Source of the DNA: Streptomyces sp. NBC_00370
GTDB lineage: Bacteria; Actinomycetota; Actinomycetes; Streptomycetales; Streptomycetaceae
NCBI RefSeq assembly: GCF_036084755.1
Contig: NZ_CP107968.1
Span: forward strand, 5,418,501 to 5,482,500
Length of the DNA stretch: 64,000 nt
Direction: 5' to 3'
Part shown: positions 1-64,000 of the stretch, piece by piece
How positions within the stretch are numbered: position 1 is the first letter of the stretch
Layout: each line of letters opens with the position of its first letter
The notes under the pieces: generated by a model
Databases searched by the model: none
What the model was told of the DNA's origin: nothing
What the model saw: the letters and a program-made list of their open reading frames with translations, nothing else
Position numbers and translations under genes: made by a program

Positions 1-371
1 CGTTCGCCACGCCGCAGCACGGCCCTGATCCGGGCGTCCAGCACCCGGCCCTGGACGGGCTTGACGACATAGTCGTCGGCGCCGGACTCAAGACCGACGA
101 CCACGTCGATGTCGTCGCTGCGCGCGGTCAGCAGAATGATCGGCAATTGATCCGTACGCCTGATGCGCCTGCACACCTCGAAACCGTCAATTCCGGGCAG
201 CATCACATCCAGCACGATCAGATCGGGCCGCTGCTCTCTGAGCAGCTTCAGGCCGTCCTCTCCCGTCGCCGCGGTGGCCACTCGATGGCCCTGGCGTGAC
301 AGCGAGAGTTCGAGGGCCGTGCGGATGGCGTCGTCGTCCTCGATCAGCAACAGGAAAGGCACAGAGGTCAT
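1..371 (-). CDS. afsQ1: Response regulator AfsQ1 (3' part outside window)
   Basis: OmpR-family response regulator that with the sensor kinase AfsQ2 controls antibiotic production and nitrogen-related genes. Only the receiver domain (about 123 residues) is in the window; the DNA-binding domain lies beyond the left edge. Visible are the acidic pocket EDDD near residues 11-14, the phospho-acceptor Asp55 in LIVLDVMLPG, Thr82 and the KP lysine near 104. The ATG at 371 starts the domain directly. It is divergent from the sigma gene at 577, the arrangement known for afsQ1/sigQ. Identity rests on this arrangement and on near-complete agreement with the AfsQ1 receiver as I remember it. Confidence 0.9.
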   Translation of the reverse strand, partial: MTSVPFLLLIEDDDAIRTALELSLSRQGHRVATAATGEDGLKLLREQRPDLIVLDVMLPGIDGFEVCRRIRRTDQLPIILLTARSDDIDVVVGLESGADDYVVKPVQGRVLDARIRAVLRRGE

Positions 372-478
372 TCTGGCCCATGGGGGGACCGGAGTTCGAC
401 AGTTGGAGCGCTCCCAGCTGTTCGGCCCTTGTTCAACCGCCTGTTTCCGGCTCCGTCGCACAAGGGCGGCGACCCCCT

Positions 479-494
479 GTGACAGCCCTGTGAC
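479..494. promoter_or_regulatory. AfsQ1-type box between afsQ1 and sigQ
   Basis: The sequence GTGACAGCCCTGTGAC is a perfect direct repeat of GTGAC with 6-bp spacing, matching the published AfsQ1 consensus GTnAC-n6-GTnAC. It lies 83 bp upstream of the sigQ start and 108 bp upstream of afsQ1, so it probably serves as autoregulatory site and sigQ control site. Match seen; function inferred. Confidence 0.8.
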
Positions 495-576
495 AGTCGA
501 AGGACAGGGCCATGAAATCGCGTGGGCAAGCTTTTCGACACACGGCAAGCAGACTCCAACCGACGGGGGGCGCGAG

Positions 577-1308
577 ATGAACGCACTGCACGAGACGAGT
601 TCGAGCGCGGTGGTCACGCGTCTGCACGACGTCGTACGGAGCGCAGAGAAGTCCGGCGCCGTGAACGGGCGGGGGTGCGTTCGCGGCGCCGGGCGCCAGC
701 ACAAGCCGCCGTACATGACGGTCGTGGACGCGGCAGGGGGGACGGCGGGGGCGACGGAGCGTGCGGACGCCTCGGCCGCCTCGGACGCCGAAGCGGCGTT
801 CACCGCCTACGTACAGGAGCGCCGCGCCTCGCTGTACGCGACGGCCTACCACCTGACCGGCGACCGGTTCGAGGCCGAGGACCTGCTCCAGAGCGCCCTG
901 TTCTCGACGTACCGGGCCTGGGACCGGATCAGCGACAAGGCCGCGGTCGGTGGCTACCTCCGCCGCACCATGACGAACCTGCACATCAGCGCCTGGCGGC
1001 GGCGCAAGCTCAACGAGTACCCGACGGAGGAGCTGCCGGAGACGGCGGGCGACACCGACGCGATGCGCGGCACCGAACTGCGCGCCGTGCTCTGGCAGGC
1101 GCTCGCGCGCCTCCCCGAGCTGCAGCGCACGATGCTGGTACTGCGCTACTACGAGGGCCGCACCGATCCGGAGATCGCGGACATCCTCGACATCAGTGTC
1201 GGCACGGTGAAGTCGAGCATCTGGCGGTCACTCCGCCGGCTGCGCGAGGACCAGGTCCTCAGCTTCGGCCGTGACGAGGAAGAGTCCTTCGGCGAGTTGG
1301 TGGCCTGA
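577..1308 (+). CDS. sigQ: ECF RNA polymerase sigma factor SigQ
   Basis: SigE-like (SACE) ECF sigma factor, 243 aa, which directs RNA polymerase to a small regulon; in S. coelicolor SigQ works with AfsQ1/AfsQ2. Sigma region 2 spans roughly residues 78-140 (TAYHLTGDRFEAEDLLQSAL) and region 4 about 170-225 with the HTH TDPEIADILDISVGTVKSSI. The first 70 residues form a low-complexity extension rich in Gly, Arg and Ala. The start is the ATG at 577 behind a G-rich Shine-Dalgarno stretch. A longer in-frame reading back to 163 would run across the AfsQ1 box and antisense to afsQ1 and was rejected. It is divergent from afsQ1. Confidence 0.88.
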   Translation: MNALHETSSSAVVTRLHDVVRSAEKSGAVNGRGCVRGAGRQHKPPYMTVVDAAGGTAGATERADASAASDAEAAFTAYVQERRASLYATAYHLTGDRFEAEDLLQSALFSTYRAWDRISDKAAVGGYLRRTMTNLHISAWRRRKLNEYPTEELPETAGDTDAMRGTELRAVLWQALARLPELQRTMLVLRYYEGRTDPEIADILDISVGTVKSSIWRSLRRLREDQVLSFGRDEEESFGELVA

Positions 1309-1311
1309 AGG

Positions 1312-1447
1312 CTGCGGGGGGGGGCCTGTCGTTTCGGGGGAGACGGCAGGAGCGGTGGGGGGAAACAGGGGGGAACACCGGGGGGAAAGCGGGGGGAATC
1401 ACGGGGGGCAGCACCGGGGGGTGCGACGGAGCCAGCCAGGCCGGGGG
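1312..1447 (+). repeat. Cluster of nine G-tracts downstream of sigQ
   Basis: Between the sigQ stop and the terminator hairpin the + strand carries nine runs of five or more G, spaced about 10-20 nt apart and separated by short A- and C-containing spacers. Such spacing can allow G-quadruplex formation in the sigQ 3' untranslated region. No ORF covers it plausibly. Confidence 0.6.
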
Positions 1448-1464
1448 GTCTTGGCTGGCTCCGT
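1426..1464. terminator. Bidirectional terminator hairpin between sigQ and the kinase gene
   Basis: Perfect 13-bp inverted repeat (ACGGAGCCAGCCA and its complement) with a 13-nt G-rich loop, placed between the convergent genes ending at 1308 and 1491. It can end transcription from both sides. Confidence 0.7.
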
Positions 1465-1490
1465 TCGTATGTCCCGGGAACGCGAAGGGG

Positions 1491-2117
1491 CTACGAAGAG
1501 ACCGCGACGGAGCGGCCCCTGGCCGCCTCGGCTATCCGGCCCAGCGCCTCGGTACCCGCGCACGGATACGCGCCGAGCGCCGTCTGGCGCGCCACGATCG
1601 ACCGCTCGGCGCGCATCAGCCGCCAGCCGCGCCGCAGCAGGAACGGCACCGACTTCCGCCCTTCGCGCAGATCCCGCAGCAGCCGGCGCCGGAACGTGGT
1701 CGAAGGCCGGCCGCGCAGACACAGCGCGTCGGCCAGCAGCCCGAGTTCGCCGCACCGGGCCACGATGTCGGCGGCGAAGATGCCCTCCGCGACGAAGAGC
1801 GGCGCACCGGCGGTGTCGAGCGTCTCGGTGTCCACCCGCGAGCTGGTCGCGATGGAGTAGACGGGAACGGTCGTACGACCCGTACGGCACAGCTCGGCCA
1901 CCGCGGCGACGGCGGCCTCCGCGTCCCAGGACCGCACCGAGTCCCAGTCGATGTCCGCGCTGTCGGGGACCAGCGGAAGTGTCGGGTCGTCACCCTCCTT
2001 GTAGAAGTCGTCAAGACGCAGGATCGGCAGGCCCGTACGGGCGGCCAGGGACGACTTCCCCGACCCCGAGGGGCCGGCGAGCAGCACGACAAGGGGCAGG
2101 GCGGTTTGGGAGCTCAC
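1491..2117 (-). CDS. Uridine kinase-like P-loop NTPase
   Basis: A 208-aa P-loop phosphotransferase of the uridine kinase/phosphoribulokinase type. The Walker A motif GPSGSGKSS lies at residues 15-23, followed by RLDDFYKEGDDP as in Udk-like kinases and an EGIFAADI segment in the Walker B/substrate region. It probably phosphorylates a nucleoside or similar small molecule in the cytoplasm; the substrate is not certain from sequence. GTG 2117 was chosen because it places the P-loop at the usual distance from the N-terminus; an ATG at 2204 would add 29 unlikely residues. It is convergent with sigQ. Confidence 0.72.
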   Translation of the reverse strand: MSSQTALPLVVLLAGPSGSGKSSLAARTGLPILRLDDFYKEGDDPTLPLVPDSADIDWDSVRSWDAEAAVAAVAELCRTGRTTVPVYSIATSSRVDTETLDTAGAPLFVAEGIFAADIVARCGELGLLADALCLRGRPSTTFRRRLLRDLREGRKSVPFLLRRGWRLMRAERSIVARQTALGAYPCAGTEALGRIAEAARGRSVAVSS

Positions 2118-2251
2118 GGGACACCAGTCTGCGGCATGCGCCCGCGGAAGGGATCCCCGGGGACCGATACGGCCGATGAAGTGGTACGGGGAGTCACCCG
2201 TCAACTACGCTTCGTGTCATTCCGCTCACCCCCGGCCAGGCAGGACATCTC

Positions 2252-2653
2252 ATGGCACGTCACGCAGCCCGCACCTCCCCGCGCCGCACTCTGCTGCGCG
2301 CCGGACTCACCGTCACAGCCGCGGGCGCCGCGCTCGGCCTGGCCGGCACGGCCGCCCAGGCCGCGGCCGCCGACACGGACGCACCCCTGCTCGCGGGCGC
2401 CGGCACGGCGGCCACCCAGGGCCTGACCGGCGCGCTCACCCACTCGACGACGGGCGCGGTCTCCCCGCTGACCAGCCTGAAGCTCGACCCGCTGGCGAAC
2501 ACGGGCGTCGACCCGCTGGACAACGCGGTCGGCACGCAGGTGGCCGACTTCAAACCGCTGTCGACGGCCCTGGTCACCGACCCGGTCACCAACGGCGGCG
2601 CCCTCCAGGACCTCCCGGTCGTCGGCCGGGCGACGGGCCTGCTCCCCGGCTGA
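2252..2653 (+). CDS. Small secreted protein
   Basis: A 133-aa protein with a clear Sec/Tat-like signal: Arg-rich start (RHAARTSPRRTLLRAG), hydrophobic Ala/Gly/Leu core to about residue 30, and an AQAAAA cleavage region near 33-38. The mature part is rich in Leu, Thr and Gly with repeated DPL segments (LDPLANTGVDPLDNAVG) and has no recognised domain. It resembles small exported Streptomyces proteins of unknown function. An AGGA ribosome site precedes the ATG. It is divergent from the kinase gene. Confidence 0.72.
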   Translation: MARHAARTSPRRTLLRAGLTVTAAGAALGLAGTAAQAAAADTDAPLLAGAGTAATQGLTGALTHSTTGAVSPLTSLKLDPLANTGVDPLDNAVGTQVADFKPLSTALVTDPVTNGGALQDLPVVGRATGLLPG

Positions 2654-2655
2654 GG

Positions 2656-2907
2656 TCAGGGGACGCGGCCTACGTGGATGACGGCGATCGTGATGGTCGC
2701 GTCCTCGATCTCGTACAGGACGCGGTACAGGCCGATATGGATGCGGCGGACGTCCCACGAGCCGAACGAGGTCGAGCCTTGGGGGCGGGGTTCGTCGGCG
2801 AGCAGGAACAGGGATTCGTACACCTGTAAGAATCCGGCTGGATCCTCCGTCATGAAGCGCTCGGCGGCTTTCGTGGCGACCTGACGCCACTCGATCCGGT
2901 ACCTCAC
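2656..2907 (-). CDS. RelE/ParE-family toxin
   Basis: An 83-aa toxin of the RelE fold, expected to cleave mRNA on the ribosome or act on gyrase depending on subfamily. The pattern GSWDVRRIHIGLYRVLYEIED, interrupted here only for reference, is typical of RelE, including the RVLYEI strand and basic residues near 54-62. The ATG overlaps the antitoxin stop (ATGA), so the two are translationally coupled, antitoxin first. The toxin gene ends 2 bp from the secreted-protein gene on the other strand. Confidence 0.85.
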   Translation of the reverse strand: MRYRIEWRQVATKAAERFMTEDPAGFLQVYESLFLLADEPRPQGSTSFGSWDVRRIHIGLYRVLYEIEDATITIAVIHVGRVP

Positions 2908-3200
2908 GAGTCGTGCTCGATCCCGAGCATGCGCTTCACTTCTTCGTGGGGCACGGTAACGAGCGTGCCGTTCGCCTTCTCCGCCTGGTACTCGGCGAGC
3001 GCGCGCGCGTCCTCAAGGTCCTCCAGATCGTGCGCGTTGATCAGGACGGCTGCCACGTGCCCGTGGTCCGTGATCGCGATCCGTTCGTGGGAGTGCGCCA
3101 CGCGGCGAACGAGCGTGCCCAACTTCGCGCGGGCGTCGGTCATGGTGAATTCGCTTATCCCGGCGGGCTCAGGGCCGTCCAGGATGGGTGCTTCGCTCAT
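2904..3200 (-). CDS. Phd/YefM-family antitoxin
   Basis: A 98-aa antitoxin. The N-terminal Phd/YefM DNA-binding fold runs from about residue 15 to 70, with FTMTDARAKLGTLVRRV and the strand ERIAITDHGHVAAVLI. The charged C-terminal tail, residues 70-98, should wrap the toxin. It precedes and overlaps the toxin gene by 4 nt. A -10 element lies 6 nt before its ATG, so the message is probably leaderless, and a palindrome overlaps the -35 region. Confidence 0.87.
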   Translation of the reverse strand: MSEAPILDGPEPAGISEFTMTDARAKLGTLVRRVAHSHERIAITDHGHVAAVLINAHDLEDLEDARALAEYQAEKANGTLVTVPHEEVKRMLGIEHDS

Positions 3201-3206
3201 GCAAGA

Positions 3207-3235
3207 AGTGTAATCTTCTGTACGCTAGTACACGA
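3207..3235 (-). promoter_or_regulatory. Toxin-antitoxin promoter and operator
   Basis: On the minus strand a TACACT -10 element (3212-3207) stands 6 nt before the antitoxin ATG. Around the expected -35 lies TGTACGCTAGTACA (3219-3232), with perfect 5-bp arms and a 4-bp centre. This is the expected place for autorepression by the Phd-RelE complex. Confidence 0.62.
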
Positions 3236-3240
3236 CGAAA

Positions 3241-3278
3241 ACGGCCCGCGTTCCCCCAAACGAGGGAACGCGGGCCGT
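3241..3278. terminator. Terminator after the aldehyde dehydrogenase operon
   Basis: Perfect 15-bp inverted repeat (ACGGCCCGCGTTCCC and complement) with an 8-nt loop, just after the stop at 3293 on the minus strand and followed there by a T-containing stretch. Confidence 0.82.
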
Positions 3279-3292
3279 CGTTACGTTTTCGC

Positions 3293-4180
3293 TCAGTACG
3301 ACGAGCCCGAGGCGCCCAGGGCGCCGGTCGGGTGCCAGACCGTCTTCGTCTCCAGGAACGCCGTCATCCGGTGGGTGCCCGGGTCGCCCAGCCAGTCCTC
3401 GTCGGCCGGGCGCAGCACGCGCTTGAGGTTGTCGGCCGCCGCGATCTCCAGCTCCTTCGCGAGCGTCTCGTCCGCGCCCGCCAGGTCGATCGCGTTGACG
3501 TCCTGATGCGCCGCCAGGGGCGCCGCCAGCTCCGCCGTCCTGCCGGACAGTACGTTGACCACGCCGCCCGGGACGTCGGACGTCGCCAGCACCTCGCCGA
3601 GCGACAGCGCCGGCAGCGGCGCGCGCTCGCTCGCGATCACGACCGCCGTGTTGCCCGTCGCGATCACCGGCGCCAGCACCGAGACCAGGCCAAGGAACGA
3701 CGAGTCCTGCGGGGCCAGCACCGTGACCACACCGGTCGGTTCGGGCGTGGACAGGTTGAAGAACGGACCCGCGACCGGGTTCGCCCCGCCCACGATCTGG
3801 CCGATCTTGTCCGTCCAGCCCGCGTACCAGACCCACCGGTCGATCGTCGCGTCCACCACAGCGGTGGCCTTCGGCTTCGACAGCCCCTCCGCCTCGGCGA
3901 CCTCCCGTACGAACTGGTCCCTGCGGCCCTCCAGCATCTCCGCGACCCGGTACAGCACCTGACCGCGGTTGTACGCGGTCGCGCCCGACCAGCCGCCGAA
4001 CGCCTTGCGCGCCGCCACGACCGCGTCACGCGCGTCCTTCCGGGAGGACTGCGGCGCGTTCGCCAGCCACCTGTCCTTGGAGTCCGTCACCTCGTACACC
4101 CGGCCGCTCTCGCTGCGCGGGAACTTGCCCCCGACGTACAGCTTGTAGGTCTTGAAGACGGTCAGTCGTGACTCAGACAT
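3293..4180 (-). CDS. Aldehyde dehydrogenase-like protein lacking the catalytic domain
   Basis: A 295-aa protein of the aldehyde dehydrogenase superfamily, far shorter than the usual 480 aa. Residues 1-240 follow the NAD-binding domain (YVGGKFPRSESGR near the start, ATGNTAVVIASE near 185). Where a normal enzyme would go on to the Glu of LELGGK and the nucleophile Cys, this one jumps to FLETKTVWHPTG, which resembles the normal C-terminal tail. It should therefore be catalytically inactive, perhaps a partner subunit of the enzyme encoded just upstream. Its ATG overlaps the upstream stop by 8 nt, indicating coupled translation. Confidence 0.8.
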   Translation of the reverse strand: MSESRLTVFKTYKLYVGGKFPRSESGRVYEVTDSKDRWLANAPQSSRKDARDAVVAARKAFGGWSGATAYNRGQVLYRVAEMLEGRRDQFVREVAEAEGLSKPKATAVVDATIDRWVWYAGWTDKIGQIVGGANPVAGPFFNLSTPEPTGVVTVLAPQDSSFLGLVSVLAPVIATGNTAVVIASERAPLPALSLGEVLATSDVPGGVVNVLSGRTAELAAPLAAHQDVNAIDLAGADETLAKELEIAAADNLKRVLRPADEDWLGDPGTHRMTAFLETKTVWHPTGALGASGSSY

Positions 4181-5603
4181 CTAGGTACGCCTCCAGGCCG
4201 TGCCGACCGCCCTCGCGGCCATGGCCCGACTCCTTGTAACCGCCGAAGGGCGACGCCGGATCGAACTTGTTGAACGTGTTGGCCCAGACGACGCCCGCCC
4301 GCAGCTTGTTCGCGACCGCGAGGATCCGCGAACCCTTCTCCGTCCAGACGCCGGCGGACAGCCCGTACTGGCTGTTGTTGGCCTTCGCCACCGCCTCGTC
4401 CGGCGTACGGAACGACAGCACCGACAGCACAGGACCGAAGATCTCGTCCCGCGCGATCGTGTGCGCCTGCGTGACGTTCGTGAACAGCGTCGGCGCGAAC
4501 CAGTAACCCGACGACGGCAGTTCGCACTCCGGCGACCAGCGCTCCGCGCCCTCCGCCTCGCCCTGCTCCGTCAGCGCCCTGATCCTGGCCAGCTGCTCGG
4601 CGGAGTTGATCGCGCCGAGGTCGGTGTTCTTGTCCAGCGGGTCGCCCACGCGCAGCGTGGACAGCCGGCGCTTCAGCGAGTCCAGCAACTCCTCCTGGAC
4701 CGACTCCTGTACGAGCAGCCGCGACCCGGCGCAGCAGACCTGGCCCTGGTTGAAGAAGATCCCGGTGACGATGCCCTCGACCGCCTGGTCGATCGGCGCG
4801 TCGTCGAAGACGATGTTCGCGCCCTTGCCGCCCAGTTCGAGCGTGGCCTTCTTGCGCGTGCCCGCGATCTGCCGGGCGATGGCCTTGCCGACGGCGGTCG
4901 ACCCGGTGAAGGCGACCTTGTCGACGTCCGGGTGCTCGACCAGCGCGGCGCCGGCGCCGCCGTCACCCGTCACGATGTTCACGACGCCCTTGGGCAGGCC
5001 CGCCTGCCGGCAGACGTCGGCGAAGAACAGCGCGCTGAGCGGAGTCGTCTCGGCGGGCTTCAGCACCACCGTGTTGCCGGTGGCCAGCGCGGGCGCGATC
5101 TTCCACGCGAGCATCAGCAGCGGGAAGTTCCACGGGATGATCTGCCCCGCGACACCCAGCGGGCGCGGGTCCGGACCGTACCCGGCATGGTCCAGCTTGT
5201 CGGCCCAGCCCGCGTGGTAGAAGAAGTGCGCGGCGACCTGGGGCAGGTCGAAGTCGCGGGTCTCCTTGATCGGCTTGCCGTTGTCCAGCGTCTCCAGGAC
5301 CGCCAGTTCGCGCGAGCGCTCCTGGATGATCCGGGCGATCCGGAACAGATACTTCGCGCGCTCGGCGCCCGGCAGCACCGACCACTTCTCGAACGCCTTG
5401 CGGGCGGCCCGTACCGCCCGGTCCACGTCGGCAGCCCCGGCCAGCGCGACCTCGGACAGGACTTCCTCGGTGGCCGGGCTGACGGTCTTGAAGACCTTGC
5501 CGTCCGCCGCCTCCGTGAACTCGCCGTCGATGAACAGGCCGTAGCTCGGCGCGATGTCGACGACGGAGCGGGACTCGGGTGCGGGTGCGTACTCGAATGC
5601 CAT
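4173..5603 (-). CDS. NAD(P)-dependent aldehyde dehydrogenase
   Basis: A full-length 476-aa aldehyde dehydrogenase that oxidises an aldehyde to a carboxylate. Landmarks are the IIPWNFPLLMLAWK strand, FTGSTAVGKAIA of the nucleotide site, the general base in LELGGKGANIVF, the nucleophile in FNQGQVCCAGSR and DEIFGPVLSV. It starts one nucleotide after the deoC stop (TGACATG), so it is the second gene of a deoC-led operon. In that setting acetaldehyde released by DeoC is a plausible substrate (inference). Confidence 0.88.
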   Translation of the reverse strand: MAFEYAPAPESRSVVDIAPSYGLFIDGEFTEAADGKVFKTVSPATEEVLSEVALAGAADVDRAVRAARKAFEKWSVLPGAERAKYLFRIARIIQERSRELAVLETLDNGKPIKETRDFDLPQVAAHFFYHAGWADKLDHAGYGPDPRPLGVAGQIIPWNFPLLMLAWKIAPALATGNTVVLKPAETTPLSALFFADVCRQAGLPKGVVNIVTGDGGAGAALVEHPDVDKVAFTGSTAVGKAIARQIAGTRKKATLELGGKGANIVFDDAPIDQAVEGIVTGIFFNQGQVCCAGSRLLVQESVQEELLDSLKRRLSTLRVGDPLDKNTDLGAINSAEQLARIRALTEQGEAEGAERWSPECELPSSGYWFAPTLFTNVTQAHTIARDEIFGPVLSVLSFRTPDEAVAKANNSQYGLSAGVWTEKGSRILAVANKLRAGVVWANTFNKFDPASPFGGYKESGHGREGGRHGLEAYLDV

Positions 5604-5604
5604 G

Positions 5605-6552
5605 TCAGTCCACCGTCACGTAGTCGGGGCCGGAGTACCGGCCGGTCGCCAGCCTCTGACGCTGCATCAGCAGATCGTTCAGCAGGCTGGAGGCGCCGAA
5701 GCGGAACCAGTGGTTGTCCAGCCAGTCCGCGCCCGCGGTCTCGTTGACCAGCACCAGGAACTTGATGGCGTCCTTGCTGGTACGGATGCCGCCGGCCGGC
5801 TTCACCCCGATCTGCACCCCGGTCTGCGCCCGGAAGTCGCGCACGGCCTCCAGCATCAGCAGCGTGTTCGCTGGGGTGGCGTTGACGCCGACCTTGCCGG
5901 TGGACGTCTTGATGAAGTCGGCCCCCGCGATCATGCCGAGCCAGGAGGCGCGGCGGATGTTGTCGTACGTCGACAGCTCGCCGGTCTCGAAGATCACCTT
6001 GAGCCTGGCGGCTCCCGCGGCCTCCTTGACGGCCCTGATCTCCTCGTACACCTTCAGGAAGTGCCCGGCGAGGAACGCGCCACGGTCGATGACCATGTCG
6101 ATCTCGTCGGCGCCCGCGGCGACGGCGTCGCGCGTGTCCGCGAGCTTCACTTCGAGCGAGGCGCGGCCTGCGGGGAACGCGGTGGCGACGGAGGCGACCT
6201 TGACGCCGGACCCCTTGAGCGCGGCTGCGGCTGTCGCCGCCATGTCCGGATAGACACAGAGCGCGGCGGTTCTGGGGGCGGTGCGGTCGGTGGGGTCGGG
6301 GTTCATCGCCTTGCCGGCGAGCGAGCGGACTTTACCGGCGGTGTCGGAGCCTTCGAGCGTCGTCAGGTCGATCATCGAGATGGCGAGGTCGATGGCGTAG
6401 GCCTTGGCCGTGGTCTTGACGGAACGCGTACCGAGCGATGCGGCGCGGGCTTCGAGACCGACGGCGTCGACGCCGGGGAGCCCGTGCAGGAAGCGGCGCA
6501 GCGAGCTGTCGGACGCGGTCACGTCGGCGAATGGGGGTGCGGGTGGCGGCAT
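5605..6552 (-). CDS. deoC: Deoxyribose-phosphate aldolase
   Basis: Class I aldolase, 315 aa, splitting 2-deoxyribose-5-phosphate into glyceraldehyde-3-phosphate and acetaldehyde. The Schiff-base lysine is in ADFIKTSTGKVG and the second active-site lysine in GVKPAGGIRT; EIDMVIDRGAFL is also typical. The length suits the longer actinobacterial DeoC. The ATG at 6552 (MPPPAPPFADV) is chosen; a reading from 6726 would translate the repeat element upstream. First gene of a three-gene operon with two aldehyde-dehydrogenase-like genes. Other nucleoside genes (mutase, phosphorylase) follow within 4 kb. Confidence 0.9.
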   Translation of the reverse strand: MPPPAPPFADVTASDSSLRRFLHGLPGVDAVGLEARAASLGTRSVKTTAKAYAIDLAISMIDLTTLEGSDTAGKVRSLAGKAMNPDPTDRTAPRTAALCVYPDMAATAAAALKGSGVKVASVATAFPAGRASLEVKLADTRDAVAAGADEIDMVIDRGAFLAGHFLKVYEEIRAVKEAAGAARLKVIFETGELSTYDNIRRASWLGMIAGADFIKTSTGKVGVNATPANTLLMLEAVRDFRAQTGVQIGVKPAGGIRTSKDAIKFLVLVNETAGADWLDNHWFRFGASSLLNDLLMQRQRLATGRYSGPDYVTVD

Positions 6553-6654
6553 GGTCACCACCCGAGCATATCTACGCGCGTAGCGGAATGTACAGGGGGT
6601 GGGTGGTTGCGGGTTCTTGGTTGCGGTGGTTGCCGGGTGTCGTTCCGGGGAGGC

Positions 6655-6766
6655 GTCCTGCGCTGCATGATTTACGGCGCGTACTCCCGAGACGCGGAGC
6701 CACCGCAAAGATGCGCCACAAATCACGCTCTACGCTCCGGACACCACCCCTGCACGACCCCCTTCA
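6655..6766 (+). repeat. Repeat element A, copy 1
   Basis: A 112-bp element, differing from the two other copies at only about two to three positions. Its core has imperfect inverted ends (GCATGATTTACGGCGC against GCGTGATTTGTGGCGC in reverse complement, 13 of 16 matching) around a small GCGG/CCGC hairpin, so it can fold into a branched stem. Confidence 0.82.
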
Positions 6767-6920
6767 CCCCAGCCGCCCGAATCGGCTGCCCCGCGACCAC
6801 CAAGGGCCGGCGGCCGGGCGTTCACGCCAGGGATGTTCCCTCGACCCGCAGGGCACCGCTCACCCGCGCTGACGCGGGCGGGTGTGGCCGACCACCGGAC
6901 GGGAGGGGGCCGGGGCCGGA

Positions 6921-6985
6921 GGAGGGGGGTGTCCGGACGTAAAGCGAAGGAGCTCATGCGACAAGCAGTCCGGACACCCCCCTCC
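6921..6985. repeat. Repeat element B palindrome, copy 1
   Basis: Perfect 18-bp inverted repeat (arms 6921-6938 and 6968-6985, GGAGGGGGGTGTCCGGAC and complement) with a 29-nt loop. The whole 65 bp is identical, in inverted orientation, at 25231-25295. The loop holds AAGGAG followed 3 nt later by ATG, probably by chance. Confidence 0.85.
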
Positions 6986-7071
6986 GCAGGACCCGGACAC
7001 CGGCACACGCACAACCCGGCGCAGCCAAGACCCGCACCCCCCGCCGGAAGGCGATACGGCAGAATCGGGGT

Positions 7072-7716
7072 ATGACGACCCCCGACCCCACCCCCACGCC
7101 GACCTACGCCGACCGCGTCTTCCGGTCCGGTGCCGGGATCGCCGGGGGTGTGCTGTTGCTTGTGCTCGCGTTCTGGCTCGGGGGTGACGCGCTCGTTCGG
7201 GGGACCGGGCGGGCCCCGTGGATCGCGCTCGCCGGGCTGATCTTCGCCGTGCCGCTGATCTTCGCGTACACGCTGCGCCCCGCCGTCTTCGCCGGTGCCG
7301 ATCTGCTGCGGATCCGTAACCCGTTCCGCAGCATCACCGTCCCGTGGGCCGCCGTCACCGGCGTGGAGGCGCGGTACACGACCGACGTGCAGGTCGAGGG
7401 CGGCCGGTTCCCGATGTGGGCCGTGCCCGTCTCGCTGCGGCAGCGCAAGCGCGCGTCGCGGCGCCAGGCGCGGGCCCCGCGGGACGTTCCGCAGGACCCG
7501 TACAACAGGACGTCCGTGCGGCCTCGGATCGACCACGCCGCCCAGGCGCAGCTCGCGCTCGCCGACCAGGCCGTGGTCGAGCTGCGCCTGCTCGCCGAGC
7601 AGGGGGCCGAGCGGCCCGGCGCGCAGGGCGCTCCGGTGGTGCGCTGGGCGTACGAGCTGATCGCGCCGAGCGTCGCCGGGCTCATCGTCATGATCGTGCT
7701 GTTCGTCACGGGCTGA
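7072..7716 (+). CDS. PH-domain membrane protein
   Basis: A 214-aa inner-membrane protein. Two N-terminal transmembrane segments (about residues 21-38 and 47-65) are followed by a bacterial PH-like domain (bPH6 type; GADLLRIRNPFRSITVPWAAVTGVEA) from about 70 to 110. A basic stretch (SLRQRKRASRRQAR) comes next, and a last transmembrane segment lies near 195-212. Role unknown; such proteins may scaffold membrane complexes. Possibly leaderless: CAGAAT stands 6 nt before the ATG. It is convergent with the mutase gene. Confidence 0.78.
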   Translation: MTTPDPTPTPTYADRVFRSGAGIAGGVLLLVLAFWLGGDALVRGTGRAPWIALAGLIFAVPLIFAYTLRPAVFAGADLLRIRNPFRSITVPWAAVTGVEARYTTDVQVEGGRFPMWAVPVSLRQRKRASRRQARAPRDVPQDPYNRTSVRPRIDHAAQAQLALADQAVVELRLLAEQGAERPGAQGAPVVRWAYELIAPSVAGLIVMIVLFVTG

Positions 7717-7737
7717 GCCACAGCCCGGGGCCTCCGG

Positions 7738-9387
7738 TCAGAGACCGGCCGCCGCCGACAGGTCCCGCTTCAGCCCGGCGAGTACCTCAGCCGCAGCCGC
7801 CCTGACCGTGTCGAGTTCGCTCGCCGCCGCCACCGGGACCACCACCTCCAGGTAGCACTTGATCTTCGGCTCCGTCCCGCTGGGACGGACGATGACCCGG
7901 GCCCGGTACGTGCCCTCCAGGTGGTAGCGCAGCCCGTCCGTGGGCGGCAGCTCCGGCGTGCCCTCGGCCAGGTCCTCCGCCGAGACGACCCGCAGCCCCG
8001 CCAGCTCCGTCGGCGGCCGCTCGCGGAGCCTGCGCATCGCGTCGGCGATCAGCGACAGGTCCTTGACCCGGACGGCGAGCTGGCCGGTGGCGTGCAGGCC
8101 GTGCGTGACGGCGAGGTCGTCGAGGAGATCGGTCAGCGTACGGTCGGCCTGCTTGAGCTCCGAGGCGAGTTCGGCGACGAGCAGCGCCGCCGTGATGCCG
8201 TCCTTGTCGCGTACGCCGTCGGGGTCGACGCAGTACCCGAGCGCCTCCTCGTACCCGTACCGCAGCCCCTCGACGCGGGCGATCCACTTGAAGCCGGTCA
8301 GCGTCTCCTCGTACCCGAGCCCGGCGGCCGACGCGATCCGGCCGAGGAGCGAGGACGAGACGATCGACTCGGCGAAGGTGCCGGTCACACCCTTGTGGAC
8401 GAGATGCGCCGCGAGCAGCGCGCCCACCTCGTCGCCGCTGAGGCTGCGCCAGCCGGCCTCGGCCGTGTCGTCGGGGACGGCGACGGCGCAGCGGTCGGCG
8501 TCCGGGTCGTTGGCGATGATCAGGTCGGGACGCGCGGCGCGGGCCGTGGCGAACGCCAGGTCCATGGCGCCCGGCTCCTCCGGGTTGGGGAAGGCGACCG
8601 TCGGGAAGGCCGGGTCCGGCTCGGACTGCTCGGCCACCAGCACCGGTTCCGGGAAACCGGCCCGTGCGAAGGCCGCGAGGAACGTCTCCGTGCCGACGCC
8701 GTGCATCGCCGTGTGGACGACGCGCGCGGTGCGGGGTGTGCCGGGCGTCAGGACCGAGCCCGCGCGCTCCAGATAGGCCGTCAGGACGTCCTCACCGAGG
8801 GTCTCCCAGCCGTCGTCGGGCCGCGCGACCGTGTCCAGCGCGCCGATCGCCGCGATGGCCGCCGCGATCTCGCCGTCGGCGGGCGGCACGATCTGGGAGC
8901 CGCCGGCGAGGTAGACCTTGTAGCCGTTGTCCCGGGGCGGGTTGTGGCTCGCCGTGACCTCGACGCCCGCCACGGCGCCCAAGTGCTGTACGGCGAAGGC
9001 CAGTACGGGGGTGGGCAGTGCGCGGGGGAAGACGGCGGCGCGCAGCCCGGCGCCGGTCATCACGGCCGCGGTGTCCCGCGCGAAGTCGGCGGACTTGTAC
9101 CGCGCGTCGTAGCCGACGACGACCAGCCCGCCGCCGTCGCCACGGGCCTTGAGGTACGCGGCGAGTCCGGCCGCCGCCCTGATGACGACGGCGCGGTTCA
9201 TCCGCATGGGCCCGGCGCCCAGCTCGCCGCGCAGCCCTGCCGTACCGAACTGCAGTGTCCCGGCGAACCGTTCGGCGAGGGCGTCGAGATCCCCCGCGTC
9301 GATGATCCGGCCCAGTTCCTCGCGGGTGTCGCTGTCCGGGTCCTCGGCCTGCCAGGCCCTGGCTCGCGCGACGATGTCCTGCTGCAC
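7738..9387 (-). CDS. Phospho-sugar mutase (phosphohexomutase family)
   Basis: A 549-aa alpha-D-phosphohexomutase of the PgmB/PGM2 class, interconverting sugar 1- and 6- (or pentose 1- and 5-) phosphates. The catalytic serine is in TASHNPPRDNGYKVY, the metal loop in IANDPDADRCAV, the sugar-binding loop in EEALGY and the phosphate-binding RPSGTEPKIK near the C-terminus. GTG 9387 is chosen because GAGGAGG precedes it at good spacing; an ATG at 9429 lacks such a site. Lying beside purine nucleoside phosphorylase and near deoC, it may work as a phosphopentomutase in nucleoside breakdown (inference). Confidence 0.87.
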   Translation of the reverse strand: MQQDIVARARAWQAEDPDSDTREELGRIIDAGDLDALAERFAGTLQFGTAGLRGELGAGPMRMNRAVVIRAAAGLAAYLKARGDGGGLVVVGYDARYKSADFARDTAAVMTGAGLRAAVFPRALPTPVLAFAVQHLGAVAGVEVTASHNPPRDNGYKVYLAGGSQIVPPADGEIAAAIAAIGALDTVARPDDGWETLGEDVLTAYLERAGSVLTPGTPRTARVVHTAMHGVGTETFLAAFARAGFPEPVLVAEQSEPDPAFPTVAFPNPEEPGAMDLAFATARAARPDLIIANDPDADRCAVAVPDDTAEAGWRSLSGDEVGALLAAHLVHKGVTGTFAESIVSSSLLGRIASAAGLGYEETLTGFKWIARVEGLRYGYEEALGYCVDPDGVRDKDGITAALLVAELASELKQADRTLTDLLDDLAVTHGLHATGQLAVRVKDLSLIADAMRRLRERPPTELAGLRVVSAEDLAEGTPELPPTDGLRYHLEGTYRARVIVRPSGTEPKIKCYLEVVVPVAAASELDTVRAAAAEVLAGLKRDLSAAAGL

Positions 9388-9527
9388 GACGGTGAAGCCT
9401 CCTCGCGCCCGCTCGGGCGCCGCTCGCAAGTGGCCCGGTGTTCGTCCCTGCCCGGACCCGATGTCATTCCCCGCCGGGGCCGCTTCAGACCCCTCCGGAG
9501 CCGGTCTTCGGACCTGTTCGGGGTTCT

Positions 9528-10358
9528 TCAGACCCGTTCGAGCACCTTGGCCAGCAGGGCGCCCATCTGCTTGGCCGAGTCGCGTCCCGCCTGCAGGACC
9601 TCCTCGTGGTTGAGCGGCTGTCCCGAGAGACCCGCCGCCAGGTTCGTCACCAGCGAGATGCCCAGCACCTCGGCGCCCGCCTCACGCGCGGCGATGGCCT
9701 CAAGGACCGTGGACATGCCCACCAGGTCGCCGCCCATCACCCGGACCATGTTGATCTCGGCGGGCGTCTCGTAGTGCGGGCCGGGGAACTGGACGTACAC
9801 GCCCTCTTCGAGCGCGGGGTCGATCTCCTTGCACAGCGCGCGCAGCCGCGGCGAGTACAGGTCCGTGAGGTCGACGAAGTTGGCGCCGACGATGGGGGAG
9901 ACCCCGGTCAGATTGATGTGGTCGCTGATCAGCACCGGCTGGCCCGGGCGCATGCCCTCGCGGAGCCCGCCGCAGCCGTTGGTCAGCACGACGGACTTGC
10001 AGCCCGCGGCGACCGCCGTCCGCACCCCGTGCGCCACGGCGGCGACGCCCCGGCCCTCGTAGTAGTGCGTGCGGCCGAGGAAGACCAGCGCGCGCTTGTC
10101 GGCGATGCGGTACGAGCGGATCGTGCCGCCGTGCCCCTCGACGGCGGGCGCGGGGAACCCCGGCAGCTCCGTGACGGGGAACTCGGCCTCGGGGGTGCCC
10201 AGCGCGTCGACGGCCGGTGCCCAGCCGGACCCCATCACCAGCGCGATGTCATGGGTCTGCGCGCCGGACAGCTCGCGCAGGCGCGCGGCGGCTCCGTCGG
10301 CGGCGGTGTAAGGGTCGGCGGGGCCCTCGGCGAAGGCCGGAATAACAGATGCGTTCAC
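9528..10358 (-). CDS. Purine-nucleoside phosphorylase
   Basis: Trimeric-type (class II) purine nucleoside phosphorylase, 276 aa, cleaving purine (deoxy)nucleosides with phosphate to base and (deoxy)ribose-1-phosphate. Landmarks are VMGSGWAP near residue 42, GHGGTIRSY, FLGRTHYYEGRG, LTNGCGGLREG and GDLVGMSTVLEAI with the ribose-binding Met/Ser. The gene lies 141 bp upstream of the mutase gene on the same strand, and its product would be the mutase's substrate. Confidence 0.9.
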   Translation of the reverse strand: MNASVIPAFAEGPADPYTAADGAAARLRELSGAQTHDIALVMGSGWAPAVDALGTPEAEFPVTELPGFPAPAVEGHGGTIRSYRIADKRALVFLGRTHYYEGRGVAAVAHGVRTAVAAGCKSVVLTNGCGGLREGMRPGQPVLISDHINLTGVSPIVGANFVDLTDLYSPRLRALCKEIDPALEEGVYVQFPGPHYETPAEINMVRVMGGDLVGMSTVLEAIAAREAGAEVLGISLVTNLAAGLSGQPLNHEEVLQAGRDSAKQMGALLAKVLERV

Positions 10359-10471
10359 GCGGATGAGGGTAGCCGGTCATGCCCTACGCGCGTAGATGAT
10401 GGCCGCACGTACTTCGGATCGTTGTGTTGTCGTTTCCTACAAGCGCCCGCGAAACCGCTGACGGACCCGCC

Positions 10472-10909
10472 TCAGCAGGGGCGTTTGCGCAGCTCCATCA
10501 CATAGTCGTGCGGGGCGCCCGCCGAGTCGGCGGCGTCGGCCAGCTCGCCCAGGTAGCGGGCCGAAGGCAGCCCGCCCTCGTACCCGTTGAGCACGTACAG
10601 CCAGGCCGGCTCCTCGCCGTCCAGCGTGTCGACCCGCACCCGCATCCGGCGGTAGATGTCGAGGCCGACACCCTCCCAGCGGTCCATCGAGTCCTCGTCC
10701 ATGGGGGCGATGTCGTACAGCGCGACGAAGACCTGCGAGCGCGGCGCCTCCACGATCGTGGCCAGCGCGCCCTCCCAGCCCATCTGCTCGCCGCCGAAGG
10801 TGAGCCGCCAGCCGTTGAGCCAGCCGGTACCGCGCAACGGGGAGTGCGGGGCGCGGCGGGACATCAGCCGCGCGTCGAGGTTGCCGGCGTACGCGGCGTA
10901 GAGCGACAT
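10472..10909 (-). CDS. Gamma-glutamylcyclotransferase-like protein
   Basis: A 145-aa protein of the gamma-glutamyl cyclotransferase fold: the N-terminal YAAYAGNLDARLMSRRAP matches the substrate loop (YGSNL-type), and the catalytic acid is expected in the MDEDSMDRWEGVG segment near residue 80. It may cleave gamma-glutamyl peptides or amines; the substrate is unknown. The ATG at 10909 matches the family start. Divergent from the flavoprotein gene with about 136 bp between starts. Confidence 0.78.
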   Translation of the reverse strand: MSLYAAYAGNLDARLMSRRAPHSPLRGTGWLNGWRLTFGGEQMGWEGALATIVEAPRSQVFVALYDIAPMDEDSMDRWEGVGLDIYRRMRVRVDTLDGEEPAWLYVLNGYEGGLPSARYLGELADAADSAGAPHDYVMELRKRPC

Positions 10910-11045
10910 GGGGTCGAGGGTACGGGAGGTACGGCCGGGGTGCCCGGACCCCCGGATGGTGGGACCCGGGGCGAAGCTACTTGAAGCGTGCGGGACAATG
11001 GAGTACGAACTGCATCCCGAAAGACAACCCGAGGCGGACGTTTTC

Positions 11046-12485
11046 GTGACCCGGATCGTGATCATCGGTGGCGGACCCGGCGGCTACGAGGCGGCGCTGG
11101 TCGGCTGCCAGCTCGGCGCCGAGGTGACCGTCGTCGACATGGACGGACTCGGCGGCGCCTCGGTGCTCACCGACTGCGTGCCGTCGAAGACCCTGATCGC
11201 GACGGCCGAGGTGATGACGTCCTTCGACTCCTCGTACGAGGAGCTGGGCATCATCGTGGCCGACGACACACCGCCTCTCGAGCAGGCGGCCCGGGTCGTC
11301 GGCGTCGACCTCGGCAAGGTCAACCGGCGGGTGAAGCGCCTCGCGCTCGCCCAGTCCCACGACATCACCGCTTCCGTGACCCGGGCCGGCGCCCGGGTGC
11401 TGCGCGGCCGGGGCAGGCTCGACGGACGGCAGGCGGTGGACGGCTCGCGGCAGGTGATCGTGACGTCCCCGGAGGGTACGGAGGAGTCGCTGACCGCCGA
11501 CGCGGTGCTGATCGCGACCGGCGCGCACCCCCGGGAGATCGTGGACGCGCAGCCCGACGGCGAGCGCATCCTCAACTGGACCCAGGTGTACGACCTGGAG
11601 GAGCTGCCCGAAGAGCTGATCGTGGTCGGTTCGGGCGTCACCGGCGCCGAGTTCGCCGGTGCCTACCAGGCGCTCGGCTCGCGCGTCACGCTCGTCTCCT
11701 CGCGCGACCGGGTGCTGCCGGGCGAGGACCCGGACGCGGCGGCCGTCCTGGAGGACGTCTTCCGGCGGCGCGGCATGAACGTGATGTCCCGCTCCCGCGC
11801 CCAGTCGGCCAAGCGCGTCGGCGACCGCGTGGAGGTCACCCTCTCCGACGGCCGGGTCATCTCGGGCTCGCACTGTCTGATGGCGGTCGGCGCGATCCCC
11901 AACACCGCCGACATGGGCCTGGACGGCGCGGGGGTCAAGGTCAAGGAGTCGGGACACATCAAGACCGACCGGGTCTCGCGCACGTCGGCGCCCGGCGTGT
12001 ACGCGGCGGGTGACGTCACCGGCATCTTCGCGTTGGCGTCCGTCGCCGCCATGCAGGGCCGGATCGCGATGTACCACTTCCTCGGTGACGCGGTCGCCCC
12101 GCTCAACCTCAAGACCGTCTCGTCGAACGTCTTCACCGACCCGGAGATCGCCACCGTCGGTTACAGCCAGTCGGACGTCGACAGTGGCCGGATCGACGCC
12201 AGGGTCGTCAAGCTGCCGCTGCTGCGCAACCCGCGCGCCAAGATGCAGGGCATCAGGGACGGCTTCGTGAAGATCTTCGCCCGGCCGGGTACGGAGATCG
12301 TGGTCGGCGGGGTCGTCGTCGCCCCCCGTGCGAGTGAGCTGATCCATCCCATCTCGATCGCTGTCGACAACAATCTGACCGTCGAACAGATCGCGAACGC
12401 CTTCACCGTGTACCCGTCGCTTTCGGGTTCGATCGCCGAAGTGGCACGGCAGTTGCACACGCGGAAGACGGTGGAAGAAGTCTGA
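11046..12485 (+). CDS. NAD(P)H-quinone dehydrogenase, LpdA-like flavoprotein
   Basis: A 479-aa FAD-dependent pyridine nucleotide oxidoreductase. The FAD site IGGGPGGYEAA is at residues 6-16, the second Rossmann motif in VVGSGVTGAEFAG, and AAGDVTG near 325. The usual disulfide pair CxxxxC is not intact: the motif reads GASVLTDCVPSK, with only the second cysteine. It is therefore not a true lipoamide dehydrogenase but resembles mycobacterial LpdA, a quinone reductase. GTG 11046 is chosen as start; ATG 10998 would add 16 residues. Confidence 0.84.
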   Translation: MTRIVIIGGGPGGYEAALVGCQLGAEVTVVDMDGLGGASVLTDCVPSKTLIATAEVMTSFDSSYEELGIIVADDTPPLEQAARVVGVDLGKVNRRVKRLALAQSHDITASVTRAGARVLRGRGRLDGRQAVDGSRQVIVTSPEGTEESLTADAVLIATGAHPREIVDAQPDGERILNWTQVYDLEELPEELIVVGSGVTGAEFAGAYQALGSRVTLVSSRDRVLPGEDPDAAAVLEDVFRRRGMNVMSRSRAQSAKRVGDRVEVTLSDGRVISGSHCLMAVGAIPNTADMGLDGAGVKVKESGHIKTDRVSRTSAPGVYAAGDVTGIFALASVAAMQGRIAMYHFLGDAVAPLNLKTVSSNVFTDPEIATVGYSQSDVDSGRIDARVVKLPLLRNPRAKMQGIRDGFVKIFARPGTEIVVGGVVVAPRASELIHPISIAVDNNLTVEQIANAFTVYPSLSGSIAEVARQLHTRKTVEEV

Positions 12486-12595
12486 GTTCACGGCCCGAAA
12501 CGCGTATACCACCGCGTGGTCCGATCTGTGTGCAACTTCTGTAAATCGGCGCAAACTGCTGAAAGCAGACGGTCGTTGGGGTTACTGTCAGTTTC

Positions 12596-13576
12596 GTGTT
12601 CGCTGCAGAACGTCGCCAATTGATCCTCGAAATGGTGCGCGCCAACGGGGCCGTGTCGCTCCGTGAGCTCGCCCGCGTCGTCCAGACCTCCGAAGTGACC
12701 GTACGGCGGGACGTGCGCGCGCTGGAGGCCGAAGGACTCCTCGACCGCAGACACGGCGGTGCGGTATTGCCGGGCGGATTCACGCGAGAATCCGGCTTTC
12801 CGCAAAAGTCCCATCTCGCGACGGCCGAGAAGACGGCCATCGCCGACCTCGCCGCGAGCCTCGTCGAAGAAGGCGAAGCCGTGGTCGTCGGCGCCGGTAC
12901 CACCACGCAGGAGCTGGCCCGCAGGCTCGCGCGTATCCCAGGACTCACCGTCGTCACCAACTCCCTGCTGGTCGCCCAGGCCCTGGCGCACGCCAACCGC
13001 GTCGAGGTCGTCATGACGGGCGGCACGCTGCGCGGCTCGAACTACGCGCTGGTGGGCAGCGGGGCCGAGCAGTCCCTCCAAGGCCTGCGCGTCAGCCGCG
13101 CGTTCCTGTCGGGCAGCGGCCTGACGGCCGAGCGCGGCCTGTCCACCTCCAACATGCTCTCGGCGAGCGTCGACCGCGCGCTGGTGCAGTCGGCGGCCGA
13201 GGTGGTGGTCCTGGCCGACCACACCAAGCTCGGTACGGACACGATGTTCCAGACCGTGCCGACCGACCTGATCAGCAGGCTCGTCACCGACGAGCCGCCG
13301 GCCGGCGACGACCGTGCGGCCACCGAACTCCAGGCGCTGGCCGACCAGGGCGTACAGATCACCGTGCCCGGCGCGGGCGCGACCGGCGGCGGCCCCGGCC
13401 CGGGAGGAGCCCCGACCGACGGCGCACCACCGGGCGCCGCCGCCCGGCGCGGGCGCGACATGCCCCTGCCGGCCCAACGCCGCACCCAGGGCGGCGGTCA
13501 GGGCGTACCGCAGCTGCGCAGCGCGGTACTGGCGACGGAACAGGGCGCCAGGGTGGCCGACCTCCGCCGCCGCTGA
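12596..13576 (+). CDS. DeoR/GlpR-family transcriptional regulator
   Basis: A 326-aa repressor-type protein. The DeoR helix-turn-helix occupies residues 4-58 (LRELARVVQTSEVTVRRDVRA) and the sugar-phosphate sensor domain 75-240 (VVGAGTTTQELAR, MTGGTLRG, VVVLADHTKLG). A Gly/Pro/Ala-rich tail of about 65 residues follows, unusual for the family. It starts with GTG at 12596 in a region with promoter-like AT content. Given neighbouring deoC, mutase and phosphorylase genes, a sugar-phosphate effector of nucleoside breakdown is a reasonable guess, not shown. Confidence 0.85.
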   Translation: MFAAERRQLILEMVRANGAVSLRELARVVQTSEVTVRRDVRALEAEGLLDRRHGGAVLPGGFTRESGFPQKSHLATAEKTAIADLAASLVEEGEAVVVGAGTTTQELARRLARIPGLTVVTNSLLVAQALAHANRVEVVMTGGTLRGSNYALVGSGAEQSLQGLRVSRAFLSGSGLTAERGLSTSNMLSASVDRALVQSAAEVVVLADHTKLGTDTMFQTVPTDLISRLVTDEPPAGDDRAATELQALADQGVQITVPGAGATGGGPGPGGAPTDGAPPGAAARRGRDMPLPAQRRTQGGGQGVPQLRSAVLATEQGARVADLRRR

Positions 13577-13719
13577 CGTTCCTCGTCCGGCGGTCTCGCC
13601 GTCCGGCGCGGGTTGCGGATCGGGTCGCGGTCGCCGTGGTCGTGGTAGTGGTCGCCGTGCGACCGGTGGTCGCTTACCGGGGTGGTTGCGGTTGTCGCCG
13701 GGGGTCGTTCCGGGGTCGT

Positions 13720-13831
13720 GTCCTGCGCTGCATGATTTACGGCGCGTACTCCCGAGACGCGGAGCCACCGCCGAGATGCGCCACAAATCACGCTCTACGC
13801 TCCGGACACCACCCCTGCACAACCCCCTTCA
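13720..13831 (+). repeat. Repeat element A, copy 2 (without B)
   Basis: Second copy of the 112-bp element, same orientation as copy 1. Similarity extends about 40 bp to the left (from 13681). The right flank differs and no B palindrome follows. It fills the space after the DeoR gene. Confidence 0.82.
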
Positions 13832-13867
13832 CCCACCGGCGCCACGGGTCTGGCCGCACGGCTTCGA

Positions 13868-14101
13868 CTACGCCGCCGCCCCCTTGCGGGTCGCGATCTC
13901 CCGTGCGCGCTGTTCCAGGGTGCGGACCGTGCGGGATGTGCGATGGGTGCGGATGCGGGTGCGCATCGTGTCGAAGGGTTCGCCCCCGCGCGAGGACTAC
14001 ACCTGCTCGTAGTCGTCCAGAAAGGGCCCCCACGGTGACGCTTCGGCCAGCTTCAGCGCCTTGACGTAGTAACGCTGGCGGACAGGGTCAGGGGGCTACC
14101 G
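13868..14101 (-). pseudogene. Unrecognised gene remnant with in-frame stop
   Basis: On the minus strand one frame reads RYYVKALKLAEASPWGPF, then DDYEQV, an amber stop at 13999-13997, and continues as EPFDTMRTRIRTHRTSRTV to a stop at 13870-13868. Composition looks protein-like on both sides of the stop, and no start codon or ribosome site fits. Its upstream end merges with the 3' end of the methyltransferase gene. I read it as the decayed 3' part of a gene of unknown family. Confidence 0.35.
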
Positions 14102-14717
14102 CACGAACGAGCATCGTGCCTACGGTCCTGCCTTCCGGCGGGTCGATGACGGATGCGGAAGCACCGGTGAATCCGTGGCCGGTGAGGAGTCGCTCCCATG
14201 CGCTTGGGGTGTGGTCGTGACGCATACCTGCCCTGCCTGGTCGCGGACTCCGACTTCCGGCAGGCAGGTGGGAGAACGCCAGAATGCCGTCCGCTGCCAT
14301 GCGGGCCCGGATCAGTGGGAGCAGAGTCTCCGGATCGACGAACCAGACTGCGCCGAAGATCGAGAGCACGACATCGAATGTCTGGTCCGTCTCGCTCAGG
14401 AACGCCGTCGCCTCCGCCGTGCGGAACTCAAGTCCCGGCAGATCACCCCAGCGCTCCCGTGCCACAGCCTCACGGGCGGGGGCGATGTCCACCCCGAGAC
14501 CGGACGCGCCGAGCGTCACCAGGTGTGCCAGGTTGCTTCCGCTCCCCGAGCCGAGTTCCAACACCCGGCGCCCGGCTACAGGACCTAGAAGAGTCTCGTC
14601 CGGCCCGTGATCGGCGTACTGGGTCCAGTTCAGCCAGGTCGTATCACCCTTGACGTTCTCGGCTCTACGGGGCGTACTCCCGACCGCGTACCTGTCCCAG
14701 GAGTCAGCCACTGACAT
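14088..14717 (-). CDS. SAM-dependent methyltransferase, class I
   Basis: A 209-aa class I methyltransferase. Motif I, VLELGSGSGSNLAHL, lies near residue 54, the acidic residue of motif II in GVDIAPA, and motif IV near FDVVLSIFGAVWFVDP. The substrate cannot be named; the protein resembles methyltransferases of unknown function (Methyltransf_11/25). The ATG at 14717 has AGAGGAA in front. It sits in a disturbed stretch with gene remnants on both sides, hinting at acquisition or local rearrangement. Confidence 0.8.
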   Translation of the reverse strand: MSVADSWDRYAVGSTPRRAENVKGDTTWLNWTQYADHGPDETLLGPVAGRRVLELGSGSGSNLAHLVTLGASGLGVDIAPAREAVARERWGDLPGLEFRTAEATAFLSETDQTFDVVLSIFGAVWFVDPETLLPLIRARMAADGILAFSHLPAGSRSPRPGRAGMRHDHTPSAWERLLTGHGFTGASASVIDPPEGRTVGTMLVRAVAP

Positions 14718-14791
14718 GCGGTGTTCCTCTCCGGGAGCGGGGCCCACCCCCAACGTACGGGGATGAGCCCCAACTCATGTGCTGTTCGGTT

Positions 14792-14974
14792 CTACTTGGG
14801 CGAGTCGTGGCACCCCGCGTGGCACTGGTTGCAGTCGGCCGCACTTCCCATGCCCCACAGGTCGGGGTCGATCTCGAACCCGGCCGCCTTGATGGCCTTG
14901 ATCGTCTGCTCCAGGACGAGCGGGCCACCGCTCTTGGGATCATGCCCGTCCCGCGTCACCTCGTCGTCGGTCAC
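14792..14974 (-). CDS. Short Cys/His-rich hypothetical protein
   Basis: A 60-aa reading frame from GTG 14974, with protein-like sequence (GGPLVLEQTIKAIKAAGFEI) and a C-terminal CNQCHAGCH cluster that could bind metal. The Shine-Dalgarno is weak and the frame stays open further upstream without a better start, so this may be the 3' end of a longer, truncated gene. No family recognised. Confidence 0.4.
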   Translation of the reverse strand: MTDDEVTRDGHDPKSGGPLVLEQTIKAIKAAGFEIDPDLWGMGSAADCNQCHAGCHDSPK

Positions 14975-15065
14975 GCACAGAACCCCGACCGCCGCCCCCG
15001 GAAGCCAAACGCGTCGCCGCGATGCGGCGCACCGATCCGAGCCCTTGCCGCCGGTCTGCGGCGCG

Positions 15066-15458
15066 ACGGCCGTCCTCCCCTCTTCGCTCGTCCAGCAGGC
15101 CGTCGCCCTGGCCGCGCCGCACGGCGGTGCGGCAGCGGAGGAGGCGGAGCGGTATCTGCGCTGCTGTCTCCAGAGCCATGGATCCGACGCGCACCACGCG
15201 TTCGTACTGGAGCTTTCCGGTGCCGAGACCGGCGCCGTCTGGGCCCGCTGGGAGGCCGGGGCGCCCTCGCGGTTTGTCCTGAAGGTGCTTCCCGACTGCC
15301 CGGCCACGGACCAGGTCACGCACGAGCCGTGCAGCGAGTTCGTCGGCCATCAAGGTGGTCACACGTACCAACTCGCCGACCCGTGCCCCGCTCACGCGAA
15401 GGCCCCGGGCGCGATGCCCGGGGCCTTCGGTGGAAGGGCTGAATCCCTCAGTCCTTGA
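15066..15458 (+). pseudogene. 3' fragment of a conserved hypothetical gene
   Basis: From about 15084 the + strand reads as convincing coding sequence (EEAERYLRCCLQSHGSDAHH, AVWARWEAGAPSRFVLKVLP, HEPCSEFVGHQGGHTYQL). No start codon or ribosome site exists at its 5' end, and the frame runs on through the terminator and into the accA2 3' end. I read it as a truncated gene that lost its 5' end and native stop. Family not recognised. Confidence 0.5.
15397..15429. terminator. Terminator of accA2
   Basis: Perfect 14-bp GC-rich inverted repeat (CGAAGGCCCCGGGC and complement) around a 5-nt loop, 19 bp beyond the accA2 stop. Confidence 0.85.
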
Positions 15459-17202
15459 TCTCGCAGATCTTCGCGCCCGACGTCAGCGAAGCGCCTACCG
15501 TCGCCGCCAGGTCCACGACCGTGCCTGAGCGGTGGGCGTTCAGGGGCTGTTCCATCTTCATGGCCTCCAGGACGACGATCAGATCGCCCTCCTTGACCTC
15601 CTGGCCCTCCTCGACCGCGACCTTGACGATCGTGCCCTGCATCGGCGAGGCGAGGGTGTCGCCCGATGCCGCGACGCTGGACTTCTTCGCCGCGCGGCGC
15701 TTCGGGCGGGCGCCGGCCGCCAGGCCGGTGCGGGCCAGCGTCATGCCGAGCTGGGACGGCAGCGAGACTTCGAGGCGCTTGCCGCCGACCTCGACGACGA
15801 TGGTCTCGCGGCCCGCCTCGTCCTCGTCGTCGTCCGCGCCGGGCGGGGCGAACGCCGGGATGGTGTTGTTGAACTCCGTCTCGATCCACCGGGTGTGGAT
15901 CGTGAACGGGTCACTGGTGAAGGCCGGGTCGGCGACGACGGCGCGGTGGAAGGGGATGGCGGTCGCCATGCCCTCGACGTTGAACTCGGCCAGGGCGCGC
16001 GCCGCGCGCTGGAGGGCCTGTTCGCGGGTGGCGCCGGTGATGATCAGCTTGGCGAGCAGGGAGTCCCAGGCGGGGCCGATGACGCTGCCGGACTCGACGC
16101 CCGCGTCGAGCCGTACGCCGGGGCCGCTCGGCGGGGCGAACAACGTCACCGTGCCGGGAGCGGGCAGGAAGCCACGGCCCGGGTCCTCGCCGTTGATGCG
16201 GAACTCGAAGGAGTGGCCGCGCATCTGCGGGTCGTCGTAGCCCAGCTTCTCGCCGTCGGCGATCCGGAACATCTCCCGGACCAGGTCGATGCCGGTGACC
16301 TCTTCGGTGACCGGGTGTTCCACCTGGAGGCGGGTGTTGACCTCAAGGAACGAGATGGTGCCGTCCGCGCCGACCAGGAACTCGACCGTGCCGGCGCCGA
16401 CATAGCCGGCTTCCTTCAGGATCGCCTTGGACGCCGCGTACAGCTCCGCGGTCTGCTCGGCGGAGAGGAACGGCGCGGGCGCCTCCTCGACCAGCTTCTG
16501 GTGGCGGCGCTGGAGCGAGCAGTCACGGGTGGAGACCACGACGACATTGCCGTGCGAGTCGGCGAGGCACTGGGTCTCGACGTGCCGGGGCTTGTCGAGG
16601 TAGCGCTCCACGAAGCACTCGCCACGGCCGAAGGCCGCGACGGCCTCGCGTACGGCCGAGTCGTACAGCTCCGGGATCTCCTCGATCGTGCGGGCGACCT
16701 TGAGGCCGCGGCCGCCGCCGCCGAACGCCGCCTTGATGGCGATCGGCAGACCGTTCTGCTCGGCGAAGGTGACGACCTCGTCCGAGCCGCTGACCGGGTC
16801 GGGCGTGCCGGCGACCAGGGGGGCGCCCGCGCGCTGCGCGATGTGCCGGGCGGCGACCTTGTCGCCGAGGTCGCGGATCGCCTGCGGCGGCGGACCGATC
16901 CAGGTCAGCCCCGCGTCGAGGACGGCCTGGGCGAACTCGGCGTTCTCCGACAGGAATCCGTAGCCGGGATGAATGGCGTCGGCGCCCGAGTCCTTCGCCG
17001 CCTGGAGCACCTTGGCGATGTCCAGATAGCTGGTGGCCGGGGTGTCACCGCCCAGGGCGAAAGCCTCGTCGGCCGCGCGGACATGCAGGGCGTCCCGGTC
17101 CGGGTCGGCGTAGACGGCTACGCTCACGATCCCGGCATCCCGGCAGGCACGGGCGACGCGGACAGCGATTTCGCCACGGTTGGCGATGAGCACCTTGCGC
17201 AC
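15448..17202 (-). CDS. accA2: Acyl-CoA carboxylase alpha subunit (biotin carboxylase/BCCP)
   Basis: A 584-aa fusion of biotin carboxylase and biotin carrier domains, as in actinobacterial AccA. It carboxylates its own biotin with ATP and bicarbonate and passes the CO2 to a beta subunit that makes malonyl- or methylmalonyl-CoA. The N-terminus is [18 protein letters not shown], the ATP-grasp Gly loop [12 protein letters not shown], catalytic [16 protein letters not shown], and the biotinyl lysine is in [12 protein letters not shown] near the C-terminus. GTG 17202 is preceded by GGAGGGAG. Beta and epsilon subunits and BirA follow within 6 kb. Confidence 0.93.
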
Positions 17203-17551
17203 GATGGCTCCCTCCGAAATAAACAAGCTGAGTTTAGGGACTGCCGACACGGTCCTCCGACGCGCCCCAAATGGTGAACTTGTCCATACGGAGAGTGATT
17301 CGAGGCTCGTTCAGACTGCGAAATCCCTAGTTGCACCAAGGTACGCCGCGATTCAGCCCGGCACAGCAATGCCTGGATGTGGCCCCGATCTCTGTGCCGG
17401 TGCGCCGTGAGGGATCCCGTTTCTTTGTGGAGTCCCTACGAATGGCCGAATGATTCTTTGCTGCGGCCCCAGCTCTTGTCCGGGCGTTTACCCGTGAGTA
17501 GCGTGCCGGGTGGCAACGTACTGGCGGTAACAGACGGAAGAGGGTGGGGCG
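17203..17551. other. Long promoter region between accA2 and a membrane protein gene
   Basis: 349 bp between divergent genes, visibly less GC-rich than its surroundings. It presumably holds promoters for both. I found no clear palindrome and no convincing small gene; a short frame from 17377 lacks a ribosome site. Confidence 0.5.
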
Positions 17552-17974
17552 GTGTCGCGTAAACCGGTGGCCTGGGTGGCGGCGGCGGTGCTGCTGGCGG
17601 AGGCGCTGGGTGTCGTACTCGTCAACGCCCTGCTGGCGACGGTCGTCGACAACCAGCAGATGTCGCTCGCGGGCGTCGACCCGGGCGCGATGTCGCTGGG
17701 CGCGTGGGTGATGGGCGCGATAGCCGCGCTGTATCTGGTGGTGTGCGCGGTGATACTGCTGCGGACGGCCGTCAGGGACAGCGCCCCCGGCCGGGTCGGC
17801 AGGATCACCCTGATCGTCTGCGCGGTCGTGCACGGGGTGCTGGGCGCCCTGACCGTGGGGCTGATCGGCTGGGCCGCCTTCGCCTTCATGATGGTGGTGC
17901 TGGCGCTGCTGGTCCTGGTGCTGGTGGGGTACGCGCCGAAGCCGGCGCCGCAGGAGAACGCGACCCCGGCCTGA
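17552..17974 (+). CDS. Four-helix integral membrane protein
   Basis: A 140-aa hydrophobic protein with about four transmembrane segments (residues 7-28, 48-68, 85-105 and 108-128) and a short Pro-rich tail. No domain recognised. It begins with GTG behind a GGAAGAGGGTGGGGC stretch that can serve as ribosome site. The conserved position between accA2 and maf in streptomycetes (from memory) is the only functional hint. Confidence 0.7.
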   Translation: MSRKPVAWVAAAVLLAEALGVVLVNALLATVVDNQQMSLAGVDPGAMSLGAWVMGAIAALYLVVCAVILLRTAVRDSAPGRVGRITLIVCAVVHGVLGALTVGLIGWAAFAFMMVVLALLVLVLVGYAPKPAPQENATPA

Positions 17975-17984
17975 CCCGGACCGG

Positions 17985-18587
17985 TCAGACCCAGAGGTCC
18001 GTGATCGCGACGCCCAGCTCGGCCAGCAGCTCACGCAGCAGCGACAGCGACAGACCGATGACGTTGCCGTGGTTGCCTTCGATCGCGTCGACGAACGGCG
18101 CGGACCGGCCGTCGAGGGTGAAGGCGCCGGCGACGTGCAACGGTTCGCCGCTGGCCACGTACGCGGCGATCTCGGCGTCCGAGGGGCTGCCGAAGCGGAC
18201 GGTGGTCGACGCGGTCCTGGCGGCCCGCGCGCCGCTCGCGGTGTCGATCACGCAGTGCCCGGTCTGCAGGACGCCGGCCCGGCCCCGCATCGACTTCCAG
18301 CGCGCGGTGGCCTCTTCGGCGTCGGCGGGCTTCCCGTAGGCCTGCCCGTCGAGTTCGAGCACGGAGTCACACCCGACGACGAGCGCCCCCGCGGCCTCGG
18401 GCCGCGCGGCCACGGCCTCGGCCTTCGCCCGTGCGAGCACGAGGGCGAGTTCGGCGGGCGTCGGCGCGGAGACGGCGTCCTCGTCGACCCCGCTGACGAT
18501 CACCTCGGGGGCGAGCCCGGCCTGACGGAGCAGTCCGAGACGGGCGGGCGACTGGGAGGCCAGGACGAGACGGCGCTGATCGGTCAT
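17985..18587 (-). CDS. maf: Maf-like nucleoside triphosphate pyrophosphatase
   Basis: A 200-aa Maf protein that hydrolyses nucleoside triphosphates, often modified or non-canonical ones, to monophosphates. It begins with [18 protein letters not shown], has VSGVDEDAV and the catalytic Asp region [18 protein letters not shown], and ends with [16 protein letters not shown]. The ATG at 18587 fits the family start exactly. It is the last gene of the minus-strand run pccB-accE-mmpB-maf, 41 nt after mmpB. Confidence 0.9.
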
Positions 18588-18628
18588 GCGGAAACAGTAA
18601 TCAACGAACGGCACACGGCGAACGCCGG

Positions 18629-18757
18629 TCAGCGAACCCCGAGGGCGATCGTCAGCACAACGACCACCAACGCGATGAGCACACCGGCTCGCCGCACCAT
18701 GGCCTGCGTCTCGCGCATCTCCTTGGGCGGCTCGTTCTCGGGATCGGACCACAACAT
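18629..18757 (-). CDS. mmpB: Small morphogenic membrane protein, MmpB-like
   Basis: A 42-aa protein beginning [18 protein letters not shown], with one transmembrane segment at about residues 24-41 ([17 protein letters not shown]). It matches, from memory, the short Streptomyces proteins called morphogenic membrane protein MmpB found next to maf and the carboxylase genes. AGGA precedes the ATG. It lies between accE (94 nt upstream) and maf. Its molecular function is unknown to me. Confidence 0.72.
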
Positions 18758-18793
18758 ACGTCCGATCCTGCGACCGCCCCCGGGTGAAGCGCC

Positions 18794-18809
18794 TGAGTAC
18801 GTGTACTCA
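18794..18809. promoter_or_regulatory. Palindrome upstream of mmpB
   Basis: TGAGTACGTGTACTCA: perfect 7-bp arms around a central GT, 37 bp before the mmpB ATG and after the accE stop. Position suits an operator for an internal mmpB-maf promoter; the binding protein is unknown. Confidence 0.5.
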
Positions 18810-18851
18810 ACTCACGGTGAACCGCTCCACCCGGCAGGGGCCCGGCACCGG

Positions 18852-19055
18852 TTACGGCCAGTACGTGCGGGCCCAGGCTTCGGGGCCCGGTTGGGGGAGG
18901 TGGGTGCGGGCTATGCGGGTCGGGGCCGACCACTCCGTGGGGGGTTCGGGGGCCGGCGGTTCGGTGCCCGCCTTGGCCGCCGCCGTCGCCTGGACCACCG
19001 CGAGCGCGGCGGCCAGTTCCTCCCTGGTCGGGTTGCCCCGTACGACCTTGATCAT
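18852..19055 (-). CDS. accE: Acyl-CoA carboxylase epsilon subunit
   Basis: A 67-aa protein with the typical epsilon-subunit start MIKVVRGNPTREELAAALAV and a Pro-rich middle ending in WSAPTR and a C-terminal AWARTYW. Epsilon subunits stabilise the alpha-beta carboxylase complex. It lies 14 nt downstream of pccB on the same strand with GGAAGGGAG as ribosome site, so it is co-transcribed with the beta subunit. Confidence 0.88.
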   Translation of the reverse strand: MIKVVRGNPTREELAAALAVVQATAAAKAGTEPPAPEPPTEWSAPTRIARTHLPQPGPEAWARTYWP

Positions 19056-19069
19056 CGTCAGCTCCCTTC

Positions 19070-20683
19070 CTAGAGCGGGATGTTGCCGTGCTTCTTCGGC
19101 GGCAGCGTCTCCCGCTTCGTACGCAGTTGGCGCAGCCCCTTGATGATGTGCGCCCTGGTGTCGGACGGCATGATCACCGCGTCCACGTACCCGCGCTCCG
19201 CGGCGGCGTACGGGTTGAGCAGCGCGTCCTCGTACTCCTGGATCAGGGTGGCGCGGGTCTGCTCCTGCGCCGCCTCGTCGCCCGCCGCCGCGATCGTGCG
19301 GCGGTGCAGGATGTTGACCGCGCCCTGCGCGCCCATCACCGCGATCTGCGCCGTCGGCCACGCCACGTTCAGGTCGGCGCCCAGGTGCTTGGAGCCCATC
19401 ACGTCGTACGCGCCGCCGAACGCCTTGCGGGTGATCACCGTGATCAGCGGGACCGTCGCCTCCGCGTACGCGTAGATCAGCTTCGCGCCCCTGCGGATGA
19501 TGCCGCCGTACTCCTGGTCGACACCCGGCAGGAAGCCCGGCACATCGACGAACGTCAGCACGGGGACGTTGAACGCGTCACACGTACGGACGAAACGCGC
19601 CGCCTTCTCCGAGGCGTTGATGTCCAGACAACCAGCGAACTGCATCGGCTGGTTGGCGACGACCCCGACGGGCCGGCCCTCGATCCGGCCGAAGCCGGTG
19701 ATGATGTTCGGCGCGAACAGCGCCTGCGTCTCCAGGAATTCGGCGTCGTCCAGGACGTGCTCGATCGCGGTGTGCATGTCGTACGGCTGGTTCGCCGAGT
19801 CCGGGATCAGCGTGTCCAGCTCGCGGTCCTCGTCCGTCGTCTCCAGCGTCGCCTCCTCGGGGAAGGCCGGCGGCTCGGAGAGGTTGTTCGACGGCAGGTA
19901 CGACAGCAGGGACTTGATGTACTCGACGGCGTCCTTCTCGTCCCCCGCCATGTGGTGCGCCACGCCCGACGTCGTGTTGTGCGTACGGGCGCCGCCCAGC
20001 TCCTCGAAGCCCACGTCCTCGCCGGTGACCGTCTTGATCACGTCGGGGCCCGTGATGAACATGTGCGACGTCTGGTCCACCATCACCGTGAAGTCGGTGA
20101 TCGCGGGCGAGTAGACGGCGCCGCCCGCGCACGGGCCGACGATCAGGCTGATCTGCAGGACCACCCCCGACGCGTGCACGTTGCGGCGGAAGATCTCGGC
20201 GAACAGGCCGAGCGCGACCACGCCCTCCTGGATCCGCGCACCGCCGCCGTCGTTGATGCCGATGACGGGACAGCCGGTCTTCATCGCCAGGTCCATGACC
20301 TTGACGATCTTCTCGCCGTAGACCTCGCCCAGCGACCCGCCGAAGATCGTGAAGTCCTGCGAGTAGACACAGACCGGGCGGCCGTCGACCGTGCCGTAGC
20401 CGGTGATCACACCGTCCCCGTACGGGCGGTTGTTCTCGATGCCGAAGCTGGTCGAGCGGTGCCTGGCGAACTCGTCCAGCTCGACGAACGACCCCTCGTC
20501 GAGCAGCAGACCGATCCGCTCGCGCGCCGTCAGCTTGCCCTTGGCGTGCTGCTTCTCCACGGCGCGCGCGGACCCCGCGTGGGTGGCTTCCTCGATGCGG
20601 CGCTGAAGATCGGCGATCCTGCCCGCAGTGGTGTGTGCTGCGCTGTCGTCGGCGGGGGCGGGGACGGTTTCCGGATCTGACAT
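19070..20683 (-). CDS. pccB: Acyl-CoA carboxylase beta subunit (carboxyltransferase)
   Basis: A 537-aa carboxyltransferase moving CO2 from carboxybiotin to acetyl-/propionyl-CoA. Typical stretches are [17 protein letters not shown], the oxyanion-hole [23 protein letters not shown] and, in the C-terminal half, [20 protein letters not shown] and [15 protein letters not shown]. Residues between AYDVMGSK and LNVAW belong to the acyl-specificity region. The ATG at 20683 gives [10 protein letters not shown]. Upstream of accE in one operon and divergent from birA, which attaches biotin to AccA2. Confidence 0.92.
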
Positions 20684-20798
20684 CGGGGTGCGGCTCCCTG
20701 CGGTTGTCAGCTGGTGTGAACGTGTGAACGTGATGGGCGCTACTGATCCGTAGGGTATCGGCGCGGATACCGTTCGGCAGTGCGGTGTTTGCCACACC

Positions 20799-20804
20799 TA
20801 GGGT
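20799..20804 (+). promoter_or_regulatory. Leaderless -10 element of birA
   Basis: TAGGGT stands 7 nt before the birA ATG at 20812, leaving no room for a ribosome site. The same hexamer stands 6 nt before the GGDEF gene at 24005. The message is expected to begin at or next to the start codon. Confidence 0.6.
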
Positions 20805-20811
20805 GGCTTGC

Positions 20812-21672
20812 ATGATGGAGCCGAATACCCCAGCGAGCCGCTGGTCCGACCTCGAACGTCCGCCGCTGAACGAGGACGGCCTGCGCCGCGCCCTGGTGCG
20901 ACCCGGCAGCCTGTGGACCTCGCTCGACGTGGTCGCCTCGACCGGATCCACCAACTCCGACCTGGCGGCGCGGGCCGCCACCGGGCCGGTGGAGGGCGCC
21001 GTGCTCGTCGCCGAGGAGCAGACGGCGGGCCGGGGCAGGCTGGACCGCGCGTGGTCGGCGCCCGCCCGCTCCGGGCTCTTCTTCTCCGTACTGCTGCGGC
21101 CCGGCGACGACGTACCCGTACAGCACTGGTCCTGGCTCCCGCTGCTCGCCGGGGTGGCCGTCGCCTCCGGGCTCAGCAGGGCCGCCGGGGTCGACACCGC
21201 ACTCAAATGGCCCAACGACCTGCTGGTGACCGTGGACGGCGCCGAACGCAAGGCCGGCGGGATCCTCGCCGAGCGCACCGCGCAGGACACGGTGATCATC
21301 GGCATCGGCCTCAACGTGTCGCTGCGCGCCGAGGAACTGCCCGTACCGACCGCCGGCTCGCTCGCCCTGGCGAACGCCGTCTCCCTCGACCGCGAGACGC
21401 TGCTGCGTGCCGTGCTGCGCTCGCTCGACCAGTGGTACGGCGACTGGCGCGCGGCCGGCGGCGACCCCGCGACCTCCCGGCTCCAGGAGGCGTACGCGGC
21501 GGGCTGCTCGACCCTGGGCCGCCCGGTACGCGCCGAGCTGCCCGGCGGCGCCGACCTGGTCGGCGAGGCCGTCGCCATCGACGGCGAGGGACGCCTGGTC
21601 ATCGCCACGGAGCAGGGCGGCAGGCAGGCGGTGGCGGCGGGCGACATCGTGCACGTCCGGCCGACGGGCTGA
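20812..21672 (+). CDS. birA: Biotin--[acetyl-CoA-carboxylase] ligase
   Basis: A 286-aa monofunctional BirA without an N-terminal DNA-binding domain. It activates biotin with ATP and transfers it to the BCCP lysine of the carboxylase alpha subunit. Motifs: VASTGSTNSDLAARA near residue 42, the biotin loop AGRGRLDRAWSAP, the catalytic KWPNDLLV, and GIGLNVS. Two adjacent ATGs (20812, 20815) are possible. Divergent from pccB, whose partner AccA2 it modifies. Confidence 0.9.
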   Translation: MMEPNTPASRWSDLERPPLNEDGLRRALVRPGSLWTSLDVVASTGSTNSDLAARAATGPVEGAVLVAEEQTAGRGRLDRAWSAPARSGLFFSVLLRPGDDVPVQHWSWLPLLAGVAVASGLSRAAGVDTALKWPNDLLVTVDGAERKAGGILAERTAQDTVIIGIGLNVSLRAEELPVPTAGSLALANAVSLDRETLLRAVLRSLDQWYGDWRAAGGDPATSRLQEAYAAGCSTLGRPVRAELPGGADLVGEAVAIDGEGRLVIATEQGGRQAVAAGDIVHVRPTG

Positions 21673-21922
21673 GCGCAACCGGCCGGGCGGTTCGTCACAG
21701 CGCGCGGCGCGGGACGTGACGCGGCGACCCGCCGTGCCGGGCGCGCGTCGCGTGACATGACGTACGCAAGCGGCCGTCCCCGGCCGGCCCGCCAGGACGC
21801 CGCGCGGCCGTACGGCGCCACCGGGACGTGAGCCAGGGCACATCTGCCGTATCGTTGAGCCCGTTCGGGGAAGTCGGACAGATCGGCAGGGCAGTGCGCA
21901 GGGAACGGGCAGGAGGCGGCCG

Positions 21923-23077
21923 GTGACCGTCGACGACACGACGTCCGGCGCGGACGACACACCGCCGCCGTCGGACTCATCGGCCCACCACACACCGCAC
22001 CACGTCGTCGATCACACCGCGGAGCCGACCGACGACCCGCTGGCGATCAGGCTCGAACAGCTGATCCTCGGCGCCGACCGGCAGTACACCCCCTTCCAGG
22101 CCGCCCGTACCGCCGGCGTCTCCATGGATCTCGCCTCGCGCTTCTGGCGCGCCATGGGCTTCGCCGACATCGGCCAGGCCAAGGCGCTGACCGAGGCCGA
22201 CGTGCTGGCGCTGCGCCGCCTCGCGGGTCTCGTGGAGGCCGGGCTGCTCAGCGAGCCCATGGCGATCCAGGTCGCCAGGTCCACCGGACAGACCACCGCC
22301 CGGCTCGCCGAGTGGCAGATCGACTCGTTCCTGGAAGGCCTCACCGAGCCGCCCGAGCCCGGCATGACGCGCACCGAGGTCACGTACCCCCTGGTGGAGC
22401 TGCTCCTGCCCGAGCTGGAGGAGTTCCTGGTCTACGTGTGGCGGCGTCAGCTCGCAGCAGCCACCGGACGCGTCGTGCAGGCCGCCGACGACGAGGAGAT
22501 GGTCGACCGCCGGCTCGCCGTCGGCTTCGCCGACCTCGTCGGATTCACCCGGCTGACCCGGCGCCTCGAAGAGGAGGAACTGGGCGAGCTGGTCGAGGCG
22601 TTCGAGACGACGTCGGCCGACCTGGTCGCCGCGCACGGCGGCCGGCTGATCAAGACCCTCGGCGACGAGGTGCTGTTCGCCGCCGACGACGCGGGCACGG
22701 CCGCCGAGATCGCCCTGCGGCTCATCGAGACCATGACCCACGACGAGACGATGCCCGCGCTGCGCGTCGGCATCGCCTTCGGCACGGTCACCACCCGCAT
22801 GGGCGACGTCTTCGGCACGACCGTCAATCTCGCCAGCAGGCTGACGTCGATAGCTCCCAAGGACACCGTCCTGGTGGACGGCGCGTTCGCGGAAGGGCTG
22901 ATCCGTACGGGTGAGGCCCCGGCCTCCGAGTCGCAGGCGGCCGAGGCGACGGCGAAGGCCGAGAAGGAGGGCGAGGCCGCCCCCTCGTACCGCTTCGCGC
23001 TCCAGCCGATGTGGCAGCGTCCGGTGCGCGGCCTCGGCGTCGTGGAGCCCTGGCTGCTGGCCCGCCGTCCCGGCTGA
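21923..23077 (+). CDS. cya: Class III adenylate cyclase
   Basis: A 384-aa adenylate cyclase making cAMP, which in S. coelicolor is needed for germination and morphological development. Residues 1-35 are disordered, 36-170 form a helical Cya N-terminal domain (VSMDLASRFWRAMGFADIG), and the class III catalytic domain runs from about 190 to 345: metal Asp in VGFADLVGFTRL, LGDEVLFAADD, and the transition-state Asn/Arg in TTVNLASRL. No transmembrane segment is seen. It starts with GTG after GGAGGCGGCC. Confidence 0.92.
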   Translation: MTVDDTTSGADDTPPPSDSSAHHTPHHVVDHTAEPTDDPLAIRLEQLILGADRQYTPFQAARTAGVSMDLASRFWRAMGFADIGQAKALTEADVLALRRLAGLVEAGLLSEPMAIQVARSTGQTTARLAEWQIDSFLEGLTEPPEPGMTRTEVTYPLVELLLPELEEFLVYVWRRQLAAATGRVVQAADDEEMVDRRLAVGFADLVGFTRLTRRLEEEELGELVEAFETTSADLVAAHGGRLIKTLGDEVLFAADDAGTAAEIALRLIETMTHDETMPALRVGIAFGTVTTRMGDVFGTTVNLASRLTSIAPKDTVLVDGAFAEGLIRTGEAPASESQAAEATAKAEKEGEAAPSYRFALQPMWQRPVRGLGVVEPWLLARRPG

Positions 23078-23132
23078 CGCGACGCGGTCTAACATCTGCC
23101 GGTGAACCATCGTTAACCGAGAGGGTGGGGCC

Positions 23133-23942
23133 ATGGCGGAGACCGAAGAGGCCGAGCTGCGGTTCGGGGAGTTCGTGGGCGTACGGCGCTACGACCATGT
23201 CGCCGAGCTGGTCCTCGACCGGCCGGCGGCGATGAACGCCGTGTCGACGGAAATGGCCCGGTCCATCGCCGCGGCCTGCGAGGCGCTGGCCGCCGACCCG
23301 TCCGTACGGGTCACGGCGCTGACCTCCACCCACCCCCGGGCCTTCTGCGTCGGCGCCGACCTCAAGGAGCGCAACTCCTTCAGCGACGCCGACCTCATGC
23401 GGCAGCGGCCCGTCACCCGCGCCGCCTACACCGGCGTACTCGAACTGCCCATGCCCGTCGTCGCGGCCGTGCACGGCTTCGCCCTCGGCGGCGGCTTCGA
23501 GCTGGCGCTCTCCTGCGACCTGATCGTCGCCGACCGCACGGCCGTCGTCGGGCTCCCCGAGGTGTCGGTCGGCGTCATCCCCGGCGGGGGCGGTACGCAA
23601 CTGCTGCCGCGCCGCGTCGGCTCCGCCCGCGCCGCCGAGCTGATCCTCACCGCGCGCCGCGTCGAGGCGGCCGAAGCGGCCGAGCTGGGCCTGGTCGACC
23701 ACCTCGTGGACGCCGGCACCGACCGCGACGAAGCCCTCGCCCTCGCCGCCCGCATCGCCCAGAACTCCCCGCTCGGCCTGCGCGCGGCCAAACGCGCGCT
23801 GCGCCTGGGCCAGGGGCTCGACCTGCGCGCCGGCCTCGACGTCGAGGACGCGGCCTGGCGCTCGGTCGCGTTCTCCGGCGACCGGGCCGAGGGAGTGGCC
23901 GCCTTCAACGAGAAACGCGCACCGCAATGGCCGGGCGAGTGA
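23133..23942 (+). CDS. Enoyl-CoA hydratase/isomerase family protein
   Basis: A 269-aa crotonase-fold enzyme, acting on enoyl-CoA thioesters. The oxyanion-hole segments are FCVGADLKER near residue 70 and ALGGGFELALSCDL near 112; the catalytic Glu pair is expected around GLPEVSVGVIPGGGGTQLLPR near 140. The exact substrate is not given by sequence. GGTGGGG precedes the ATG. It lies 55 bp after cya. Confidence 0.87.
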   Translation: MAETEEAELRFGEFVGVRRYDHVAELVLDRPAAMNAVSTEMARSIAAACEALAADPSVRVTALTSTHPRAFCVGADLKERNSFSDADLMRQRPVTRAAYTGVLELPMPVVAAVHGFALGGGFELALSCDLIVADRTAVVGLPEVSVGVIPGGGGTQLLPRRVGSARAAELILTARRVEAAEAAELGLVDHLVDAGTDRDEALALAARIAQNSPLGLRAAKRALRLGQGLDLRAGLDVEDAAWRSVAFSGDRAEGVAAFNEKRAPQWPGE

Positions 23943-23992
23943 ACGCAGAGTAACTGTCGATCGCTCCGAGTGATCAAACACCCGAACCCCTC

Positions 23993-23998
23993 TAGGGT
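23993..23998 (+). promoter_or_regulatory. Leaderless -10 element of the GGDEF gene
   Basis: TAGGGT 6 nt upstream of ATG 24005, the same arrangement as for birA. Confidence 0.58.
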
Positions 23999-24004
23999 GG
24001 GGTG

Positions 24005-25141
24005 ATGGGAGTGGATGTGCGATTGCGGGCCGTCGTGGCGCTGGCCCAGGCCATGGCGGCGGCCCACACACCCCGCGAGTCCTGGCTGGCCGCGGCGCAG
24101 GGCGCCCGCGAAGCGCTCGGCGGGAGCTTCGGCGCGCTGTCGGTCTGGGAACGCGACCTCGGCCGGCTGAAGGTCCTCGTCAACGCGGGGGAGCGGACAC
24201 CGGACGAGGACGAGTTCCCCGAGGACGAGACGTACCCCGTCCACCAGTTCCCCGAGATCGCCGAGTTCCTGCACGAGAAGTGGGCGGGCGGCGGCGGTCC
24301 CCACGCCTGGGTCGAGACCTCGGACGGCCCGACCGGCGGCGACCCCGGCTACTGCCACCAGCGCGTCGCCGCGCTGCGCCGCCGGGGGCGAGGCTGCTGT
24401 GTCGTCGCGCCGATCATCCTGCACGGGCGCGCCTGGGGTGAGCTGTACGTGGCCCGCCCGCTCGGCGCCGCGCCCTTCGGCGAGGACGAGGCGGACTTCG
24501 CGACCGTCATCGCCGCGGTCGTCGCGGCGGGTCTCGCCCAGACGGAACGCCTCGAAGAGGTGCGCCGCTTGGCCTTCACCGACCCGCTCACCGGCCTCGC
24601 GAACCGGCGCGCGGTCGACATGCGCCTCGACGAGGCCATCGCGGGCCATCGTGCGGACGGCTCGGTCGTCAGCCTCGTCGTCTGCGACCTCAACGGCCTG
24701 AAGAAGGTCAACGACACCCACGGCCACGCGGTGGGCGACCGCCTGCTGGAACGATTCGCCTCGCTGCTGTCCCTGTGCGGCGCGAAACTCCCCGGCGCGC
24801 TGGCGGCGCGGCTGGGCGGCGACGAGTTCTGCCTGCTGACGGCGGGCCCTTCGGCGGACGAGGTGATCGCGGTCGCGACGGAGCTGTGCGAGCGCTCGGC
24901 GTCGCTGGAGATGGGGGAGGGCGTGGCGTGCGGGGTCGCCTCGACGGGCGACCCGATCGGGAACGTCACGTCGGCGCGACGCTTGTTCCGGCTGGCGGAC
25001 GCGGCGCAATACCGCGCGAAGGCGGCGCGCGCGCCGCTGCCGGTGGTGGCGGGGCGGGACGGCGCGGTGATCCGCCTGGCGGACGCGCCGCCGAGGGGCG
25101 AGTCCCGCCGCGTGTTCCGGGACGCGCCTCCGCCGGGGTGA
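24005..25141 (+). CDS. GAF-GGDEF diguanylate cyclase, CdgE-like
   Basis: A 378-aa soluble diguanylate cyclase making cyclic di-GMP, the messenger that blocks Streptomyces development through BldD. Residues 5-175 form a GAF-like sensor, and 190-345 the GGDEF domain with FTDPLTGLANRRAVD and an intact RLGGDEFCLL. The inhibitory I-site RxxD, expected five residues before GGDEF, is absent (PGAL there), so feedback inhibition may be missing. No transmembrane segment. From memory the position corresponds to S. coelicolor cdgE (SCO4931), hence the name is tentative. It ends directly at the inverted repeat starting at 25143. Confidence 0.87.
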   Translation: MGVDVRLRAVVALAQAMAAAHTPRESWLAAAQGAREALGGSFGALSVWERDLGRLKVLVNAGERTPDEDEFPEDETYPVHQFPEIAEFLHEKWAGGGGPHAWVETSDGPTGGDPGYCHQRVAALRRRGRGCCVVAPIILHGRAWGELYVARPLGAAPFGEDEADFATVIAAVVAAGLAQTERLEEVRRLAFTDPLTGLANRRAVDMRLDEAIAGHRADGSVVSLVVCDLNGLKKVNDTHGHAVGDRLLERFASLLSLCGAKLPGALAARLGGDEFCLLTAGPSADEVIAVATELCERSASLEMGEGVACGVASTGDPIGNVTSARRLFRLADAAQYRAKAARAPLPVVAGRDGAVIRLADAPPRGESRRVFRDAPPPG

Positions 25142-25230
25142 CGGTCGTGTCCTGCGCGGTGTCGCCTTCCGGCGGGGGGTGCGGGTCTCGGTTGCGGTTG
25201 TTGGCACACGTGGCGGTGTCCGGGTCCTGC

Positions 25231-25295
25231 GGAGGGGGGTGTCCGGACTGCTTGTCGCATGAGCTCCTTCGCTTTACGTCCGGACACCCCCCTCC
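25231..25295. repeat. Repeat element B palindrome, copy 3
   Basis: 18-bp perfect inverted repeat with 29-nt loop (arms 25231-25248 and 25278-25295). All 65 bp, loop included, equal the reverse complement of 6921-6985. Confidence 0.85.
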
Positions 25296-25407
25296 TCCGG
25301 CCCCGGCCCCCTCCCCCCGGCGGTCAGCCACACCCGTCCGCGTCAGCGCGGGTGAGCGGTGCCCTGCGGGCAGCGGGTCCGGGTAGCCGTCCCGATGGGG
25401 CGGGGGC

Positions 25408-25519
25408 TGAAGGGGGTCGTGCAGGGGTGGTGTCCGGAGCGTAGAGCGTGATTTGTGGCGCATCTCGGCGGTGGCTCCGCGTCTCGGGAGTACGCGCCGT
25501 AAATCATGCAGCGCAGGAC
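25408..25519 (-). repeat. Repeat element A, copy 3 (inverted)
   Basis: Third 112-bp copy; closest to copy 2 over the hairpin and to copy 1 at its outer edge. Confidence 0.82.
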
Positions 25520-25572
25520 ACGACCCCGGAACGACACCCGGCAACCACCGCAACCAAGACCCGCAACCCCGA

Positions 25573-25626
25573 ACCGCGCCGGACGGCGACACCGCGCCGG
25601 ACGGCGACACCGCGCCGGACGGCGGC
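25573..25626. repeat. Three tandem 18-bp repeats upstream of hutH
   Basis: The unit ACCGCGCCGGACGGCGAC is repeated three times head to tail, the last with one change (GGC for GAC at its end). A related piece recurs at 25669-25683. They lie about 105 bp upstream of hutH; role unknown. Confidence 0.75.
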
Positions 25627-25730
25627 ACCGCCCCCGGCGACCACCGCAACCCAGACCGCCAAGCGAACCGCGCCGGACGGCGAAACCCCCGACGGTGACA
25701 CGCGTGGATTCAATCCGTACGCTCGTGAAT

Positions 25731-27278
25731 ATGAATATGCACACCGTCGTGGTCGGCACCGCCGGGACCACCGCCGAGGATGTCATCGCCGTCGCCCGCG
25801 GCCGCGCGAAAGTTCAGCTCGACGGCTCCGCGCTCGACGCGCTCGCCGCCGCCCGGGAGATCGTCGACGCGCTCGCCGCCAAGCCCGAGCCGGTGTACGG
25901 GGTCTCCACCGGGTTCGGGGCGCTCGCCACGCGGCACATCAGCCCGGACCTGCGCGCGCAGTTGCAGCGCAACATCGTGCGCAGCCATGCCGCGGGCATG
26001 GGCCCGGCCGTCGAGCGGGACGTCGTGCGCGCGCTGATGTTCCTGCGGCTCAAGACCGTCGCTTCGGGCCACACCGGCGTACGGCCCGAGGTCGCGCAGA
26101 CCATGGCGGACGTACTGAACGCGGGGATCACGCCCGTGGTCCACGAGTTCGGTTCCCTCGGCTGCTCAGGCGACCTCGCGCCGCTGTCGCACTGCGCCCT
26201 GACGCTCATGGGCGAGGGTGACGCCGAGGGCCCCGACGGTGTCGTACGGCCGGCCGGCGAGCTGCTCGCCGCGCACGGCATCGCGCCGGTCGAGCTGCGG
26301 GAGAAGGAGGGGCTCGCGCTGCTGAACGGGACCGACGGCATGCTCGGCATGCTGGTCATGGCCCTCGCCGATCTGCACCGGCTCTACACCTCCGCCGACA
26401 TCACGGCGGCGCTGAGCCTGGAGGCCCTGCTGGGCACGGCCAAGGTGCTCGCGCCCGAGCTGCACGCGATCCGGCCGCACCCCGGGCAGGGGGCCAGCGC
26501 CGACAACATGCTGCGGGTGCTCGCCGGGTCCGGGCTGACCGGGCACTTCCAGGAGGACGCGGCGCCGCGCGTGCAGGACGCGTACTCGGTGCGGTGCGCG
26601 CCGCAGGTGGCCGGGGCCGGGCGGGACACGCTCGGGTACGCGCGGCTGGTGGCGGACCGGGAGCTGGCCGCCGCCGTCGACAACCCGGTGGTGCTGCCCG
26701 ACGGGCGGGTCGAGTCGAACGGCAACTTCCACGGCGCGCCCGTCGCGTACGTACTGGACTTCCTGGCCATCGCCGCCGCCGACCTGGGGTCGATCGCCGA
26801 GCGCCGTACGGACCGGCTGCTCGACAAGAACCGGTCGCACGGGCTGCCGCCGTTCCTCGCCGGTGACCCGGGCGTCGACTCGGGGCTGATGATCGCCCAG
26901 TACACGCAGGCGGCGCTGGTCAGCGAGATGAAGCGGCTCGCGGTCCCGGCGTCGGTCGACTCGATCCCGTCGTCGGCGATGCAGGAGGACCACGTGTCGA
27001 TGGGCTGGTCGGCGGCGCGCAAGCTGCGGACCGCCGTCGACAACCTGTCGCGGATCATCGCCGTCGAGCTGTACGCGGCGACCCGGGCGATCGAGCTGCG
27101 TACGGGGCTGACGCCGGCGCCCGCCTCGCAGGCGGCGATCGACGCGCTGCGGGCGGCCGGGGTCGCGGGCCCGGGGCCTGACCGCTTCCTCGCGCCGGAC
27201 CTGGCGGCGGCGGACGCGTTCGTACGGGAGGGACAGCTGGTGGCGGCGGTCGAAGCGGTGACCGGGCCGCTGGCGTAA
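25731..27278 (+). CDS. hutH: Histidine ammonia-lyase
   Basis: A 515-aa enzyme deaminating L-histidine to urocanate, first step of histidine use. The self-formed MIO cofactor should come from the triad in SLGCSGDLAPLS, Cys-Ser-Gly instead of the common Ala-Ser-Gly; this is, as I recall, normal for Streptomyces HutH. Other landmarks: YGVSTGFGALATRHI, MQEDHVSMGW and a high match to the S. griseus protein. The start is ATG 25731 or 25737. No other hut genes are adjacent. Confidence 0.94.
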   Translation: MNMHTVVVGTAGTTAEDVIAVARGRAKVQLDGSALDALAAAREIVDALAAKPEPVYGVSTGFGALATRHISPDLRAQLQRNIVRSHAAGMGPAVERDVVRALMFLRLKTVASGHTGVRPEVAQTMADVLNAGITPVVHEFGSLGCSGDLAPLSHCALTLMGEGDAEGPDGVVRPAGELLAAHGIAPVELREKEGLALLNGTDGMLGMLVMALADLHRLYTSADITAALSLEALLGTAKVLAPELHAIRPHPGQGASADNMLRVLAGSGLTGHFQEDAAPRVQDAYSVRCAPQVAGAGRDTLGYARLVADRELAAAVDNPVVLPDGRVESNGNFHGAPVAYVLDFLAIAAADLGSIAERRTDRLLDKNRSHGLPPFLAGDPGVDSGLMIAQYTQAALVSEMKRLAVPASVDSIPSSAMQEDHVSMGWSAARKLRTAVDNLSRIIAVELYAATRAIELRTGLTPAPASQAAIDALRAAGVAGPGPDRFLAPDLAAADAFVREGQLVAAVEAVTGPLA

Positions 27279-27295
27279 GGCGCGGGCGGCGAGGC

Positions 27296-27586
27296 CTACG
27301 CGGGGCGGGCGCGGCGGACCACGTGGACGCCGTAGCCCGCGGCCGCGGCGAGGACGGCGGCGCCGGCGATCAGGTAGGGCGTCGCGTCGACGCCGTCCGT
27401 GCCGCCGAGGGCGAGCTGCTGGGAGCCGGAGCCCCGGGAGTAGCCGGTGGACTGCTGGTGCGGGGTGCTGTGGTCGTCGCCGCCTCTGGCGGAAGGGACG
27501 AACCAGAGGGCGCAGAGCAGGATTCCGGCGGCGGCCGCCGTCAGCAGCGGTCGGCGTGCGACAGACACGTAACGATCCCCCCTCAT
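27296..27586 (-). CDS. Small exported/anchored hypothetical protein
   Basis: A 96-aa protein with an N-terminal signal or anchor (residues 10-33, LLTAAAAGILLCALWFVPSA), a hydrophilic middle, and a second hydrophobic helix at 70-88 followed by basic residues (VVRRARPA), the layout of a bitopic surface protein. No family recognised. The ATG at 27586 has GGGGG ahead. It is convergent with hutH. Confidence 0.62.
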   Translation of the reverse strand: MRGDRYVSVARRPLLTAAAAGILLCALWFVPSARGGDDHSTPHQQSTGYSRGSGSQQLALGGTDGVDATPYLIAGAAVLAAAAGYGVHVVRRARPA

Positions 27587-27677
27587 GAGGACGCCTGAAT
27601 GGCGGGGTGCGCTGATGCTAGTGAAAGCAGCGGGTCGGAGGAAAGCCGTAGCGGGCATCAGCTCTACGCTCCGTCGT

Positions 27678-28010
27678 ATGACCACTTCTGAGACATCACG
27701 GTATGTACGGCTACGGGTGGAATTGGTACTGGAGATCGAGGACCACGATGTGCTGAGCGGAGCGGCGCTCACGCGGATCGGGACCGACGAATCGATGCCG
27801 GAGGACGAGCGCACGCTCGCCCGGCTCGCCGCGCGGGAGGACGGCGCCGAGGCGCTGGCGTATCTCGTGGAGCCCGTCGACCTGATCAGCGACATCCCGG
27901 GGGTCGAGCTGACCCAGGCGTCGTGGACGAGCGAGCTGATCGACTACGACCCCGACTCGTTGGAGTGGGACCCCGACGAGGACGACGAGAACGACGGTGG
28001 TCGGGAGTAG
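27678..28010 (+). CDS. Acidic hypothetical protein
   Basis: A 110-aa acidic cytoplasmic protein (MTTSETSRYVRLRVELVLEI) ending in a run of Asp/Glu (DPDEDDENDGG). No domain recognised; the RVELVLEIEDHDVL strand pattern suggests a small alpha/beta fold. A longer frame from 27585 has no ribosome site. It is followed by its own terminator. Confidence 0.65.
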   Translation: MTTSETSRYVRLRVELVLEIEDHDVLSGAALTRIGTDESMPEDERTLARLAAREDGAEALAYLVEPVDLISDIPGVELTQASWTSELIDYDPDSLEWDPDEDDENDGGRE

Positions 28011-28033
28011 CGCGCGGGCGTGACACCCTGGAA

Positions 28034-28068
28034 GGCCCCGGTCCGACGGCAGACGTGGGACCGGGGCC
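28034..28068. terminator. Terminator after the acidic hypothetical gene
   Basis: Perfect 11-bp inverted repeat GGCCCCGGTCC with a 13-nt loop, 24 bp beyond the stop at 28010. Confidence 0.72.
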
Positions 28069-28190
28069 GCGCCACGGACCGGGCGAGTGGCTTGCGCCAC
28101 ATCTTCGGCCGAAGTGGAACCGGACGAACCGGACCGGGTGTTCTTAAAGGTTATCGGCACTGCAATCGGCGATGTATGGAGAAGCGTGTG

Positions 28191-29453
28191 ATGACGAAAA
28201 GCAAGCGGCGCAAGGGCCTCACGGCCGCGTCCGCACTGCTTGGCGGTGTTCTGGTGCTCTCGGCCTGTAGCGGTGGTGACGGCAAGGACGACACCAGCGG
28301 CGCCGGGGACCCGACCAAGTCATCCTCACAGGCCCAGGTGGACGAGGCGGCGGCCAAGGACACCTCCGAGGCCCAGATAGCCATCCTCCCGAAGAACGGC
28401 GCCAACAACGCGGGCATCAACGACGACGCGAAGGTCACGGTCAGTAAGGGCAAGCTGACCGAGGTCACGATGACGACCGCCGCCGGCGACCCGGTCAAGG
28501 GCTCGCTGTCCGCCGACGGTACGAGCTGGAAGCCGGACGGCCAGCTCGACCGCTCCACCTCGTACAAGATCGCCGCGACGGCGAAGGACTCGAAGGGCCG
28601 CTCGGCCAACGAGAACTCCTCCTTCACCACCGTCTCGCCCGCGAACAGCTTCATCGGCAACTTCACCCCCGAGGACGGTTCGACCGTCGGCGTCGGGATG
28701 CCCGTGTCGATCAACTTCGACAAGGCCATCACGGACAAGAAGGCCGTGCAGACGGGGATCCAGGTCTCGTCGAGCAGTGGCCAGGAGGTCGTCGGGCACT
28801 GGTTCAACTCGCAGCGTCTCGACTTCCGGCCCGACCAGTACTGGCAGGCCGGCTCCAAGGTCACGCTGAAGCTGCAACTGGACGGTGTGCAGGGCGCGAA
28901 GGGTCTCTACGGCGTCCAGCAGAAGACCGTCAGCTTCACCATCGGCCGTAACCAGGTCAGCACCGTCGACGCCAAGGCGCACACCATGAAGGTGCAGCAG
29001 AACGGCAAGACGATCAAGACCATCCCGATCTCGGCCGGCTCGCCCGAGAACACCACGTACAACGGCCAGATGGTGATCTCCGAGAAGTACAAGAAGACCC
29101 GCATGGACGGTGCGACGGTCGGCTTCACGGACTCCGACGGCAAGGGCGAGTACGACATCAAGGACGTCCCCGACGCCATGCGGCTGTCCAGCTCGGGCAC
29201 GTTCGTGCACGGCAACTACTGGGGTGCCCCCTCGGTCTTCGGCAGCGCCAACACCAGCCACGGCTGTGTGGGCCTGCAGGACGTGAAGGGCGCGGGCGAC
29301 CCGAACATGCCGGCGCACTGGTTCTTCAGCCACTCGCTCATCGGTGACGTGGTCGTCGTCAAGAACTCCAACGACAAGACCATCGCCCCGGACAACGGCC
29401 TCAACGGCTGGAACATGAACTGGGCGGACTGGAAGGCCGGTTCGGCGGTCTGA
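28191..29453 (+). CDS. L,D-transpeptidase lipoprotein
   Basis: A 420-aa lipoprotein that should form 3-3 cross-links in peptidoglycan outside the membrane. The signal peptide has the lipobox VLSAC at about residues 20-24, with a Ser/Gly/Asp-rich linker after it. Two Ig-like domains (about 60-240) precede the YkuD domain (about 270-400). Its catalytic signature is HGNYWG followed 16 residues later by SHGCVGL, with the nucleophile Cys and partner His. ATG 28191 is chosen with GGAGAA in front; ATG 28176 is possible. An independent unit with a strong terminator. Confidence 0.9.
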   Translation: MTKSKRRKGLTAASALLGGVLVLSACSGGDGKDDTSGAGDPTKSSSQAQVDEAAAKDTSEAQIAILPKNGANNAGINDDAKVTVSKGKLTEVTMTTAAGDPVKGSLSADGTSWKPDGQLDRSTSYKIAATAKDSKGRSANENSSFTTVSPANSFIGNFTPEDGSTVGVGMPVSINFDKAITDKKAVQTGIQVSSSSGQEVVGHWFNSQRLDFRPDQYWQAGSKVTLKLQLDGVQGAKGLYGVQQKTVSFTIGRNQVSTVDAKAHTMKVQQNGKTIKTIPISAGSPENTTYNGQMVISEKYKKTRMDGATVGFTDSDGKGEYDIKDVPDAMRLSSSGTFVHGNYWGAPSVFGSANTSHGCVGLQDVKGAGDPNMPAHWFFSHSLIGDVVVVKNSNDKTIAPDNGLNGWNMNWADWKAGSAV

Positions 29454-29478
29454 TCCGGCCGGGCGGTTTCTGAGCGGT

Positions 29479-29520
29479 CGGAGAAGGCGGCGGCACCTTT
29501 CGGTGCCGCCGCCTTCTCCG
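29479..29520. terminator. Strong terminator after the L,D-transpeptidase gene
   Basis: Perfect 19-bp inverted repeat (CGGAGAAGGCGGCGGCACC and complement) with a TTTC loop, 26 bp after the stop. Confidence 0.88.
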
Positions 29521-29582
29521 TTCTCATCCAGCTCTCACGGTGGCCTCAAGTCTTCGTCACGAGCCGGGCCTAGCTTCGCCAC

Positions 29583-31073
29583 ATGTTCTTCATCTACCTC
29601 CGGCGCGAGCTGCGCCGACGCAGAAAGGCGGCGCTCGTCGTCGCCTCCGGGCTCGCCCTCGGCATTGCGCTGGTGATTGTCGTCAGCTCGGTCTCCGCGG
29701 GGATGGGCAAGGCGCAGGACAAGGTCCTGCAGTCCCTCTACGGCCTCGGCACGGACATGACGGTCACCAAGGCCGCACCGCCGCCGAGTTCGACCAGTGG
29801 CGGGCAGCGCCCCAGCTTCAAGTTCGGTGCCAAGGGCGAGGGTGACACCTCGAAGCAGAGCAGCGACCGGGTCATGGTGCAGGGTTTCCAGACCCTCGCC
29901 TCGTCCACCGTCACCAAGGTCGCGGCGCAGGACGGCGTGGCCTCGGCGGTCGGCGGTCTCAATCTGACCGTACTGAAGGTCAACGGCCAGTTCACCAGGG
30001 GGCAGTTCAAGCAGGACGAGCAGCAGGGCGGCGGCGCGGGACCCGGTCAGGGCGGCGGCGGCAGGACCCAGGGCCGGGTCGAGGGCGGCGGTGCCAACTT
30101 CGACGTCGACTCGTTCAGTGTGTACGGGACCGACGTGGCGCACCTGGCGCTCGGCCCGCTGACCTCGTCGAAGCTCACGTCGGGCCGTACGTTCAAGGCG
30201 TCCGAGACGAACGCGAAGGTCGCCGTCGTCGACAGCGCCTACGCCAAGCAGAAGAAGCTGAAGGCCGGTTCGACGGTCACCGTCTCCGGCACGAAGTTCC
30301 AGGTTGTCGGAATAGCGACGGCGGACAGCGGCGATCCGGCCGCCAACGTGTATCTGCCGCTGACCCAGGCGCAGACCCTGGCCGACGCCAAGAACAAGGT
30401 CACCACGGTCTATGTGAAGGCCACCGACTCGCAGCGGATCGACGGCGTCAAGTCGGCCGTGCAGAAGAACGTGCCGGGTACGACGGTCACCACGTCGGCC
30501 GATCTCGCCGACACCGTCTCCGGATCGCTGTCCACCGCATCGGACTTGGCGTCGAACGTCGGCAAGTGGCTCTCGCTGGTGGTGCTGATCGCCGCCTTCG
30601 TGGTGGCGGGACTGCTCACCTCGTCGGCGGTCAGCCGCCGGGTGCGGGAGTTCGGCACGCTCAAGGCGCTCGGCTGGAAGAGCGGCCGGGTCACCCGGCA
30701 GGTGGTCGGTGAGGCCGTCGTCAACGGCCTGATCGGCGGGGTGCTCGGCATCGCCGTGGGTCTCGCGGGCGCGTACGCCGTCACCGCCGTCAGCCCCTCG
30801 CTCACCGCGCAGCTCGGCGGTAGCGGTGGCGGTGGCGCGGGCGGCCCCGCGGGCGGCGGTCCCGGCGGCTTCGGCGGCGGCGGGGGCGGCGGCGGGTTCG
30901 CCCGGCAGTCCACGTCCAAAGTCGTCGATGTGGCGCTGTCGGCGCCCGTCTCCCTGGCCACCATCGCCCTCGCGGTCGGTCTCGCGGTCGCCGGCGGTCT
31001 GATCGCCGGCGGGTTCGGCGGCTGGCGCGCCTCCCGGCTGCGGCCGGCCGACGCGCTGCGCCGCGTCGAGTGA
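29583..31073 (+). CDS. ABC transporter permease, MacB/FtsX type
   Basis: A 496-aa permease: N-terminal transmembrane helix (residues 14-40), a large extracytoplasmic MacB-like domain (45-325), and an FtsX domain with three further helices near 335-360, 385-415 and 455-480. A long Gly-rich segment, about 415-445, sits in the last outer loop and is unusual. ISxVSSGM-type start (VVSSVSAGMGKAQ) is typical. With the ATPase 61 bp downstream it forms an exporter of mechanotransmission type; substrate unknown. Confidence 0.87.
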   Translation: MFFIYLRRELRRRRKAALVVASGLALGIALVIVVSSVSAGMGKAQDKVLQSLYGLGTDMTVTKAAPPPSSTSGGQRPSFKFGAKGEGDTSKQSSDRVMVQGFQTLASSTVTKVAAQDGVASAVGGLNLTVLKVNGQFTRGQFKQDEQQGGGAGPGQGGGGRTQGRVEGGGANFDVDSFSVYGTDVAHLALGPLTSSKLTSGRTFKASETNAKVAVVDSAYAKQKKLKAGSTVTVSGTKFQVVGIATADSGDPAANVYLPLTQAQTLADAKNKVTTVYVKATDSQRIDGVKSAVQKNVPGTTVTTSADLADTVSGSLSTASDLASNVGKWLSLVVLIAAFVVAGLLTSSAVSRRVREFGTLKALGWKSGRVTRQVVGEAVVNGLIGGVLGIAVGLAGAYAVTAVSPSLTAQLGGSGGGGAGGPAGGGPGGFGGGGGGGGFARQSTSKVVDVALSAPVSLATIALAVGLAVAGGLIAGGFGGWRASRLRPADALRRVE

Positions 31074-31134
31074 CCGTCCCCCGTCCCCGGGGTCTTCCGG
31101 CCCCCACGCAGACCCGTACCGCAGGAGTTGCACC

Positions 31135-31818
31135 GTGTACCAGCTCACCGGCGTCACCAAGCGCTATCAGCGAGGCAAGAAGACCGTCGACGCCCTCGCG
31201 GGCGTCGACCTGACCATCGAGGACGGCGGCAGACTCGTCATCCAAGGACCCACGGGCGGCGGCAAGTCGACGCTGCTGCAGATGCTCGGCGGCCTCGACC
31301 GGCCGACCGAGGGCACCGTCGAGTTCGACGGGGTGAACCTGGCGAAGCTGCCCGAGGCCCGGCTGACCAGGGTCAGGGCCGAGAACATCGGCTTCGTCTT
31401 CCAGAGCTTCAACCTCATTCCGACGCTCACGGCGCAGGAGAACGTCGAGACGGCCCTGGTGCCGCTCGGCCTCAAGGGGGCGGCCAGGCGTGAACAAGCC
31501 GCGCAGGCGCTGGAATCCGTCGGACTCGGCGAGCGATTCGGCCATCTGCCGGGCGAGTTGTCCGGCGGCCAGCAGCAACGGGTCGCCATCGCCCGTGCGC
31601 TGGTCAAGCGGCCGAAGGTGCTGCTGGCCGACGAACCGACCGGAAATCTCGACGAATCCATGCGTGACGAAATCATGGAACTGCTTGAGGGGCTCTGGAA
31701 AGAGCACGGCCTGACCTTCATCATGGTCACTCACGACAGCTCCATCGCCCGCCGCGCGCCGCGGCTGGCGACGATCCGCAAGGGACGCGTCACGGTCACC
31801 GAGAACGCGGCGGCCTGA
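31135..31818 (+). CDS. ABC transporter ATP-binding protein (LolD/MacB type)
   Basis: A 227-aa ATPase energising the permease encoded just upstream. Walker A GPTGGGKSTLL near residue 38, Q-loop VFQSFNLIPTLTA, signature LSGGQQQRVAIARAL, Walker B VLLADEPTGNLD and the switch His in MVTHDSS. It starts with GTG behind CAGGAG. A hairpin terminator follows the stop. Confidence 0.92.
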   Translation: MYQLTGVTKRYQRGKKTVDALAGVDLTIEDGGRLVIQGPTGGGKSTLLQMLGGLDRPTEGTVEFDGVNLAKLPEARLTRVRAENIGFVFQSFNLIPTLTAQENVETALVPLGLKGAARREQAAQALESVGLGERFGHLPGELSGGQQQRVAIARALVKRPKVLLADEPTGNLDESMRDEIMELLEGLWKEHGLTFIMVTHDSSIARRAPRLATIRKGRVTVTENAAA

Positions 31819-31824
31819 GTCCTC

Positions 31825-31869
31825 GCGGTGTTCCCGTCCCCGGCCCGGTGCCGGGGGCGGGAACACCGC
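31825..31869. terminator. Terminator after the ABC operon
   Basis: 20-bp arms pairing at 19 positions plus one G-U (31825-31844 with 31850-31869), with a 5-nt loop, right after the ATPase stop. Confidence 0.85.
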
Positions 31870-31995
31870 TCGTCCTGTTCGACCCGTGCTGTACGTCTCC
31901 GTCCGCGCTGTTCCGCCAGACCGCCCACCGCCCGACCGCCCGGACGTCCCGGCAACTCGGGGGCGTCACCACCCTCGTACGCGTAGGTTCGGTCC

Positions 31996-32979
31996 ATGCT
32001 GATCACTCTGGGAAGCCCGCCCACGGCCACCGAGACAGCCGCCTGGCACGCGGTGGTCAGCGCCGCGCACGTGCGCGACCTGCCGGCCGCAGTGCCCGAG
32101 CCCAGCAAGGCGGAGACGGCGGGGAAGCTGAGCCTGCCGCCGGTCGGCGGGCGCAACGTCCATCTCGCCTCGACCGCCGCCGACGGCTCGTACGACGGCG
32201 TCGCCTCGCTCCTGCTGTTCTCGGACGAACACCTGCGGCACACCGCGCTGCTCGACCCGCTGGTGGTGCACCCGAAGGCCAGGCGGCACGGCATAGGCGC
32301 GAAGCTCTGGACCGCGATACGGGCCGAACTCGCCGCCGACGGACGGACGTCCATCACCACCGTGCTCGAACTGGGCGGCGCGGGCGAGGCGTTCGTCGAC
32401 AGCCTGGGCTTCACCAACGTGCAGCCGCTCGGCTGGTACGTGCAGAAGGTCGGCCAGGCACTCGAAGAGATACCGGAACCCCCGCTGCCCGAGGGGCTGC
32501 GCTTCGCCGACTGGACGGGCAGCGTCCCCGACGAGTGGGCCGAGGCCTTCGCCCGCGCCCGCGGCACGGAACGCGACGCCTTCGGCGAGGCGCCGGTCAC
32601 CCACCAACTGGACCGGGACGTGGCGAGAGCGAAAGCCGTGGCCCGGCTGATCGAGCAGCGCGGCGGAGTCGTCCTCACCTCGGCGGTGCTCGAACCCGAA
32701 GCGGACGACGCCGTGGCCGCGTACACCGAGGTCGTACTGAAAGCCCCGACGGACGCCCGCGCTCTGCAGCACGCGACGGTCGTCGTCCCGCGCCACCGGG
32801 GCCGCGGCCTCGGCCGCGCGGTCAAACGCCATCTGCTGGCGGGACTGCACGAACGGCACCCGGGGGTACGGGAGATCAGCACGACCGTCGCCGACGAGAA
32901 CACCTCGATGCTGGCGGTGAACGAGTCGCTGGGCTACCGGCGCGAACGCCCGGCGGGTCTGTTCGAGGCGAAGCTGTAG
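31996..32979 (+). CDS. Two-domain GNAT N-acetyltransferase
   Basis: A 327-aa protein with two GNAT folds. The first acetyl-CoA motif A is VVHPKARRHGIGAKL near residue 92 and the second VVPRHRGRGLGRAVKRHLL near 262, with the DENTSMLAVNESLGY motif B after it. Mycothiol synthase has the same double layout but a different size and surroundings, so I would not name it so. Substrate unknown. A monocistronic unit. Confidence 0.85.
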   Translation: MLITLGSPPTATETAAWHAVVSAAHVRDLPAAVPEPSKAETAGKLSLPPVGGRNVHLASTAADGSYDGVASLLLFSDEHLRHTALLDPLVVHPKARRHGIGAKLWTAIRAELAADGRTSITTVLELGGAGEAFVDSLGFTNVQPLGWYVQKVGQALEEIPEPPLPEGLRFADWTGSVPDEWAEAFARARGTERDAFGEAPVTHQLDRDVARAKAVARLIEQRGGVVLTSAVLEPEADDAVAAYTEVVLKAPTDARALQHATVVVPRHRGRGLGRAVKRHLLAGLHERHPGVREISTTVADENTSMLAVNESLGYRRERPAGLFEAKL

Positions 32980-32999
32980 CGGCCGCACGGGCGCCGGAG

Positions 33000-33047
33000 C
33001 AGGCGGCTGAGCAGGCGGCCGGACAGGCGGCTGAGCAGGCGGCTCAG
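33000..33047. repeat. Four tandem 12-bp repeats between convergent genes
   Basis: Four units of CAGGCGGCTGAG or close variants lie head to tail between the acetyltransferase stop and the oxidoreductase stop; the last unit includes the oxidoreductase stop codon. Confidence 0.75.
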
Positions 33048-33949
33048 ACGCGGACCACGATCTTCCCCCGCACGTGCCCGCGCTCGGAGTACGCGTGCGC
33101 CTCCGCGATCCGGTCGAGCGGGTACGTCCGCTCGATGCGCGGCATGTAGCGGCCCTGCCGGCCGAGTTCGGCCGCTTCGGTGAGGAGGGCCGAGTCGTTC
33201 ACCGCGTTGGCCACATGTACGCCCAGAAGCTGCGCGTTGGTGTGGTCGGCGACCGTCGACACACGGGCGGGGTCGCCCACGATCGCGACGAGATCGGCCA
33301 GCGACCCGGAGGCCACGGTGTCGAGCGCGAGGTCGACACCGCCAGGGGCCAGGGCGGCCAGGCGCTCGGCGAGGCCCGCGCCGTAGGTGGTGGGAACGGC
33401 TCCGAGTGACGTGAGGAACGCGTGGTTGCGCTCGCTCGCCGTCCCGATCACGGTGGCGCCCTGAGCCACCGCGATCTCCACCGCGGCACTGCCCACGCCT
33501 CCGGAGGCGCCCTCGACGAGCAGGGTGCGCCCCTGGAGGGGACCGAGCGCCTTCAGCCCGCCCAGCGCGGTCACGGACGCAAGCCCGGCGCCCGCGGCCT
33601 CCTCGTCGGTCCACGTGGTGGGCGCGTGGGCCCAGGCCGAGAAGACGGCCAGCTCCGCCGTCGCACCGGTGACACCGCCCAGCCCGAAGACCCGGTCGCC
33701 GACGCTCACCCCCCGCACGCCCTCACCGGTCTCGTCAACGATGCCGACGGCGTCACGGCCGGGAATCGCCGGCAGATCCACGGGAAGCACCTCGCGCGCC
33801 GCACCGGAGCGCACCTTCCAGTCGACGGGATTGACACCGGCCGCCGCGACGCGGACGCGGATCTCGCCGGGCCCGGGATGCGGATCCGGCGCCTGCTCGA
33901 CCACCAGGGTCTCCACACCGCCGTACTCGTGATAGCGGACTGCGCGCAT
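33044..33949 (-). CDS. Zinc-independent quinone oxidoreductase (MDR family)
   Basis: A 301-aa medium-chain reductase of the QOR type. N-terminal GroES-like part MRAVRYHEYGGVETLVVEQA, the linker AAAGVNPVDWKVRSG and a nucleotide site GASGGVGSAAVEIAVAQGA near residue 150. No zinc ligands are seen. It probably reduces quinones or enones with NADPH. Divergent from a MerR regulator over 158 bp with a palindrome in between, so it is likely the regulator's target. Confidence 0.87.
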   Translation of the reverse strand: MRAVRYHEYGGVETLVVEQAPDPHPGPGEIRVRVAAAGVNPVDWKVRSGAAREVLPVDLPAIPGRDAVGIVDETGEGVRGVSVGDRVFGLGGVTGATAELAVFSAWAHAPTTWTDEEAAGAGLASVTALGGLKALGPLQGRTLLVEGASGGVGSAAVEIAVAQGATVIGTASERNHAFLTSLGAVPTTYGAGLAERLAALAPGGVDLALDTVASGSLADLVAIVGDPARVSTVADHTNAQLLGVHVANAVNDSALLTEAAELGRQGRYMPRIERTYPLDRIAEAHAYSERGHVRGKIVVRV

Positions 33950-34046
33950 GACGTACTGCCTTTCCACACGGCCTGCACCGGCCGTACGTGAGATCAGTGG
34001 GGCGAATGTCCGGCGGACGCCGACGTTCACTACGCTAAAACCTGAC

Positions 34047-34058
34047 ACTGACGTCAGT
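34047..34058. promoter_or_regulatory. Palindromic operator between oxidoreductase and merR genes
   Basis: ACTGACGTCAGT, a perfect 12-bp palindrome preceded by a further CTGAC half-site, in the AT-richer space between the divergent genes. Position and symmetry suit binding of the MerR-family regulator at 34108. Confidence 0.65.
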
Positions 34059-34107
34059 TGCAAGTCGGACGGGCCCACCGTCCGGCGGACCGGCCGGAGG
34101 AGGACAG

Positions 34108-34473
34108 GTGCGCATCGGTGAGGTCGCCGACCAGGCGGGAGTGAGCGTACGGGCGCTGCGCTACTACGAGCAGCAGGATCTGCTCCAGGCGTGCCGCAGC
34201 CCCGGTGGCCACCGGCACTACCCCGACACCGCCGTCAGCCGGGTCCGGCTGATCCAGCAGCTGTACGCCGCGGGCCTCCCGAGCCGGGTGGTCCGCGACG
34301 TGCTGCCGTGCGTGGACTCGGGTGAGGCGTCCCCGAAACTCCTGGACCAGATGGAGGCGGAACGGGTCCGCATCGACGAGCGGATCACCGACCTGCTGGC
34401 TGTGCGCGACCGGCTCGACGACGTGATCACCCTCACCCGGGACCCGGACGCCGACTGCCCTCACCTGCGGTGA
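34108..34473 (+). CDS. MerR-family transcriptional regulator
   Basis: A 121-aa MerR protein: winged HTH at the N-terminus (MRIGEVADQAGVSVRALRYY), wing SPGGHRHYPDTAV, then an antiparallel coiled-coil helix at about 78-110 and a short tail with DADCPH. There is one Cys in the helix region and one in the tail, so redox or metal sensing is possible but unproved. GTG 34108 follows GGAGGA. It probably controls itself and the divergent oxidoreductase. Confidence 0.9.
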   Translation: MRIGEVADQAGVSVRALRYYEQQDLLQACRSPGGHRHYPDTAVSRVRLIQQLYAAGLPSRVVRDVLPCVDSGEASPKLLDQMEAERVRIDERITDLLAVRDRLDDVITLTRDPDADCPHLR

Positions 34474-34500
34474 GAACCGCGGATCAGTGATCCGGCCCGG

Positions 34501-36216
34501 TCACAGGGCCGGCCGGGTCAGGGTCGCGGTCGTCCACGCCGTGGCCCTCGGGGGCTTCGCCGTGCAGCCGCCGTCCCTCGGCAGCCGGTAGGTCGAACTC
34601 AGCCGGTAGTCGCCGGCCTCGGGGACCGTCAGCCGGGTCCAGTGGCCGTCGCGTGCCACGCACGCGCCCTTCGCCCGCAGCCACGGCGAGTACGCGATCC
34701 GTACCGTCACCGAACCCGCCACCGGCATCCGGACCAGCAGGTCCGCCTCGCTGCTCCGCGCTACGGAGCCCGGCGGTGAGACCAGCGGGACGGCGTCGCG
34801 TACCCGGTAGACCGTCCACCCGCTGTCCTGCCACACCGGCTCCAGCCAGTCCGGCTCCGAGCGGACGACGGCGGCCTCGGACTCGGCGGGGCCGTCGGGG
34901 GTGCCGTGCGGCAGGACGACCAGGCCGACCGCCCAGCGGTCCAGCCAGCCGCGGTACGTCTCGGCGGTGAGCGGGCCCTCGTAGAAGACCCGGCCGCGCA
35001 CCACGTCCAGTTGACGGTTCCAGCCGCGCGCCATGTTGATGTGCGGGGCGAGGATCGCCGCCTCCCGGTGGTCGCGCGCCGGGACGACCTCGACCCGGGT
35101 GCGCTCGGCGCCGAGCCGCCGCAGCGCCGCCGCCACGCCCGCGCTGCGCTCCGCCCAGGCGGGCACGGTGTTGGAGACCCGCAGGTCGTCGTCCGTCTTG
35201 TTGATCACCCAGCCGGTGTTCACCAGAACAGCCGCCACCAGCACGGCCCGTGGCACCGCGCGGCGCAGGCTCGGTGAGCGCACGAAGGACATGAAGTGGG
35301 CCCGGCTGACACCGCGCGTCAGCAGCGCCGCGAGCAGCAGGGGCGGCCCCGCGAGCCCCACCAGCCGCTCCACGTTCGTACCGATCGGTGAGGTGACGGC
35401 GTACGTCAGCACGACCCCCGCCGCGTACACGGCGGTGCCGAACCGGACGAGCCGCCAGGTGCGCGGCGCGGTCAGGCCGAGGGCCGCGCAGGCGATGAGC
35501 GGCATCACCAACTTGCCGGGGCCCATGGGCTGTTCGCCCTGGAAGGGGAAGAGGACCGAGACCGTGCCCACCACGAACGCCGGCGGTACGACCAGTACGG
35601 CCGCCTGCGTCCACCGGCGGTCCAGCAGATACGCCGCGCCCGCCACCACCAGGAAGAGCCCGGCCACCGGGCTCGCCGCGGCGGTGAGCGTGGCGAGCAG
35701 CACAGCGAGCACCGTCCGCCGGACGTACAGCAGGGTGAACAGGCCGATCGCCACCCCGAGCGCGAACGTCGTACGCCCGGACGCGACGTTGCACCACAGG
35801 ACCAGCGCGGCGAGCACCGCGGGCCACAACGGCCGCCGTACCCCGGCCCGTACGAAGAGCAGCGCCATGCCCCAGCTCCCGGCGAGCCCGGCGGCCACCG
35901 AGACCGCCTTGACGCCGAGGACGGCCATCAGCGCGGGCGCCAGCAGGCTGTAGTTGGCGGTGTGCGTGCCGCCGTACCAGGACAGGTCGTAGGGGGTCGC
36001 CGGGTGCCGGCGCATGAACCCGGCCCAGGCGAACTGCGCCGCCAGGTCGCCGCCGCCCGTCGCGAGGAGGACGGCCCATACCGCGTACAGCGGTACGACG
36101 ACGGCCGTCGCGATCAGCGGCACCCGCAGCCGGTGAACGGCGCGCCGCGCGACGGCCTTGCGCCGGGCCATGGGGTCGCCTCGCCCGCTCCCTGTCTTCT
36201 CTTCGATCGTCCGCAC
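34501..36216 (-). CDS. Polytopic membrane protein, glycosyltransferase-like layout
   Basis: A 571-aa protein with about ten hydrophobic segments between residues 30 and 340 and a C-terminal extracytoplasmic domain of about 200 residues. This is the layout of GT-C type transferases or polymer-modifying proteins, but I see no firm family signature. Short loops with Asp/His (TPYDLSWYGGTHT near residue 74) are compatible with a GT-C active site. GTG 36216 is likely leaderless: TAGGCT stands 7 nt before. ATG 36171 is the alternative. Confidence 0.68.
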   Translation of the reverse strand: MRTIEEKTGSGRGDPMARRKAVARRAVHRLRVPLIATAVVVPLYAVWAVLLATGGGDLAAQFAWAGFMRRHPATPYDLSWYGGTHTANYSLLAPALMAVLGVKAVSVAAGLAGSWGMALLFVRAGVRRPLWPAVLAALVLWCNVASGRTTFALGVAIGLFTLLYVRRTVLAVLLATLTAAASPVAGLFLVVAGAAYLLDRRWTQAAVLVVPPAFVVGTVSVLFPFQGEQPMGPGKLVMPLIACAALGLTAPRTWRLVRFGTAVYAAGVVLTYAVTSPIGTNVERLVGLAGPPLLLAALLTRGVSRAHFMSFVRSPSLRRAVPRAVLVAAVLVNTGWVINKTDDDLRVSNTVPAWAERSAGVAAALRRLGAERTRVEVVPARDHREAAILAPHINMARGWNRQLDVVRGRVFYEGPLTAETYRGWLDRWAVGLVVLPHGTPDGPAESEAAVVRSEPDWLEPVWQDSGWTVYRVRDAVPLVSPPGSVARSSEADLLVRMPVAGSVTVRIAYSPWLRAKGACVARDGHWTRLTVPEAGDYRLSSTYRLPRDGGCTAKPPRATAWTTATLTRPAL

Positions 36217-36223
36217 GGCACCG

Positions 36224-36229
36224 AGCCTA
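36224..36229 (-). promoter_or_regulatory. Leaderless -10 element of the membrane protein gene
   Basis: On the minus strand TAGGCT lies 7 nt before GTG 36216, the spacing of leaderless transcripts. Confidence 0.5.
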
Positions 36230-36243
36230 GGCGAAGGTAAGGG

Positions 36244-36450
36244 TCACGTATCCAGAACGCCCCCTTCCGCAACCGGGACGTCCTGGCGTACCTGCCTGAT
36301 CAGGATCTCCCCGAGACAGCTGCTCGCGGGGGTGTGGGTGCGCAGGATCACATCCGGGTACGGCCGTGCGCCGAGGACGCCGAGAACGTCCGCCGCCGGG
36401 TGGCCGGAGCGCACGCTGTCGGCCAGTTGATTTCGCCGGCGGCGGAACAC
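36244..36450 (-). CDS. Possible small protein upstream of popR
   Basis: A 68-aa minus-strand frame from GTG 36450 with fairly protein-like composition ([20 protein letters not shown]). It has no ribosome site, lies in the space between two divergent promoters and has no recognised family. It may be spurious. Confidence 0.25.
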
Positions 36451-36475
36451 GGCTGCCGGCCCGGCGCGTGCCTCC

Positions 36476-36481
36476 TACTCT
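36476..36481 (+). promoter_or_regulatory. Leaderless -10 element of popR
   Basis: TACTCT 6 nt before GTG 36488. Confidence 0.5.
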
Positions 36482-36487
36482 GGAGGG

Positions 36488-36943
36488 GTGACCAGTCATG
36501 TGCCGAACGACGCCCGCGTCATCCCGCTGCGCCCGGCCGCCGCCCGCGCGGTCAGAGAGCCGTTGTGGCGCGATGTCGTCGGTGATGTGCTGCGCCGTGA
36601 ACGGCTCGCGCAGGAGCGCACGCTCAAGCAGGTGGCCGAGGCGGCGAGGATCTCCCTGCCGTATCTGTCCGAGCTGGAGCGCGGCCGCAAGGAGGCCTCG
36701 TCCGAAGTCCTCGCCGCCGCCGCGCACGCGCTCGGGCTGCGGCTCGCCGATCTGCTGGGCCTGGCCCGGGTCGAGTTGATCCGGCTGACCGCCGTGGACC
36801 GGGTCGGGCCTGACGCGGCGAGGTCGGTCAGCTCGGTGACCTCGGCGACGTCCGTCACCTCCGTAACGTCGGTGACGTCCCGGCGTACCGGCACCTCCGT
36901 CACCCGCCCGGGCCAGGGCCAGGTGCTCTCGCTAGCCGCCTGA
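36488..36943 (+). CDS. popR: XRE-family regulator PopR
   Basis: A 151-aa regulator with a Cro/C1 helix-turn-helix at about residues 38-92 ([20 protein letters not shown]), as in ClgR and PopR. In S. lividans PopR activates clpP3-clpP4 and is itself degraded by ClpP1P2 through C-terminal alanines; this protein ends in VLSLAA, which fits. A Ser-Val-Thr repeat tract (about 112-130) links the HTH to the tail. It is convergent with clpP4, overlapping its 3' end by 12 nt. Identity rests on context and tail. Confidence 0.8.
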
Positions 36944-37537
36944 CACCCGGCGCCGGCTGAGCACTTCGTCGGCGAGCCCGTACGCCACGGCCTCGCGCGC
37001 CGTGAACACCTTGTCGCGGTCCATGTCGGCCCGCAGCGTCGCGACGTCGTGCGGCGTGTGCCGGGACAGCACCTCCTCGACCTCCGAGCGGATCCGCAGC
37101 ACCTCCTTGGCCCGGAGGCTGAGGTCCGACACGGTCCCCTGCTGCCCGCCGCTGGCCGGCTGCCCCAGCAGCACCCGCGAGTGTTCGAGGATGAACCGCC
37201 GCCCCGGCGCGCCACCGGCCAGCAGGACGGCGGCCGTTGACGCGGCCTGGCCGACGCAGTACGTCGAGACGGGCGCGCTCACGTAGCTCATCGTGTCGTA
37301 GATCGCCATGAGCGAAGTGAACGAGCCGCCGGGGGAGTTGATGTAGATCGAGATCTCCCGTTCCGGGTCGGAGAACTCCAGATGGAAGAGCTGGGCGATG
37401 ACGACGTTCGCGACGCCGTCGTCCAGTTCCGTACCGAGGAAGATGACCCGCTCGGAGAGCAGCCGGCTGTAGATGTCGTACGCCCGCTCGCCCTGCGGGG
37501 TGCGCTGGACGACGGTCGGAATCGTGTACTGGCTCAT
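36932..37537 (-). CDS. clpP4: ClpP-family protease subunit ClpP4, catalytic His replaced
   Basis: A 201-aa ClpP paralogue. The Ser motif [11 protein letters not shown] is present, and the Asp region ([19 protein letters not shown]) as well, but the histidine of the usual HQP motif is replaced: the sequence reads [12 protein letters not shown]. It may lack independent proteolytic activity and serve as partner of ClpP3. ATG 37537 begins one nucleotide after the clpP3 stop, so the two subunits are made in coupled fashion. Confidence 0.9.
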
Positions 37538-37538
37538 G

Positions 37539-38162
37539 TCACAGCCCCGCCCGTCGCCGCGACCCCGCGGGCCGTACGTCGTCAAGCGACTCGACGACGC
37601 GGTCGATCATCCCGTACTCCCTGGCCTGTTCGGCCGTGAACCACCGGTCGCGGTCCCCGTCGCGGGAGACGGTCTCCGCGCTCTGCCCCGTGTGTTCGGC
37701 GGTGATCCGCTCGATCGCCTTCTTGGTGAAGTCGAGGTTCTCGGCCTGGATCGCGATGTCCGCCGCCGTACCGCCGATCCCGGCCGACGGCTGATGCATC
37801 ATGATCCGCGCGTTCGGCAGGGCGTGGCGCTTGCCGTGCTGTCCGACGCAGAGCAGGAACTGGCCCATGCTGGCGGCGAATCCCATGGCGAGCGTCGACA
37901 CGTCGTTCGGGACGAGCCGCATCGTGTCGTAGATCGCGAGCCCGGCCGTCACCGATCCGCCGGGGCTGTTGATGTAGAGGCTGATGTCGGTCTTCGGGTC
38001 CTCGGCCGACAGCAGGAGCAGTTGGGCACAGACGCGGTTGGCCGACACGTCGTCGACCTGGGTGCCGAGGACGATGATCCGCTGCGTGAGCAGTTGCGCT
38101 GCCAGATGGTCGTCGAACTGGGTGGCGGGCGTATCGCCGTCGCCGGCGGCACGTACGTACAT
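37539..38162 (-). CDS. clpP3: ATP-dependent Clp protease proteolytic subunit ClpP3
   Basis: A 207-aa ClpP with an intact triad: Ser in [11 protein letters not shown], His in [11 protein letters not shown], Asp in [29 protein letters not shown] is the typical substrate-strand segment. It forms tetradecamers with ClpP4 that work with a Clp ATPase. GGAGGA precedes the ATG. In Streptomyces this second ClpP pair is expressed when ClpP1P2 fails, under PopR. Confidence 0.92.
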
Positions 38163-38241
38163 GGGTCCTCCTTCGCCGCACCTGGGCCGGCCGGCCCGGG
38201 CGCTGAGACCCCTCCACCATCCGTGCGTCGGCCCCGCCAGG

Positions 38242-38931
38242 TCAGCGTTCTCGGCCCGCGGCAGATTCGCCGAGGGCAGAGCGCGGCGCAGCGGTGAGCG
38301 TCAGGCTGCCGGGGAGCGCGGCGACGGTCTCGCGGAACAGTCCGCCGAGGTCGGTACGGGCCGGCTGCGCCGCCCAGCCGGCGAGCGCGAGGTGGAACGC
38401 GGCGAGCAGCACGTCGACGGCGAGGCGGGGGCGCGGGTCGTCGCGTTCCGGCAGGTCGAACCTGCGGCGCAGGATCTCCAGCGCGCGCTCCGTGGTGCGC
38501 GCGCAGAACTCCAGGCCGTGGGCGTCCATGGAGGGGGTCTGCCCGGCCAGTTGCCTGCTGAGCAGGATGCGCCGCTCGGCGCCGTCGTCGGCCAGGACGC
38601 GCGTGAGTGCGGCGAGGAGCGCGTCACGCATCAGCTCCAGCAGCGGCGGATCCTCGACTGCGGCAGCGGGGCCGCCGGGGGCCTCCAGCTCGGTCAGGAA
38701 CGTCAGCCAGATGTCCTGGGTAGGGGCGGAGGCGACGTCCTCCTTGCTGCTGAAGGTGCGGAAGAAGGTGCGCTTGGAGACGTCGACCGTGTCGCACAGC
38801 TCGTCGAGCGTGACGCCGCCGAATCCGCGCTCGCCGAACAGCTCAAGGGCGGAGTCGATGAGCGCTTGGCGGGTGCGCTGCTTCTTGCGCTCGCGCAGCG
38901 AGGGGCGCGGCACGGTCTCGGAGCTGGTCAC
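38242..38931 (-). CDS. TetR-family transcriptional regulator
   Basis: A 229-aa TetR repressor. The HTH runs from about residue 14 to 60 (RQALIDSALELFGERGFGGV, TVDVSKRTFFRTF). The ligand domain is all-helical, without an informative motif. GTG 38931 is chosen: TACGAT stands 6 nt before it, giving a leaderless message; ATG 38979 would pass through the promoter. Divergent from an oxidoreductase gene with an imperfect palindrome between. Confidence 0.87.
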   Translation of the reverse strand: MTSSETVPRPSLRERKKQRTRQALIDSALELFGERGFGGVTLDELCDTVDVSKRTFFRTFSSKEDVASAPTQDIWLTFLTELEAPGGPAAAVEDPPLLELMRDALLAALTRVLADDGAERRILLSRQLAGQTPSMDAHGLEFCARTTERALEILRRRFDLPERDDPRPRLAVDVLLAAFHLALAGWAAQPARTDLGGLFRETVAALPGSLTLTAAPRSALGESAAGRER

Positions 38932-38958
38932 GGACCGATCGTACCGCCGGAGCGAATG

Positions 38959-38980
38959 CCATGCGTAGGCGTATGCCACT
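38959..38980. promoter_or_regulatory. Likely TetR operator
   Basis: Imperfect 22-bp palindrome TG.CAT.CG...CG.ATG.CA (from the TGCC at about 38957 to GCCA near 38978) between the divergent TetR and oxidoreductase genes, close upstream of the TetR promoter. Confidence 0.5.
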
Positions 38981-39028
38981 GAGTAGCATTACGATGGAGG
39001 CCACGCCACTGACCGAAAGGTGTTCACC

Positions 39029-39958
39029 ATGCGCGCCCTGCTCGTCGACCGCACCGCCCCCGCGGGTATCCGCCTCGGCGAGGCCCCCGACCCGCTCCCT
39101 GGTCCGCACGAGGCGCTGGTCAGGGTGGTCGCCACCTCGCTCAACCAGGGCGAGGTCAAGCACGGCGTCAGCGCGGCCCCCGACGGCGCCGTGCTCGGCT
39201 GGGACGCGGCGGGCGTGGTTGAACGCGCGGCAGCCGACGGCTCGGGCCCGGCCGCCGGAACCCCTGTGGTCACGCTCGGCGCCGACGGCGCCTGGGCCGA
39301 ACTGCGCGCCGTGGACACGGACTTGCTCGGCGCGGTCCAGCCGTCCGCCGACCTCGGCGCGATCAGCACCATCCCGGTGGCAGCCACCAGCGCCCTGCTC
39401 GCCCTCCGCAGAACGGGCCCCTTGCTCGGCCGCCGAATCCTGATCACCGGCGCCACGGGCGGCGTCGGCCGCTACGCGGTCCAACTCGCCCGCCAGAGCG
39501 GCGCGTACGTCATCGCCTCCACCGGAGACCCGGACACGCACGGCGAAGAACTGCGCACCCTGGGAGCCCACGAGGTAATCGCGGCCCCCGCCCGCCTGGC
39601 CGGCCCGGTGGACGCGGTGCTGGACATGGTGGGCGGCGAGCAACTGGTCCAGTCCTACGACAAGTTGACGGAGAACGGCACGCTGGTCGCCCTGGGCCAC
39701 AGCGCGGGCGAACCCGAACACTTCCCCTACGGCGCCCTCTTCGGCGACCAGGGCCGCCACAACCGCGCGATCGTCAGCTTCTTCCTCCTGTCCAGCCCCG
39801 ACCTGACCCCGGCCCTGACCTGGCTGGCGGACCAGGTCACGGCCGGAACCCTGAACCCGGGAATCTCCTGGCGAGGCAGCTGGAACGAGTCCGCCGAAGC
39901 AGTCACGGCAATGCTCGAAGGCCGCCTCCACGGCAAGGCGGTACTCGACATCACGTGA
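39029..39958 (+). CDS. Zinc-independent MDR-family oxidoreductase
   Basis: A 309-aa quinone-oxidoreductase-like enzyme: GroES-like N-terminus with [16 protein letters not shown], nucleotide motif [21 protein letters not shown] near residue 140, and the [17 protein letters not shown] segment typical of QOR proteins. No structural zinc site. ATG 39029 follows GAAAGG. Its 3' end overlaps the next, convergent gene by 8 nt. Probably the target of the divergent TetR regulator. Confidence 0.86.
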
Positions 39959-40304
39959 GGGGCGCCACGAAGCGCGGCTCCGGCCAGTCGGTGACCGGCG
40001 CGGCGGCGGACGAGTAGATCTCCAACAGCGAGAGATAGCCGTCCCGCGTGAACACCATCACGCCCGCGTCGGCCGGCTCGACGTACCAGGCGTCCGCCGC
40101 TGGGTTCCCGTGCACCGGAGCGGGCGCCACGGCCGCACGATCCACGGCCAGATCGACGCTCGCGCACCCGCAGGCGCACCTACCGACGACCCGCACGAAC
40201 CCCACTTGCGCCCGCAACGCGGCCCGCACCGAACCACCCCCGTCGAGCAGCGCGTCGAGCGTCCCCTTCACACCTGCCGACGGCACCTCACCGGTTGTCG
40301 TCAT
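39951..40304 (-). CDS. Hypothetical protein
   Basis: A 117-aa soluble protein with [15 protein letters not shown] near residue 40, a Cys cluster that may bind metal, and a beta-rich C-terminal half ([18 protein letters not shown]). It resembles small Streptomyces proteins of unknown function found beside regulators. The ATG at 40304 lies behind a long G run on the minus strand. Confidence 0.65.
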
Positions 40305-40379
40305 CACGCGATCCCCCCCCGAGTCTTCTAGGCCCTCGCACACGATCTCGCATGGGGGACGGTTGCTTCATCGAGTTTG

Positions 40380-40961
40380 TCAGTAGGGGAGCGGCGGAGA
40401 TGTGGACGCAGTCCCGTCGTCCAGGTCGAAGCGGCAGAAGACGCTCTTGCCACCTTCTTCGCGTGGTGCCCACCATGCCGCGTCGGACAGCGACTGGATG
40501 ATCAGCAGGCCCCGGCCGTTGTCGGCGAGCAGCGCGTCCGAAGGCATGTCCGGGTCGTCACCGGCGAGCAGGTCACCTGCCGGAAGCATCGGGGGTGTCG
40601 AGTCCTCGTCGGCGACCTCCAGGAACAGGCACGTGGGCCAGGCCCGGACGGTCACGGCGATCTTTCGGCCGCCGCTGCTCTCACCGCTGACCGCCGCTGT
40701 CTGCCACCCGTCCGGGACGGCGTGATGCACGGCGTTGCCGACGAGTTCGGACAGACACAGACTGACGTCGTCCACCAGTCGGTGGAGATCCCAGTCATGC
40801 AGGGCATCGAAGGCCAGGCGGCGGACCACTGCCCCCGTATCGGGGGCTTCCGCGTCTAGGGTCACCGCGCGGCTGCGTTCCGATCCGGCGATGTCGGCCG
40901 GCTCCAGAGCCGCGAGATGCGCCGTACGCAAGGGCCGGCGATGGTTCTCTCGCGAAGTCAT
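40380..40961 (-). CDS. HATPase_c ATP-binding protein, anti-sigma/RsbW type
   Basis: A 193-aa GHKL ATPase like the many SpoIIAB/RsbW-type proteins of Streptomyces. The N box is LCLSELVGNAVHHA near residue 72, and the G1 region DNGRGLLIIQSLSD near 155. It could bind and inhibit a sigma factor or act as a free serine kinase; no partner is adjacent. CGGAGGA precedes the ATG. Divergent from an XRE/TPR regulator with a strong inverted repeat between the two, a pairing often seen in Streptomyces (XRE with HATPase). Confidence 0.8.
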   Translation of the reverse strand: MTSRENHRRPLRTAHLAALEPADIAGSERSRAVTLDAEAPDTGAVVRRLAFDALHDWDLHRLVDDVSLCLSELVGNAVHHAVPDGWQTAAVSGESSGGRKIAVTVRAWPTCLFLEVADEDSTPPMLPAGDLLAGDDPDMPSDALLADNGRGLLIIQSLSDAAWWAPREEGGKSVFCRFDLDDGTASTSPPLPY

Positions 40962-41068
40962 CGCATTGTCCTCCGTTCGTCGGCAGCCAGGAGCGCCGCC
41001 GTGTGCGGGCAAGTCAACGGCGAGTTGTGACCGACCGGCAGCGTCCACAGCGGGGTCCGTGTGACCAC

Positions 41069-41110
41069 GGGGGTTCACGACGAGTCGGGGGGGTTCGTTC
41101 GTGAACCCCC
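41069..41110. promoter_or_regulatory. Inverted repeat between HATPase and XRE genes
   Basis: Perfect 12-bp arms GGGGGTTCACGA (41069-41080) and complement (41099-41110) with an 18-bp spacer. A third GGGGTTC half-site within the spacer at about 41088 allows an alternative pairing. It lies 67 bp before the XRE start and is a good candidate for autoregulation. Confidence 0.62.
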
Positions 41111-41176
41111 GGTACATGGCCGAAATGGCGTGGCACGATGAACACTTGCCGTAATCGACCCGTAACAGGGGGGATC

Positions 41177-42550
41177 GTGGGCAGGGAGCCGAATCACCGA
41201 CTGGCCGCGCTCATGGCCGAGGCCGGAGCCTCCAACAAGGGCCTGGCCCGACGGGTGCAGGGGGTGGCCTCGCGTCACGGCGCGCATGTCGGAACGACGC
41301 ATGTGGCCGTGCAGCGGTGGCTCGACGGCAGCGGCATTCAGGCGGAGACAGCGGCGTACCTGGCCGAGGCGCTGGCCGAGAAGCTGGGACGCCGGATCAC
41401 ACCGCGCGATCTCGGCTTCCCTGAAGCGACCGTCCGCCCCGCCGCCACCGGGGCCAGCTATGCCACGTCGCTCGCCGAAGCCCTCGGTGTACTCGACGGT
41501 CTGACGCAGCTTCGACCGGAGGACTCCTCGTCCGTCACCGAGTTGCCGCACGACGGCGAGATCAACACGGCCGTACTGTCGTGGCTCGTCTCGCGCCCGG
41601 ACGGCTTACCGGCCGACGGCGGCGGCTCCCGGCGTGTCGGTATGCGCGACGTCGCCGCGGTCCGCACGGCCGCCGAGATGTTCATGCGGCTGGACTTCCT
41701 CTACGGCGGTGGCCACGGGCACAGGGCGCTGCGCCACTACTTCCGGCATGAGGTACTGCCCCTGCTCAGCGGTGGTTACAGCGAGCGTGTCGGCACGGCT
41801 CTTTTCAGTGCTGCCGCCGAGAGCGCACAACTGCTCGCATGGACCGCCTACGACAGCGGTAACCACCACCTCGCGGCCCGATACCTGTTGTCCACGCTCC
41901 GGCTCACGCAGGTCACGGGCGACCGCATGACGGGCTCGCGCATCCTCGCCAACATGAGTCACCAGGCCAACTACCTGGGCCAAGCGCCGAGGGCCACACG
42001 ATTGGCTCGCGCCGCGGTCGAAGGTGGTGGACACGGCCGCGCGACGCCCCGTGCCATGGCGCTGTTCGCCGCGCACGAGGCCCGCGCGCTGGCCACAGGA
42101 CTGAACCCCGGAGGCGCCCGGCGGGCGATGCGCGAGGCAGAGAGCTACTTCGACCGCGCGGAGACAGCCGACGATCCCGCCTGGTTGGCGTACGTGGACG
42201 AGGCCGAACTGGCCGGCGAGTTCAGCCACTGTTTCCGCGACCTCGGCGAATCGGCGCTCGCCGTCTCGTACGCCGAGCGGGCCGTCAGGCTGACCGACCC
42301 CAAGTACGCCCGCACCCTGGGCTTCTGCCGGTTGGTGCTCGCGCAGAGCCTGCTCCGCGACGGCCAGCTGGAGGCTGCTGTCACGACCGCCGGGTCGGCG
42401 ATGGCGCAGGGGGACGCACTCCAGTCGGCGCGCTTCCAGCGCTATGTCACGGACTTTCGGCGCGAGGTCGCTCCGCATGCGACGAACCCAGCCGTGCGGC
42501 AGTTCAACGAACTCGTGCGGGTTGCCCTCGCCGGTCTCGACGACGAGTAG
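41177..42550 (+). CDS. XRE-type DNA-binding protein with TPR-like domain
   Basis: A 457-aa regulator. The N-terminal 80 residues look like a Cro/C1-type HTH (LAALMAEAGASNKGLARRVQ, VAVQRWLDG, AYLAEALAEKLGRRI), followed by a helical region 150-450 with TPR-like helical pairs (LARAAVEGGG, ALAVSYAERAVRL). Such proteins sense peptides or small molecules in Gram-positives; here the ligand is unknown. GTG 41177 follows GGGGGGA. Divergent from an HATPase gene. Confidence 0.78.
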   Translation: MGREPNHRLAALMAEAGASNKGLARRVQGVASRHGAHVGTTHVAVQRWLDGSGIQAETAAYLAEALAEKLGRRITPRDLGFPEATVRPAATGASYATSLAEALGVLDGLTQLRPEDSSSVTELPHDGEINTAVLSWLVSRPDGLPADGGGSRRVGMRDVAAVRTAAEMFMRLDFLYGGGHGHRALRHYFRHEVLPLLSGGYSERVGTALFSAAAESAQLLAWTAYDSGNHHLAARYLLSTLRLTQVTGDRMTGSRILANMSHQANYLGQAPRATRLARAAVEGGGHGRATPRAMALFAAHEARALATGLNPGGARRAMREAESYFDRAETADDPAWLAYVDEAELAGEFSHCFRDLGESALAVSYAERAVRLTDPKYARTLGFCRLVLAQSLLRDGQLEAAVTTAGSAMAQGDALQSARFQRYVTDFRREVAPHATNPAVRQFNELVRVALAGLDDE

Positions 42551-42559
42551 CGGATTCGG

Positions 42560-43483
42560 TCAGCCCGGCTGCCAGTCGCGAGGCGCCCTGTCGTCGCGGA
42601 GCGACGCAATCCGCCGGGCGTACTCGCGGGCGATCTCGTCGCTCTCGCCGATGTTCTGCATCAGCCAGGTGGTCATCTTGAACTCCTGCGTCGCGCGCAG
42701 TGTCGGAAAGCCGTGCCAGTCGCGCAGATCGCGGCCGTACGCGCGCGTGAACGCGGCGTACTGCTCGGCCGTCTGCCACCCCAGGCTGTCGTGTTCGGTC
42801 GCCGTGACCATCAGGTCCCACTCGGGGTGGTCATGACAGAAGACCTCGAAGTCGATCAGGACGGCCTGATCGCGGCGGTTCACCATGAGGTTCTGCACGT
42901 GCGCGTCCCCGTGGACCGGGCCGCGCGGCGACTCGAACCGCAACTCCGCGATTCGCTCCCGCAGTTCACGGCCACGCTTGCGCAGGAATTCGCGGTCGTC
43001 GTCCGGTATGCCCTTGGCCTTCTCGATGCGCAGGTCCGACCGTCGAAGAGCGTCGTACGGAGGGAGGTCCAGCCCCGCCGGCAGGTGGAGCGCGTGCAAG
43101 TCGTGCAGTACGCCGCCGAGTTCGCCGTACGTCGGCTTCCTGTCGCTCTCCTCGATCAGATGCCAGAAAGTCACCGGGTGGCCGGATACCAGGAGCGCCT
43201 GCTCGATGTCCGCAACCACCCGCGAGGCGGGAAAGCCCTCCGTCTCCAGCCACCGCGAGACGCGCACCTCCGTCCGTGCGGCGTCCAGGTATTCCGCCGA
43301 CCGGGCGATCCGCACGACCATCGGATGCCGCCCAAGCCGGAAGAGCGCGTTCTCACCGAGCCTGAGCAGCCGCGCCCCGTCGTCTTCCAGCCCGGCCGCA
43401 CGGCACGCCTCGGCCATCACCTCGTACGCACGGACCGACGTGAACCGCTCGGGTCCCCCATGCGCAGTCTCCGACGACGGCAT
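42560..43483 (-). CDS. APH-family phosphotransferase
   Basis: A 307-aa kinase-like protein of the aminoglycoside/choline phosphotransferase family. The catalytic loop is VHGDAHVQN near residue 196 and the metal Asp in LIDFEVFCHDHPEWDL. ENALFRL and MVVRIARS form the nucleotide-binding strands. Substrate unknown; resistance cannot be claimed. ATG 43483 has GGGGAG in front. Only 9 bp separate its stop from the convergent XRE gene. Confidence 0.8.
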   Translation of the reverse strand: MPSSETAHGGPERFTSVRAYEVMAEACRAAGLEDDGARLLRLGENALFRLGRHPMVVRIARSAEYLDAARTEVRVSRWLETEGFPASRVVADIEQALLVSGHPVTFWHLIEESDRKPTYGELGGVLHDLHALHLPAGLDLPPYDALRRSDLRIEKAKGIPDDDREFLRKRGRELRERIAELRFESPRGPVHGDAHVQNLMVNRRDQAVLIDFEVFCHDHPEWDLMVTATEHDSLGWQTAEQYAAFTRAYGRDLRDWHGFPTLRATQEFKMTTWLMQNIGESDEIAREYARRIASLRDDRAPRDWQPG

Positions 43484-43567
43484 ACCGCAACCACTCCCCA
43501 AGGCTCATGGAACTGCAGACGTGTGTGCAGCCGCAGTATTGCCTCGCCTGACGCCCCCGCCATACGT

Positions 43568-43795
43568 ATGGTCACGCATGACACAGTGTTGGCGGGGGTG
43601 GGGGCACTGAGCCGTAGACGCTACGTCGCCCGGGGTGTCCCCGGTGGCTACTGGATTTGGGACAACCGTGGGCGCCGTTGGTGGGGCGATCTGTACGAGT
43701 TGTGTCCCGACGATCTTCTCGGCGAACTCAACGGCCACGCCGACCCGGCGCGGATCACCGCGTTGATGAAGCGCTGCAGAGCGCGCAAGCGATAG
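43568..43795 (+). CDS. Small conserved-type hypothetical protein
   Basis: A 75-aa frame with Trp-rich, protein-like sequence (GGYWIWDNRGRRWWGDLYEL) that I associate with short Streptomyces proteins of unknown function. ATG 43568 has no clear ribosome site; a GTG inside (about 43598) may be the real start. It sits between two APH-like genes of the other strand. Confidence 0.6.
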   Translation: MVTHDTVLAGVGALSRRRYVARGVPGGYWIWDNRGRRWWGDLYELCPDDLLGELNGHADPARITALMKRCRARKR

Positions 43796-43822
43796 GCGCG
43801 GCCGGTGCCGCTGTGGCCGGTG

Positions 43823-44791
43823 TCACGCGTAGCGGGTGAGGAGGGCCTCAATGTAGTCCTCCAACCTGTTCGCCAGGACGGCGGGGGTCAGGTCGGTGCG
43901 GCCCAGGTCCCGCCAGGGGACGGCTACCTTTTCGGCGTCCGGGGCGAAAGCGAGTGCGTCCAGCAATCGCCAGTACAGGTGCGCTGCCGGGTCGTTCGTC
44001 AAGCTGCCGCCCGCGACGATGTATTGGTCGGCGAAGCGCATACCCGTCGGGACACCGTGCAGCAGAGCCAGAGCAGTTGAGCAATGGGCGACGTCCAGGT
44101 CGGCCGGGCCCCAGGAGGTCTCCACCCAGTCGACGACCCCGCCGATCCGCAGATCGGTGCCCGCGCCTTCGAAGAGGACGTTGCCGGGGTGGTAGTCCCT
44201 GTGCAGAAAGCACGGCACATAGCTCGGTGGCTCACGGCGGATGACGTCCACGGCCCACTGCCACAACTCCGGCCGCTCCGTGGCCGCCGGCGGGCTGACC
44301 CGGTCGGGCGCGGTCCACGCCTGATAGCTACGCGGCCGGCCTTCCGAGGCCACCCGTACTCGGTGGACGGCAGCCAGTTGGCGTGCCAGCAGGTCGCCGC
44401 GTCGATCAGCGTCGTCGTCGTCCAGGCGAACGCTTCCCGGGAGCAGCGACATCAGCAGCGAGGGGCGGTCGCAGAACTCCGCCGTCGCGTCCACGTCCAG
44501 GAGCACGGCGGCGGGGACATCCGTGTCGGCGAGCAGCCGCAGCACGTCGGCCTCCCGTGTCAGCAGACCCTCCGCATGCCGCACGAAGAACGGCCTGACG
44601 AAGGATCGGAGTACCACCGAGCGGCTGCCGTCCGGCCCGGTGATGTCCAGACGTCGCATCACGGACGTCCACCCGCCGGACAACCGGCTCACGTTGTCGA
44701 TACGTTCCGAGGCGGAGCTGAGCTGCCGCTTCTCTACCCAGGCACGCGTGGCGCTCCAGCCGTCGCTCCCGTCGCCCTCGTCGGAACCCAT
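43823..44791 (-). CDS. APH-family phosphotransferase (second)
   Basis: A 322-aa aminoglycoside phosphotransferase-like protein: SGGWTSVMRRLDI in the nucleotide lobe, the catalytic HRDYHPGNVLF near residue 200, and VVDWVETSWGPADLDVAH with the metal Asp. Unlike its neighbour at 42560 it has the HRDxHPGN form. Substrate unknown. The two are distant members of one fold, not a recent duplication. Confidence 0.82.
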   Translation of the reverse strand: MGSDEGDGSDGWSATRAWVEKRQLSSASERIDNVSRLSGGWTSVMRRLDITGPDGSRSVVLRSFVRPFFVRHAEGLLTREADVLRLLADTDVPAAVLLDVDATAEFCDRPSLLMSLLPGSVRLDDDDADRRGDLLARQLAAVHRVRVASEGRPRSYQAWTAPDRVSPPAATERPELWQWAVDVIRREPPSYVPCFLHRDYHPGNVLFEGAGTDLRIGGVVDWVETSWGPADLDVAHCSTALALLHGVPTGMRFADQYIVAGGSLTNDPAAHLYWRLLDALAFAPDAEKVAVPWRDLGRTDLTPAVLANRLEDYIEALLTRYA

Positions 44792-44796
44792 GACCG

Positions 44797-45732
44797 TCAG
44801 GCGGCCGGGGATGTCGTGTGGGCCTTCTGGACCGTTTCCTCTCGGGCCGTCAGGTAGCGGCGGAGGGTGTTGCCGTTGTTCCAGGGGAGGGCGTTCACGT
44901 GGCCGTCGACCAGGCGGAACTGTTCCAGCGCCGCGTCGTACCTGGACTGGCGGTAGAGGAAGTACGCCAGCAGGTGGCGCAGTTCGGGCAGGTGTGGGTG
45001 GGTGGTGGGGGCCGCTGCCGCGTCCATCAGGGCGTGGTCCGTGAGGGAGCGCAGCTCCTCGGTGTCCGCCGGTGCGTCCTGGTGTTCCTCGTACCAGGCG
45101 AGCAGCGGGAACGCCGACATCAGCGTGCCGGGCGGGGCCTGCGCCGCCTCGTGGGCGGCCGGTGTGTAGCCCGGCGCGGCCAGGTGGGCGCCGAAGTGGT
45201 GCGGGGCGCGGGCTCGTAGCTCCGGCCAGATGCCGTCCACGTCCGCGTCCGCCGTGCCCAGTTCCACGACGTACGGCGTGGGGTCGGCCGGGTCCAGTTC
45301 CTTGGCGCGGGCGATGTCCGCGTCCGCGCGGGTCGTCGCCGCACGGACGACCGCCGCGTCCGCGCTCTTGTCCTCGGCCTTCTCCCAGGCGCTCAGCCAG
45401 GCGTCGTCAGCGGCGGCTGCCGTGGCCAGCTCCTGGACGTACAGCCAGCGCAGCTCATGGTCGGCCGCCGTCGAACCGAGCAGCGCGGCGGCCTGGTGCC
45501 AGTCGCCCGTTCCCGCCGCGGTCAGGGCCTGCGACAGTTCCGGTGCCTGCGGGGCGGCGCGAGTGGTGTCCAGCTCGTCCGGCGGCAGCAGGCCGAGTTC
45601 GCGCGAGCGCGCCGACTGCTCGCCCGGCGCCGCCGGGACCATCGAGGCGAGCACCCGGTCGGTGCTGCGCCGCGACCGGTACCAGAGGAAGACACAGATC
45701 ACTATCAGGATCAGCGGGATGATGCGGGACAC
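44797..45732 (-). CDS. Membrane-anchored hypothetical protein, paralogue of its upstream neighbour
   Basis: A 311-aa protein with one N-terminal transmembrane helix (IIPLILIVICVFLWY, residues 4-18) and a helical cytoplasmic domain. It shares with the gene upstream the arrangement of a helix, DDE-type ELRW/EIRW segment, PYVVEL and a C-terminal DGHVNALPW. GTG 45732 places the helix at the very N-terminus as in the paralogue. An ATG at 45804 that overlaps the upstream stop (ATGA) is possible and would add 24 residues. Function unknown. Confidence 0.72.
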   Translation of the reverse strand: MSRIIPLILIVICVFLWYRSRRSTDRVLASMVPAAPGEQSARSRELGLLPPDELDTTRAAPQAPELSQALTAAGTGDWHQAAALLGSTAADHELRWLYVQELATAAAADDAWLSAWEKAEDKSADAAVVRAATTRADADIARAKELDPADPTPYVVELGTADADVDGIWPELRARAPHHFGAHLAAPGYTPAAHEAAQAPPGTLMSAFPLLAWYEEHQDAPADTEELRSLTDHALMDAAAAPTTHPHLPELRHLLAYFLYRQSRYDAALEQFRLVDGHVNALPWNNGNTLRRYLTAREETVQKAHTTSPAA

Positions 45733-45800
45733 GGTTACCTGGGTTCCTGGGAGGGGGCGAGGGGGGAGGGGGGCGGGGGACTCGAAGGGGGCTTTCGCCG

Positions 45801-46916
45801 TCATCTCGGCAGGCTCGCCGGGCTTCCGCCGCTCGCCTCGTAGCCCGCCACCGCCAGCGCCCGGTACACGGCGTACGCCGCCGCCGGGTCCCCGCCGTAC
45901 GTCCACGGCAGCGCCCCGACGTGGCCGTCGACCCGTACCAGCTGGTTCATCGCCTCCGACCACCGCTCCGAGCGTACGAGAAAGAGAATCAGCAGGTGCC
46001 GTACGTGCGGCAGCAGCGGGTCGTTCTCGCGCGCCGCGTGCACCGCGTGGAGCGCGCCGCCCATCGCCTTCGTCACCACTTCGCTCTGGTAGAAGCTCCG
46101 CACCAGATTGACCTCCGGCAGGTGCTCGTACACCGCGAACAGCGGCAGCGCCGCCAGCAGCGAGCCACGCGGGGCGCGCGCGGCCGCCGTCGTCGCGAAG
46201 TGGTCCGCCTCCTCGCGTGAGCCGTGCCACTTCTCGCACCAGTAGTGCAGCGCCGCCAGATGCGCGCCCATGTGCGCGGGCGCCCGGTCGATGACCTTCG
46301 CCCACAGCTCGTCGAACTGCTCGTGCGGATAGCCGAGCCCGCGCGCCACGGCCAGCTCCACGATGTACGGCACGGGGTCACCCGGCGCCAGCAGGGCCGC
46401 GTCGCCGCAGACCGTACGCGCCTCCTCCAGGATGATCCGGAAGTCGTCGCTGCCGGCCGCCGACGAACGCCACGCCTGCTGCACCAGGAACTCGGCGTGC
46501 ACGGCGGCCCCGCCCGCGTCCTTCGGCGACTGCGCCCGCCAGGACCGTAGCCACGAACCGCCCACGCCGGGCCGCTGCTGCAACTCCAGCGAGGCCGCGC
46601 CCGCGAACGCCTGCACCCGCTGCCAGCGGATCTCGTCGTCCTTGCCGGTGGCGGCGAGCAGCTGGGACGCCGCGTGCCAGTCCTGGGTGTGCTGGACGAC
46701 GTCCAGTACGTCGAGGAGGTCCTGGTCCGGCCCCGGCAGCCGGATGTCCAGCTCCTCCTGCCGCAGGAACCCGTACGCCGCCGGGTCGGCGGCGTACGGC
46801 GAACCGGGCGCGACCTGGCGGAAGCCGCCGGCGATTCCGCCGCGCCTGCGGCGTACGTACGGGACGATGATCGCGGCCAGCAGGGCCATCGCCATCAGGA
46901 ACCAGAGAATCTCCAT
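45801..46916 (-). CDS. Membrane-anchored hypothetical protein
   Basis: A 371-aa protein starting with a transmembrane helix (ILWFLMAMALLAAIIVPYV, residues 3-21) and basic residues, then a helical domain with EIRWQRVQAFAG, DPVPYIVEL, DRAPAHMGAHLAAL and a C-terminal DGHVGALPW. Several of these recur in the gene downstream, so the two arose by duplication. The helical spacing suggests a TPR-like fold. Function unknown. Divergent from metB. Confidence 0.75.
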   Translation of the reverse strand: MEILWFLMAMALLAAIIVPYVRRRRGGIAGGFRQVAPGSPYAADPAAYGFLRQEELDIRLPGPDQDLLDVLDVVQHTQDWHAASQLLAATGKDDEIRWQRVQAFAGAASLELQQRPGVGGSWLRSWRAQSPKDAGGAAVHAEFLVQQAWRSSAAGSDDFRIILEEARTVCGDAALLAPGDPVPYIVELAVARGLGYPHEQFDELWAKVIDRAPAHMGAHLAALHYWCEKWHGSREEADHFATTAAARAPRGSLLAALPLFAVYEHLPEVNLVRSFYQSEVVTKAMGGALHAVHAARENDPLLPHVRHLLILFLVRSERWSEAMNQLVRVDGHVGALPWTYGGDPAAAYAVYRALAVAGYEASGGSPASLPR

Positions 46917-47047
46917 GGCTCCATTGTCCCGGACGCCCGCCGCGGCCACGAAGTCGTCACCGTGTGTGCCGTACCGCCCCCTGATCGCCGCCCGCGCCGC
47001 GGTCACCGGCGACAAGCAGGGCCCGTCCGGGACTACGCTCGGGGCTC

Positions 47048-48211
47048 ATGAGCCACCAGCACCCCACCGGTCAGTACAACTTCGAGACCCGTGCCATCCA
47101 CGCGGGCAACACGGCCGACCCCGTCACCGGCGCTGTCGTCCCCCCGATCTACCAGGTGTCCACGTACAAGCAGGACGGCGTCGGCGGTCTGCGCGGCGGT
47201 TACGAGTACAGCCGCAGCGCCAACCCGACCCGCACCGCGCTCGAGGAGAACCTGGCGGCCCTGGAAGGCGGCAGGCGCGGACTCGCCTTCGCCTCGGGTC
47301 TCGCGGCCGAGGACTGCCTGCTGCGTACGCTGCTGTCGCCCGGCGACCACGTCGTCATCCCGAACGACGCCTACGGCGGCACCTTCCGGCTGTTCGCGAA
47401 GGTCGTCTCCCGGTGGGGCGTCGAATGGTCGGTCGCCGACACCTCCGACCCCGCCGCCGTGCGGGACGCCATCACGCCGCGCACGAAGGCGATCTGGGTC
47501 GAGACCCCCTCGAACCCGCTGCTGAGCATCACCGACATCGCCGCCCTGTCCGGCGTCGCGCACGCCGCGGGGGTGACGCTGGTCGTCGACAACACCTTCG
47601 CCAGCCCGTACCTCCAGCAGCCGCTGGAGCTGGGCGCGGACGTCGTCGTCCACTCGACGACGAAGTACATGGGCGGGCACTCGGACGTCGTCGGCGGCGC
47701 GCTCGTCGTCAACGACGACGCGCTGGCCGACGAACTGGCCTACCACCAGAACGCGATGGGCGCGATCGCCGGCCCCTTCGACTCCTGGCTCGTGCTGCGC
47801 GGCGTGAAGACGCTCGCCGTGCGGATGGACCGGCACAGCGCCAACGCCGCCCGCATCGCCGAGATGCTCACCACCCACCCCCGGGTCTCGAAGGTCCTCT
47901 ACCCGGGTCTGCCCGAGCACCCGGGCCACGAGGTCGCCGCCAAGCAGATGACGGGCTTCGGCGGCATGGTGTCGTTCCAGATCGCCGACGGTGAGACGGC
48001 GGCGGTCGAGGTCTGCAACCGCGCGAAGCTGTTCACGCTCGGGGAGTCCCTGGGCGGCGTCGAGTCCCTGATCGAGCACCCCGGCCGGATGACGCACGCC
48101 TCGACGGCGGGTTCGCTGCTGGAGGTGCCGTCCGACCTGATCAGGCTGTCGGTCGGGATCGAGTCGGGCGACGACCTGCTCGCGGACCTGACGCAGGCCC
48201 TCGGCAAGTAG
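47048..48211 (+). CDS. metB: Cystathionine gamma-synthase
   Basis: A 387-aa PLP enzyme of the Cys/Met metabolism family joining an O-acyl-homoserine and cysteine to cystathionine. The PLP lysine is in VHSTTKYMGGHSDVVGG; further motifs are YEYSRSANPTRTALE, FASGLAAEDCLL and VDNTFASPYLQ. A lyase role (cystathionine gamma-lyase) is hard to exclude from sequence. It begins with ATG; RBS is weak. Monocistronic. Confidence 0.88.
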   Translation: MSHQHPTGQYNFETRAIHAGNTADPVTGAVVPPIYQVSTYKQDGVGGLRGGYEYSRSANPTRTALEENLAALEGGRRGLAFASGLAAEDCLLRTLLSPGDHVVIPNDAYGGTFRLFAKVVSRWGVEWSVADTSDPAAVRDAITPRTKAIWVETPSNPLLSITDIAALSGVAHAAGVTLVVDNTFASPYLQQPLELGADVVVHSTTKYMGGHSDVVGGALVVNDDALADELAYHQNAMGAIAGPFDSWLVLRGVKTLAVRMDRHSANAARIAEMLTTHPRVSKVLYPGLPEHPGHEVAAKQMTGFGGMVSFQIADGETAAVEVCNRAKLFTLGESLGGVESLIEHPGRMTHASTAGSLLEVPSDLIRLSVGIESGDDLLADLTQALGK

Positions 48212-48238
48212 TCCGTTCTGTTCGGTGGTGGTGGTGGT

Positions 48239-48257
48239 GCGGGCCGGTGCGGCCCGC
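48239..48257. terminator. Short hairpin after metB
   Basis: 7-bp GC-only stem GCGGGCC with a GGTGC loop, 27 bp after the metB stop; a weak terminator candidate. Confidence 0.4.
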
Positions 48258-48295
48258 GCCGTCATGTCGTCGCGCTGTCGCCGGAAGGCGTCCCG

Positions 48296-48547
48296 TCAGA
48301 AGCCGAACGGCGGCGGAGTCATCTCCGTCGGCTGCGGCTCCCACGGATACGTGGCCGCCGCCCAGACGACGAAGACCACCGCCGCCGCCAGCAGCAGCGT
48401 CCACAGCACCCGGCGCAGCGTACGGCGCCTGTGCAGCATCCGGGCGCCGCGCGCGGTGGCGCGCAGGAGCAGATCGGTGGGGACGGCCGGATGCGGCAGG
48501 TCCAGCATCCGGCGGACCTCGGCCTCTTTGCGCTCGGAGTTGATCAC
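48296..48547 (-). CDS. Small membrane protein coupled to the sigma-like gene
   Basis: An 83-aa protein with a basic cytoplasmic N-terminal half (LLRATARGARMLHRRRTLRR) and a transmembrane helix at about residues 48-66 (VLWTLLLAAAVVFVVWAAA), ending in a Pro-rich outside tail. Its GTG overlaps the TGA of the sigma-like gene (GTGA), so the two are translated together. It may act as a membrane anchor or anti-sigma-like partner; no zinc-binding anti-sigma motif is visible. Confidence 0.7.
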   Translation of the reverse strand: MINSERKEAEVRRMLDLPHPAVPTDLLLRATARGARMLHRRRTLRRVLWTLLLAAAVVFVVWAAATYPWEPQPTEMTPPPFGF

Positions 48548-49074
48548 GAGACGGCCCCCGCAGCCCCGGCCCCCGCAGCCCCGGGGGCGGGCTGCACGCC
48601 CTGCCGGGCCGCGTTCTGCGACCCGTCGCGTGCCGCCTTGCGCATCGTGGCCACGGCCCGCGCGCAGATGACCCGCACCCGCTCCACCGACAGCCCGATC
48701 ATCGCCGCCGTCTGCTCCTCGCCGATGCCCTCGTAGACCCGGAGCACCAGGACGACCCGCTCCTGCCGGCCGAGCGGCCCCAGCACCCCGGCGCGGCCCG
48801 ACCGGCCGGACCGTACGGGCCATAGGCTGCGGGCGAAGCGGGTGGCGAGCTCCTGCCGGGCCCGTACGTACGGGTCCTCGCCGCGCAGCCGGTCCCAGTC
48901 CGCGTACGTGGCGGCCAGCGCGGCCGTCAGCAGCCGCTGGGCGTGCGGCGCGGCGTCGGGCGGCTCACCGGTGAGCAGATGCGCCGCATGCAGCAGCCGG
49001 CCGGCCGCACCCGCCAGGAACGATTCGAACTCCCGGGCGCGACGGCTGTCCAGGGCCGTCCGACGCTCTCCCAC
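48544..49074 (-). CDS. Sigma-70-like (SigE-type) protein with degenerate region 2
   Basis: A 176-aa protein resembling SigE-like ECF factors. Region 4 is recognisable (residues 100-145: LGRQERVVLVLRVYEGIGEE and IGLSVERVRVICARAVATM), while the N-terminal part keeps only a weak trace of region 2 (AAGRLLHAAHLLTGEP). It may be a sigma factor with altered promoter melting or a regulator derived from one. An Ala/Gly tail follows. GTG 49074 has a poor ribosome site. Confidence 0.7.
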   Translation of the reverse strand: MGERRTALDSRRAREFESFLAGAAGRLLHAAHLLTGEPPDAAPHAQRLLTAALAATYADWDRLRGEDPYVRARQELATRFARSLWPVRSGRSGRAGVLGPLGRQERVVLVLRVYEGIGEEQTAAMIGLSVERVRVICARAVATMRKAARDGSQNAARQGVQPAPGAAGAGAAGAVS

Positions 49075-49124
49075 GCCTTCATATGAGGCCCGCTACGGGC
49101 CGGGGTCAAGAGGGCGTACCTCTG

Positions 49125-49766
49125 TCACTCGTCCGAGGCGCCCGAGGTGGTGCGGGTGTCGTCGGACGCGTCGGCCCCACCGGTCGGTTCGCCCGCGGGA
49201 CCGGCGGCCGGATCGACCGGCTCGGGGCCGCCCTCGGCGGGGCTGAGCCGCGCCTGCCGGGCCGACAGCGCCCCGTTGAACTTGGTGAGCAGGGCCGTGA
49301 ACGCCTCCCGCTCCTCCTCCGCCCAGCCGTTGGTGACCTGCGCCATCAGCTCGCGCCGCGACGCCCGTACCTCGTCGAGCCGGACGTGACCGCGCTCCGA
49401 CAGCTGGAGCACGACGGCACGGCCGTCCTCCGGGTGCGAGGTGCGCTTCACCAGGCCGGTGTCCACGAGCGGGGCGACCTGGCGTGTGACGGTCGACGAG
49501 TCGATGCCCATGCCGGCGGCGAGGGCCTTGACGCCCATGGGGCCTTCGTTGTCGAGGCGGTTGAGCAGCAGATAGGCCGCCCGGTCCATCGAGTTGCGGA
49601 GCTGGCCGATCCCGCCTAGCCGGGTCTGTTCTGCGCGGCGCGCGAATACGGCGACCTGATGCTGGAGGGCATCGAGGAGGCCGTCTTCACCCGGTGCGCC
49701 AGAGGGTCCCGCTGCGGCCTCGTCGGAGGCCGAAGCAGCGGAAGTCATGTCCTGAATGGGGGGCAT
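49125..49766 (-). CDS. MarR-family transcriptional regulator
   Basis: A 213-aa MarR protein with a longer N-terminus than usual and a Gly/Pro/Asp-rich tail. The winged HTH lies at about residues 70-125 (GVKALAAGMGIDSSTVTRQV, wing HPEDGRAVVLQLSERG). Divergent from ilvA across 270 bp that contain four phased direct repeats, probably its binding region. ATG 49766 chosen; ATG 49748 possible. Confidence 0.85.
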   Translation of the reverse strand: MPPIQDMTSAASASDEAAAGPSGAPGEDGLLDALQHQVAVFARRAEQTRLGGIGQLRNSMDRAAYLLLNRLDNEGPMGVKALAAGMGIDSSTVTRQVAPLVDTGLVKRTSHPEDGRAVVLQLSERGHVRLDEVRASRRELMAQVTNGWAEEEREAFTALLTKFNGALSARQARLSPAEGGPEPVDPAAGPAGEPTGGADASDDTRTTSGASDE

Positions 49767-49877
49767 GGCTGGGGGCTCTCTCGTCCGGTGGTCGACTGGT
49801 GGGGGACAGAGTACGCGGCGCGGGCCGTGGGCGTACCGGCCCGGGACAAACCCGCGAAGTTCGGACCACCCTACTTT

Positions 49878-49977
49878 CCGACATCGGATCAGTCTCTTTC
49901 CCGACAGGAGATCAATCTCTTTACCTGATGTCCGACCAGTCTCTTGTCCGATGTCGGACCAGCCGCCTTTCCGACAA
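49878..49977. repeat. Four phased 23-24-bp direct repeats between marR and ilvA
   Basis: The block CAGTCTCTT (variants CAATCTCTT, CAGCCGCCT) recurs at 49890, 49913, 49937 and 49960, each preceded by a CCGACA/TCCGAC half-palindrome such as TCCGACATCGGA and TCCGATGTCGGA. The spacing is 23, 24 and 23 bp, about two helical turns, and the stretch is AT-richer than its surroundings. It looks like a multi-site operator array. Confidence 0.7.
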
Positions 49978-50036
49978 GCGGGCTACGGGAGGCCGACAAG
50001 CGGCCGACCCCGCGGCGAGCTGCGAGACTGGCCGTC

Positions 50037-51266
<1,230 letters not shown>

Positions 51267-51269
51267 CCA

Positions 51270-51310
51270 CCCGGGTCAACCGGCGGTTGGCAGCCCGGGT
51301 CAACCGGCGG
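51270..51310. repeat. 17-bp direct repeat after ilvA
   Basis: CCCGGGTCAACCGGCGG at 51270-51286 and again at 51294-51310, 24 bp apart, just after the ilvA stop. Meaning unknown. Confidence 0.7.
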
Positions 51311-51347
51311 CCGGCCGCTCACGCGTTAACCGCTTGTAGGTCGCGAT

Positions 51348-51359
51348 GTATCGCGATAC
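51348..51359. promoter_or_regulatory. Operator-like palindrome upstream of the DrrAB-type operon
   Basis: GTATCGCGATAC, a perfect 12-bp palindrome, overlapped by a direct repeat of TCGCGAT. It lies 134 bp before the ATPase gene in an otherwise non-coding space. TATCGCGATA-like sites are typical of regulators of drug exporters, but no regulator gene is adjacent. Confidence 0.6.
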
Positions 51360-51492
51360 TGTGCCGTCCTCTCCGGCCCCTGGTGCGAGTTGTCGGGGGA
51401 AATGAGTGACGCGGGAAGAACCGCCGAATCTAAGCTCTGCGTAAGTGGCTTGAGACGAATTCGCCAAAATCGCCAATAACGGGAGAACCCAC

Positions 51493-52584
51493 ATGCCGGG
51501 CGCCATCTACGCCGAGGGTCTGGTGAAGACCTTCGGCGACGTAAGGGCTCTGGACGGCGTTGATCTAGATGTCCCAGAAGGAACGGTCCTGGGGCTTCTC
51601 GGTCCCAACGGGGCGGGCAAGACGACAGCCGTACGCGTACTGACGACCCTGCTCCAGCCCGACAGCGGCAAGGCCGTCGTCGCGGGGATCGACGTACTGA
51701 AGTACCCCAACGAGGTCCGCCGCTCGATCGGCCTCTCCGGGCAGTTCGCGGCGGTCGACGAGTATCTGACCGGCCGCGAGAACCTCAAGATGGTCGGCCA
51801 GCTCTACCAGATGAAGGCGCGGGACGCGAAGGCGCGCGCGGTGGAGCTGCTGGAGCGGTTCCATCTCACCGACGCGGCCGACCGCCCCGCCAAGACGTAC
51901 TCCGGCGGTATGCGCCGCAGGCTCGACCTGGCGGCGGCACTGGTCGTCTCACCGCCGGTGATGTTCATGGACGAGCCGACGACGGGGCTCGACCCGCGCA
52001 ACCGGCAGCAGCTCTGGGGGATCATCCAGGAGCTGGTCGCGGGCGGTACGACCCTGCTGCTGACCACGCAGTACCTGGAAGAGGCCGACCATCTCGCCCA
52101 CGACATCTGCGTCGTCGACCGGGGCAAGGTCATCGCCCGTGGCACCGCCGACCAGTTGAAGGCGCAGACCGGCGGCGAGCGCGTCGAGGTCGTCGTCCAC
52201 GACCGCGACAGGGTCGAGACGGCCCGTACGGTGCTGGGCGGCTTCGGCAAGGGCGGTGTGGAGTCGGTCGCCGTGTCCGAGCACACCCGCAAGCTGACGG
52301 TCCCGGTCTCCGGCGGCGCGAAGCTGCTGGCCGAGGTGATCAGGGAACTCGACACGCGTGGCGTCGAGATCGACGACATCGGGCTGCGCAGGCCGACCCT
52401 GGACGACGTCTTCATCTCGCTGACGGGCCATGCGGCCGAGGAGGAGCGGGACAAAGAAGAAGCCGAGGAGCGGAAGCGGGAAGAGACCGCCGGGGCGGGC
52501 ACGGCGAAGTCCGGCTCGGACGAAACCAGGAACGACAGCAACGACAGGAACGACAGCAACGACAGCAAGGAGGGCGGGGAATGA
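51493..52584 (+). CDS. Daunorubicin-resistance type ABC transporter ATPase (DrrA-like)
   Basis: A 363-aa DrrA-family ATPase. Walker A GPNGAGKTTAVRVL near residue 37, signature YSGGMRRRLDLAAALV, Walker B VMFMDEPTTGLDP, and the DrrA-typical C-terminal part ending in LRRPTLDDVFISLTGH. A charged low-complexity tail with Asn/Asp/Ser repeats (about 315-363) is extra. GGGAGA precedes the ATG. Its stop overlaps the permease start (ATGA). Confidence 0.9.
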   Translation: MPGAIYAEGLVKTFGDVRALDGVDLDVPEGTVLGLLGPNGAGKTTAVRVLTTLLQPDSGKAVVAGIDVLKYPNEVRRSIGLSGQFAAVDEYLTGRENLKMVGQLYQMKARDAKARAVELLERFHLTDAADRPAKTYSGGMRRRLDLAAALVVSPPVMFMDEPTTGLDPRNRQQLWGIIQELVAGGTTLLLTTQYLEEADHLAHDICVVDRGKVIARGTADQLKAQTGGERVEVVVHDRDRVETARTVLGGFGKGGVESVAVSEHTRKLTVPVSGGAKLLAEVIRELDTRGVEIDDIGLRRPTLDDVFISLTGHAAEEERDKEEAEERKREETAGAGTAKSGSDETRNDSNDRNDSNDSKEGGE

Positions 52585-53432
52585 GCGCCACCACCGACAC
52601 CCCACGGCTCGCACCCCCCGCCCAGCGCGGCCGGATCTTCCAGTCCGTCAGGGACTCGCTGGTCGTCGCCCAGCGCAATCTGATCCGGATGACCAGGATC
52701 CCGGAGATCATCCTCTTCGGGCTGATCCAGCCGATCATGTTCGTCGTGCTGTTCAGCTACGTCTTCGGCGGCTCGCTCCAGGTCGGCAACACCATCAGCC
52801 CGACCGTCTACCGCAACTTCCTGATGGCCGGCATCTTCGCCCAGACGGTCACCTTCGCCACCGCCGGCGCCGGCGCCGGCATCGCCGACGACATGCACAA
52901 GGGCCTGATCGACAGGTTCCGTTCACTGCCGATGGCCCGGGGCGCCGTCCTGACCGGACGTACCCTCGCCGACCTCGTCCAGACGACACTCACCGTCATC
53001 GTCCTCGCGGGCGTGGCACTGCTCGTCGGCTGGCGCATCCACAACGGTGTGCCGAAGGCGCTCGGCGCCTTCGCGCTGCTGCTCTTCCTCGGCTACGCGT
53101 TCTCCTGGATCGGCGCGCTGATCGGGTTGTCCGTACGGACCCCGGAGGCCGCCACGTCGGGCGGGCTGATCTGGCTGTTCCCCGTCACGTTCATCTCGAA
53201 CGCCTTCGTGGACTCCAGCAATCTGCCGGGCTGGCTGCAGCCGGTCGCCGAGTGGAATCCGTTCAGTGCGACGGTGCAGGCCAGCAGGGTGCTGTTCGGC
53301 AATCCGGGGGTCTCGCAGTCCAGCGCCTGGCCGATGGAGCATCCGGTGTGGGCGTCGGTGATCTGGTCCGTCGTGATCATCACGGTGTTCCGGACGCTGG
53401 CGGTGCGCAAGTACCGCTCGGCGACAGCCTGA
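52581..53432 (+). CDS. ABC-2 type transporter permease (DrrB-like)
   Basis: A 283-aa permease with six hydrophobic segments between about 45 and 275, and the ABC-2 signature around YVFGGSLQVG and GLIWLFPVTFISNAFVDSSN. With the overlapping ATPase gene it forms an exporter, likely for a lipophilic compound or lipid; the substrate is not shown by the sequence. Confidence 0.9.
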   Translation: MSATTDTPRLAPPAQRGRIFQSVRDSLVVAQRNLIRMTRIPEIILFGLIQPIMFVVLFSYVFGGSLQVGNTISPTVYRNFLMAGIFAQTVTFATAGAGAGIADDMHKGLIDRFRSLPMARGAVLTGRTLADLVQTTLTVIVLAGVALLVGWRIHNGVPKALGAFALLLFLGYAFSWIGALIGLSVRTPEAATSGGLIWLFPVTFISNAFVDSSNLPGWLQPVAEWNPFSATVQASRVLFGNPGVSQSSAWPMEHPVWASVIWSVVIITVFRTLAVRKYRSATA

Positions 53433-53488
53433 CGCCACGGCGGGACCGTACAAACGCCTGAACGTAGGCCGCACCGTACGAACGTACG

Positions 53489-53537
53489 ACAGGGGTCGTA
53501 CCGCGTCAGTCGCATCCTGGCGCGGTACGGCCCCTGT
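53489..53537. terminator. Shared terminator between the exporter operon and greA
   Basis: 17-bp arms pairing at 16 positions plus one G-U (53489-53505 with 53521-53537), with a 15-nt loop, between the convergent ends at 53432 and 53600. Confidence 0.72.
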
Positions 53538-53599
53538 TCGCTGTCTGCCGCAGACGCGCCGTTTGCCGCGGTCTCGCCGTCTGCTGCGGATCCGGAGGG

Positions 53600-54097
53600 T
53601 CAGGCCGTGTACGGCTTGGCCGCAAGGATCTTCACCGAGGCCTTGTTGCCGTTCGGCAGCTCGTACTCCGCGTTCTCGCCGACCTTCTTGCCGTTCACGC
53701 CCGAGCCGAGCGGCGACTGCGGGGAGTACGTCTCGATGTCCGTGCTCGCGTATTCGCGCGACGCCATCAGGAAGGACAGGGTGTCGTCCTCGTCACCGTC
53801 GAACGCGATCGTGACGACCATGCCGGGGCCGACCACGCCGGTGTCCGCGGGGGCCTCGCCGACCTTCGCGTTCTCCAGGAGCTGGGTCAGCTGACGGACC
53901 CGGAGCTCCTGCTTGCCCTGTTCCTCCTTGGCCGCGTGGTACCCGCCGTTCTCGCGCAGGTCGCCCTCCTCGCGAGCCGCCTCGATCTTCTTCGCGATCT
54001 CGGTGCGGGCGGGACCAGACAGGTGATCCAGCTCGGCCTTCAGCTGGTTGTACGACTCCTGGGTGAGCCAGGTGACGTTCTCGCTGGTCTGGGTCAC
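53600..54097 (-). CDS. greA: Transcription elongation factor GreA
   Basis: A 165-aa GreA that rescues stalled RNA polymerase by stimulating transcript cleavage. The N-terminal coiled coil carries acidic residues at the tip (AAREEGDLRENGGYHAA), and the C-terminal FKBP-like domain ends in ENAEYELPNGNKASVKIL. GTG 54097 follows GAGGAG at good spacing; ATG 54127 would add 10 residues. Confidence 0.93.
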   Translation of the reverse strand: MTQTSENVTWLTQESYNQLKAELDHLSGPARTEIAKKIEAAREEGDLRENGGYHAAKEEQGKQELRVRQLTQLLENAKVGEAPADTGVVGPGMVVTIAFDGDEDDTLSFLMASREYASTDIETYSPQSPLGSGVNGKKVGENAEYELPNGNKASVKILAAKPYTA

Positions 54098-54285
54098 AGG
54101 TGCTCCTCGTAGGTACTGGGAATACAAAGCAACGCCCTACCCAGAAGATTGTGCCTTCTCGGGTGGGCGAAACCACGAGCCTAACAATTTCGTGGCGCAA
54201 GAGGGAGGACGAATGCCGTCAGAACTACGTCGGCGCAGGTCAGCGCGGTGCCCTACGGCGGGTTCAGCCGTGGGTCGGCCGGGGT

Positions 54286-54705
54286 TCAGTCGTTTGAGCA
54301 GCCCACCAGCTCGGTCGCCGTCGCCTCACCCGTGGTCCGCAGCTCGACGATCTCGTCGATCCGGGTCTTCTTCCCCTCGAAACGGACGTCCTTACGGCCG
54401 ACCTCTTCGTGGTCGACGTCCAGGGCGCGCACGGTGCAGGAGCCGGTGGTGTCCGCGCCCTTGCGCACTTCGAGGTGGATCTGGATCTCGGCGGCCGAAA
54501 CGCGCTTGTACTTGATGATTTCCCCGGCGACACTCTGATCTGCCAGGGAGTGGTACCCGAACCAGGCGATCACGGCGAGGGCGACGGCACCGAGCACCGC
54601 ACCCGCGATCTTGAGCTTGCGGTCGGCCCGCGCGTCCGGCGAGCGACCGTAGCGGCCCTGGGGGGGCTGAGGGGCCCGGGGGGCCTCCGCACGCGCCACA
54701 GCCAT
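54286..54705 (-). CDS. DUF4307 membrane protein
   Basis: A 139-aa protein typical of DUF4307: basic, Pro-rich cytoplasmic start (QGRYGRSPDARADRKLK), one transmembrane helix at about 33-50 (IAGAVLGAVALAVIAWFGYH), and an outer beta domain with two cysteines (GSCTVRALD, TELVGCSND) that may form a disulfide. Function unknown. Conserved position between greA and mca in streptomycetes. Confidence 0.88.
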   Translation of the reverse strand: MAVARAEAPRAPQPPQGRYGRSPDARADRKLKIAGAVLGAVALAVIAWFGYHSLADQSVAGEIIKYKRVSAAEIQIHLEVRKGADTTGSCTVRALDVDHEEVGRKDVRFEGKKTRIDEIVELRTTGEATATELVGCSND

Positions 54706-54803
54706 GATCGTTCCTCTCGGAGTCGGGCAGCCGGAATTTTACCGCCCCCGATATCCGTCACTATAGAAGCCGCCCGATGCGACGAATCACTGAGGACCGA
54801 GTC

Positions 54804-55685
54804 TTGACTGACCAGCTGCGACTGATGGCCGTACATGCCCACCCCGACGACGAGTCGAGCAAGGGTGCGGCCACGATGGCCAAGTACGTGTCCGAGGGGG
54901 TGGACGTGGTGGTCGTGACCTGCACGGGGGGCGAGCGCGGCTCCATCCTCAACCCCAAACTCCAGGGTGACGCCTACATCGAGGCGAACATCCACGAGGT
55001 CCGTAGAAAAGAGATGGACGAGGCGCGCGAGATCCTCGGCGTCAAGCAGGAGTGGCTCGGCTACGTCGACTCGGGGCTGCCCGAGGGCGACCCGCTGCCG
55101 CCGCTGCCCGAGGGCTGCTTCGCCCTCGCCGACGTGGACGAGGCGGCAGGCCGGCTCGTCCGGTCGATCCGGGCGTTCCGGCCGCAGGTCGTCACGACGT
55201 ACGACGAGAACGGCGGCTACCCGCACCCGGACCACATCATGACCCACAAGATCTCGGTGGTCGCCTTCGACGGAGCCGCCGACAAGGAGAAGTACCCCGA
55301 GGACGAGTTCGGGCCCGTCTGGCAGCCGCTGAAGCTCTACTACAACCAGGGCTTCAACCGGCAGCGCACGGTCGCGCTGCACGAGGCGCTGCTCGCCCGG
55401 GGGCTGGAGTCGCCGTACGCGGAGTGGCTGGAGCGCTGGAAGGAGTCCGAGCGCGAGGAGCGGACGCTGACCACGCACGTGCCGTGCGCCGACTTCTACG
55501 AGATCCGCGACAAGGCGCTGCTCGCGCACGCCACGCAGATCGACCCGGACGGCGGCTGGTTCCGCGTGCCGATGGACGTCCAGCGGGAGGTCTGGCCGAC
55601 GGAGGAGTACGAGCTCAGCAAGTCGCTCGTCGATACATCCATCCCCGAGAGCGACCTCTTCGCGGGCATCCGCGACAATGCCTGA
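54804..55685 (+). CDS. mca: Mycothiol S-conjugate amidase
   Basis: A 293-aa zinc amidase that cuts mycothiol conjugates into mercapturic acids for export, a detoxification step of actinobacteria. Zinc ligands are in the LmbE motif VHAHPDDESSKG and in GGYPHPDHIMTH. It closely follows the S. coelicolor Mca sequence as I recall it. TTG 54804 (TDQLRLMAV) has GAGGAC in front; an ATG at 54777 with TATAGA 9 nt before could instead give a leaderless, nine residues longer form. Confidence 0.92.
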   Translation: MTDQLRLMAVHAHPDDESSKGAATMAKYVSEGVDVVVVTCTGGERGSILNPKLQGDAYIEANIHEVRRKEMDEAREILGVKQEWLGYVDSGLPEGDPLPPLPEGCFALADVDEAAGRLVRSIRAFRPQVVTTYDENGGYPHPDHIMTHKISVVAFDGAADKEKYPEDEFGPVWQPLKLYYNQGFNRQRTVALHEALLARGLESPYAEWLERWKESEREERTLTTHVPCADFYEIRDKALLAHATQIDPDGGWFRVPMDVQREVWPTEEYELSKSLVDTSIPESDLFAGIRDNA

Positions 55686-55959
55686 TATGTATGCGAACCA
55701 GGCAGTGACGCATCTCGTTCCTCTCGCCGCCGATCTCGACGAGAACAAGGTGACGCCCGGCGTCCTCGGCTTCGTCGTCTTCGCGGTGATGGCGGTGGGC
55801 GTGTGGATGCTGATGAAGTCGATGAACCGGCACATGGGCAAGGTGGACTTCAAGGAAGCGCCCGCGCGCGGGGAGTCGTCCGCGCGTGGGGAGTCGTCGG
55901 AGTCCGCCTCCGCGATTCCCGCGCAGCAGGAGCCGGTCAGGACGCCGCACGGCGAGTAG
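55678..55959 (+). CDS. Small membrane protein next to mca
   Basis: A 93-aa protein with one transmembrane helix at about 28-47 (GVLGFVVFAVMAVGVWMLM), then MNRHMGKVDF and a Ser/Glu-rich tail containing a duplicated RGESS motif. It starts 8 nt inside the mca end (ATG 55678) or at ATG 55687. Co-transcribed with mca. Function unknown. Confidence 0.72.
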   Translation: MPDMYANQAVTHLVPLAADLDENKVTPGVLGFVVFAVMAVGVWMLMKSMNRHMGKVDFKEAPARGESSARGESSESASAIPAQQEPVRTPHGE

Positions 55960-56100
55960 CGCGGACGCGTCGCGCCTGACCCCAGGAGCCCGCACGGCGG
56001 GGTCCTGGGGTGGCGCTGTCGGCGGCGCTGTTGGCTGCGTGGTTACGCGTTGGTCGCGGCCGGCTGACGGCTCTCGGGCCGGTGACGGCCTCCCGGGCGC

Positions 56101-59100
56101 TTACGCCGAGGTCGCCGCCACCGGTACGCCCATCACCTCGCGCGCGTGCCGGTCCGGCACCAGGCCGAGCCGCCACGCCTGCCAGCCGTCCTCCAGCGTG
56201 ACGCCGCGCTGGAGGATCACGGTCAGCGTCTCGGCGCAGTCGGCCACCTTGCCGTCCCGGGTGCCGTGCCCGGCCCTGACCAGCTCCGCCAGTTCCTGTT
56301 CCGCGACCACGGCGCCCACCTCCGTACCGCCGGGCGAGGCGTACGGCAGCAGCGTGCAGCGCAGGAAGCGGGCCCAGTCGGCGCCGCGCAGGTCGTCGTA
56401 CGACAGGAACAGCGCCGTCGCCTCGTCGCACAGCCGCAGCGCCTGCGCGGCCCGGCTGTTGCCCGCGTCGATGATGGCGAGTTCCAGACACGTCCAGCCC
56501 TCGCCGTGCGACACCCCGATCCGGTGGAAGTCGGCGCGGGCGTCGACCAGCAGCTGACGGGCGAAACCGGAGTTGCGCAGATTGCCCGTCTGGGCCGCCC
56601 GCTGGTCGCGGGTGACCCGGCCCGAGTGGTGCCGGGCGCAGGCCAGGCCGTACACGTCGCGCATCCGGGAGAACATCGTGCGGGCGCGCTCCAGTTCGCG
56701 TACCGCCTGGTCGCGGTCGCCGCCCTCCTCCAGGGCCTGGCCGAGGTAGTAGCGTGTCCAGGCCTCGCCGCGCGCGTCCTCGTTCTCCCGGTGCCTGGCC
56801 AGCGCCTGCCGGAGCTGGTCGACGGCGGGCTCCGGGTCGCCCGCCACCAGCCGGGCCCGCGCCAGCTGGGTCAGCGCCCACGCCTCGCCGCGGTTGTCGC
56901 GCGTCGTGTCGTACAGGGCCAGCGCGGCCCGCAGTTCGTCCTCGGCGCGCGGCACGTCGCCCATCCGCAGGCACACCTGGCCGAGCTGGAAGTGCGACCA
57001 GGCCTCGCCGTGCACGGACCCGCTCGTACGGTGCAGGTCCAGCGCGTCGGCGAGCAGGGTGAGTGCCTCGGCGATCTGGCCGCGGTCCCGCTCGACCGCC
57101 GCCAGGGCGTGCAGGGTCCAGGCGCGGTCGGCCGACAGCTCGAAACCGGACTGGAGCGCCATCGCCTCGCGGAGCTTGGCCGATGCCTCGGTCAGATTGC
57201 CCTGGTGGTGCAGGGTGATGCCGAGGGAGCAGAGCGCGCGTGCGGTGCCCGCCTCGTGCTGTGCCTCGCGGTACAGGTCGACCACTGACGTCAGTGTCGT
57301 ACGGGCCTTGTCCAGCTCGCCGAGCTGACGGGCCGCGATACCGGTACGCCACTGGACGGAGCGGGCCAGCAGTCCCTGCCCGACGGCCTGGGACAACTCG
57401 CTTATCTCACCGAGCCGGTAGAGGTCCCCACGCAGCAGGCAGTAGTCGCACAGCGCGCCCAGCAGGTTGAGTACGGTCTCCTGGTCGACGCCCTCGGCGT
57501 GGCGCAGGGCGGCCGTGATGAAGCTGGACTCCTCGTCCAGCCAACGCAGGGCCGCGTCGGGCGAGTTGAAGCCGTGCGCGCCTGCCGCCGTCCTGAACAG
57601 GTCGGCGCGGGTCGAGGTGTTGCCGTCGACGAGCCGGATCACGGAGTCGGCCAGTTCGCCGTAGTTACGGATCAGCCGCTCCTGCGCCGCCGTACGCTCC
57701 GCCGTCGGCTCCTCGTCGAGCAGCCGCGCGAGCGCGAACGTGCGGACGACGTCGTGCAGTCGGTAGCGCCTGCCCCGTACGTGATCGATGAGGCCCGCCC
57801 GGGACAGGGCCGTCAGCAGCCGCCCCGCCTCCTGCTCGTCCGTGGCGAGCAGCGCCGCCGCGGCGGCGACGCCCAGCGAGGCACGGCCCGCCAGCGCCAG
57901 TCTGCGCAGCAGCCGGCGGCTCTGGTCACTCTGGTCGGTGTAGCGCAGCCACAGCGCGCGCTCCACCGGCTCGACCGGGCCGTACGCCGCGAGATCGGCG
58001 GCGAGTTGGTGCGCGCTGCGGGCACCGAGCGAGGACCCGGCGACGCGCAGCGCCAGCGGCAGCCCGCCGCACAGCTCGGCCACCCGGTCGACGGACTGCG
58101 CGTCGTACGGCCCGTCGGCGCCCTGCACGGGCGTCTCGGCCGCCTCCCGCAGCAGCTCCTCTGCGCCGGCCGCGTCCAGGGCGTCCACCGGCAGTTGGTG
58201 CACCCAGGCCGGGATGTCGGCCGGCAGATCGATTCGCTGACGTGCCGTCACCAGCACGAGACTGTCGGATCGTTCGGGTACGAGGGTGCGCACCTGCTCG
58301 GCGTCGGCCGCGTCGTCCAAGACGACCGTGACCGGCAGGCCGGTCAGATGCTTGTGGTACAGCTCGCCGAGCCGCCGTACCTGCTGATCGGTCGACGACC
58401 CTTCACGGAACAGGAGTTGCTCGCGCGGAGCGCCGAGCCGGTTCAGCAGATGCAGCAGCGCGTCGCGCGTCGACAGCGGCGCCTCGCCGAGCGCGCCGCC
58501 GCCCCGCATGTCCACGACGCACGCGCCCCGGAACTGGTCCCGCAACTGGTGCGCCGCCCGTACGGCGAGGGTGGTCCGGCCCGAGCCGGGCTCGCCGTAC
58601 AGCACCACCACCGTCGGCTTCGTCTCCGTCGAGGCCCGCGCCGCGTGCACCCACTGCGCGATCTGCGCGAGTTCGCCGCGCCGCCCGGCGAACGGCCCCT
58701 CCGGCTGCGGAAGATGGCCGAAAGACTGCTCCAGTACGGAGCGCCTGCGCGCCGCCGCGCTGCGGTCGCCGCCGCGCAGCTGCGGGGTCGTCGCCGGCTT
58801 CTTCGTACGGCGCTGGGTCGCTGACGTCAGTACCCGCTGCTGGTCGAGGAAGGGCCGGATGCCCCGTACGTCCAGGGCCGTCAGCCACTGCAACCGCAGC
58901 TGCTCGACGCCGCCGGGCTGCCCCGCGGCGCCCGCCCTGCGGTGCGCGGCCGGCCAGTGGGAAGCGGTCACCTTCCCGACGGTCGCCGCCGCACCGGCGA
59001 CGGCCACCACGGCCCCCGCGCCGAGCGCCGTGCCGGCGGCCGTTCCGAAGGCGGCGTCGGCGCACACGGCGGCGACGGCGGCAACGGCCGTGACCAGCAC

Positions 59101-59343
59101 GGGCGTTCCGATCGCCTGCCGGCTGAACCGCTCGCCCAGCGGCCGCTCCTCGGCCTGCGCCGCGTCCAGCGCGGCGACATACGCGGCGTACTCCTCCCCG
59201 GCCCCCTCGGCGAGCGCGTCCAGAGCACCCCGCCCACGCGCCAGCAGAGCACCCCCGTCACTGCGCCCCCCGCTGCGCCGAACCTCTTCCTCCACCGCGC
59301 GAACCAACAGCCGCTCCGCATCGGCCCGGTGGCTGTCTCGCAT
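56101..59343 (-). CDS. Large STAND-type NTPase with TPR repeats
   Basis: A 1080-aa signalling NTPase. Residues 1-75 are helical, 80-125 hydrophobic (two possible membrane helices), and an NB-ARC/NACHT-like NTPase domain runs about 215-520. TPR-like repeats cover 600-990 (GEAWSHFQLGQVCLRMGDVP, GEAWTRYYLGQALEEGGDRD). The Walker A motif reads GEPGSGRTTLA, with Arg256 where Lys is usual; the Walker B region is VTVVLDDAAD. It resembles AfsR without the DNA-binding part, so it is not a transcription activator by itself. Monocistronic. Confidence 0.85.
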   Translation of the reverse strand: MRDSHRADAERLLVRAVEEEVRRSGGRSDGGALLARGRGALDALAEGAGEEYAAYVAALDAAQAEERPLGERFSRQAIGTPVLVTAVAAVAAVCADAAFGTAAGTALGAGAVVAVAGAAATVGKVTASHWPAAHRRAGAAGQPGGVEQLRLQWLTALDVRGIRPFLDQQRVLTSATQRRTKKPATTPQLRGGDRSAAARRRSVLEQSFGHLPQPEGPFAGRRGELAQIAQWVHAARASTETKPTVVVLYGEPGSGRTTLAVRAAHQLRDQFRGACVVDMRGGGALGEAPLSTRDALLHLLNRLGAPREQLLFREGSSTDQQVRRLGELYHKHLTGLPVTVVLDDAADAEQVRTLVPERSDSLVLVTARQRIDLPADIPAWVHQLPVDALDAAGAEELLREAAETPVQGADGPYDAQSVDRVAELCGGLPLALRVAGSSLGARSAHQLAADLAAYGPVEPVERALWLRYTDQSDQSRRLLRRLALAGRASLGVAAAAALLATDEQEAGRLLTALSRAGLIDHVRGRRYRLHDVVRTFALARLLDEEPTAERTAAQERLIRNYGELADSVIRLVDGNTSTRADLFRTAAGAHGFNSPDAALRWLDEESSFITAALRHAEGVDQETVLNLLGALCDYCLLRGDLYRLGEISELSQAVGQGLLARSVQWRTGIAARQLGELDKARTTLTSVVDLYREAQHEAGTARALCSLGITLHHQGNLTEASAKLREAMALQSGFELSADRAWTLHALAAVERDRGQIAEALTLLADALDLHRTSGSVHGEAWSHFQLGQVCLRMGDVPRAEDELRAALALYDTTRDNRGEAWALTQLARARLVAGDPEPAVDQLRQALARHRENEDARGEAWTRYYLGQALEEGGDRDQAVRELERARTMFSRMRDVYGLACARHHSGRVTRDQRAAQTGNLRNSGFARQLLVDARADFHRIGVSHGEGWTCLELAIIDAGNSRAAQALRLCDEATALFLSYDDLRGADWARFLRCTLLPYASPGGTEVGAVVAEQELAELVRAGHGTRDGKVADCAETLTVILQRGVTLEDGWQAWRLGLVPDRHAREVMGVPVAATSA

Positions 59344-59490
59344 GTAAGTCCCCCTCCGAGAGCCTTGGGTGAGCGAACAGTGTCCTTCGTGAAGGCCACA
59401 AGCGCGAGACCGCTCGCCGGACGAGGAGACGCCGAGACCAGCGCGGAGGCGCCGGCCGGTGCCGGGATCGGCGCCGAAGTGCGCGGGTCG

Positions 59491-60027
59491 TCAGTCTTCG
59501 TCCGCGTTCGTCAGGGCCTCGCTGATCAGGCGGGTGGCGAAGTCGGGGTCCTCCGTGATGCGGTTGATGTGTTCCGCCAGCAGGAAGGTGGTCGCCTCCA
59601 GGGGAGTCATCTCCTCCTCGATCCAGCTTCCGTACTGTTTGCGCCACAGGTTGGGGCTCAGCCCTGTGCCCGCTGCGATGACCAGGCCGGCCATCGTGGG
59701 GATGGCCTCGGGGCGGATGCTCTTGGGCATCATGCGCAGTGAGGCGACCAGGGAAGGCACCACGTACTCGATGACGTCCTTGTCGTGGTCCTCGTGGGCC
59801 TTCCGCAGCCAGGTCATGAACATGTAGATGAGCATGCAGGCGCCGTCCAAGAGGTCGTTGGCGCCCTTGGGGCCCAGCGACGCGGTGAACTGGTCGATCA
59901 GCGACTGTTGTTCGGGGTCGGCCTCGGTCCTGCCGTCGTGAATGCCTTTGAGCCGGGAGTCGATCATCATGAGGGCCGCGCCCACGTCGCCGACGGGGGA
60001 GTGCTGGGGGCCGTAGGGCGATGACAC
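59491..60027 (-). CDS. Hypothetical protein
   Basis: A 178-aa soluble helical protein (GPKGANDLLDGACMLIYMFM, EYVVPSLVASLRMMPKSIRP, IEEEMTPLEATTFLLAEHIN) with no recognised domain. GTG 60027 is chosen for its GAGGAGG site; an ATG at 60090 would lack one. It lies between the STAND gene and an epoxide hydrolase, all on the minus strand, but with separate spacing. Function unknown. Confidence 0.72.
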   Translation of the reverse strand: MSSPYGPQHSPVGDVGAALMMIDSRLKGIHDGRTEADPEQQSLIDQFTASLGPKGANDLLDGACMLIYMFMTWLRKAHEDHDKDVIEYVVPSLVASLRMMPKSIRPEAIPTMAGLVIAAGTGLSPNLWRKQYGSWIEEEMTPLEATTFLLAEHINRITEDPDFATRLISEALTNADED

Positions 60028-60111
60028 GGGGTTCCTCCTCGGACGGCTGCCACGGGCAGGCGCGGCGTGTCCGTACAGTAAACGGCCCATGAGATGACGA
60101 CCGCCGGTTTA

Positions 60112-61209
60112 TCACCTTTCCTGTGCCGACCCCGCGAGGTGGGTGAAGAAGTCCCGGACGTCCCCGGCGAGCAGTTCGGGGACCTCCATCGCCGCGAAGT
60201 GGCCGCCGCGTTCGAACTCCGACCAGTGCCTGATGTCGTACAGGCGCTCGGCCAGCGGCCGTACCGACTGCGTGATGTCGTACGCGAAGACGGCGACGCC
60301 GAGCGGTACCGGGCACGGCTCGGTCCGGCGCGGGGTGTCGTGGTGCAGCCGTGCGGAGGAGGCGGCGGTGGCGGTCAGCCAGTACAGCGACACGTCGGTG
60401 AGGATCCGCTCGTCGCTGACGGGTGACTGCGGGTCGGTCCACCGGGCGAACCGCTCGGCTATCCAGGCCAGTTGGCCGACGGGTGAGTCGGTGAGCGCGT
60501 AGCCGAGGGTCTGCGGGGTCGCCGCCTGCAGTGCCTGGTACGGCGGGCGGTTCGCCATCAGGTGCCTGATCTTGTCGAGCCGGGCCTCGTCCGTCGCGGA
60601 CAGTTCGAGGCCGGCGTCCGGATCCGGCCTGGTCGGCAGGTAGTTGACGTGCACGCCGACGACCCGTTCGGGGGCCGCCGCGCCGAGCGCGGTCGAGATG
60701 CCGGAGCCGAAGTCGCCGCCCTGGGCGCCGTACCGCTCGTACCCGAGCCGGCGCATCAACTCGGCCCAGGCGCGGGCGATCCGGGTGATGTCCCAACCGC
60801 GCTCATGGGTCGCCCCGGAGAAGCCGTAGCCGGGGATGGACGGGATCACCAGGTGGAAGTCGCGCGACAACGGCTCGATCACGTCGAGAAACTCCAGGAA
60901 CGAGCCGGGCCAGCCGTGGGTGAGGACCAGCGCGAGCGCGTCCGGTTTGGCCGACCGGACGTGTACGAAGTGGATGTTCTGGCCGTCGATCTCGGTGGTG
61001 AAGTGCGGGAGTTTGTTGAGCGCGGCTTCGTGCTCGCGCCAGTCGTAGCCGGTACGCCAGTACTCGGCCAGCTCCTTGAGGCGCGCCAGCGGGAATCCGT
61101 AGTCCCAGCCGGCGTCGGCGACCTCGTTGGGCCAACGGGTGCGGGTGAGCCGGTCGGTGAGGTCGTCGAGGTCGGCCTGGGGGATGTCGACGCGGAACGG
61201 CTTGATCAT
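60112..61209 (-). CDS. Epoxide hydrolase family protein
   Basis: A 365-aa alpha/beta hydrolase with the N-terminal epoxide hydrolase (EHN) domain (IKPFRVDIPQADLDDLTDRL). The oxyanion HGWPGSFLEF, nucleophile Asp in QGGDFGSGIS, and catalytic His in ERGGHFAAME are all present, with lid tyrosines expected around LYDIRHW. It opens epoxides to diols. ATG 61209 follows TGGAG. Divergent from a MarR gene over an AT-rich region with paired AAACGTTT sites. Confidence 0.9.
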   Translation of the reverse strand: MIKPFRVDIPQADLDDLTDRLTRTRWPNEVADAGWDYGFPLARLKELAEYWRTGYDWREHEAALNKLPHFTTEIDGQNIHFVHVRSAKPDALALVLTHGWPGSFLEFLDVIEPLSRDFHLVIPSIPGYGFSGATHERGWDITRIARAWAELMRRLGYERYGAQGGDFGSGISTALGAAAPERVVGVHVNYLPTRPDPDAGLELSATDEARLDKIRHLMANRPPYQALQAATPQTLGYALTDSPVGQLAWIAERFARWTDPQSPVSDERILTDVSLYWLTATAASSARLHHDTPRRTEPCPVPLGVAVFAYDITQSVRPLAERLYDIRHWSEFERGGHFAAMEVPELLAGDVRDFFTHLAGSAQER

Positions 61210-61242
61210 GGTCTCGACTCCATGGGAATTCGTTCGAGCGAT

Positions 61243-61265
61243 TAACGTTTGCCATGTAAACGTTT
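61243..61265. promoter_or_regulatory. Likely MarR operator between hydrolase and regulator genes
   Basis: Two eight-base near- or perfect palindromes, TAACGTTT and AAACGTTT, centred 15 bp apart, in an unusually AT-rich 113-bp space between the divergent genes. Confidence 0.65.
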
Positions 61266-61322
61266 GATGCACCAACGATAGCATAATCATAGGTGCGGCC
61301 AACGATTCGGTAGACTCGCCCC

Positions 61323-61805
61323 ATGGAGAACCCGTACGAGGAGACGCAGCCCGCCAGGTGGGAGCGGATGCCCAGCTGGCTGCTCAGCCAGACCGCCCAC
61401 CACGCGGCGCGTCTGGTGGCCGACGGGTTCGCGTCCGCCGGTGCCCGCGGCTACCACTACCGGCTGCTGGCGACGCTGGAGGACTCGGGACCCGCCAGTC
61501 AGGCCACGCTCGGCCGCCGCAGCGGCATCCATGTCAGCGACATGGTGGCGACGGTCAACGAACTAGCCGAACGGGGACTGGTCGAGCGCGCCCCCGACCC
61601 CGACGACCGGCGGCGCAACATCGTCACGCTCACCGCCGCCGGCAAGCGGCAACTGCGGCGGCTGGAGAAGCCGTTGGCCGAGAGCCAGGAGGCGCTGCTG
61701 GCCCCGCTGTCGGCGGAGGAGCGCCGGCGGTTCACCGAGCTGCTGTCCAGGCTGCTGGACCACCACAACGGGCGCACGGGCACGCCCGAGGCGCCGCAGC
61801 ACTGA
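61323..61805 (+). CDS. MarR-family transcriptional regulator
   Basis: A 160-aa MarR repressor: winged HTH at about 55-105 (QATLGRRSGIHVSDMVATVN, wing DPDDRRRNIVTLTAAG), flanked by dimerisation helices. No cysteine redox switch is evident. Probably represses itself and the divergent epoxide hydrolase, releasing DNA on binding a phenolic or epoxide-related ligand (inference). Confidence 0.9.
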   Translation: MENPYEETQPARWERMPSWLLSQTAHHAARLVADGFASAGARGYHYRLLATLEDSGPASQATLGRRSGIHVSDMVATVNELAERGLVERAPDPDDRRRNIVTLTAAGKRQLRRLEKPLAESQEALLAPLSAEERRRFTELLSRLLDHHNGRTGTPEAPQH

Positions 61806-61810
61806 CCGGC

Positions 61811-62833
61811 TCAGCTCAGGATCGGGACCAGCCCGATGCCGAAGACGACGTAGAACCCGGCCGTGACGGTGAGGCGGGCGGGGGTGAGCCGGTGCGCGCG
61901 CATGGTCAGCAGCAGGTAGACGATCGCGGCCATGGTGATGAGCCCGGCCCAGATGAGGGCGCTGTCGAACTTCCAGGTGGTGAAGAGCAGTCCGAGGCCG
62001 CTGGGGACGGTGGCCTGGATCATCATGGCGCCGGAGATGTTGGCGAGGGCGAGTTTCGTCTTGCCCTGGCGCACCCAGATGATCGCGTTCATGACCTCGG
62101 GCAGCTCGGTCGCGACCGGTGACAGGAGCAGGGCGGTGACGGCCGTGGGCAGGCCCAGCATCGGCCCGATGGCGTCGAGTTGCTTCACGAAGAGCTGGGA
62201 GGCGAAGAAGATCACCAGCAGCGTGGCCAGCGTCTGCACCACGACGGCCCAGGTGGCCGGGGAGGCCGCTCTGGGCTGGAGCTTCAGCGGCTCCAACTCC
62301 TCGTCGTCCGCGTCCCCGTCGCCCCCGCCGCGGATCTCCCGCCAGAAGTAGACGCCGTAGGCGGCGAAGAACAGCAGCCCCAGGACCGGTTTGTAGGCGA
62401 AGGCGACCAGACCCAGGGCGACCTTGACGACGAAGATCGGCAGGAACCACTTCTGGTCCTTGGCGAGGCGCCGCATGTCCTTCGCATCGCCCAGCGCCTC
62501 ACCGGCCGGCCCGCCGTCCTCGGCCCGCTCCCTACGTCGCTTGCGCAGCAGTATGGCGCCGGTGACCCCGTAAGCGATGGTCGACAGCGCCAGCGGCCCG
62601 CCCATCGCGGCGCCGACACCGATGTCCTTGGCCTTCTCGGTGCTGCCGGTGGTCACCGCGACGAGGGTCACCACGGACTCGGGCAGCGCGGTGCCGAAAG
62701 CGGCGAGGATCGTGCCGACGGCCATCTTCCCGACGTTCAGCCGCAGGCCGAGCCATTCGACGGCGTTGACGAACCACTCGCACGAGAGATAGATCGCCAC
62801 CGCGCACACGAGCAGCAAAACGTAATGGATCAC
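61811..62833 (-). CDS. Calcium/cation antiporter (CaCA family)
   Basis: A 340-aa membrane protein with about ten helices in two inverted halves. The alpha repeats are AFGTALPESVVTLVA near residue 46 and SPVATELPEVMNAIIW near 245, each with the Pro-Glu of the ion site. A charged loop (about 115-215, with GDGDADDEELEP) separates the halves. It should exchange Ca2+ or similar ions for H+ or Na+. GTG 62833 puts the first helix at the N-terminus; the ATG at 62932 adds an unlikely leader. Convergent with marR. Confidence 0.86.
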   Translation of the reverse strand: MIHYVLLLVCAVAIYLSCEWFVNAVEWLGLRLNVGKMAVGTILAAFGTALPESVVTLVAVTTGSTEKAKDIGVGAAMGGPLALSTIAYGVTGAILLRKRRRERAEDGGPAGEALGDAKDMRRLAKDQKWFLPIFVVKVALGLVAFAYKPVLGLLFFAAYGVYFWREIRGGGDGDADDEELEPLKLQPRAASPATWAVVVQTLATLLVIFFASQLFVKQLDAIGPMLGLPTAVTALLLSPVATELPEVMNAIIWVRQGKTKLALANISGAMMIQATVPSGLGLLFTTWKFDSALIWAGLITMAAIVYLLLTMRAHRLTPARLTVTAGFYVVFGIGLVPILS

Positions 62834-62972
62834 ACCGACCGCCCAGCACCGAAGGCCCCACCCGCCCGCCAGATTCTGCCCGCGCGCCCCCGCCCCGAGC
62901 CGTAGCCACACCGACAATCGCCCGGTCGGCAAAGAGAGGAAAAGAGATGGAGGTCAGGACATTCCAGCGCTG

Positions 62973-63130
62973 TCAGATGGAACCCAGGTCCACGGTGACG
63001 GAGAAGGGTGCGGCAGCCTTGATCGTGCCGGTGAACATCTCGCCGTCCCTGTAGGCCTTGGTGGCGGGGTCGAGGACGTAGGTGTAGACGATGGGGACAC
63101 CGGTGACGGCCGGTTCGATTACGGTGGCCT
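62973..63130 (-). pseudogene. C-terminal remnant of a Uma2-like gene
   Basis: The minus-strand frame reads [20 protein letters not shown] and then FTGTIKAAAPFSVTVDLGSI before its stop, like the last strands of Uma2/DUF820 restriction-endonuclease-like proteins. The catalytic part is missing and no good start exists, so this is a relic. Family assignment is tentative. Confidence 0.4.
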
Positions 63131-63168
63131 CTCGGGGCGGGGGCGGGCATTGTGAGAGGCTGGGGCGC

Positions 63169-64000
63169 ATGAACCGGCTGGCTGGTGTGACCTCGCCTTA
63201 CTTGCTTCAGCATGCTGACAACCCGGTCGATTGGTGGCCCTGGGAGCCGGAAGCTTTCGAAGAGGCACGGCGGCGCGACGTACCCGTTCTGCTCTCTGTC
63301 GGCTACTCCGCGTGTCACTGGTGTCATGTCATGGCGTCGGAGAGTTTCGAGGACGCGACGACCGCCGCGTACATGAACGCGCACTTCGTCAACATCAAGG
63401 TCGACCGCGAGGAGCGGCCGGATGTGGACGCCGTTTATATGGAGGCCGTGCAGGCTGCCACCGGGCAGGGTGGGTGGCCGATGACGGTGTTTCTGACCGC
63501 CGACGGCGAGCCGTTCTACTTCGGTACGTACTTTCCGCCCGCGCCCCGGCACGGCATGGCGTCCTTTCCGCAGGTGCTGGAGGGGGTCACCTCCGCCTGG
63601 ACCGATCGGCGGGACGAGGTCGCCGAGGTGGCCGGGCGGATTGTGGGGGAGCTGGCCGGGCGGTCGCTCGCGCACGGTGGGGGCGAGGGCGTGCCGGCCG
63701 AGGAGGAGCTGGCGCAGGCGCTGCTCGGGCTGACCAGGGAGTACGACGAGCGGCACGGCGGGTTCGGGGGTGCGCCGAAGTTTCCGCCGTCGATGGTGCT
63801 GGAGTTCCTGCTGCGCCACCACGCCCGTACCGGCGCCGAGGGTGCGCTGCAGATGGCGGCCGACACGTGTGTGGCGATGGCGCGCGGCGGGATCTACGAC
63901 CAGTTGGGCGGCGGGTTCGCGCGGTATTCGGTGGACCGGGCCTGGGTCGTGCCGCACTTCGAGAAGATGCTGTACGACAACGCCCTGCTCTGCCGGGTGT
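63169..64000 (+). CDS. Thioredoxin-domain protein, YyaL/SSP411 family (3' part outside window)
   Basis: The first 277 codons of a DUF255 thioredoxin-like protein usually near 680 aa. [20 protein letters not shown] is the family's hallmark start, SACHWCHVM the redox-like motif at about residues 47-55, followed by [13 protein letters not shown] and [17 protein letters not shown]. Part of the six-hairpin domain is present ([29 protein letters not shown]). Its role is not settled. ATG 63169 follows GAGAGG. It runs off the right edge. Confidence 0.92.

Follow-up and report, generated by a model that had tools for sequence, protein, structure and literature searches.

MITEs are short, non-coding, multi-copy elements, intergenic and palindromic. 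Three other groups of sequences resemble the repeat studied here, and the papers that describe them are cited from excerpts of their text. REPINs are inverted doublets of REP sequences that form hairpins, with compensatory changes, with singlets and with RAYT genes nearby; the paper mentions Streptomyces 0 times (PMC3116915). CGTC-tagged REPs have been reported from five phyla, which do not include Actinobacteria (PMC3733652). In S. clavuligerus, structured 3′ transcript ends without a U-tract have been documented (PMC8269248). From the open-licence PMC literature on Streptomyces MITEs, REPs and intergenic repeats, no title on a family of paired hairpins was retrieved, and the available part of PMC4681348 contains nothing on such repeats.

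The family that we describe in Streptomyces sp. NBC_00370 behaves like REPINs and BIMEs, without being assigned to them as a member. The excerpts of PMC3116915 describe the same features for REPINs and BIMEs: an inverted doublet of palindromes accompanied by singlets, an extragenic position, compensatory changes, and units that are more conserved than the spacer. Inverted palindromic doublets together with singlets were found both in NBC_00370 and in G064, a second carrier genome. Unlike REPINs, each unit of the Streptomyces family has its own stem of 16–18 bp and a conserved loop, the doublet is framed by arrays, the stems differ within one genome (G064) while the loop is fixed, and 10 of the 11 carriers tested lack the domain PF01797. 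The family shares with the CGTC-tagged REPs (PMC3733652, excerpts) its palindromes, a position mostly downstream of coding regions and the apparent lack of a dedicated transposase, but no doublet with arrays is described in the available part of that survey. Its GC-rich and stable hairpins near gene ends also recall the structured or bidirectional transcript ends of Streptomyces that lack a U-tract (excerpts of PMC8269248). It differs from these ends in being multi-copy, homogenised and provided with a conserved loop. In addition, attC sites and telomere palindromes were considered and set aside.

Anatomy of the doublet and its 15-bp inverted pair

In the window (the whole stretch of 64,000 nucleotides that was analysed), the actual repeat unit consists of two hairpins, B and A, inverted relative to each other and flanked by outward-facing arrays. 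Between cdgE and hutH, on the plus strand, this unit begins with a left outer arm (25143–25222), a partial array (P) unit recognised by inverted similarity and by the alignment of copies. The B hairpin module follows (25223–25312), with a perfect stem of 18 bp (25231–25248 paired with 25278–25295), a loop of 29 nt (25249–25277) and an inner flank; it is supported by identity in 23 of 23 doublets and by covariation. A variable middle spacer, here in its short form (25313–25408) and delimited by alignment of the NBC_00370 doublets and of Streptomyces sp. AcH 505, separates B from the A hairpin module (25409–25519). This second module, delimited by alignment, is in inverted orientation, has a variable loop and also occurs alone. 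The right array of P units, identified from the spacing of a 15-mer, covers positions 25511–25690 with an approximate right border, 25511–25525 being the start of a unit. On the minus strand, the own-genome search revealed a second doublet (L010; 6609–7060), of the long form and located between divergent genes, and also an A singlet (L025; 13714–13838), which has a 15-mer match and an outer array at roughly 13586–13713. Against Rfam, positions 24800–25900 gave 7 matches at E values up to 1, all of them below the gathering scores.

When the 383-bp unit was searched in the NBC_00370 chromosome, a single contig of 8.6 Mb, at least 91 matches were obtained, 40 of 105 candidates having been scored. 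The matches listed, grouped by hand, correspond to about 33 sites: A stands alone at 9 of them, B alone at 1, and the other 23 are doublets, of which 22 are near-full and one, L024/L026, has an extended middle. The other matches listed are either short outer P units or the opposite strand of the B palindrome, the P-type matches never being more than about 0.7 kb away from an A or B copy. L026, which is the same site as L024, was omitted from the 15-mer and gene-position counts. No match to the unit was found in the plasmid and phage collections. The B block (90 nt) is identical in all 23 doublets; the A module has a variable loop between its first 42 nt, which 21 of the 23 doublets share without any change, and its last 25 nt, which all 23 share. 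When 22 doublets were aligned in one orientation, the outer arms, the arrays and the middle varied among copies beside this constant B block. The middle usually measures about 100 nt (short form) or about 140 nt (long form), with a full range of 46–239 nt. According to a hand count with an assumed chromosome middle at 4.3 Mb, 18 of the 23 doublets point away from the middle, a bias that may simply reflect gene orientation.

The original prediction described a gene-free repeat unit, framed by 15-bp perfect inverted ends and mobilised in trans as a MITE. The inverted pair does exist: GGTCGTGTCCTGCGC occupies positions 25143–25157 on the plus strand and its exact reverse complement positions 25511–25525. 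As announced, the first of these begins one base after the stop codon (25139–25141) of the GGDEF gene cdgE, and the repeat turned out to belong to a dispersed, gene-free family in its own genome. With up to 2 mismatches, the 15-mer has 5 matches in the window for 0.88 expected (0 of 100 shuffles gave as many), and a third exact copy, at 13714, forms the edge of the A singlet. However, these 15-mers are not the ends of an element. The left one is present in only 1 of the 23 doublets, precisely that of the cdgE–hutH interval at 25 kb, and the right one, at the A edge, is exact in 12 of 23. Farther out, the right 15-mer is repeated with a spacing of 81–86 bp at L009, L014 and L024 (up to 1 mismatch) and of 101–205 bp at L003, L023 and L030, and the tandem unit that it begins measures about 83 bp where the spacing is regular. 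Moreover, the inverted similarity continues outside 25143–25525, with a 29-nt pair (90%) reaching 25570 and a 52-nt pair (73%) reaching 25602. The 15-mer is a unit boundary (on the right, the start of a tandem P unit) and no terminal repeat. The 6.6-kb copy had been credited with one such end; its A edge carries a variant with 3 mismatches, and no match was found there at up to 2 mismatches. Like MITEs, the repeat is short, non-coding, multi-copy, intergenic and palindromic; unlike them, it has no constant terminal inverted repeat.

Occupancy of sites and search for a transposase

The loop motif is absent from the cdgE–hutH interval in all 39 genomes where both genes still adjoin (24 without the family and 15 with the family or with doubtful hits). 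Among the genomes examined, the element is found at this place only in NBC_00370 and in the near-identical AcH 505, in which a gap (N run) covers B. Since 39 of 39 relatives lack the motif and these two strains are filled, the copy probably arrived at this interval; it would have arisen in the lineage of NBC_00370 and stayed there thereafter. The comparison with relatives that the original prediction had proposed thus gave sites without the loop motif, and not a unit present in all of them.

We then considered the other sites of the family. In the named collection, AcH 505 is the only genome with an NBC_00370-type loop, the records of NBC_00370 itself being possibly excluded. All 8 of its stretches with an intact loop of this type sit at sites occupied in NBC_00370, and queries with the flanks of the other 15 doublets revealed 8 more filled sites. 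Overall, 16 of the 23 doublet sites are filled in AcH 505, none was shown to be empty and the other 7 are uncallable. Sites shared with other species were linked by at least 250 aligned bases on at least one flank. By this rule, 8 of 28 usable NBC_00370 sites have the element beside the same gene in another species, with both flanks aligned at L003, L007, L016 and L017 and one flank at L004, L010, L022 and L030. In the same way, 25 of 84 site groups are common to two or more genomes, in a count for which 12 of the 152 loci were set aside, as their motif was not recognisable, and into which G218 (L060, a doubtful hairpin) was not entered. The L016 site, where the element was found in five further genomes, shows turnover, with hairpins in G175 and G265 and a 67-bp gap in G191. 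The filled sites of AcH 505, the 8 shared sites out of 28 and the interiors that change in place all argue against recent hopping.

Turnover is also visible between two related genomes. The hairpin string that was searched is absent from G129 at 9 of the 9 G174 sites fetched; the further site query omitted L202, whose site had been covered before, and L208, which has no motif, and the L200 site was unfetched. The aligned flanks of these two genomes are 85–97% identical, and the intergenic DNA is non-aligning. At four of the junctions, read by eye, no target duplication was readable, the intergenic DNA of the element-free sites being non-aligning. At one site filled in G174, the orthologous position in G129 shows, also by eye, a plain terminator-type palindrome instead.

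These results bear on the classical MITE, i.e. a non-autonomous element with 15-bp TIRs, which a DDE transposase would move in trans. The copies dispersed in the NBC_00370 genome, and presence and absence at orthologous sites (0 of 39 relatives at the cdgE–hutH interval, AcH 505 being filled), are what such an element would leave. However, only 1 of 23 doublets has the 15-mer at its two edges and no constant TIR was found, the array length is variable, no target duplication was readable, no movement was seen relative to AcH 505 at the 16 sites that could be called, and none of the ORFs next to 2 doublets and 6 A singlets looks like a transposase by eye. A classical MITE with 15-bp TIRs is thus rejected as highly improbable, while dispersal to new sites is supported. 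What had been noticed at this locus is therefore confirmed in part, and its interpretation as a MITE retains its dispersal and loses its terminal repeats.

The domain PF01797 (Y1/RAYT) is absent from NBC_00370 and from 9 more of the 11 carriers, G194 being the only carrier in which it is present. Among 6 non-carriers, G012 gave two matches. Since one carrier and one non-carrier have this domain, its presence does not track the family. This observation is a difficulty for a strict REPIN, in which an inverted REP doublet would be mobilised by a RAYT (Y1 HUH transposase). Inverted doublets and singlets, the extragenic position and the compensatory changes all correspond to what the excerpts of PMC3116915 report, but the units exceed the 20–40 bp given for REPs and 10 of the 11 carriers, including NBC_00370, lack PF01797. 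We therefore hold a strict REPIN to be quite improbable.

Possible exchange between copies, and exchanged stems in relatives

At three loci compared between NBC_00370 and AcH 505, the flanking genes are 98.8–99.4% identical, B 100% and A 97.9%, vs. 89.9% for the middle (77.5–98.0%) and 87–89% for the arrays. The middles could be compared at four loci. At two of them (L009 and the cdgE–hutH site), the AcH 505 middle is closer to other copies than to the NBC_00370 allele; at the two others (L019 and L002), the NBC_00370 allele is the best match, with 95.1% and 98.0% identity, respectively. The middle of the cdgE–hutH copy has the short form in NBC_00370 and the long form (152 nt as measured) in AcH 505. 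Exchange between copies, i.e. gene conversion, would be the simplest account of these differences, with two of the four loci for it and two against it. The AcH 505 sequence is a draft assembly in which N runs occur at the repeats, so that assembly error could mimic part of the conversion signal. In this draft, the repeats coincide with assembly gaps. If conversion is right, the family offers a marker of this process on a Streptomyces chromosome.

B was also searched in 295 genomes. Homologues were detected in 35 of them at E ≤ 0.001, with many matches that are short and partial; three candidates were scored per genome, and copy numbers are thus lower bounds. The foreign homologues keep the loop CTGC..CGCTTTACG and have different stems. 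Because the exact motif CGTAAAGCGAAGCAG is present in only 3 of 121 genomes and not in NBC_00370, whose loop has an insertion, a covariance model (R1) was used instead. R1 matched 17 of the 295 genomes, with a single match in six, and the occurrence of the family is patchy across the genus; with at most 17 candidates scored per genome, these copy numbers are also lower bounds. In a tree of one gene, hutH, the carriers are split into three or more groups, between which non-carriers are placed. As R1 was built from B-type hairpins and misses those of A type, such as the ones of G225, the family is under-counted. G225, whose hutH is 86% identical, has A-type hairpins (TAGAGCGTGATTTGTG...TAAATCATG) at the two loci examined, L041 and L292, and it has no R1 match; some of the “non-carriers” may therefore have the A type.

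G064 contains 49 exact loop motifs. Among the 33 listed, 26 make 13 inverted pairs and 7 are single; 12 of these 13 pairs have a spacing of 201–265 bp and one of 711 bp. The stems differ among the G064 copies and the loop is constant. The pair at 711 bp instead of about 200 bp (L066, positions 1500–2211) flanks a gene that is VOC/glyoxalase-like by eye, which could be a cargo or separate two half-elements. At L068 of the same genome (around 1390–1830), the inverted arms match by eye past the element into the gene-near flank, as though one of the arms had served as a template for its counterpart.

The stems stay well matched despite their exchange. In a set of 20 hairpins taken from 11 genomes, both sides have changed in 14 of 18 pairs (covariation score of 0.586 vs. 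0.157 after shuffling), and the 16-pair helix presents no one-sided change, with one cell U:G. In the hairpins with a compact loop, 58 of which are distinct, with 41 distinct 13-nt arms (three stemless loop matches, two of them identical in sequence, were left out), 787 of 812 pairs are Watson–Crick. The other pairs comprise 3 G:T, 11 A:C and 11 of other types. At even odds, the chance of at most 3 G:T among the 14 G:T and A:C mismatches is 0.03; these 14 mismatches come from the compact-loop hairpins of other species and not from the NBC_00370 type. Selection on RNA pairing should make G:U exceed A:C. This excess was not observed, which hints, from few mismatches, that the palindrome may be maintained as DNA. 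If the proposed reading is right, the pattern of stem exchange provides a sequence-only test of DNA vs. RNA selection on a palindrome. The compact loop contains GCGAAGC, a DNA mini-hairpin of unusual stability, and the NBC_00370 loop is without it.

The matching of the stems could be kept at the DNA level by template switching or by arm-to-arm repair. Alternatively, a single-stranded or cruciform hairpin may be recognised. In the most developed form of this alternative, the family would be a RAYT-free counterpart of REPINs, for which some host protein acting on single strands or cruciforms would recognise the DNA hairpin, found new copies, copy them over and homogenise the pairs; we regard it as unlikely. 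The hairpin to be recognised would then be made of the conserved CTGC..TTTACG loop and of a stem that is freely exchangeable as long as it is matched.

Position at gene ends and origin of the family

The position of the copies relative to genes was determined with a codon-usage gene caller trained on the window. Of the 23 NBC_00370 doublets, 22 adjoin at least one gene 3′ end: 11 of them are enclosed by two such ends and the other 11 have one. The remaining doublet, the 6.6-kb copy, is located between gene starts. Among the 6 A singlets called, 5 adjoin at least one 3′ end and L023, which is between gene starts, adjoins none. Of the 56 foreign loci, which include orthologous sites of several genomes, 29 are between two 3′ ends, 26 beside one, 0 between starts and 1 uncalled. 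A gene ends on the B side of 19 doublets, its stop codon being 45–140 bp off the hairpin module. Thus, both in NBC_00370 and elsewhere, the family lies where terminators are expected, beside gene 3′ ends and rarely between starts. Selection that removes insertions from genes and promoters also leads to such a bias. Place and shape alone suggest a terminator role, and the 6.6-kb doublet and the A singlet L023, located between gene starts, argue against it.

These positions would agree with a purely host-made family of terminators or 3′ protectors, inherited vertically and without mobility. The sites common to several species and the plain terminator-type palindrome found by eye in G129 where G174 has the element point in the same direction, and structured 3′ ends without a U-tract are common in S. 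clavuligerus according to excerpts of PMC8269248. However, the 39 other syntenic genomes are all without the element at the cdgE–hutH interval, so that copies seem to be founded anew; moreover, the family is patchy (R1 in 17 of 295 genomes) and G:T does not exceed A:C in the stems. A host-made origin without any mobility therefore seems rather unlikely.

We consider it reasonably probable that the family is a REPIN/BIME-like doublet of Streptomyces, located mostly at gene 3′ ends, rarely founded, homogenised by conversion and perhaps serving as a two-way transcript end. New copies would be founded rarely, through some enzyme or recombination, and copies would then homogenise one another through recombination (gene conversion). 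The hairpins could be transcribed from either side and thus form a two-way 3′ end, at which a stem without a U-tract would stop RNA polymerase or protect the end of the mRNA. If this is true, a REPIN-like repeat of Streptomyces disperses and remains homogeneous in the absence of the REPIN-associated transposase, and in GC-rich genomes the family points to candidate two-way transcript ends.

Finally, we looked at the region upstream of hutH (positions 25690–25740 of the window). Most of the relatives examined have (G)TAAGGGG before AGTGACA at this place. In NBC_00370, the repeat array stops just before GTGACA and (G)TAAGGGG is absent; the insertion may therefore have altered the control of hutH.
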